From Candidatus Methanoculleus thermohydrogenotrophicum (GTDB taxonomy: Archaea; Halobacteriota; Methanomicrobia; Methanomicrobiales; Methanoculleaceae): 33,380 nt of DNA. The notes under the pieces were generated by a model. The model ran no database searches. It saw only the letters and a list, made by a program, of their open reading frames with translations, and was not told the DNA's origin. Where the stretch lies: the NCBI GenBank assembly GCA_001512375.1, contig LFRN01000211.1, positions 1 to 33,380 on the forward strand, in the 5' to 3' direction. Below, piece by piece: positions 1-33,380 of the stretch. Every line of letters starts with the position of its first letter. The first letter of the stretch is position 1. Position numbers and translations under genes: made by a program.

Positions 1-289
1 GCTGGAAGAGTTCAGGGGGGCTGACGTCGATGTGGTGGTAGACGCAACCCCGGTCGGGATGGAGCCTGACACCCGGAGCCTGCTCGCCCCCGGCGACCTT
101 GAGCCGGGGACGACCGTCTTTGACCTCGTCTACACGCCGCCAGAGACTCCGCTCATCAGGGCGGCGAAGGAGGCCGGGTGCGAGACGATACCGGGCACCG
201 AGATGTTTGTCCACCAGGCGGTGGAGCAGTTCCGACTGATCACCGGGATCGCGGTCACGCCCGCACTGGTGAGGGAGATGCTTGCATGA
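1..289 (+). CDS. aroE: Shikimate dehydrogenase, C-terminal part (5' truncated by window edge)
   Basis: Open frame from the window start to TGA at 287-289. VVDATPVGM...[42 protein letters not shown] matches the C-terminal AroE pattern; overlaps the aroC start by ATGA. Confidence 0.9.
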
Positions 290-1287
290 ACACCTTCGGG
301 AGAAATTTCAGATGCACGACGTTCGGTGAGAGCCACGGGAAGGCGGTGGGCGTTGTCGTTGACGGCTGCCCGCCAGGAGTCCCCCTCACCGAGGCTGATA
401 TCCAGCCCTACCTCGATCGGAGGCGGCCGGGGAAAAGCCCGCTTGAGTCGGCACGGCAGGAGCCCGACCGGGTGGAGATTCTCTCGGGGACGTTTGAGGG
501 GAGGACAACCGGTGCCCCGATCGCGCTCGTCGTCCGAAACCAGGACGTCCGGTCTGGGGACTACGACGCGCTCAGGGACGTCTTCAGGCCCGGACACGCT
601 GACTACACCTGGCAGGCAAAGTACGGGATCCGCGACCACCGCGGCGGCGGGAGGAGTTCGGGCAGAGAGACCCTTGCCCGGGTCGCGGCTGGAGCGGTGG
701 CGGTGCGCTGTCTTGCGCCCCACGGTGTCGCGATCAGCGGGAGGGTCGTTTCGGTGCACGGGGCAACCGAACCGGAAGCGATGGAAGCAGAGATCCGGGC
801 TGCCCGGGATGCGGGGGACTCTGTGGGCGGGGTCGTCGAGGTGACGGCGACCGGGTGCCCGGCAGGCCTCGGCGACCCTGTCTTCGGGAGACTGGACGCC
901 GCTATCGCCGGGGCGATGATGAGCATCGGTGCGGTGAAGGGTGTTGAGATCGGGGAGGGGTTCGGCGCCGCCCTGCTGCTCGGGAGCGAGATGAACGACC
1001 CCATCACGAGGCCCGGGTTTGCAACCAACCACGCGGGCGGGGTCCTCGGCGGGATCAGCACCGGGCAGGATATCGTCGTCAGGATCGCGGTCAAGCCGAC
1101 GCCCTCGATACGCCGGGTGCAACAGACCGTCGATCTGGCCGGGGAGGGGCGGGAGATATCTATCAAAGGAAGGCACGATCCCTGCATCGCTCCCCGTATC
1201 GTCCCGGTCGCCGAATGTATGCTCGCGCTCGTCATCCTCGACGCGATGCTTGAGCAGGCGAAGTACCGGGGGTTTGGCGGGGGGTAA
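286..1287 (+). CDS. aroC: Chorismate synthase
   Basis: [31 protein letters not shown] and [37 protein letters not shown] are chorismate synthase signatures. ATG at 286 is preferred over the upstream frame extension. Confidence 0.97.
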
Positions 1288-1335
1288 GACAGAGGTGCCC
1301 CGGCCCGGTCCCGGAAGGGGGGAAGAGGCCGGGGT

Positions 1336-1971
1336 TCACCCCAGCAGGTCAGCGATCTGCCGTGCCTCCCGTATATGGTACTGCCCTTCGGCCGTCGGGG
1401 TGCCGGCATGGCAGAACATAAACTCCGACCCGAAGAGGGGCAGGATTGCGCGGGCGTAGCGGAACTCGGCGCCCATGACACTTGTGCAGATGGGTTTCTG
1501 GGCATGATGGGTGAAGGCGACGAGCGCAAGGAGGTCATCGGTGGTACGGGGTTTCACGACGATCTTCGGGATATCGCCATAGGATCTGAGCATGCTCTCG
1601 ATCCTTCCCAGTTCCGGGGAGGTGGGCATCTCGCTCGTATGTAGCGATGCGAGGATCTGGATGCCCTGACTCTTGATGACCGGGGCATGGTCCCGATAGC
1701 GGGCCTCGACATCCACGAAATCGACGTACCTCGCGATAGGACCGATGATACGAGCCCACAGGTCCGCGTCGCCGACAAAATTGCCCCCTTCCTCCCTGCT
1801 CCTGAGTGTGGCGATCAGGGGAATGGCAGTCTCCTCCCGGATCGCACGGACCTGGTCCAGAAGGTCTCCGTCCATCCGGTCGAGCCTGACCTCGATGAAC
1901 GTCGGGTTGTACTCTATCACCTCGCTGATGGCGCTGGTATCCTTCACAGAGACGACGATCTTCATGTTCAC
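1336..1971 (-). CDS. aroD: 3-dehydroquinate dehydratase, type I
   Basis: [33 protein letters not shown]...[16 protein letters not shown]...[16 protein letters not shown], type I AroD pattern with Schiff-base Lys context. Confidence 0.93.
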
Positions 1972-2041
1972 TGGTGGTATACCGGCTTATCACTTAAAGA
2001 TCTGCCCGTGACCTCCGGTAGAGCATTATCCTCTCGAATGC

Positions 2042-2857
2042 TCATGGTCGGTATCCATCAACTCTCAAGGCATCGTGCTGCTCCAGCATGGCAGCGAAGA
2101 CCTCGTCAAAGGTTCCCGGCAGCCGTCGCTGGAGTTCCTGCACACCGACCTTCGTTATGCCACCACTGGTTGCGACACGCCGGATCAGGTCCGGAGGTGT
2201 CTCACCGGTCTCCCTGAGATAGGCGGCCGTGGCCGCGACCATCCTGGTCGCCAGTAATAGCGCCTGGTCCGTCGAAAGTCCGCCCGCACGGGACGCCGCC
2301 CCCGCCAGTTCCTCGATGATGGCGGCAAGCAGTCCCGGCCCGCAGCTCGAAAGAAACGTTGCTACCGGGAGGTTACTCTCCTCGACGAGCACCACATCAC
2401 TGATGGAAGAGAAGAGCCGCTCCACGCGGAGGGCGTCGTCCATCCCGACCTGCCGCCCGTGGCAGATCAACGTTGTTCCCTGCCCGACCCTGGAGGTGAC
2501 TGTGGGCACAACGCGGGTGACCGGGCCCGTAAACGCCGCTTCAAGCCCCTCCAGACCGACGCCGGTGGCAAGCGAGACGATGTGCTTGCCCCCATCCATC
2601 ACCGGAACAATCTCGTCGAGGATACCCGCTATCTCCTGCGGCCTGACAGCGATGATGACCATGCGGCATCGTCGGGCGAGTTCAGCGTTCGTTGCAACGA
2701 TGCTGATTCCCGGCCATGCAGCGGCGCATGCGTCCCGGCTCTTCTGGCTCTTCGACGAAACCACAACCTCATCGACCCGGAGCACCCCGGACGCGAGAAA
2801 CCCGTTCACCAGCATGCTGCCCATCTGTCCGTATCCGATAACCCCTAAACAGTCCAT
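2042..2857 (-). CDS. proC: Pyrroline-5-carboxylate reductase family protein
   Basis: N-terminal Rossmann GVIGYGQMGSMLVNGFL, IIAVRPQEI, and C-terminal FLSSCGPGLLAAIIEELAGAASRAGGLSTDQALLLATRMVAATAAYLRETGETP. Confidence 0.88.
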   Translation of the reverse strand: MDCLGVIGYGQMGSMLVNGFLASGVLRVDEVVVSSKSQKSRDACAAAWPGISIVATNAELARRCRMVIIAVRPQEIAGILDEIVPVMDGGKHIVSLATGVGLEGLEAAFTGPVTRVVPTVTSRVGQGTTLICHGRQVGMDDALRVERLFSSISDVVLVEESNLPVATFLSSCGPGLLAAIIEELAGAASRAGGLSTDQALLLATRMVAATAAYLRETGETPPDLIRRVATSGGITKVGVQELQRRLPGTFDEVFAAMLEQHDALRVDGYRP

Positions 2858-3117
2858 GATCCTTCCTCTTCGTTGATCTCCTTCATCAAAAGGATGGATG
2901 TCTCCCTACGAGATCCATGAGGGAGAGAGAACACTCGCTTTTCCTCAGATCCCCCGGCAGTGTGTCGCGATGATATCACCGCGCGATCGAGCATCACAGT
3001 CCACCAGGGAGGACCAGGCCCAATCCATTTTCGCATCTTCTGCGCCAGAGGGCAATGTCCCCATAAACGTCTGCCGGGTGGAGTATATAGGCCGGCGGGG
3101 TGATTGTACTGGATCAA

Positions 3118-5643
3118 ATGCCGTACGAACATCTAAAAGCTGGTCCGGCCGGGTCGCCGGAACTGCTTGCGCCAGCCGGATCGCCGGAGGCCCTGGCTGC
3201 CGCAGTCGCCGCCGGTGCGGACGCGGTCTACCTTGCCGGGAGGCGTTTTGGGGCCCGGCACTATGCAACGAACTTCCCGGACGATGAGCTCCGGTCCGCA
3301 GTCGATTACGCGCACCTCAGGGGTGTGCGGGTCTATGTCACCGTAAACACCCTTATCCGTGACGCCGAACTCCCTGATGTGGTCCGCTACCTCCTCTGGC
3401 TCTACGAGATCGGGGCAGATGCTGTCCTGGTGCAGGATGCCGGTGTGGCGGCGCTCGCCCGGGAGGAGGTCCCGGACCTCCCGCTCCACGCCTCCACCCA
3501 GATGACGATCCACAACCGTGAAGGTGTTGCCCGGGCCGCGCGGGAGGGGTTTTCCCGGGTGGTCGCGGCCCGGGAACTCACGCTTCCCGAGATCGAAGAT
3601 ATCGCGGAGGTGCCGGGGATTGGCATCGAAGTCTTTGCCCACGGCGCGCTCTGCTACTGCTACTCGGGGCAGTGTCTCCTCTCTTCGGTGATCGGGGGCC
3701 GGAGCGGGAACCGGGGGATGTGCGCCCAGCCGTGCAGGAAGCCCTACCAGCTCGTGACTGCCGAGAAGGATGAGTACGGCCGCCCGAAAGACCTCCGGGC
3801 CATGCCCACAGAGGGTCGTTACCTGCTCTCGACCCGGGATCTTGCGGTATATTCAAACCTCGACCGTATCGCGCATGCACCGGTGGTGTCGCTCAAGATC
3901 GAGGGGAGGATGCGCTCGGCGGAGTACGTCGCCGTAGTAGTGAGTATCTACCGGCGCGCCCTCGACGCGATCGCTGCAGGGGAGGTCTGGTCGCCTTCAA
4001 AAGAGGATATGCGGGACCTCGCCCTCGCGTTCAACCGGGAGTTCACAGGGGGCTATATCCTCGGTGATCCCGGGATCATGGCCCGCGACCGGCCCGGGAA
4101 CCGGGGGATCCTGCTCGGTACGGTCACCGGCTACGATCCAGGACGCCGGGAGGCGACCGTGCGCCTCGAGGGGGAGGTTGCGCCCCGATCAGGCGACGGG
4201 CTGGCCTTCTGCACGGAGGATCCCGACCGGGACGTGGGCGTGGTCGTCCGTGGCACGCCGGCTGTCCGCCGCGGCGTGGTGCGGATCGGGGTTCCCGCGC
4301 CAGTCGGGCGGGGCACCAGGCTCTTCCTGACGAAGAGCGCGGATCTTGAGAAACGGGCGAAAAAGATCGCCGAGAAGTTGCGGCCGCTGCCGATCGATCT
4401 GACGGTCACCTGGGATGACGGCACACCCTGCTTTTTGGGTGTGATCCCCGGCCGTGGCGGAGAACCAGTCCGGGTCTTCTACCGGGCAGACCTCGCGATG
4501 GAGCCGGCACGGAACCGGTTGCTTGCTCCAGAGGAGATCGCGGCGCGGTTCAGGAAGACCGGGGGAACACCGTTTACTATCCGGAGGCTGGACCTCTGCT
4601 ACCCGGGCGGACTCTTTGCACCGCCTGGTGCTTTAAACCGGGTTCGTCGGACCTTCCTGGAGAAGGTCGAAGAGGCTGTGGTCGCCGCGCATCGACCGGG
4701 GCCGGATGCGGTGGGTGCGGCCCGGGAACGGGCGAAAGCAGTGATCGCCGGGATGGTGCGCCCGGGCAGGGTCGTGAAGCTGAAGCGGCTCCCGTCGGTC
4801 TCAGTCTACACCGACACCCTTGAGAGCGTGGCGGCCGCTGTCCGGGGCGGCGCCCGGACTGTCTACTTAGAGTTCCGTGAACCCGCGACCACCCATCTCC
4901 TCGAGGAGGCCGCCGCTGTCTGCCGGGCCGGGGGTGCAGATGCTGTCTGGAAGTGGCCGTCGATCACACGACGTGGTTTCCTCGATGTAGCCATCCCGCT
5001 TCTTCCGTCGGGCTGTGATGCGGGCATTCACGGCGTCATGGTGAGCGGGCTCGGCGCTGCGGATGCGGTGCGTGCGGCCGAACCTCGGTTGAAACTCTTT
5101 GGAGCCGCGGGGCTGAACATCTGGAACCACCGCACTCTCAGGAAACTGGCCCCGCTCTTCCTGCGGTGCACGGCATCGCCTGAACTCCCGGCCGCTGACC
5201 TGGCCCGGTTGGCGGATTCAGCAGGCGAGGGCGCCCCGCTGCTCGAGGTGCTCGTGCAGGGTAACATCGAAGCGATGGTGACCGAGGATCGGCTGGCGGC
5301 GACGGTCTCCGATGGCCGGTTCCTGGGGCTGCGGGACCGGCGAAACCGCGTCTTCCCACTCCGGTGCGACAGCGAATCCCGGACATATATCGCCAACGCT
5401 GTCGAGACCTGCCTGATCGACCACCTGCCCCGGATCGTCGGAATGGGCATCGATGCGGTTGCGATCGATGCGCGGGGTCGGGGGGCCCGGTACGCCGGGG
5501 ACATGGCCCGACTCTACCTGACCGGGATCGAGGCTGTGGGTCGGGGAGACCAGGGCATGCTCGACGTGCTCAAGAATGAGGTAAAAGAGCGGGCGCTTGG
5601 CGGTATCACCGGCGGGCATTTCGTTCGGGGGCTTGCACCGTGA
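3118..5643 (+). CDS. U32 family peptidase-like protein (two U32/TIM-type halves, archaeal long form)
   Basis: ELLAPAGSPEALAAAVAAGADAVYLAGRRFGAR; Cys cluster CYCYSGQCLLSSVIGGRSGNRGMCAQPCRKPY; second TIM-like repeat after ~residue 560. An upstream GTG at 3100 is possible. Confidence 0.92.
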   Translation: MPYEHLKAGPAGSPELLAPAGSPEALAAAVAAGADAVYLAGRRFGARHYATNFPDDELRSAVDYAHLRGVRVYVTVNTLIRDAELPDVVRYLLWLYEIGADAVLVQDAGVAALAREEVPDLPLHASTQMTIHNREGVARAAREGFSRVVAARELTLPEIEDIAEVPGIGIEVFAHGALCYCYSGQCLLSSVIGGRSGNRGMCAQPCRKPYQLVTAEKDEYGRPKDLRAMPTEGRYLLSTRDLAVYSNLDRIAHAPVVSLKIEGRMRSAEYVAVVVSIYRRALDAIAAGEVWSPSKEDMRDLALAFNREFTGGYILGDPGIMARDRPGNRGILLGTVTGYDPGRREATVRLEGEVAPRSGDGLAFCTEDPDRDVGVVVRGTPAVRRGVVRIGVPAPVGRGTRLFLTKSADLEKRAKKIAEKLRPLPIDLTVTWDDGTPCFLGVIPGRGGEPVRVFYRADLAMEPARNRLLAPEEIAARFRKTGGTPFTIRRLDLCYPGGLFAPPGALNRVRRTFLEKVEEAVVAAHRPGPDAVGAARERAKAVIAGMVRPGRVVKLKRLPSVSVYTDTLESVAAAVRGGARTVYLEFREPATTHLLEEAAAVCRAGGADAVWKWPSITRRGFLDVAIPLLPSGCDAGIHGVMVSGLGAADAVRAAEPRLKLFGAAGLNIWNHRTLRKLAPLFLRCTASPELPAADLARLADSAGEGAPLLEVLVQGNIEAMVTEDRLAATVSDGRFLGLRDRRNRVFPLRCDSESRTYIANAVETCLIDHLPRIVGMGIDAVAIDARGRGARYAGDMARLYLTGIEAVGRGDQGMLDVLKNEVKERALGGITGGHFVRGLAP

Positions 5644-5801
5644 GCCGCTGCCGGATCGGTGTATCGATTCTCAATAATCAATAAAAGGAGGCGGGTATCC
5701 GATGAATCAGATTTCGCAGTAAGTCGATACCCTGCCTGGTTCATTGCAAATTCCCACGCGAAGTGACGCTTGCGTGTGCGATCATCAGACGGTCCAGGGC
5801 A

Positions 5802-6242
5802 TTATCCAGTGCGGTACTCTTCTTCGGTGCACCAGACCTCAAGCACTGTATCGCCGGGCTCGAACCGATCGGCATACGCCGGGGGTGTTGTGCCCGCATC
5901 CATCCATATGGTCTCGACCAGGTGGCTGGAGATGCGGTAGAGACAGCGATATCTCCAGGGTGATGTGGGCTTCACGTCCCGTTCGTAGATCTGCCGGCCA
6001 AGGCTGGACGAGCAGAAGATGCCCCTCTCAGGCTCGAAGAGGACCTCTTCGACGTACCGCTGAATATACCACCGGAGCTCGGAGACGAGGGCAAGCGCAC
6101 TCCCGAGCGACGCCGTTCGGACGAGTATGCCATACTCCAGCCTGTCGGGTTGGTAAAAGCGAAGAGCGTCTCTGCTGGTCTCAGAGTTGAGCAGGGTGGC
6201 GTAGAGATCAACCCCCTCCGGCTGAATAAGGAGGACGTTCAT
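5802..6242 (-). CDS. Conserved hypothetical protein, DUF5804-like
   Basis: 146 aa ORF, MNVLLIQPEGVDLYATLLNSETSRDALRFYQ...SLGSALALVSELRWYIQRYVEE. Resembles the archaeal DUF5804 pattern from memory; not searched. Confidence 0.65.
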   Translation of the reverse strand: MNVLLIQPEGVDLYATLLNSETSRDALRFYQPDRLEYGILVRTASLGSALALVSELRWYIQRYVEEVLFEPERGIFCSSSLGRQIYERDVKPTSPWRYRCLYRISSHLVETIWMDAGTTPPAYADRFEPGDTVLEVWCTEEEYRTG

Positions 6243-6609
6243 CGTGTATCGTATGAATATGAGGTGGGGAAGTCGATAAAGAGTTCAGGGCAGCTTGCAC
6301 GGGTCAGTGCCGGGGGAGAACCCGGGCCCCCCACCGGTGGTGGGCAGATGGATAGAACGCGCGTGTGGCATAGCGAGAAGCGGAATTGGTGAAACCCACC
6401 CCTCTCTCCGGGATCTCCGCCCGCGTGCAATGGATCGTGCTGGGAATCGCGCCGGGAGAGACCAGGGAGGGGTCGGGCTCCCCTCCCCGTAACAGGGCCA
6501 CGCCCGGGTATGATGAGGTTTGAGGTTTGGCGGGAGGCAAAACCCAACTCACCTCTCCAATCCCGGGAGGTTTCGTGGGAAAGGATGATGCGGATCTCTC
6601 CGGTCCAGA

Positions 6610-7782
6610 TCAGACATACATGCGGGCGTCAGGTGTCACTACCTCACGCATCACCTTCTTGATCGCCGCAAAGAAGTCCTCCCGCTCGACGGCCTCGGCA
6701 TCCCGCCGGACCGCCATCATGCCCGCCTCACGGCAGATCGCCTGCAGCTCGGCGCCGGTGGTCTTTCCGGTGAGTTCCGCGATCTCTGCGAGGTCTACAT
6801 CCCCGGCAAGGGTCATCTTCGCGGTGTGGATCTTCAGGATCTCAAGACGTGCTCCAGTATCGGGGAGCGGAATCTGAATGATCCGGTCGAACCGGCCGGG
6901 GCGCAGGAGGGCAGGATCCAGCATATCGATGCGGTTGGTCGCTGCCATAATCCTGACGTTGCCCCGGTTTCCAAACCCATCCATCTCAGCGAGGAGTTGC
7001 ATCAACGTCCGCTGGACCTCTGCGCTGCCAGAGGTCCCGTCATTGGTGCGCATGCTCCCGATTGCGTCGATCTCATCGATGAAGACGATCGCCGGAGCAC
7101 GTTCCCGGGCAAGGACGAAGAGTTCCCGCACAAGTTGCGCGCCTTCTCCGATGTACTTGTGGACCAGTTCACTCCCTGACATCCTGATGAACCGCGCATG
7201 AGACTGGTTGGCGACCGCCTTTGCAATCAGGGTCTTTCCTGTCCCGGGCGGGCCGTAGAGGAGGATACCCTTCGGAGGTTCAACGCCCACGCGCTCATAG
7301 ACTTCGGGTTTCGTGAGCGGGTACTCGACCGCTTCCCTGACCTCCTCGATCTCATCCCTCAGGCCGCCGATCTGCTCAAACGTGACGTCAGGTTGTTCAT
7401 CGAGCTCCATGACCCTGACTCTCGAATCGTAGATATTGCCGATCGTCTTGACGATGGAGAGTGTGTTATTCACCGCCACCTTCATCCCGGGTTTGAGGAT
7501 GCGGTGGAGTTTCTCATTGACCGTGGTGACGTATTCCTGGTTGTTGCCCTGCTGCCGGAGGTATACCTCGCCGTTATCCAGTACGTCAACCACTGCGGCA
7601 ACAAACAGTGGTGTCCGTTTTAACTGACTGTTCTCTTTTCTGAGTTGCAGGAGTTCCTTCTCGAGCAGCTCATTCTTTAGCTTGTAGTCCAGGATCTGCG
7701 CCTTCAGGTCCTGGATCTGGAGTTTGAGCATATCGTGCTCGCTTCCAGGATTGTTGCTAAGGGTTTCGTCCATGTCACTCAT
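6610..7782 (-). CDS. pan: Proteasome-activating nucleotidase (AAA+ ATPase PAN)
   Basis: N-terminal coiled coil, OB-like domain, Walker A GPPGTGKT, Walker B IVFIDEIDAIG, SRH RPGRFDR, and C-terminal HbYX-type tail (MYV). Confidence 0.96.
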   Translation of the reverse strand: MSDMDETLSNNPGSEHDMLKLQIQDLKAQILDYKLKNELLEKELLQLRKENSQLKRTPLFVAAVVDVLDNGEVYLRQQGNNQEYVTTVNEKLHRILKPGMKVAVNNTLSIVKTIGNIYDSRVRVMELDEQPDVTFEQIGGLRDEIEEVREAVEYPLTKPEVYERVGVEPPKGILLYGPPGTGKTLIAKAVANQSHARFIRMSGSELVHKYIGEGAQLVRELFVLARERAPAIVFIDEIDAIGSMRTNDGTSGSAEVQRTLMQLLAEMDGFGNRGNVRIMAATNRIDMLDPALLRPGRFDRIIQIPLPDTGARLEILKIHTAKMTLAGDVDLAEIAELTGKTTGAELQAICREAGMMAVRRDAEAVEREDFFAAIKKVMREVVTPDARMYV

Positions 7783-7812
7783 ATAGTAGGATCCCCAACC
7801 TCATTATAATGT

Positions 7813-8223
7813 GTGATAATGGTTATGAAAGGTAGAGCCATATCGAGGGGTATGGGAACCGGAGAACTTCTTGTTTCACCTGAACCCATATCGTTTCTCT
7901 CGGGCGTCGATCCCGAGACCGGTACCGTCGTGGAGCGGGGGCATCCACTCGAAGGGCAGTCGATCGCCGGGCGCGTGCTGGCTTTTCCGTATGGGAAGGG
8001 GTCAACAGTGGGGTCCTATGTCATCTATGCGCTGAAGCAGAACGGTCTTGCTCCTGCTGCAATCATCAATACAGAGGCCGAACCGATCATTGCGGTTGGG
8101 GCGATCATCGCAGGGATCCCCATGGTTGACCGCCTTCCGCCGGAGTTCTCCCACCTGTCTCCCGGCACCAGGGTGACGGTGAATGGGGATACAGGCGAGG
8201 TCTCCTGTGACGAGACCGGGTGA
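7813..8223 (+). CDS. DUF126 / AcnX small-subunit family protein (phosphomevalonate dehydratase small subunit)
   Basis: MKGRAISRGMGTGELLVSPEPISFLSGVDPETGTVVERGHPLEGQSIAGRVLAFPYGKGSTVGSYVIYALKQNGLAPAAIINTEAEPIIAVGAIIAGIPMVD. Confidence 0.9.
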   Translation: MIMVMKGRAISRGMGTGELLVSPEPISFLSGVDPETGTVVERGHPLEGQSIAGRVLAFPYGKGSTVGSYVIYALKQNGLAPAAIINTEAEPIIAVGAIIAGIPMVDRLPPEFSHLSPGTRVTVNGDTGEVSCDETG

Positions 8224-8599
8224 GGAGTGCGGTGGCGGCGTGCCGGGGGTTCGTCAGACATGTAACACCCTGACAATCGACCGGGACATGGATGCAAACG
8301 TGCGGTTCATCACCATTCGAGCATTCCTGAGGGACACAGGTCGACCCTGAAAGCCCGGACATGCTACGACCTCGCCTTCCCGGGTGGTGCCCGGTCCTGC
8401 ATTGCGTGAGCCGTCCCGACAACGACGGCCTGCCAGCGGGTGCTTGAGTACGGGGGCGGCGGGACGGTTTTATGCTCTGCCTCTTCTTCTGGTGTCCTGA
8501 CCATAACTCGTGCCGGTGCTTATCGCTCATCTTCCTGGTACTGTCTGTAGCCAGTTTGGGCATCATGTGGTTTCGTGAATGTGTGGACGGATCGCCAGC

Positions 8600-8679
8600 C
8601 ACACGCGAAAGCCGGGCGGGTGATCGCGAAGGTGACGAAGGAAGGAAGGAACCGCACAGTCTTTGCGGCTTTCTGTGTG
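8600..8679. repeat. Imperfect inverted repeat, degenerate member of CACGCGAAG palindromic family
   Basis: Left arm CACACGCGAAAGCCG (8600-8614); right arm CGGCTTTCTGTGTG (8666-8679). Confidence 0.4.
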
Positions 8680-9035
8680 ATGCTATTATGGTGCACGTGA
8701 AATTTTGGATGAAACGCTTCAGTGAATGCCGGTAGCCCTGGTTCTTTCATAGCAATTTCTGCGGGCCACTTCTGATCCCGGGAAAAATGATTCTATATCG
8801 CGGGATTTTCCAAACTGGCCAGCGTTACGCTTTTTTGAGGTTTTTGAGGTGCGGTAGTACCGTTTGCACCACCCTCTTGCTGAACTGGTGGTGATCCAGG
8901 TGATGAATGCAGGGATGGCCCGGATGTGGTCTTTCCTCGATCTCTCCTCCCGTCCAGGGTGATACTCGTTGCAGGTCTCCGCCGCCTCTCCAGTCTTCCA
9001 TATTTATATATCGGCCACTTATCGTCTATTTTCTT

Positions 9036-9062
9036 AAATTATCAATTTTAAATTGATAATTT
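9036..9062. promoter_or_regulatory. Perfect 13-bp inverted repeat in AT-rich pilin upstream region
   Basis: AAATTATCAATTT-T-AAATTGATAATTT. Confidence 0.6.
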
Positions 9063-9087
9063 GTTGGGCAATTTATTTATATAATGA

Positions 9088-9129
9088 AATGATTTTTTAT
9101 ACAAATACATGTAGCAGTATAAAATCATT
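9088..9129. promoter_or_regulatory. Second AT-rich inverted repeat upstream of pilin
   Basis: AATGATTTTTTATAC (9088-9102) versus GTATAAAATCATT (9117-9129); arms match apart from a 2-nt length difference. Confidence 0.5.
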
Positions 9130-9234
9130 CCGTAAATATTAAGACGATATATGTATATATTTTGGGAAATTATGTATGTTACCGGACTGGCAACTCTGCC
9201 GAGCGGTTTTACTCCAGAAGAGGTGAACGAACAG

Positions 9235-9681
9235 ATGCTGAAGTTCAAGCAGAATGAAGACGCAGTATCACCGGTGATTGGGGTCATCCTCATGCTCGCC
9301 ATCACGGTGATCCTGGCCGCCACCGTCGCGGTGTTTGTGTTTGGGATGAGTGAGAACGTCGGGACGATGAAGATTGTACGTATCGGTTCAAAACTTGACT
9401 GCGACGACATAGTCCTTACGATCAGCGGAGGCCCGGATCTATCCTCTCTTCAGCGGCTGACTATTACGATGGATGGCAGTCCTGTCAATGTATCCTGCAT
9501 CAATGTATCCTGTATGAGTTGTAAAGACGGAGTAATCGAGGTCGATGACGGAGGGCAATTCAAAGTTGGCGACACGATCAAGATCAACAAGACTGCCATC
9601 AACAAGACTGCTGGAAGAGTCCTCGTTGTCGGCCAGTGGAGCGACGGCGTCGAACAGATTATCGTCGACCGCACCTACTAA
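9235..9681 (+). CDS. Archaeal type IV pilin-like protein (class III signal peptide)
   Basis: MLKFKQNEDAVSPVIGVILMLAITVILAATVAVFVFG is the pilin N-terminal pattern. ATG at 9235 has GAGGTGA shortly upstream and is preferred over the 9151 start. Confidence 0.88.
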   Translation: MLKFKQNEDAVSPVIGVILMLAITVILAATVAVFVFGMSENVGTMKIVRIGSKLDCDDIVLTISGGPDLSSLQRLTITMDGSPVNVSCINVSCMSCKDGVIEVDDGGQFKVGDTIKINKTAINKTAGRVLVVGQWSDGVEQIIVDRTY

Positions 9682-9692
9682 ACTTTTTTTTG
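9682..9692 (+). terminator. Poly-T terminator after the pilin gene
   Basis: aactttttttt immediately after the stop codon. Confidence 0.5.
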
Positions 9693-10103
9693 TGGGTGAA
9701 CCTGGAAGCAGAACCTGCTGGTTCACCTGTGATCAATGGTCCTCCGCAGGCTGGGGAAGAAGATGATAAGCCCCACCTGCTCGCTCCGGGCGGGTATTGC
9801 CTTCTGCGGGGCTTGATGCCCACCACGGTCCACCACTATGTCGGCGAGACAGGAGAAATCCGCGGCCGTCGCTCAAACTCACTCGTGGGTGAGATGGACC
9901 ACCCGAACCGAGCTCGAATCTCGCTGGTATCAGCAGGAATGCAACCGCATCCACATGAGGCTTTTAAGTTAGCGCGTATAGGGCCTCCTCCTCCCCGATC
10001 CCCCAAAAATGATGTCCATCACAATCCACTGCCTGGAAGAGCAGGCGGTTTCATCTGTGAGGCATGAAACTCTGCCCCATGAGCGTTTCATGTGCAGCGC
10101 TAT

Positions 10104-10168
10104 CTCATGCGAAGAGCGCGGAAGTTCGCGGAGATTATGAACTCTTCCCCTTCGCGCTCTTCGCGTGA
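10104..10168. repeat. Inverted-repeat element, CACGCGAAG palindromic family
   Basis: CTCATGCGAAGAGCGCGGAAG (10104-10124) faces CCTTCGCGCTCTTCGCGTGA (10149-10168), which reverse-complements to TCACGCGAAGAGCGCGAAGG. Confidence 0.65.
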
Positions 10169-10247
10169 TGCGGCGGTCCACCCCCTCACGCCCCCGGGAG
10201 TGAGATGAGATCGTCTACAGGATACTCTGGGCGCTTGAGGGATTGCG

Positions 10248-10895
10248 TCACTCGATGAGCACGAGCCCTATCGAGGTGACGTTGCCGTGGATGATCTTTC
10301 CGTACTCGAGATCCCTGCAGGGGATAACATGGATGTCCCATCCGGCGTTCCGGGTGGTGGTGAAGACATCGATGCCGGCGGCCTCCATGCTCGGGCGGAC
10401 AAGATCCATGTGCCGACAAAGCCTCCTGATGCTCTCGTCGACGATACCCTCGTGTTCTTCAGCGACACACTGCAGGTGCTCGCAGTATATGCAGGGGTAT
10501 GCCCCGAACCCGAACGCCTTCGGGAAGTCGTCGTAGAAGGCTGTTTTTTCGAGAAAGTGTACCGTGGAGTTCACCCAGAGGATGAGGTCACGAAGGAATG
10601 GGTGGAAATCGAGCGGTATATCATCAGGTTTCAGGTCAGGGTGCCCTGGCACCCCTTCGAACCGCAGGAGGATGCCGGTGCTGTACTCGGCGAGCATCGA
10701 CCTGGTCTCAGCGGGGGTGGGGGAATACGGCGGACAGGACATGTGTTTCCCGTAGCCCTTGCATCCAAACCGGCACTTGAACCGTACCCACTCTGCAACG
10801 ACCACATCATCGGCTGCTATCTGCTGTGCTGCCGCACCGCGTTCCCGTGCAAGGGAGGAGAGTTTATCGATCTCCTCTCGGAGTTCTTGTTTCAC
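10248..10895 (-). CDS. DUF2284 predicted metal-binding protein
   Basis: Cys-rich CRFGCKGYGKHMSCPPYSPTPAETR and FGAYPCIYCEHLQC typical of DUF2284. Confidence 0.88.
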   Translation of the reverse strand: MKQELREEIDKLSSLARERGAAAQQIAADDVVVAEWVRFKCRFGCKGYGKHMSCPPYSPTPAETRSMLAEYSTGILLRFEGVPGHPDLKPDDIPLDFHPFLRDLILWVNSTVHFLEKTAFYDDFPKAFGFGAYPCIYCEHLQCVAEEHEGIVDESIRRLCRHMDLVRPSMEAAGIDVFTTTRNAGWDIHVIPCRDLEYGKIIHGNVTSIGLVLIE

Positions 10896-11076
10896 CTTAC
10901 GTCACCCCGGTGAGAGAGGTATTCTTCCCCTCCAGGTATTTATGGATGTTGCGGGTGGGGTACGGCTCTCGATGCCTCGCGCGTTGCCGCGGAGGCTGTG
11001 TGCTTGCTACAACACCCCCTCACATTCCTCGCGGCAGCGCGTGAGGTAGACCCGGAGGGACAGGATCGGGAGAAGA

Positions 11077-12204
11077 TCATGCCGTCTCCTCCCACCCTGC
11101 GCAGACATCCCGCTGCGGGTCAAGCAGCACATCATGGGGGAGTCCCACAAGCGCGATGGCCGCGAGCGCTCCGATGACGCCCCGACCACCGTAGATGCGA
11201 GCCCCGAACCGTTCGGCTGTCGCTTCAGCCATCTCCCGGGTGACCACTGACTCCCGTGCGCTCCTCCCGTAGGCCCGGAGGTCCCGCGGTACCCGGAACC
11301 CCTCCCTGACCGCGAGACCCCATTCCGGCGATGCCGCCTCGTCAGCGACGAACCGCACGGCGGCCTCCTCGATCCGCAGCACCTGCCCGGGCTCCACCGC
11401 GAGCTCGATATAACTGCAGGAGTTGCCGGCGGTCCGCCCCTCGAGCGCGGGATTGAGCATCACTACCCGGTGACCGATAGGCATGACGCCATCCAGGTTT
11501 GCGAGGTGCTGGAGGAGGGCAAGAGCGAGGGCAAACGTTGCGCCCTCGGTCTCGGTATCGGTATCGTCGACTCCGACAGCGACGTAGGCGAGTGCCCGGG
11601 TGGTCACCTCGCCTTTGACCACCGCCCCCTCGCGGTGGACAGTGACGCCGCAGACACCCTCGGCAAACGAGAGCATATCGGTGAGCGAGTAGGCCGGGCC
11701 GCCGATACATCTGATGTACTGGCGGATGTACCCGTCCTCGTGAAGTACACCGGCGATACCGACCGCCGGTGCGGGATCGAGCCCGACAGTGACATCTCGC
11801 AACCCGAGAGACACCCGTTCCCGGAGCAGGGTTCCGTCACGGTAGACCGACCGCAGGGTGCCCCCGGCACGGGCATGATGGAACTCGCAGAAGGCGGCGC
11901 ACCCTCCACTCATGCACTCGTGGTAAATTTCGACCTGATCGCCGTCGATGGTGGTAAAAACTCGCCTGCAAGCACTCTCAGGCATCGCGCTGCTCGCGGC
12001 ATAGCGGGCGGCATGCCGTCCCCGCTGCTCCTCGGTGAGGACCACGCACCCCTCCTCGATGAGACGGTTCACCCAGTCCTGGACGGTGCTCCGGGGGGTA
12101 CCGGTGGCCTCGGCGACATCGGCCACCGTAAAGTAGCCCGCTTCAAGTGTCATCCGGCGCATCAGCCGCAGATACTGTCTTCTCCGTTCAAGAACCCTGG
12201 ACAT
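11077..12204 (-). CDS. HTH-containing protein with TiaS-like GxDDTD domain
   Basis: N-terminal winged-helix-like RLMRRMTLEAGYFTVADVAEATGTPRSTVQDWVNRLIEEGCVVL; C-terminal half AYVAVGVDDTDTETEGATFALALALLQHL. Start at 12204 (MSRVLERRRQYL) is preferred; an ATG at 12231 is also in frame. Confidence 0.75.
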   Translation of the reverse strand: MSRVLERRRQYLRLMRRMTLEAGYFTVADVAEATGTPRSTVQDWVNRLIEEGCVVLTEEQRGRHAARYAASSAMPESACRRVFTTIDGDQVEIYHECMSGGCAAFCEFHHARAGGTLRSVYRDGTLLRERVSLGLRDVTVGLDPAPAVGIAGVLHEDGYIRQYIRCIGGPAYSLTDMLSFAEGVCGVTVHREGAVVKGEVTTRALAYVAVGVDDTDTETEGATFALALALLQHLANLDGVMPIGHRVVMLNPALEGRTAGNSCSYIELAVEPGQVLRIEEAAVRFVADEAASPEWGLAVREGFRVPRDLRAYGRSARESVVTREMAEATAERFGARIYGGRGVIGALAAIALVGLPHDVLLDPQRDVCAGWEETA

Positions 12205-13174
12205 GCCTGCTCTGGATGTAGAGGAGGTCACCGATCACGGCACTGGCGGTCTCGGTGGAACCTGCACCCCTCCCGATGAACGTGAGGTCGCCCGCGAGGT
12301 CCGCCTCCACAGTGACGGCGTTGAGCGTTCCTTCGACAACAAGGGGGTGGACTTTCGCAACGATCCTCGGCGATACCCGCAGCACTCCGGCCTCGGGGAT
12401 GATCTCGCCGATGAGCCGGATGGTGCAGTCCTGATCTTCTGCGAGCTGCAGGGCCTCGGGCGAGAGAAGGGTGATCCCCGTCCTCTCCACGTCGTCGAGT
12501 GTGGTCTCCATATTAAGGACGGTATTTGCAAGGATGACCAGTTTGATGCCTGCGTCGATCCCTTCGACGTCGTAGGTTGGATCAGCCTCAGCATAGCCGA
12601 GATCCCGCGCCTCAGCAAGGGCCTGCTCGTAGGTGAGGCCTTCTGCGGCCATCCGGGTGAGGATATAGTTGCAGGTGCCATTGAGGACTCCGCAGATCCG
12701 GGTGATGGTATTCCCGGCAAGCCCTTCCTGCATGGCATGGATGAGCGGGATTGCGCCGCAGACGGTCGCCTCGTACTTCAGGAGGACGCCGTTCGCCTCA
12801 GCGAGAGCCCGGAGTCCGGGGTAGTCGAGGGCGATCGGGCCTTTATTCGAGGTGACGACGTGTTTACTGCGCCGGAGGGCTCCCCTGATATGGCTCAGCG
12901 CCGGTTCAGCGGTCCTGACATCTGTCGGGGTCACCTCGACAAGGATGTCGTACTCTGCCTTCTCCACGACATCCATGGGGCTGATGCGCGAGTTGCCGCA
13001 GGGCTCGCCCTGCTCTTTTCTGGTAAGCGCCTCCGCGAGATCGATCCCGCCGGCGTCAATGATCCCGCTCCGCGAGTCGGCAAGCCCGGTGACGGTGATA
13101 TCCAGGCCTTTCGTGAGGATCGCCCGGGCGATGCCCCGGCCAACAGAACCAAAACCCAGGAGTGCGACCCGCAT
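12188..13174 (-). CDS. hom: Homoserine dehydrogenase
   Basis: MRVALLGFGSVGRGIARAI, VVTSNKGPIAL, YEATVCGAIPLI, GVLNGTCNYILTRM, ARDLGYAEADPTYDVEGIDAGIKLVILAN. Confidence 0.97.
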   Translation of the reverse strand: MRVALLGFGSVGRGIARAILTKGLDITVTGLADSRSGIIDAGGIDLAEALTRKEQGEPCGNSRISPMDVVEKAEYDILVEVTPTDVRTAEPALSHIRGALRRSKHVVTSNKGPIALDYPGLRALAEANGVLLKYEATVCGAIPLIHAMQEGLAGNTITRICGVLNGTCNYILTRMAAEGLTYEQALAEARDLGYAEADPTYDVEGIDAGIKLVILANTVLNMETTLDDVERTGITLLSPEALQLAEDQDCTIRLIGEIIPEAGVLRVSPRIVAKVHPLVVEGTLNAVTVEADLAGDLTFIGRGAGSTETASAVIGDLLYIQSRHVQGS

Positions 13175-13674
13175 CAGATATCCTCCAGGGGCTCGATGAT
13201 GAGGAGTTTCTTCTGTTCAGCGACGGTGCGCAGGATCCTTATCGCCTTCTTCATCTCGGCACGGGTGGTTGAACGAATGGTGATACGGGCTGAAGACGGG
13301 GAATCTATCGCTGGCATGACCATGGAGAGTTCCGTCACCTCGGCTGAGCCGGTCTTATCGATCTGGTTGACCGTATCCGAGAGGTCGGTGTGCATCAGGT
13401 GCCCGATCATGATCAGCGTACATTCGTAGAGGAGTCGCTCTTCGCCGATGCGCACGACGCTGACACCCTGCTCCCTGAGCAGTTCAAGGAGCCTCTCAAG
13501 CCTTCCTTCCGGCAGCTCGAGCACGATCTGGACGCCCAGTGCCTCTGTGGGCGTTGTGGCCTCCCTCTGGTGGATAACTGCTATGATGTTCCCCCCGACG
13601 GTAGAGATCGGTTTGAGGGCCGCGACCAGCTGCCCGGGCTGGTCTCTCATCTCAAGTTTCATGGATATCCGCAA
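13174..13674 (-). CDS. ACT-domain protein, putative regulatory partner of homoserine dehydrogenase
   Basis: KLEMRDQPGQLVAALKPISTVGGNIIAVIHQRE is an ACT-domain pattern; shares nt 13174 with the hom start on the same strand. Confidence 0.85.
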   Translation of the reverse strand: MRISMKLEMRDQPGQLVAALKPISTVGGNIIAVIHQREATTPTEALGVQIVLELPEGRLERLLELLREQGVSVVRIGEERLLYECTLIMIGHLMHTDLSDTVNQIDKTGSAEVTELSMVMPAIDSPSSARITIRSTTRAEMKKAIRILRTVAEQKKLLIIEPLEDI

Positions 13675-13763
13675 AAAACCACCTGGTGAATAATTGACCT
13701 GACGGGATGATAAGCCTTGTACCTCACAGCAGGTTCATCAGCGAGAAGCGCGCCGTGAGTGCT

Positions 13764-13781
13764 CCCCGACTTCAGTTGGGG
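13764..13781. repeat. IS200/IS605 right-end-like hairpin, possible solo remnant
   Basis: CCCCGACT-TC-AGTTGGGG stem (one G:T-type mismatch), resembling TnpB-element right-end hairpins. Confidence 0.3.
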
Positions 13782-13828
13782 CATTCTGCCGGGTTTCTTC
13801 GTAAAAATAGAGAAGAGAGGTGGCTCCG

Positions 13829-14557
13829 TTACCGCACCGATCCGGGAGCACCGGTGACGATGGTGAGGGCGCGGGCAAACTCGGGGAGGATCTCGGCGGG
13901 GATGCCCATGACCTGTTCGCTGTCCTCGATGCCAGAGAACCGGCGTGAGCCATCGCACCCGAGGGAGTAGTTGATCCTGCCGGTGAGGTAGGGCTGCGCG
14001 GTCGCGTCCGCACAGACCGACTGGATCCCCGACATCGAGGACTCTATCCGCCCGCCGAGCTGATAGAGCGTGGCCTGCGCAAGTTTCAGCATCGCCAGGG
14101 GTTTGGCGACGATGATGACGACATGCGGGTCAAACGGTGTCTTCTCAAGCGGCGCGTAGACCGTCGCGTAGGTCTCAAGTTCAGGAACGTGCGGAACCTG
14201 CTGGATGGTCCGCATGCAGGCGGCCCAGCTCTCAAATTTGCCCAGTTTGAAGTAGAACTCGCCTGTCCGGAGGCTTTTTGTGAGTTCTTTGAGTCCGAGA
14301 GCCCAGGCACCGCCCATGCAGACGTGTTTGTCGGCGGTTGCGTAGAAGATCTCGCCGTCCAGGCGGGCCCTGCTGACCATCTGGCAGTGCCGGACCACAT
14401 CATCGATCGGCTTGATCCCTTCAGGGATGGCTTCCGGGCTTTTTGCGAGTTTCACCGCAACCGGGGAACCTTTCAGGTCAAGGGTCTTCTTCAGTGTCTC
14501 CGCGATCTCCGCGTAGGGGATCTCTGTGCGCATCTGATCTTCCATATTTGTGCTCAC
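13829..14557 (-). CDS. DUF169 family protein
   Basis: SPVAVKLAKSPEAIPEGIKPIDDVVRHCQMVSRARLDGEIFYATADKHVCMGGAWALGL. Confidence 0.88.
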   Translation of the reverse strand: MSTNMEDQMRTEIPYAEIAETLKKTLDLKGSPVAVKLAKSPEAIPEGIKPIDDVVRHCQMVSRARLDGEIFYATADKHVCMGGAWALGLKELTKSLRTGEFYFKLGKFESWAACMRTIQQVPHVPELETYATVYAPLEKTPFDPHVVIIVAKPLAMLKLAQATLYQLGGRIESSMSGIQSVCADATAQPYLTGRINYSLGCDGSRRFSGIEDSEQVMGIPAEILPEFARALTIVTGAPGSVR

Positions 14558-14618
14558 TCCATTGGTGAAGTTATCCGGCCCGGTCTCCCATAAAATCTCG
14601 GTTTGGGGTATCAGTGGG

Positions 14619-15431
14619 CTAGAGGTTGCGGAGTTTATAGTTCACCTTCTCAAAGAAGTTTTTTCCGGTATGGACAAAAAGCGCCGGATCAGTGGATTTT
14701 TTGACCGTGACGGTGGCCCCCCTCTCCAGTTCAAACGTGATCTGCCCGTCGATGACAAGGTGTGCAGGTTTTTCGGTCTCGAGAGAGACCTCCAGGTTCC
14801 TTCTGGTACTGATGAGGTGAGGGCGGGATGAGAGCATGTAGGGTGCGAGCGGTATGAGGAGGAAACCCTCGATCTGCGGGTCGACGATCGGTCCTCCTGC
14901 GCTCATGGCGTAGGCGGTCGACCCGGTAGGGGTCGACACGAGAAGGCCGTCAGCCCTGAACCGCTCTGCGAGTATCCCGTCGATCGAGACGGCGAACCGG
15001 AGCATCTTTGCCGGGCGCTCGGTGACGATCACCGCCTCGTTGAGGGCGTCCCCGAGCTGCTTTCCGCCGACGGAGAGGCTGACCCGCATCCGGGGTTCGA
15101 CCTGGAACCCGTCTGTGAGAGAGGCAAAAAATGCGTTTGCTTCGTCAGGCTCCAGGTCGGCAAGGAACCCCACCTCGCCCCAGTTGATACCGAGGAGCGG
15201 AATCTGTCTCCTCATTTTGTAGACGGTGAGGAGGACCGATCCGTCGCCGCCGACGACCACGACCATGTCGCCGGTGATCTCCTCAAAGATGACCCCATCT
15301 CTGCCCAGGCGCTCCGCCGTGCCCTTCTCGAAGGTGACACTGTGTCCCAGGCTTTCGAGATATCGGGCGAGCGACGCGGTGTAGTGGAGTGCCCCCTCAC
15401 CGTCTATGCGCGATACCAGCACGATCTTCAT
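14619..15431 (-). CDS. nadK: NAD(+) kinase
   Basis: [56 protein letters not shown]. Confidence 0.95.
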
Positions 15432-15434
15432 ACT

Positions 15435-16214
15435 TTACCTCAGGTACTCGATGACTTTATTATGCACGATGCCGTTTGTGGCGACGAGGCATCTCCGGAT
15501 AGAGATCTCGTCCGGGAAGACGAGCGTCCTCCCCTCAAGGTCGGAGACGGTCCCCCCCGCCTCCTCACAGATCAGCATCCCCGCCGCCACGTCCGTGACG
15601 CGGAGCGTCCCCCGCACGTCGACGAAGCCGTCGATACGACCACACCCGACATAACAGAGTTCAAGCGCTGATGCGCCGAGGGAACGCCACCGTCGGATCT
15701 TTCGGCCGATCCGGATCAGGTGAGTCGGCTCGAACCTCCGGCTATAGGCGCTCATGGCGCTCTTCTCAAGGAGCGATGTATCAGAGACATGGACAGGGCA
15801 CCCATCGAGGCAGGCCCCCTGACCCCGGATGGCGTGGAACGTCTCGCCCGTGGCGAGGTTCCTGACATATCCCTGCTGGACGATGCCCTCCTCGGCGTAA
15901 GCGATCGAGAGGGCGTAGAACGGGATCCCGACGACAGCGTTGTAGGTACCATCGATCGGGTCGAGGAAGATGGTGCCCCTCTCCCCGCCCATATCGGCAC
16001 ATCCGAGTTCCTCGCTGATCAGGCGCCGGCAGAACGGGTGGTGCGCGAAGTAGTCCACGATAATATCTTCTGCGACCTGATCGATCTTCTTCGTGGGCGT
16101 GCCGTCCGCGCCCATCTTTACGTACTCCCCTGCTTCCGGCGTTCCGATCATGTCAGCCACTGCGTCCCGGACAACCCCTGCGAGGTCGTTACACGCCTGG
16201 ATGAATTCTGTCAA
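15435..16214 (-). CDS. Inositol-phosphate phosphatase / archaeal fructose-1,6-bisphosphatase family
   Basis: LISEELG, IFLDPIDGTYNAVVGIPFYALSIAYAEEG, GALELCYVGCGRIDGFVDVRGTLRVTDVAAGMLICEEAGG-type metal-site motifs. Confidence 0.93.
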   Translation of the reverse strand: MTEFIQACNDLAGVVRDAVADMIGTPEAGEYVKMGADGTPTKKIDQVAEDIIVDYFAHHPFCRRLISEELGCADMGGERGTIFLDPIDGTYNAVVGIPFYALSIAYAEEGIVQQGYVRNLATGETFHAIRGQGACLDGCPVHVSDTSLLEKSAMSAYSRRFEPTHLIRIGRKIRRWRSLGASALELCYVGCGRIDGFVDVRGTLRVTDVAAGMLICEEAGGTVSDLEGRTLVFPDEISIRRCLVATNGIVHNKVIEYLR

Positions 16215-16423
16215 ACGCTCCTCGCGCCTCCTTCCCTCTTACAATGTATTTATCTCTGCAGGGCTCTCGGGCCACGAACGGGTAGACGCTCGCCGTAGGG
16301 GGGAGATGATAGCGGCGCCCTTTCTTCGGGATAGCACACTTTCGCCCTGCATACCTCATCTTAATAAGATTGGAGGTTCCATATGACTGTATCGTATGTT
16401 GCGCGGTTATCGGTACCGGTCGT

Positions 16424-16849
16424 CACCAGAGGATTGCCGGTCAACGGCTGGATTTCCAGCACCAGCTCTCTTCTCGAGTGGTTCGCGAGAACCAGGCGCC
16501 ATCGGTGGAAACCCTGAACGTGGATGGCAGAAGCCACGCTCTCCGGGGAGCAATCGGCGATGCTGGTTGGAGAACATTTGTCGGGATGTTGAACTGGTAC
16601 AAATCTCGGGAGACAGGAGAGACCCTGCTCCGGGCGGGGATGTTCGAGCCGTCATCAAAGACCTGTTCAGTCTGCGGCTACCGGAAGACCGACCTGACCC
16701 CAAAGGATCGGGAATGGACCTCTCCGGACTGCGGCACCCACCACGACCGCGATATCAACGCCGCAATCAACATCAAAGAGTTTGCACCACCAGGTACGGG
16801 ATGTGGCGTAGGGCCTGCGGACTCGCTCCCGGTGAGAAGGGAACGATAG
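16424..16849 (+). pseudogene. tnpB: Truncated TnpB (IS200/IS605/IS1341 group), N-terminus missing
   Basis: HQRIAGQRLDFQHQLSSRVVREN...VETLNVDG...WRTFVGMLNWYKSRETG...CSVCGYRKTDLTPKDREWTSPDCGTHHDRDINAAINI. RuvC-I region is absent and one zinc-ribbon Cys is replaced (TSPDC). Confidence 0.88.
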
Positions 16850-16885
16850 CCGGAAGCCCCATCCAGAAGGATGGGGTAATTCACG
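16850..16885 (+). mobile_element. IS200/IS605 right-end hairpin (possible omega-RNA/reRNA 3' scaffold)
   Basis: CCCCATCC-AGAA-GGATGGGG perfect 8-bp stem (16857-16876) directly after the tnpB stop, followed by TAATTCAC. Confidence 0.7.
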
Positions 16886-16931
16886 TACTGTAATCCAGAT
16901 ACACTAATCACGTGTTTATTGAGTGGGGAGT

Positions 16932-17309
16932 ATGAAAGAACAGACTGAAGTTGGGAAGCTGAAAGAGGGGCGTTACGTCATTGTTGATGATGAGCCCTGC
17001 AGGATCGTCTCCATCGCTGTATCCAAGCCCGGCAAACACGGGGCCGCAAAGTCCCGGATCGAGTGTGTCGGCATCTTTGACGGTGTCAAGCGCTCGATCG
17101 TCCAGCCGGTATCGGCGAAGATCTATGTTCCGATAGTGGAGCGGAAGATTGCGCAGGTCATATCGATCGCCGGCACGAACGTTCAATTCATGGACATCAA
17201 AGATTTTGAGATGTTTGAGCTCAACCTGACCGAGGAACAGGTCAGCGATCTTGAGCCCGGCAGGGAGATCGCCTATATAACATCCCTGGGCAAGAAGAAA
17301 CTTGAGTGA
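16932..17309 (+). CDS. eif5A: Translation initiation factor 5A (aIF5A)
   Basis: Hypusine loop SKPGKHGAAKSRIECVGIFDGVKRS; 125 aa. Confidence 0.97.
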   Translation: MKEQTEVGKLKEGRYVIVDDEPCRIVSIAVSKPGKHGAAKSRIECVGIFDGVKRSIVQPVSAKIYVPIVERKIAQVISIAGTNVQFMDIKDFEMFELNLTEEQVSDLEPGREIAYITSLGKKKLE

Positions 17310-18186
17310 CCTGTTCTGGATCTCGAAGGCGGGCATGCATGAACTTGCCCATCTCCATTTCGCTGACGCGGAAAGTTCGTATACTGATGCCAGCTACGCC
17401 GTCTTCGGCGTGCCTTACGACGGGACGACATCTTTCCGGCCAGGGGCACGCTTCGGCCCCCGGGCGATCAGGGAGGCCTCGTTCAACTTTGAGTCGTATG
17501 AGCCCTCGACCGGGATAGACCTCTGTGAGGTTCCGTTCACCGACCTCGGCGACCTCGGGGTTTCAAAGGTCCCGGAGGATCTGGTTGGCCAGGTAGCGGA
17601 CGTTGCGGGCGAGATCGCCGGCGACGGGAAGGTGCCGGTGATGCTCGGCGGCGAGCATACCGCGACGGTAGGCGCGGTCAGGGCCGTACAACCGGATGTC
17701 TACGTCGTCTGCGACGCGCACCTGGACCTGCGGGACGAACTCGACGGGACGCCCTACAGCCACGGGTGCGTCACGCGGCGCGTCCTTGATACTACTGACG
17801 ACGTCGTCATCATCGGCGCCCGGAGCGGCGACCGCGAGCAGTTCGAGGTTGCGGCGGAGAGGACGCGGCTGTACACCGCCGACGCGGTGCGGGAGCGGGG
17901 GATCGCCGGCGTCCTCGGTGAGGTTCTCGCGCATATTGGGGACAAACAAGTATACCTCTCGATCGACGCCGACGCGATCGACTGCTGTCTCACCCCGGGC
18001 CTCGGGACGCCCGAGCCGTTCGGACTGACACCGCTCGATATCAGGGAGGTTGTGCGGACCCTCGCGCCGCACGCGGTCGGGTTCGATTACGTGGAGGTCG
18101 CCCCGTTCGATTCCGGGCAGACGGCGGCGGTGGCGGCACAGATGGTGCGGGAGTTCATCGCGCGGCACTGGATCGCGGAGCGGTGA
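17302..18186 (+). CDS. speB: Agmatinase / ureohydrolase
   Basis: YAVFGVPYDGTTSFRPGARFGPRAIREAS, MLGGEHTATVGA, VCDAHLDLRDELDGTPYSHGC, VYLSIDADAIDCCLTPGLGTPEPFG. Start may be TTG 17302 or ATG 17335/17341. Confidence 0.94.
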   Translation: MSDLFWISKAGMHELAHLHFADAESSYTDASYAVFGVPYDGTTSFRPGARFGPRAIREASFNFESYEPSTGIDLCEVPFTDLGDLGVSKVPEDLVGQVADVAGEIAGDGKVPVMLGGEHTATVGAVRAVQPDVYVVCDAHLDLRDELDGTPYSHGCVTRRVLDTTDDVVIIGARSGDREQFEVAAERTRLYTADAVRERGIAGVLGEVLAHIGDKQVYLSIDADAIDCCLTPGLGTPEPFGLTPLDIREVVRTLAPHAVGFDYVEVAPFDSGQTAAVAAQMVREFIARHWIAER

Positions 18187-18217
18187 ACGTCCGGGTTCTT
18201 TCCGGTTTCATCACAGA

Positions 18218-18290
18218 CTCACGCGGGAGGCGCGAAGAGGGAAAGGAGGGGAACGCTACATCCTTCGCGGCATCGCGCCCTTCGCGTGAG
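18218..18290. repeat. Inverted-repeat element, CACGCGAAG palindromic family
   Basis: CTCACGCGGGAGGCGCGAAGAGGGAAAGGA facing CCTTCGCGGCATCGCGCCCTTCGCGTGAG. Confidence 0.6.
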
Positions 18291-18317
18291 GCACTATCCC
18301 CTCCCTGTACTGAAGGG

Positions 18318-18391
18318 CTCACGCGAAGCCGCGAAGAGCGCGAAAGGTGACTATACCGCCCAGTAACTGAATTTCGCGCTCTCCCGCGTGA
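18318..18391. repeat. Inverted-repeat element, CACGCGAAG palindromic family
   Basis: CTCACGCGAAGCCGCGAAGAGCGCGAAAGGTGA facing TTTCGCGCTCTCCCGCGTGA. Confidence 0.6.
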
Positions 18392-18513
18392 CGCAACAAT
18401 CGCGTGGAAATGTCCACTATTTTTCCTTCGCGGATTCGTGTGCGGCTGACGATCCGCTCCACCCACCAGGACCCACGAAATAAGGCGAAATGGCCCATTA
18501 TTCCTCCCCGGGG

Positions 18514-18938
18514 TCATTCATACCCTGTTGGTTTACACGAAGACGTGAAGTCTGTGTGGTTGTTAGCGATCCGTTTCACCCCTTCTTTGAACGTCCCCGC
18601 GCCGGAATTGATTGACAGACGCAGGGGGAGGTGCATCAACCGCAGGTAGGTCAGTACCTGCTTGGAATGAACCGGGGCAATTTTTCGACAGATTTCAGCT
18701 CAACCACCAGACAACCTGCCACCAGTAAATCAACCCGCAGGCCGTCGTTGAAATGTATCCCGTCAAATTCAAACGCCACAGGCTTCTGCTGTTCCACCTG
18801 CAATCCCCGCTTCTCCAGCATGCGTGCAAGGATAGTTTCATAGACCGATTCGAGCAGTCCAGGCCCCAGAACCCGGTGCAAGTGGTACGCCGTATCAACG
18901 ACAACCGCCGAGACCTCTTCCACATTCATAGCACTCAC
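18514..18938 (-). pseudogene. GxxExxY family protein (PD-(D/E)XK-like), single-nucleotide frameshift
   Basis: N-terminal frame MSAMNVEEVSAVVVDTAYHLHRVLGPGLLESVYETILARML...VDLLVAGCLVVELKSVEKLP ends at 18651. Shifting frame in the CCCC tract (~18672) restores (P)VHSKQVLTYLRLMHLPLRLSINSGAGTFKEGVKRIANNHTDFTSSCKPTGYE* ending at 18514. Confidence 0.85.
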
Positions 18939-19002
18939 CTTCGCGTCCTTCGGGACTTAGCGTGCGAGCATGTCAGCCCCACCTTCGCGCTCTTCGCGTG
19001 AG
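18936..19002. repeat. CACGCGAAG-family repeats at the 5' flank of the GxxExxY gene
   Basis: CACCTTCGCGTCCTTCGGG (18936-18953) and ACCTTCGCGCTCTTCGCGTGAG (18981-19002). Confidence 0.6.
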
Positions 19003-19044
19003 ACCAAAGCACCAAACCTCATCTCCCCCGCGTGGAGACCATCC

Positions 19045-19725
19045 TCATGTATCCACATACGTCTCCGGCACCTGGATCTTCAGATGGTAGGCTTTGAGGC
19101 ACCGGGCGTTGATGACGAAGTAATAGTCGCGGCACCCCTCGTAGAAGACCTTCACCCACTGTTCCTTCCGGAGTTCGGGTTTGTCTTTCATAGCGCGGAA
19201 ATAAGCGGAGTTGAGGGTGACGATATGGACAAACCGGTTCGGGTCGTGGGCGTCCATGACCTGGCAGTTGAAGAGCGGGAACTCGTCGTTCATGGGTGTG
19301 ATATCTGAGTAGTCGAGGCGCCAGATGGGGAACGGGATCGTGACGATCCCGGTGGTCCCCGATCCCCGGCCATCGATGGTTGCATAGGTCACCCACTTTG
19401 TGGTGGCGGGCACGGCCGTGGGCTGGGGTGTGGTTATGTTCGGCCGGCTCTCGTCGAACGAGATATGATAGGTCGCCGGGTCAACAAACCCGATCTTCTT
19501 CGGCTTTCCGTCCCAGGTTGGCGTCGGTGTGGGTGTCGGTGTCGGTGTCGTAGGGGGTGCCGTGGGGGCGTGGGTTGGTGTCCAGGCCGGGGTGACGGGC
19601 TCGGGCTCCCGGGGCGTCCGGAGGGGTGGGAGTTCCCCGGTCATCGCCGGCTTTACAACGAGGGCTATCACGAGGACAACCACGATGGCCAGGATGACAT
19701 ATACAAAGTCTTTCTGCTCCGCCAT
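19045..19725 (-). CDS. Membrane-anchored protein with TP-rich linker and unknown extracytoplasmic domain
   Basis: DFVYVILAIVVVLVIALVV transmembrane segment, PTTPTPTPTPTPTW linker, then a ~150 aa domain. Confidence 0.75.
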   Translation of the reverse strand: MAEQKDFVYVILAIVVVLVIALVVKPAMTGELPPLRTPREPEPVTPAWTPTHAPTAPPTTPTPTPTPTPTWDGKPKKIGFVDPATYHISFDESRPNITTPQPTAVPATTKWVTYATIDGRGSGTTGIVTIPFPIWRLDYSDITPMNDEFPLFNCQVMDAHDPNRFVHIVTLNSAYFRAMKDKPELRKEQWVKVFYEGCRDYYFVINARCLKAYHLKIQVPETYVDT

Positions 19726-19926
19726 ATCGTTACCTTCTCTGGTTGCGGGGGGGTGTGCGACCTTGCCCCTGAAACAGGGGGTAGGAAAAAATATCTCCCT
19801 GTTTGAAAGATTCTTTCCACAAATTGGTGGCCTGCCACACAGTATCTCTGATGCTGGTATCGTTGCACTTCCGGCTACAAATACCTGCCTGATCCCGCCT
19901 GCGGCCGCGAACAGGCGATTTACACA

Positions 19927-19947
19927 AACCCATTATAGAGATGGGTT
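19927..19947. promoter_or_regulatory. Inverted repeat upstream of archaellin promoter
   Basis: AACCCAT-TATAGAG-ATGGGTT perfect 7-bp arms; TATA-like CTTTTATAC at ~19977-19985. Confidence 0.5.
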
Positions 19948-20067
19948 GCTGAGAAATTGCTCTGTGATCAAATAATCTTTTATACAGGATGGTGTACATG
20001 CTCTCGTGTAACCGTATTGGCCGGATGCGACGCTCATCCGGACTCCGGTAACAGGAGGAAACGTTTC

Positions 20068-20667
20068 ATGAGTAAATTGGTGAAAAATGAAGATGCATTC
20101 ACCGGTCTTGAGGCTGCGATCGTGCTGATCGCGTTTGTCGTGGTTGCCGCGGTCTTCTCGTACGTGATGCTCAGCGCCGGGTTCTTTGCAACCGGGGAGG
20201 CGCAGAGGGTCGTGGATACGGGCGTTGCGCAGGCAACCTCAAGCCTTGAGCTATCAGGGCCGGTGATCGTGAACGCGTCTGCGGATGATCAGGTGGGTAA
20301 CATTACATTCTTCCTGAGGCTATCTGCCGGCGGGACACCGGTGGATATGCAGAAGGTAACCTTCACCGTTTCGACGACTGATAATCTGACAACCTACACG
20401 TATGATAATGTTACCCATATCTGGTATAAGGGTGGAGTCAACAGGACTACTGATGATCTGAAGAATGAGCTGCTCGAACGGTTCGAGACGGTGGAGATCG
20501 TGATCCCGGGGGGTACTCCGGGGGGTACTGCGCCGCCCGAGTTGCCTGATATCAAATCGGACGACCCCTTCACCATAGAGGTCAAGCCCGACGTCGGTGC
20601 GAGGCTCCTGATCAACCGGGTAGCGCCAGCTGACTTAAAAAAGGAGCATAAATACGAGGTCTACTGA
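20068..20667 (+). CDS. arlB: Archaellin (flagellin) 1
   Basis: KNEDAFTGLEAAIVLIAFVVVAAVFSYVMLSAGFFATGEAQ class III signal and archaellin N-terminus; AGGAGG upstream at ~20053. Confidence 0.95.
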   Translation: MSKLVKNEDAFTGLEAAIVLIAFVVVAAVFSYVMLSAGFFATGEAQRVVDTGVAQATSSLELSGPVIVNASADDQVGNITFFLRLSAGGTPVDMQKVTFTVSTTDNLTTYTYDNVTHIWYKGGVNRTTDDLKNELLERFETVEIVIPGGTPGGTAPPELPDIKSDDPFTIEVKPDVGARLLINRVAPADLKKEHKYEVY

Positions 20668-20672
20668 GGTGA

Positions 20673-21386
20673 ATGAGCATGATGAAACTATTTAAGAACG
20701 AGGATGCATTCACCGGTCTTGAGGCTGCGATCGTGCTGATCGCGTTTGTCGTGGTTGCCGCGGTCTTCTCGTACGTGATGCTCAATGCCGGGTTCTTCGC
20801 AGCCCAGGAGGCGCAGAGGACCGTGCACACCGGGTCGCAGCAGGCCAGTTCCAGCCTGGAAGTCATCGGTGATGTCTATGGGAGGACCAATAATACAACT
20901 ATGAGCCCTGAGAAACCGGGATGCCTGGAGTGGATCGAGTTTACCGTTGGGAATACCGCTGGCGGCACACCGATCGATATCACCCAGATGCTGGTGACGT
21001 TTACCAGTGGAAAGGATGCAATGGTCATACCGTTTAGCGCCAGTGCCTCAATCGAAGGCATTAACAAGACTGGCCAGGATGACGAAGAGAAGGCCAGAGA
21101 TGCCATCCTTGCCGCTGCCAAAACAAGCGACAGCAAAGGCGCCTGGGGCGTCATTATGACTTATAATGACGTTGGTGTGAATGCTACGGGCGACCCCACG
21201 AACAGGAACAACCTCCTCGAACCCGGTGAGCAGTTCGTCCTGGTGGTCGCGTTTCCACGAGAGGGGGACGGGACAGTGCTGACACCCAACACCAGGTTCT
21301 CTGTGAACCTTCAGCCAGCAGCCGGTGCGGGGTACCCCATCAAGAAGACCGTGCCATCGACCATCTATAAGGTGAACAGACTCTAG
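20673..21386 (+). CDS. arlB: Archaellin (flagellin) 2
   Basis: MSMMKLFKNEDAFTGLEAAIVLIAFVVVAAVFSYVMLNAGFFAAQEAQ; tandem paralogue of archaellin 1. Confidence 0.95.
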   Translation: MSMMKLFKNEDAFTGLEAAIVLIAFVVVAAVFSYVMLNAGFFAAQEAQRTVHTGSQQASSSLEVIGDVYGRTNNTTMSPEKPGCLEWIEFTVGNTAGGTPIDITQMLVTFTSGKDAMVIPFSASASIEGINKTGQDDEEKARDAILAAAKTSDSKGAWGVIMTYNDVGVNATGDPTNRNNLLEPGEQFVLVVAFPREGDGTVLTPNTRFSVNLQPAAGAGYPIKKTVPSTIYKVNRL

Positions 21387-21423
21387 GGTGAACACCCTGC
21401 CCCCCACTAACCCTCTTTTCTCC

Positions 21424-22400
21424 GGTGTCAGTCGTAATCACCGTGCGGGCAACCTCTGCCTGCAACAAGAGTTATTGGGTCCAACAGATATCTCGTGATA
21501 TCACGGGGCATGATCGTCCTGCACGCCCGTGCCCCCCGGGGGCGCTCGGGCGTTTCCACGAACATGGCGGAAACCACCTCCAGGACCCCGATACAGTGCC
21601 CACCACAGCGTCTCGACGACCCGGGGATCCGGTAGGGGGCGCGACCGTTGAACTTTATCCTCCGGTAGAGGGAGATCATCATCAACTGCCGGCGAACGGG
21701 ACGGCGATGAGGAGGAGCAGTGCCGCCGTGATCCGGGAGAAGAACGTCGCGTGGCCGGCATACTTCCCACCGGTTTCGGGTCGGCGCCGCTCAAGGCGCA
21801 AGTATCCCGTAGACCGCAAGCACCCCCGCCGGTGGGTAGAGTGCGCCTGGGGTACCAGATATCAGGGGCGATGCCGTGGTCGGTGCTCAAAGCATCGGGA
21901 GGTTCCAGGCATGGGCGGCGGGCGGACCCGGACGGCACAGGCCACAGCGATGAGGGAGATCGCCACCCGGGGTTGGATGATCGCTTCACCCCTCCGGTAA
22001 TCCAGGTAGAGCGCCGGCAGGAGTTCCGCAAAGACGATCAGTGGCGAAGACCGCGACGCGGCTCATGCCAGGCCGGGGCAAAGGAGGATACCGGAGATAC
22101 CACCGGGCAGGGAGGGACCGAGAGGAACTCCACCATCCCTTCAACGGTGCGGGAACCACCTGGACGACGACCTCGGCTGACCCAGTGAACTCCCCCTTCA
22201 GACCCCCCACGCCAGGTTCGCCCCTCTGGTGGACGTAAAACGCGAGCCTCTCCGTACCAAAATGGGCTTTGCCTGCATGTGAGGGCTCGATGCAACGGAG
22301 TATCCTCCAGCGACCCTGCTGTCCGGATGCTGCACAATCCCGGCTCATACGCCCCTGCGCCTCCAGCCAGGATCCAGAAAGCGGGAGCAGGTATGTGACA
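21424..22400 (-). pseudogene. Decayed coding segment, possibly a former membrane-protein gene
   Basis: Minus-strand fragments in different frames: FYVHQRGEPGVGGLKGEFTGSAEVVVQVVPAPLKGWW (~22240-22130), LPALYLDYRRGEAIIQPRVAISLIAVACAVRV (~22020-21925), KYAGHATFFSRITAALLLLIAVPFAGS* (~21765-21682). Confidence 0.4.
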
Positions 22401-22468
22401 GAGATTAGAACACTCTAATACTTCCAGAAATCCAACATCCATGTAGGTAAATTTTATTAATCATAACA

Positions 22469-23290
22469 ATGATATACTCCAACAATATGGTGGGGGTAGA
22501 CCAGGCCCAGATCGATAAGATACTTGCCGGTGCATCTTCCGACGATCCGGAGGAACGTCTCGACGCACTTGAGAAGGAGCTGGACTTCGTCAAGACGTCG
22601 ATCAAGCGGCTGCTCATCGATCTGCGGGAGCGGATGAACGAACTGGACAACCCGTTCACCAGCGCCGTCACATACACAGGAAATCGGCTCGAGCGGCCGG
22701 ATCTCACCGTTGATGATAAAGATGAGGAGCCCATTCCCGACGATGTGCCCCCACCCGGACTGCAGAAGACCGGGAAGACTGCCGGGGAGCCTCAGAGCCC
22801 GCTCATCGGCAGCCTGGACAGGGGCCTCCTCCCGGAAGAGACTGCAGGCGCCCACATCCCCCTGGGGGGGCTGTCCACGCCCCCGCAGGTAACCCCCCCC
22901 GGAAAACTCAAACTCCAGAGGGTCCACCAGCTCTTTGAGTGGGTGAGCCAGGGGTGCAGAAAATACGGCCACGAGCGCATGACGGCCATGATCGACGCCT
23001 ACTGGTCGATGGGCTACATCGCTGATGAAGCCTCAGACCAGATCCGCGAGATCATGCGGATAGTCCCCGAGACCCGGGGCGACGTCCAGTATATCGGCCC
23101 AAACGAGTTCGTCTCAGAACTCTACGTCTTAAATCGGATCCTCGATCCCGACGATGCGACACTCGACCGGGAGATGATCGAGGTGCTGATGCTCACCCGC
23201 CGCAACCCGGAGAAACAGGACGCCGGAGAACCACCCTCACATGAACGCGATGCCAGCGATACCTGGATCGACCTGCTGGACAGGATATGA
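22469..23290 (+). CDS. arlD: Archaellum accessory protein ArlC/D/E-type (FlaD-like)
   Basis: N-terminal coiled coil, long Pro-rich linker, C-terminal LFEWVSQGCRKYGHERMTAMIDAYWSMGYIADEASDQIREIM, immediately upstream of arlG/F/H/I/J. Confidence 0.85.
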   Translation: MIYSNNMVGVDQAQIDKILAGASSDDPEERLDALEKELDFVKTSIKRLLIDLRERMNELDNPFTSAVTYTGNRLERPDLTVDDKDEEPIPDDVPPPGLQKTGKTAGEPQSPLIGSLDRGLLPEETAGAHIPLGGLSTPPQVTPPGKLKLQRVHQLFEWVSQGCRKYGHERMTAMIDAYWSMGYIADEASDQIREIMRIVPETRGDVQYIGPNEFVSELYVLNRILDPDDATLDREMIEVLMLTRRNPEKQDAGEPPSHERDASDTWIDLLDRI

Positions 23291-23293
23291 TGG

Positions 23294-23797
23294 ATGTCAA
23301 GCGAAGCCTTCACCACAGCGATGTTTCTTATCACCGCCATCATTGCGGCTGGCGTACTCATTAACGCAGTCTTTCCAGTCATCTACACCCTTGCGGGCAC
23401 GATCTCGTCATCCTCCCACAATGTGGACGAACGGTTGAGCACCGACGTAAAGATCGTCACGACATATGCCAGTGGAGAGCGGAAAGAGGTCAGGATCTGG
23501 CTAAAGAACGTCGGAACGTCGAGGATCTCCCCATCAGACATAGGGAAGGCCGACGTCTTCCTCGGGGCCCGGGGGAACTTCACCCGGCTCGGCCTGGTAT
23601 CAGGTACACCGGTATCAAACCAGTGGACCTACGCGATCCTGGAGGATACCCAGAAGAACAACTGCTGGGACCCCGGCGAGACCCTCTACATCCAGGCCCA
23701 TAGTGACTGGATCCCCGAGACAGGTGAGATCGTCTACTTCCAGTTCGTCCTGCCCACAGGAGTTTCACGGTCGACCACCTTCACCGCAGGTACATAG
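23294..23797 (+). CDS. arlG: Archaellum stator protein ArlG (FlaG)
   Basis: MSSEAFTTAMFLITAIIAAGVLINAVFPVIYTLAGTISSSSHNVDERLSTDVKIVTTYASG; FlaG-type N-terminus. Confidence 0.8.
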   Translation: MSSEAFTTAMFLITAIIAAGVLINAVFPVIYTLAGTISSSSHNVDERLSTDVKIVTTYASGERKEVRIWLKNVGTSRISPSDIGKADVFLGARGNFTRLGLVSGTPVSNQWTYAILEDTQKNNCWDPGETLYIQAHSDWIPETGEIVYFQFVLPTGVSRSTTFTAGT

Positions 23798-23799
23798 CC

Positions 23800-24276
23800 A
23801 TGAGCGCGGGACCGCTCGTTGCATCCGGGATCGGCATCCTCCTCCTGGTCGTCACCGCCTACGTCCTGGTCGGCGGCACCCTCGCGACCACCGAAGTGAT
23901 GGTCGAAGCCCAGGGCAACCTCGCCATGTACCAGGAAGCCCGGATGCGGACGGCGATCGAGATCCAGAACACGACCCTGAGCGACCAGACCCTCTCTGTC
24001 GAGGTGAAGAACACCGGGAGCGAACCGATCGTCGACATCCCGCTGATCGACGTCTACCTCTGCATGGGGAACGACGCTCCCGTCTATGTCCCTTACGGGA
24101 AGGAGGATGTGAACTACTGGAACAATGCGGGGATAGACCCGGATCACATCCACCCCGGCCAGCTCGACCCCGGTGAGACCCTCACCCTCTCGATCACCCA
24201 CGAAGACAGCAAAAAACCCACCTGGGTCCAGGTCGTCACCCCGAACGGGGTCTCGAGTTCAACATACATAAGGTGA
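23800..24276 (+). CDS. arlF: Archaellum stator protein ArlF (FlaF)
   Basis: MSAGPLVASGIGILLLVVTAYVLVGGTLATTEVMVEAQ; FlaF-type N-terminus. Confidence 0.8.
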   Translation: MSAGPLVASGIGILLLVVTAYVLVGGTLATTEVMVEAQGNLAMYQEARMRTAIEIQNTTLSDQTLSVEVKNTGSEPIVDIPLIDVYLCMGNDAPVYVPYGKEDVNYWNNAGIDPDHIHPGQLDPGETLTLSITHEDSKKPTWVQVVTPNGVSSSTYIR

Positions 24277-24283
24277 CATAAGA

Positions 24284-25027
24284 ATGGCCATAAGTGAAGA
24301 CGCACAGAGCAGCATCCTCGAGATGCCGGACAAGTCGATCCTCTCGACCGGGAACTCCGAACTCGACAAGAAGATCGCCGACGGCCTCCCGCTCCAGTCA
24401 CTCACGCTCATCGAGGGCGAGAACGACACCGGAAAGAGCGTGCTGACCCAGCAGATCATCTGGGGAGCCTTAAAACAGGGCTTCAACGTCGACCTCTTCT
24501 CGACCGAGAACACGAGCAAGAGTTTCCTCTCCCAGATGGAGTCGATGAGCCTCGATATCTCCGACTACTTCGCCTGGGGCTACCTCCGGATCTTTCCCAT
24601 GCACGTCGTCGGGTTCGAGTGGACACGCGAGAAGATGCAGGGGACCCTCGAACGGATGATCGCCCACATAGAGCAGAGCAAAGCGCAGGTGATCGTCATC
24701 GACTCGCTCACGCTCTTCACCGAGTACGCAAGGCAGGACACGGTCCTGACGTTCTTCACGAACTGCAAAAACCTCGTCGACCACGGCAAGACCATCCTGA
24801 TCACGCTGCACACCTACGCCTTCGTCGAGGACGCCCTCGTCCGTATCCGCTCGATCTGCGACGCTCACCTCTTCATGAAGAAGGCGCTCATCGGCGGCAA
24901 GTACGTCATGATGCTCGAGGTCGTCAAAGTCCGCGGCGCGCGAAAGACCACCGGTAACATCATCAGTTTCGAGGTCCACCCCGGATACGGCATCAAGATC
25001 ATCCCGGTCACAGTTGCGAAGGTGTGA
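24284..25027 (+). CDS. arlH: Archaellum RecA-like ATPase ArlH (FlaH)
   Basis: GNSELDKKIADGLPLQSLTLIEGENDTGKSVLTQQI; VIVIDSLTLF; position before arlI. Confidence 0.96.
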   Translation: MAISEDAQSSILEMPDKSILSTGNSELDKKIADGLPLQSLTLIEGENDTGKSVLTQQIIWGALKQGFNVDLFSTENTSKSFLSQMESMSLDISDYFAWGYLRIFPMHVVGFEWTREKMQGTLERMIAHIEQSKAQVIVIDSLTLFTEYARQDTVLTFFTNCKNLVDHGKTILITLHTYAFVEDALVRIRSICDAHLFMKKALIGGKYVMMLEVVKVRGARKTTGNIISFEVHPGYGIKIIPVTVAKV

Positions 25028-25030
25028 GAC

Positions 25031-26884
25031 ATGGGATCGGCGCTTGAAGCAACGGTAACCCTCCCCTTTGAGCCCGAGCCCATTGATGAGGGGAACGACT
25101 GCTACAACAACGTAGAGTCCTGCGTCCTCTACCGGATGCTCCCGGCAAACGCCCGCGATTATGTCAAGGAGAGTCCCCACCTCCTCGAGTACCTCCACAT
25201 CCTGCCGGTCAACACCGTCGGGATCCCGCTCTTCCTCTCGGAACTGAAACGGGACCTGAAGTCGATGGAGAATCCGAACATCATCTACCCCGTCAGCGAG
25301 ACAACCTTCATCCACATCTTCCCGGACCCCGACGATGTACGGAACTGGTATATCCCGATCGAACCCTCGTTCCTGCACTCCGTAAAAGCGATCCTCCCGA
25401 TGGTCGAGGAGAGACTCATCGACATGATCGACGCCCTCGACGAAGATCCGGTGACCGAGGAGGCACGTATCGAGGTGCTCAGGAACTTCATCCGGCAACT
25501 TGTGTATATCAAGCAACCGGGCGAAGTGATCGATGAATCCCTGCTCGCCGGCGGGACACCAAAAGACCTCAAAGGCCGGATCATAAAATTCCTCACCACC
25601 GATATCGGCGCACCGGCAAAACCCGAGGTGGAAGGGGTCCCGGTACTCGCCGACGGCCGGATCGTCCTCTCGCGGCAGGAGTACACGGCACTCGAGTACC
25701 TGATGGTCCGCGACAAGATTGAGATGGGGGTACTCAAACCCTTCCTCTCCGACCCCTACATCGAGGATATCACCTGCAGCGGCGTCGGACCGATCTTCAT
25801 CGAGCACAAAATCTTTAAGGGTTTAAAATCGGTCGTCGGGTTCCGCGACTCGAAGGAACTCGACAGTTTCGTCATCAAACTCGCCGAGCGGATAAAACGG
25901 CCCCTGACCTACAGAGACCCCATCGTGGACGCGACCCTCCCCGACGGTTCGCGTATCAACATCGTCTACGGGACCGAGATCAGCAAGCATGGCAGCAACT
26001 TCACCATCCGTAAGGTGAGCAAGGTCCCCATGAGTATCATGCAGGTCATCGAGAGCGGGACGTGCGACTACATGATGGCCGCATACCTCTGGATCTGCCT
26101 TGAGTTCGGGATGTCGGTATTCGTCTCCGGAGAGACCGCAAGCGGCAAGACGACGACTTTAAACGCCTTAACGACCTTCCTCCCGCCAGAGAACAAGATC
26201 ATCACCATCGAGGATACACCTGAACTGACGGTCCCCCACAGGAACTGGACCCGTGAGGTCGCGAAAGCCAAGGGAAAGGGCGAGGGCGAAGGCTCTGAGG
26301 TCACGATGTTCGACCTCCTCAAAGCCGCCCTCCGTCAGCGTCCAAACCAGATCCTGGTCGGCGAGATCCGTGGTGTGGAAGGATCAGTCGCGTTCTCCGC
26401 GATGCAGACCGGCCACCCGGTGATGAGCACCTTCCACGCCGCGTCGGTCGAGAAACTGATTCAGCGTCTCTGCGGGGATCCGATCAACATCCCAAAGACC
26501 CACGTCGACAACCTCAACCTGGTCATCATCCAGAGCGCCGTGAAACTCCCCCATGGTGGAACCGTCCGGCGGATGCTCAGCATCAACGAACTCGTGGGCT
26601 ACGATCCCGAGACAGAGGGGTTCTCCTTCATGGCAGCATTTGTCTGGGATCCTGCAACTGACACCTTCACCTTCACCGGCAAGGGGAGCAGTTACCTCCT
26701 CGAGAGCAAGATCGCGACGATGCTCGGCATCCCCGAGAGCCGCGTGGCTGAGATTTACGACGAAGTCGAGAAACGCGCCAGGATCCTCGAGCAGCTCCAC
26801 AAGGCGGGGTACACCCACTTCTGGGACCTCTTCCACATGATCACAAAGATCAAGAGACACGGTCTCCTCGCCATCGAGGTGTGA
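25031..26884 (+). CDS. arlI: Archaellum motor ATPase ArlI (FlaI, type II/IV secretion ATPase)
   Basis: Walker A GETASGKTTTLNAL; IITIEDTPELTVPHRNWTRE; LRQRPNQILVGEIRGVEGSVAFSAMQTGHPVMSTFHA. Confidence 0.97.
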   Translation: MGSALEATVTLPFEPEPIDEGNDCYNNVESCVLYRMLPANARDYVKESPHLLEYLHILPVNTVGIPLFLSELKRDLKSMENPNIIYPVSETTFIHIFPDPDDVRNWYIPIEPSFLHSVKAILPMVEERLIDMIDALDEDPVTEEARIEVLRNFIRQLVYIKQPGEVIDESLLAGGTPKDLKGRIIKFLTTDIGAPAKPEVEGVPVLADGRIVLSRQEYTALEYLMVRDKIEMGVLKPFLSDPYIEDITCSGVGPIFIEHKIFKGLKSVVGFRDSKELDSFVIKLAERIKRPLTYRDPIVDATLPDGSRINIVYGTEISKHGSNFTIRKVSKVPMSIMQVIESGTCDYMMAAYLWICLEFGMSVFVSGETASGKTTTLNALTTFLPPENKIITIEDTPELTVPHRNWTREVAKAKGKGEGEGSEVTMFDLLKAALRQRPNQILVGEIRGVEGSVAFSAMQTGHPVMSTFHAASVEKLIQRLCGDPINIPKTHVDNLNLVIIQSAVKLPHGGTVRRMLSINELVGYDPETEGFSFMAAFVWDPATDTFTFTGKGSSYLLESKIATMLGIPESRVAEIYDEVEKRARILEQLHKAGYTHFWDLFHMITKIKRHGLLAIEV

Positions 26885-28485
26885 CGTTGTTTGAGGACGT
26901 AACCGAACGACTGCGGCAGGCGAACCAGGGCAGGATGCCGTTTGAAGACCAGATAGAGTACCTCAAAGGCCTCCGTTCATCCATCCTCGAGAACAAGAAG
27001 ATGGAGCAGGACCTGCTCTTCATGTACACCTACATGGCCGCCATCACCACGGCAGCCGTGACCAGGCCCGAGATCTTCGAATATACATCCGAGAGGTTCG
27101 AGTACGTCCCGTCGCGCTACATTGCAAAGGCCCAGCGCCTGGTCGCTGGATGGGGCTACAGTTACGCTGAAGCGCTCCGGGCGGTTGCTGAGCGGTGCAG
27201 GAACAAGACCCTTCAGAGCATGCTGAACCGCTATGCAAACTCCATCGACGCCGGGGTTCCCGACGACGACTTCATCACCACGGAACTCGAGAGCATCAGG
27301 AGTATTTACAGAAACACGTTCGAGCAGGGGATCGAGCTCCTGAAGAAATGGGGCGACGCCTACATCGCGATGCTCCTATCGGCCGCGCTCGTCGCGATCA
27401 TTATCATGATATCGGTGGCGATCTACGCCCCTGGTGGGATAGGTGCGGCGCTCAATACCGCATACCTCCTCATCATCGGCATATCGGTCTTCGGCCTTGC
27501 GATCATGTACCAGGCTGTCCCCGACGACCCGAGGACGCACGGGCTTACCACGATCTGCTCCAGGGAGCAGCGCATCATCCGGAGATGGGAGCGCCTGATC
27601 TTGCCGACCGTCTTCGCAATCACGCTTATTCTTATCCTGATCGGCGCCAACGCCGGCGTTATATTCCTGATCGTTGGCCTGCTCCTGGTGCCCCTCGGGA
27701 TCATCGGCTACATCGACGATACCAACGTCATCAACCGTGACACCGACTTCGCCACGTTCATCCGCAGCCTCGGGTCAGTGATGGGGAGCAGGGGCATCAC
27801 CACTGGCGATGCTCTTCAGGAAGTGGACAAAAAATCCCTCCCTCATCTGGAACCGTTCATAGACTCGGTATCGTCGAGACAGAACCTGGGGCTCGATGAA
27901 ACGGGGAGCTGGAGGAAGTTCATCGGGGAGACCGGCAGTTACCTGGTCTACAAGTACATGAACATCTTCCGTGACGCAGTGGCCCTCGGCGGCTCCCCTG
28001 ACGAGATAGGAAAGATCACCGGTTCGTCGATGCTCGAGCAGGTTCTCCTCAGGAGGAAACGCGACATGATGGCGAAGGGGTTTGTCGTCCTGCTCGTGCC
28101 AATGCACGCGGCGATGATCGGGATCTTCGTCTTCCTCTTCGAGATCCTGCTTTCGATGTCCCACGCGATAACGAAAGTGATGAGCCATTTTGCGGAGACC
28201 TCGGCAGCACTCACAGGGGGGTCGTCCACGATCGGCGGCAGCATGGCGATGTCCTTAAACCTCTTCGTAGACTTCCCTGAAGATACGATGCGGGCCTACG
28301 TGGTGACGATCCTCTTAATGCTGACCATTGCAAACATTCTTGCAGGAAAGATCGTCATGGGCGGCGACCGGTACATATATTACCTCTTCACAAGCCTGCT
28401 CTGCGCGGCTACCGGCATCATCTATATCGTTGCACCGTTCATCGTGAGCGCATTCTTTACCATTCCAGTATTTACGGGGATATAG
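26881..28485 (+). CDS. arlJ: Archaellum membrane platform protein ArlJ (FlaJ)
   Basis: Polytopic T2SF-type protein with duplicated domain directly after arlI (GTG start overlaps the arlI stop). Confidence 0.95.
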   Translation: MTLFEDVTERLRQANQGRMPFEDQIEYLKGLRSSILENKKMEQDLLFMYTYMAAITTAAVTRPEIFEYTSERFEYVPSRYIAKAQRLVAGWGYSYAEALRAVAERCRNKTLQSMLNRYANSIDAGVPDDDFITTELESIRSIYRNTFEQGIELLKKWGDAYIAMLLSAALVAIIIMISVAIYAPGGIGAALNTAYLLIIGISVFGLAIMYQAVPDDPRTHGLTTICSREQRIIRRWERLILPTVFAITLILILIGANAGVIFLIVGLLLVPLGIIGYIDDTNVINRDTDFATFIRSLGSVMGSRGITTGDALQEVDKKSLPHLEPFIDSVSSRQNLGLDETGSWRKFIGETGSYLVYKYMNIFRDAVALGGSPDEIGKITGSSMLEQVLLRRKRDMMAKGFVVLLVPMHAAMIGIFVFLFEILLSMSHAITKVMSHFAETSAALTGGSSTIGGSMAMSLNLFVDFPEDTMRAYVVTILLMLTIANILAGKIVMGGDRYIYYLFTSLLCAATGIIYIVAPFIVSAFFTIPVFTGI

Positions 28486-28486
28486 C

Positions 28487-29488
28487 ATGAAAGAAAATAT
28501 ACGCCGGCCGCTCCTGTTCCTGATCACCGTCGGTACGGGTACTCTGATCATCATCTTCGATGCCCCGATCGAGGTCATCGTCGCAGGCACCGTGCTCGTG
28601 GGGTTTTGCACGCTTATCATCACCGGGGCGGTGAAGATTGCTGACTTAAAACCCTCAAATCTGCGCGCCGCGCTCCGGGAGCGGCCGAAGGGGAATGAGA
28701 AGGGAGAATCAGATACGGTAGCGCCGAAATCCTCTCTTACCAGCATGTTCGGAACTCTCACGGCATCGGTCAGGGAAGCGATCACGCACGTCCGTGCCCC
28801 TGAAAGCGAGAAGAAGAGAACGATCGAGGAGATCGATGCCATGCTCGACCAGGCGATCGACGGCTCGGCCCCTCCGAAGACCGCCGGAGGCGCTGTCGAC
28901 CCCCTCGCTGCACTCGCAGACCTCGACCTCAACTCCCTGGAAGACCTCGACCTCGATGAGGCAACCAGACCAGGGGCAGCGTTCGGATCAGACCAGTTTT
29001 CTTCCCTCTCCGGGGCAGAGGCAGACGTCGTATCAGAGATCCTCAGGGCGCATCAGAGCGAGACCGACGATCCCGGCATCGGCTTCGCCGAGGGCTCCGG
29101 AGCCACCGCAGGCCTCTCAGGACTGCCTGACCTGAGTGCGCTGAGCGCAGAACTCTCCGAACTCGACGACCTGGATCTCGACGAGATCGAGATCGAGATC
29201 GAGGGCGAGGATGTTGATGATGAAGAGATGGATGTGGATGAGCCTGCCCGGGCGCAAGAGGCCCCAGATGAGCCGATCGATCATCCAGAAGAAGACTTCG
29301 ATATAGTCTCCTTCGCATCCGGCGGCATGGTCGATGACGACCTGATTGTCGCGCTCAAATCAGACGTAAAGAAGAAGAGAAAGAAGTATGTGGAGGATAT
29401 CAGCCTGCTCCGCGAGCTCCAGGGAGAGAAATACGATGCAAGAGAACTTGCTGCAGAGCTCGAGGAGATTCTTGCAATGCTAAAATAA
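28487..29488 (+). CDS. Uncharacterised membrane-anchored acidic protein in archaellum operon
   Basis: Two N-terminal hydrophobic segments (LLFLITVGTGTLIIIF, VIVAGTVLVGFCTLIITGAV), long Asp/Glu/Leu-rich region, C-terminal helix KSDVKKKRKKYVEDISLLRELQGEKYDARELAAELEEILAMLK. Confidence 0.9.
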   Translation: MKENIRRPLLFLITVGTGTLIIIFDAPIEVIVAGTVLVGFCTLIITGAVKIADLKPSNLRAALRERPKGNEKGESDTVAPKSSLTSMFGTLTASVREAITHVRAPESEKKRTIEEIDAMLDQAIDGSAPPKTAGGAVDPLAALADLDLNSLEDLDLDEATRPGAAFGSDQFSSLSGAEADVVSEILRAHQSETDDPGIGFAEGSGATAGLSGLPDLSALSAELSELDDLDLDEIEIEIEGEDVDDEEMDVDEPARAQEAPDEPIDHPEEDFDIVSFASGGMVDDDLIVALKSDVKKKRKKYVEDISLLRELQGEKYDARELAAELEEILAMLK

Positions 29489-29517
29489 AGGTACTCTCGG
29501 TGCTACAGGAGATATAA

Positions 29518-30339
29518 ATGACGATGATGAAATCCGTTCCAGTGAAGGTCGAGCATGATGGCAGGTGGGTCTCGACGACGATGGGCATCGGTAAGGACCG
29601 TATCCGTATCGGTGCTCCTCTTGACCGCGAGATCCTCTATAAATCCATGGTCGATCTTGAGGAGAGGAAGAACCAGGTGACGATCACAACCGGTTCAGAT
29701 GAGGCAGTGGAGACCTTCCGCATCGCCTCGGTGGAGAAGGTCCTCTCGGTCTTAAAGAAGTTCATCATCACTCAGTGCAGCGCCTACCGGCTGAATGCCT
29801 TCTTCATGTCACCCGCGATCCGCGGGGGGGTGCTCGTCAAGGACGCCCGATGGGAGAAAGGTGCGATCGCTGTCATGAAGACCGGCATCTGGTTCGTCAG
29901 CCAGGAGAACCAGGTCTGCATATCCCTGGGAGACGTCGCAGGCATCGAGTTCACACGCCGGGAGATCCAGGGGAAGGATCTCGATGTCGTGAAGATTGAT
30001 CACCTCATCGAGAACGAGGTCGTGACAAGTTTTGTCCTCTGCCCAAAGACAACACTCCAGGTCCTCTATAACTTCCTCAAAGAGGCAACACAGAACTCAG
30101 CATATGAAGGAGAGCTCGATCCGCTGACCGGGCAGGTGGCCATGCTGGTCTACAGCGGGATGGACTCAAGTAACATCGAGAACATGCTCCAGCTCTCGCA
30201 CAAAGATCTCGACGCCATCTATGAATACCTCATCAACGCAGGGTTTGCCGAGGTTCTCTATGTCAGGAGAGAGATACAACTGACCGCTAAAGGCGTCCGG
30301 TATATCTCCGATTCAATGAAATCTCCAACCAGCGAGTGA
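29518..30339 (+). CDS. cheF: Chemotaxis-archaellum adaptor CheF (DUF439)
   Basis: N-terminal KVEHDGRWVSTTMGIGKDRIRI...; C-terminal winged-helix-like; position between arlJ block and cheY. Confidence 0.85.
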   Translation: MTMMKSVPVKVEHDGRWVSTTMGIGKDRIRIGAPLDREILYKSMVDLEERKNQVTITTGSDEAVETFRIASVEKVLSVLKKFIITQCSAYRLNAFFMSPAIRGGVLVKDARWEKGAIAVMKTGIWFVSQENQVCISLGDVAGIEFTRREIQGKDLDVVKIDHLIENEVVTSFVLCPKTTLQVLYNFLKEATQNSAYEGELDPLTGQVAMLVYSGMDSSNIENMLQLSHKDLDAIYEYLINAGFAEVLYVRREIQLTAKGVRYISDSMKSPTSE

Positions 30340-30351
30340 TCGTATCTCCCC

Positions 30352-30380
30352 AGAATACGAAAACCTATATACTGTATTCT
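30352..30380. promoter_or_regulatory. Inverted repeat bracketing the cheY TATA-like box
   Basis: AGAATAC (30352-30358) and GTATTCT (30374-30380) flank CTATATA (30365-30371). Confidence 0.5.
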
Positions 30381-30405
30381 CCAATTAAACATTGAGTGGT
30401 GTCCG

Positions 30406-30768
30406 ATGGGGAGAATCCTGATCGTCGATGATACAATGTTTATGAGAACGCTGCTGAAGAACATCCTCTTCTCTGGCGGACACGATATCGTCGGCGAGGC
30501 GGCGGATGGGGCAGAGGCACTCGCCAAGTACCAGGTACTCAAACCCGACCTCGTCACGATGGATATTGTTATGCCGAAAGTAAACGGGATCGAGGCGCTT
30601 AAGGCCATCAAGGCCGCAGACCCGGCAGCAAAGGTCATCATGTGCACAGCGGTTGGTCAGGAGCAGATGGTCAAACTTGCCATCAAGAGTGGTGCGAAGG
30701 GCTACATCGTCAAACCGTTCCAGGCTCCAAAGGTTCTCGAAGAAGTCAAGAACGTCCTCAGTGCATAA
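30406..30768 (+). CDS. cheY: Response regulator CheY
   Basis: ILIVDDTMFMRTLLKNIL, PDLVTMDIVMPKVNGIEAL, CTAVGQEQMV, KGYIVKPF; 120 aa single receiver domain. Confidence 0.96.
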   Translation: MGRILIVDDTMFMRTLLKNILFSGGHDIVGEAADGAEALAKYQVLKPDLVTMDIVMPKVNGIEALKAIKAADPAAKVIMCTAVGQEQMVKLAIKSGAKGYIVKPFQAPKVLEEVKNVLSA

Positions 30769-30770
30769 CC

Positions 30771-31805
30771 ATGATACGGGTTCTGATCGTCGATGACTCG
30801 CTCTTTATCCGGACGATTCTGCGGGACATGCTCAAGGGCAGCCCTGACATCGAGATCGTCGGGACGGCAGTCAACGGCATCGATGCTCTTGAGAAGATAT
30901 CAGAGCTGAACCCCGACGTCGTCACTCTCGATATCGAGATGCCCCGGATGAACGGCCTCGAGGTTCTTGAAGCACTCCAGGGGATGAAAACAAGACCGAA
31001 GGTGGTTGTTTTAAGCACACTGACGTCCCGGCAGGCCGATATGACGCACCGGGCGCTCCGTCTCGGGGCTGACGACTTCATGCTCAAACCAAGGGACGTC
31101 CCGAACGTCAGAGGCATCGAGAGAGAGCTCATCCAGAAGATCAAAAATCTCGTCTCACTTCCGAGGGTCGTAAAAACCCCCGGGATCCGACAGAACAACG
31201 CCGATGCGGTGGTGCTGGTAGGTTCGTCTGCCGGAGGGCCGCCGATGCTTGATACCCTCCTCTCCGCGCTCCCGTCCAATCTGCCTGCAGCGGTCGTCGT
31301 CACCCAGCATATGCCCGAGGGGTTCACCGCATCGCTCGCCGAACGCCTGAACCGCATCTCGGCCCTACCGGTGAAAGAGACCACGAGCGGCGATATCCTG
31401 AAGGCGGGGACGGTCCTGGTCTCGAGGGCCGGATACCACACCGTGATATCCGGGGTCTACGCACCTGGCGGGAGGAACCACGGGCGGGTCATCCACTCAA
31501 CCGCCCCTCCCCTGCATGCGGTCAGGCCGGCTGTCGACAAAACGTTTGCCTCCGCAGCGAAAGTCTTTGGCCCTCGCACGGTATCCGTGATCCTCTCAGG
31601 GATGGGGAGCGACGGCGGTGAGGGGACTCTCGCGGTGAAGACTGCAGGCGGCACCACGATGGTATGCGCTGAAGAGGACTGCCTCGTCTACGGGATGGCA
31701 CGATCCGCCCTTGCCCGGAACTGCGTCGATAAGGTGGTTCCGCTCAAAGATCTTGCGCGGGAGATCGTAAGAGCGGTCAACAGGCTCGAGGTCGATCATG
31801 GTTGA
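30771..31805 (+). CDS. cheB: Protein-glutamate methylesterase CheB
   Basis: Receiver domain plus VVLVGSSAGGPPMLDTLLSALP, VTQHMPEGFTASLAERLN, ILSGMGSDGGEGTLAVKTAGG. True start is ATG 30771, not 30642. Confidence 0.96.
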   Translation: MIRVLIVDDSLFIRTILRDMLKGSPDIEIVGTAVNGIDALEKISELNPDVVTLDIEMPRMNGLEVLEALQGMKTRPKVVVLSTLTSRQADMTHRALRLGADDFMLKPRDVPNVRGIERELIQKIKNLVSLPRVVKTPGIRQNNADAVVLVGSSAGGPPMLDTLLSALPSNLPAAVVVTQHMPEGFTASLAERLNRISALPVKETTSGDILKAGTVLVSRAGYHTVISGVYAPGGRNHGRVIHSTAPPLHAVRPAVDKTFASAAKVFGPRTVSVILSGMGSDGGEGTLAVKTAGGTTMVCAEEDCLVYGMARSALARNCVDKVVPLKDLAREIVRAVNRLEVDHG

Positions 31806-33380
31806 TGAAGAGATATACCGGAAACTCTTTGTTGAGGAGTCGCGGGAGAACCACGAGAACATCGTAAACAACCTTCTCATCCTTGAGAGCGGGGAAGACC
31901 AGCAGGCAGCCATCGATGAGATCTTCCGATCCGCTCATACGCTCAAGGGGATGTCGGCATCGATGGGCTTTGACGCGATGGAGCATCTCTGTCACTCGAT
32001 GGAAGACGTCTTCTCACTCATCCGTAGCGGCCGGCAGGAGGTAACGGTACCCCTCATCGACCTCCTGCTCACCTGTACCGACGCGATCGAGGCGATGCTG
32101 GATGAGATCGAAGCGGGCGGGGCCCCCTCAGGTGAGGCGTCCGGGACTCTGGTGCAGGAACTCCGGGCGTTCACCGAAGAAACCACCGATGATGAACAGG
32201 AGGCAGCCCATGAGACAGGGCCAGCAGAAGAGACTGGTGGGCCCGTCTATACGTTATCTGTCACCATCGACCCCTCCTGTGCCATGAGAGACGTCCGGGC
32301 CGTGTTGCTCCTGCAGAACCTTGAAGAGATCGGGACGATCCTCGCAACAACACCCCCGCGGAACCTCATCGAGGACGGAAAGTTCGATGGCCCGTTTGAG
32401 ATCCTGATCGAGAGTGAGGCAGGGGAGGATGCGCTCCGGACTATTGCCTCCGGGACGGAGATATCCCTTCTTGAACTCTCCCTGGTACAGGAGGTTCCGG
32501 AAAAGAGCACTCAGCCCGATCCGCCGGTACATAAGCCGATCAGGGCTGGAAAGATCCGGGAGATCAGGAACATCCGTGTCGATATCCAGCAGCTTGACCA
32601 GATGATGAACCTTGTCGAGGACCTGGTAATCAACCGCGGGCGGCTCGAACAGATAGCAAGGAAGCACGGCATCAAGGAGTTTGACGAAGCGTTGAGCATG
32701 ATCGGCCGATCGGTTTCAGACCTTCAGAATCTCATGATGGGGATCCGGATGATGCCGCTCGATCGCATCTTCAACCGCTTCCCGCGGGTTGTACGAGACG
32801 TCGCAACCCACGACGGGAAGGAGGTCGAGTTTACCATCGAGGGTGGCGAGACCGAGCTCGACAGGGGTATGATGGATGGACTCTCTGACCCGCTCCTCCA
32901 TATCATCAGAAACGCTGTAAACCACGGGATCGAGCTCCCTGAGATCCGCGAGGCCAGCGGAAAGCCACGGACGGGTTCGCTCCGGCTGACTGCGCGGAGG
33001 GATAAGGATAACGTCATCATCGAGATCGAGGATGATGGTGCCGGTATCGACCACGAGAAACTCAGGGAAAAGGCGGTTGATAGGGGCTTCATGACGCCCG
33101 AAGCGGCAGCTGCCGCAACAAAAGAAGACCTCATCAACCTGCTCTTCGAACCCGGGTTCAGCACGGCTGACGCGATCACCGACATCAGCGGCAGGGGTGT
33201 CGGTCTCGATGTCGTCAAGAAGACCATCGAGTCGCTCAAGGGAACCATCAGCGTCAAATCCGAGGTTGGCAGAGGGACGCGATTTGAGCTGATGCTGCCG
33301 CCGACGATGGCGATCATTGATGTCATGATGGTTCAGATCAATGGGAGGCGGTGCGCTATCCCCATCAGCAACGTCGTCGA
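31798..33380 (+). CDS. cheA: Chemotaxis histidine kinase CheA (3' truncated by window edge)
   Basis: P1 SAHTLKGMSASMGF; P3 LVEDLVINRGRL; P4 HIIRNAVNHGIE, DDGAGID, FEPGFSTADAITDISGRGVGLDVVK; enters the CheW-like P5 domain. Absent from the ORF track because it runs off the end. Confidence 0.96.
   Translation, partial: MVDEEIYRKLFVEESRENHENIVNNLLILESGEDQQAAIDEIFRSAHTLKGMSASMGFDAMEHLCHSMEDVFSLIRSGRQEVTVPLIDLLLTCTDAIEAMLDEIEAGGAPSGEASGTLVQELRAFTEETTDDEQEAAHETGPAEETGGPVYTLSVTIDPSCAMRDVRAVLLLQNLEEIGTILATTPPRNLIEDGKFDGPFEILIESEAGEDALRTIASGTEISLLELSLVQEVPEKSTQPDPPVHKPIRAGKIREIRNIRVDIQQLDQMMNLVEDLVINRGRLEQIARKHGIKEFDEALSMIGRSVSDLQNLMMGIRMMPLDRIFNRFPRVVRDVATHDGKEVEFTIEGGETELDRGMMDGLSDPLLHIIRNAVNHGIELPEIREASGKPRTGSLRLTARRDKDNVIIEIEDDGAGIDHEKLREKAVDRGFMTPEAAAAATKEDLINLLFEPGFSTADAITDISGRGVGLDVVKKTIESLKGTISVKSEVGRGTRFELMLPPTMAIIDVMMVQINGRRCAIPISNVV

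Follow-up and report, generated by a model that had tools for sequence, protein, structure and literature searches.

The window, 33,380 nucleotides of DNA from Candidatus Methanoculleus thermohydrogenotrophicum, carries archaellum (arl) genes that run from a ring gene of the ArlC/D/E type to arlJ and on to cheF. Between arlJ and cheF lies the gene analyzed here, which we call X (Table 1). The preliminary description of the locus placed a 333-aa ORF one nucleotide past the arlJ stop and ahead of cheF, and the coordinates agree: the arlJ stop codon is at 28483-28485, X begins with ATG after a 1-nt gap, and 29 nt separate its end from the start of cheF. That only one ArlC/D/E-type gene is present is likewise true of the genome as assembled (89% complete), in which PF04659 has a single, sub-threshold match, inside the ring-gene ORF. 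Elsewhere in the window, about 1.1 kb between the second archaellin gene and the ring gene (21387-22468) holds no convincing gene, and the minus strand carries a short, apparently truncated 95-aa ORF (18651-18938) resembling a PDDEXK_3 (GxxExxY-type) nuclease.

Table 1. Gene X, its predicted features, and the neighboring archaellum and chemotaxis genes, in positions of the window
Feature	Position	Strand	Basis
Sole ArlC/D/E-type ring gene, soluble, no TM	22469..23290	+	PF04659, E 0.003
ArlG then ArlF (named by fla2 gene order)	23294..24276	+	PF01917; order as in fla2 clusters (PMC1914349)
arlH and arlI	24284..26884	+	PF06745 and PF00437
arlJ (platform protein), immediate upstream neighbor of X	26881..28485	+	PF00482; orthologue searches
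X (333-aa membrane-tethered acidic protein, tether predicted)	28487..29488	+	ORF, translation; orthologues across order and phylum
TM helix 1 of X (aa 3-23), predicted	28493..28555	+	Hydropathy; AlphaFold helix, pLDDT about 81-86
TM helix 2 of X (aa 28-46), predicted	28568..28624	+	Hydropathy; AlphaFold helix, pLDDT 81-86
Predicted helix with recurring IDxxLDxxV segment (aa 106-124)	28802..28858	+	Alignment, AlphaFold model
Linker motif S2, VSEILRAHQ (aa 176-192)	29012..29062	+	Alignment; leave-family-out motif score
Acidic region with LDDLDLDEIEIEIE (aa 217-272), mostly disordered by prediction	29135..29302	+	Alignment, model
C-terminal module (aa 273-333), conserved core, two helices	29303..29485	+	Identity, phylum-wide recognition, models
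cheF, immediate downstream neighbor of X	29518..30339	+	PF04283, 4.8e-14

Hydropathy places two hydrophobic segments in X, at about residues 7-26 and 28-50. AlphaFold, given a 28-member family alignment, returned a confident TM hairpin and an equally confident pair of C-terminal helices, at 282-311 and 318-332 (pLDDT about 80-90); between them it placed two short helices, at 106-124 and at 176-192, and otherwise mostly disorder. The linker is acidic (47 D/E vs 4 K/R over residues 130-290), and the C-terminus (residues 290-333) is of mixed charge (10 D/E and 11 K/R). Hydropathy, charge counts, and model together confirm the architecture first read from the letters: two N-terminal hydrophobic segments, a long acidic region, and a helical C-terminus. 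The best-conserved regions are the TM segments and the C-terminal module (consensus DDLIxxLKxDV...DxSLLRxLxG...AxxLAxELExIL), the latter, with a mean identity of 37% within the order, ranking first among the regions compared. Conservation of the linker is low. The N-terminus is basic, a short acidic loop (DAPIE) precedes TM helix 2, and a basic segment follows it. From these flanking charges we infer that both ends of X are cytosolic, which would place the linker and the C-terminal module in the cytosol. Single-TM relatives from other lineages have a near-neutral to acidic N-terminus and usually a basic segment past the TM helix, and over hairpin and single-TM members alike the charges around the helices agree, for the most part, with a C-terminus in the cytosol.

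The preliminary description called the protein uncharacterized, and the family annotation that could have contradicted it was absent from Pfam, NCBIfam, and the PDB: X and its relatives have no Pfam or NCBIfam match above the curated cut-off, sequence search found no PDB relative, and neither X nor its C-terminal fold gave a significant Foldseek match. PF04659 matched none of 28 family members, and a single member touches PF05377, at E 0.067 only. Weak matches of some members to V-SNARE, LapA, SDE2, CcmI, and other Pfam or NCBIfam families were treated as chance because they fall below curated cut-offs or are inconsistent among members. A search of the text of open-access literature found no account of the gene; Figure 2 of one study may draw it as an unnamed 'hypothetical' (PMC1914349). 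X appears to represent a family for which no earlier description was met among the Pfam, NCBIfam, and PDB entries compared.

To follow X through the Methanomicrobiales, we relied on profile searches of whole genomes; a protein query against contigs of close-relative genomes gave no match. Among 100 genomes of the order, a profile of the C-terminal module detected X in 80, and profile searches detected arlJ in 83 and CheF in 74. Every X-bearing genome has arlJ, and X was found in none of the 17 without it (Fisher p 1.7e-16, with the relatedness of the genomes uncorrected); one match to the X profile, at E = 0.025 inside a 1025-aa frame (G094), was left out of the count. Only three genomes have arlJ alone, and each case involves a contig end: in G063 and in G073 the contig stops after the 5' half of X, and in G110 arlJ itself is cut. 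Most of the loci read share one gene order: ring gene, arlG, arlF, arlH, arlI, arlJ, X, cheF, cheY, cheB, cheA. The gene's absence from the arl loci of related species, a result foreseen as telling against the proposal, was not seen, X being present in essentially every arlJ-bearing genome. Most genomes of the genus have orthologues at 56-75% identity, and all other arlJ-bearing families have more distant ones. We conclude on these comparative grounds that the ORF is real rather than a chance one, because it has one-to-one orthologues at 56-75% identity and occupies the same place in every arlJ-bearing family of the order.

Three loci depart from the usual form. Some 1.7 kb of inserted DNA with a 388-aa transposase-like ORF interrupts X of G037 (L086, 4447-7640), whereas the arl and che genes nearby appear undamaged; motility in this natural mutant would be informative. 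A frame change in the linker breaks X of G050 (L035, 7951-9212; a single-contig genome matching Methanoregula boonei in size, 2,542,943 bp), reflecting either a sequencing error or a real loss. At a distance of about 12 kb from its full-length X gene, G340 has a second, 90-aa copy of the C-terminal module (L084, 6186-6458).

Beyond the order, in further classes of the phylum, the profile matched proteins some 200-370 aa long that are encoded directly after arlJ, most of them with one N-terminal TM helix. We found the C-terminal module in this position in Archaeoglobi, in Methanocella-, Methanococcoides-, and Methanosarcina-type loci, and in the f12 genomes (the X-bearing genomes presumably include Archaeoglobus fulgidus, A. 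profundus, Methanocella arvoryzae, and Methanococcoides burtonii), and nine independently fetched Methanosarcina or Methanosarcinaceae loci have X after arlJ. In G246, a single-contig archaeoglobal genome of 2,076,931 bp that we take to be A. sulfaticallidus, X sits inside the arl operon, flanked by arlH and arlI. X was absent from the crenarchaeal, thaumarchaeal, Chloroflexota, Woesearchaeota, and Thermoplasmata loci examined, and from the Halobacteria loci and other fla1-type loci read, one of which has cheF directly after arlJ. Two further fla1-side arrangements were noted: a fla1-type archaeoglobal locus (L210 of G182, 6914-8119) encodes a HEAT-repeat-like protein between arlJ and cheF, and three haloarchaeal loci (L193, L197, and L198) have a MinD-type ATPase gene directly after arlJ, where fla2 loci have X.

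Archaellum clusters have been divided into fla1 and fla2, and those of Methanosarcina split into fla2A and fla2B (PMC1914349). In the loci read, X is present in euryarchaeal fla2-type and absent from fla1-type clusters, and the X-bearing loci correspond to fla2A. Two genomes that hold both cluster types give an internal control for this pairing: in G284, X accompanies the fla2 arlJ (L171) but not the second arlJ (L207), and G292 has two arlJ matches and one X. The second (fla2B) type in Methanosarcina encodes, after arlJ, an acidic protein without a TM segment, and profile comparison gave a 93% match between the C-terminal ~55 residues of this protein and the module of X (unrelated controls <1%). 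The f10/f24 candidates also have a C-terminal module and no TM segment; taken alone, their module is a weak match to that of X (16-40%). Since the TM-less fla2B homologues keep the C-terminal module, we regard the module as the core of the family and the TM anchor as lineage-specific, as judged from these profiles. The idea that all TM-less homologues reach the membrane through an amphipathic N-terminus was rejected, the helix being convincing in only 1 of 11.

The preliminary description proposed a membrane-tethered adaptor between the motor and CheF/CheY. Its structural part stands, with a predicted membrane tether, a predicted cytosolic acidic tail, and conservation in the arl locus; the link to CheF/CheY as the defining role is not supported. 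Six X-bearing genomes of the order lack a CheF match, two of them 98% complete with CheW/CheA genes elsewhere, and G246 keeps X without CheF and without CheW, so that no phyletic dependence of X on CheF appeared in these genomes. Outside the order, cheF is often several kilobases from X or elsewhere, and in Archaeoglobi X tracks arlJ. This retention of X without CheF, and in one case without CheW as well, argues that its core role is in the motor and not in chemotaxis. Within the order, the six members without CheF retain both the TM hairpin and the C-terminal module; their linkers are shorter or carry fewer acidic residues, and no (V/I)xxILxAH motif was detected there. Motif z scores were -1.7 to 2.1 in all six compared with a median of 4.2 in 59 CheF-bearing members (models were trained without the tested family, the seed and motif having been picked after the alignment was viewed). 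Because the ArlI+ArlJ tree contains only two independent CheF losses, this dependence of the linker on CheF is not significant, and in its strict form we rejected it, the motif also being missing from some CheF-bearing members. We regard the correlation as a suggestive lead, and a secondary chemotaxis contact through the linker as possible. A FliM-like CheY-docking motif was likewise rejected (EEIDAMLD, which we take to resemble the bacterial FliM N-terminal peptide): three CheF-less genomes (G038, G053, and G058) retain IDxxLD, and some members with CheF do not have it. The position of X between arlJ and cheF in most of the order, along with these motif scores, would suit a protein that holds CheF/CheY-P at the membrane, close to the switch ring, and serves mainly in signal transfer to the motor. 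However, given the CheF-less genomes, the distance of cheF from X in Archaeoglobi, and the use of CheF by haloarchaeal archaella that have no X, we consider that main role unlikely.

Other roles near the motor fit some of the same features. X could anchor or position the motor, and perhaps the chemosensory array, at the pole or polar cap without a part in torque or switching, as would suit a disordered, acidic, membrane-anchored tail with short motifs. MinD4 is linked to archaellum positioning in Haloferax, and the haloarchaeal MinD-type genes just after arlJ offer a positional parallel, although this may be chance. X pairs strictly with arlJ rather than with polarity factors and no homology to positioning proteins was found. 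This polar function ranks just below the signal-transfer role in our estimate. Still less probable, in our judgment, is a chaperone-like assembly factor that stabilizes ArlJ or loads ArlI/ArlH during biogenesis and stays outside the finished motor; the 1-nt gap to arlJ in the window, the place of X after arlJ in nearly all loci read, and the combination of a small C-terminal motif with a disordered linker would accord with it, but many other archaella assemble without such a factor. The poorly conserved linker, together with the insertion in G037 and the frame break in G050 at loci that are otherwise intact, could even indicate a neutral hitchhiker or a mis-called ORF in the archaellum operon. 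We find this highly improbable, as X has been retained in several classes, where its C-terminal motif and TM segment are conserved, and its co-occurrence with arlJ is essentially complete.

We tentatively favor, at a little under an even chance, a different reading, in which the archaellum motor encoded by euryarchaeal fla2-type clusters has X as a constitutive accessory subunit that acts as a membrane tether or scaffold. X occurs nearly always with one class of archaellum motor, even where chemotaxis is lacking, and so is probably a missing part of that motor. In the lineage of the window, the N-terminal TM hairpin, with both ends in the cytosol, would fix the protein in the membrane; the long, disordered, acidic linker would extend into the cytosol; and the two-helix C-terminal module would dock on a cytosolic part of the motor, be it the loops of ArlJ, ArlI/ArlH, or the soluble ArlC/D/E-type ring. 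X would thereby tether and position the ring and the ATPase at the membrane, something that crenarchaeal ArlX would do through its own TM segment and that lies beyond the TM-less ArlC/D/E proteins, so that a topology like that of ArlX would be combined with an unrelated sequence. In species with archaellum-linked chemotaxis, one may speculate that the linker also holds docking motifs. The most specific version, a core fla2 subunit that is the membrane anchor of the ring, binds the motor through its C-terminal module, and has had its linker recruited as a chemotaxis docking arm, is improbable as a whole. Tethering is also unlikely to be a universal need: the fla2B-type homologues and the f10/f24 candidates have no TM segment, and euryarchaea of the fla1 type are able to swim although their ring is soluble and X is absent, so that a separate tether is not generally required.

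Recent reviews describe ArlC/D/E proteins as having no membrane tether and treat the anchoring of the euryarchaeal motor as unsettled (PMC8978795, PMC12024892). X is a concrete candidate for the anchor of the ring: it has a predicted membrane tether, accompanies arlJ in several classes, has no relationship to ArlX, and appears independent of chemotaxis. It would also refine the fla1/fla2 division, in that euryarchaeal fla2 clusters hold a component without a counterpart in fla1 and crenarchaeal clusters, and it is relevant to the proposal that fla2 was transferred from crenarchaea (PMC1914349).

Among known archaellum components, CheF (PF04283) resembles X in place, being encoded next to it in the Methanomicrobiales, and connects CheY-P with the ring (PMC9126983). 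It is soluble and consists of PH-like domains and a CheY-binding tail, whereas X has TM segments and no such fold, and profile comparison found no similarity between the two. The stators ArlF and ArlG are membrane-anchored and encoded in the same operon, as is X; their archaellin-like domains lie outside the membrane, whereas X has a tail predicted to be cytosolic and no PF01917 match. ArlC/D/E (PF04659, PF05377) are, as X would be, cytosolic motor-associated proteins of the same operon, and were rejected as homologues at a profile similarity of 0.1-0.4%. Each X locus already has its own ArlC/D/E-type gene, the product of which has no TM segment (the one apparent exception, L184, is an over-long start).

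A further parallel is ArlX (FlaX), the crenarchaeal cytosolic ring protein, which assembles into rings of about 30 nm in width and interacts with ArlH/ArlI. In Sulfolobales-type loci ArlX has an N-terminal membrane anchor and a cytosolic remainder, an arrangement that X shares in its predicted topology. ArlX candidates of the Desulfurococcales/Sulfolobales type (L096, L098, L099, L100, L103, and L159) are mostly without a TM segment and share an N-terminal WxCxCxxCRxxxHP-like cysteine motif. As a homologue of ArlX, X was rejected: hhalign of X or its C-terminal module with two ArlX alignments gave 0.3-3.7%, while in the same set-up the positive control, ArlX with the ring protein of X loci, gave 96.4%, in agreement with an earlier HHpred report (PMC4858521). 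ArlX is encoded in a fla2-type cluster and has been proposed as a motor scaffold (PMC8978795); it sits between arlB and arlG, whereas X coexists with the ring protein and follows arlJ.
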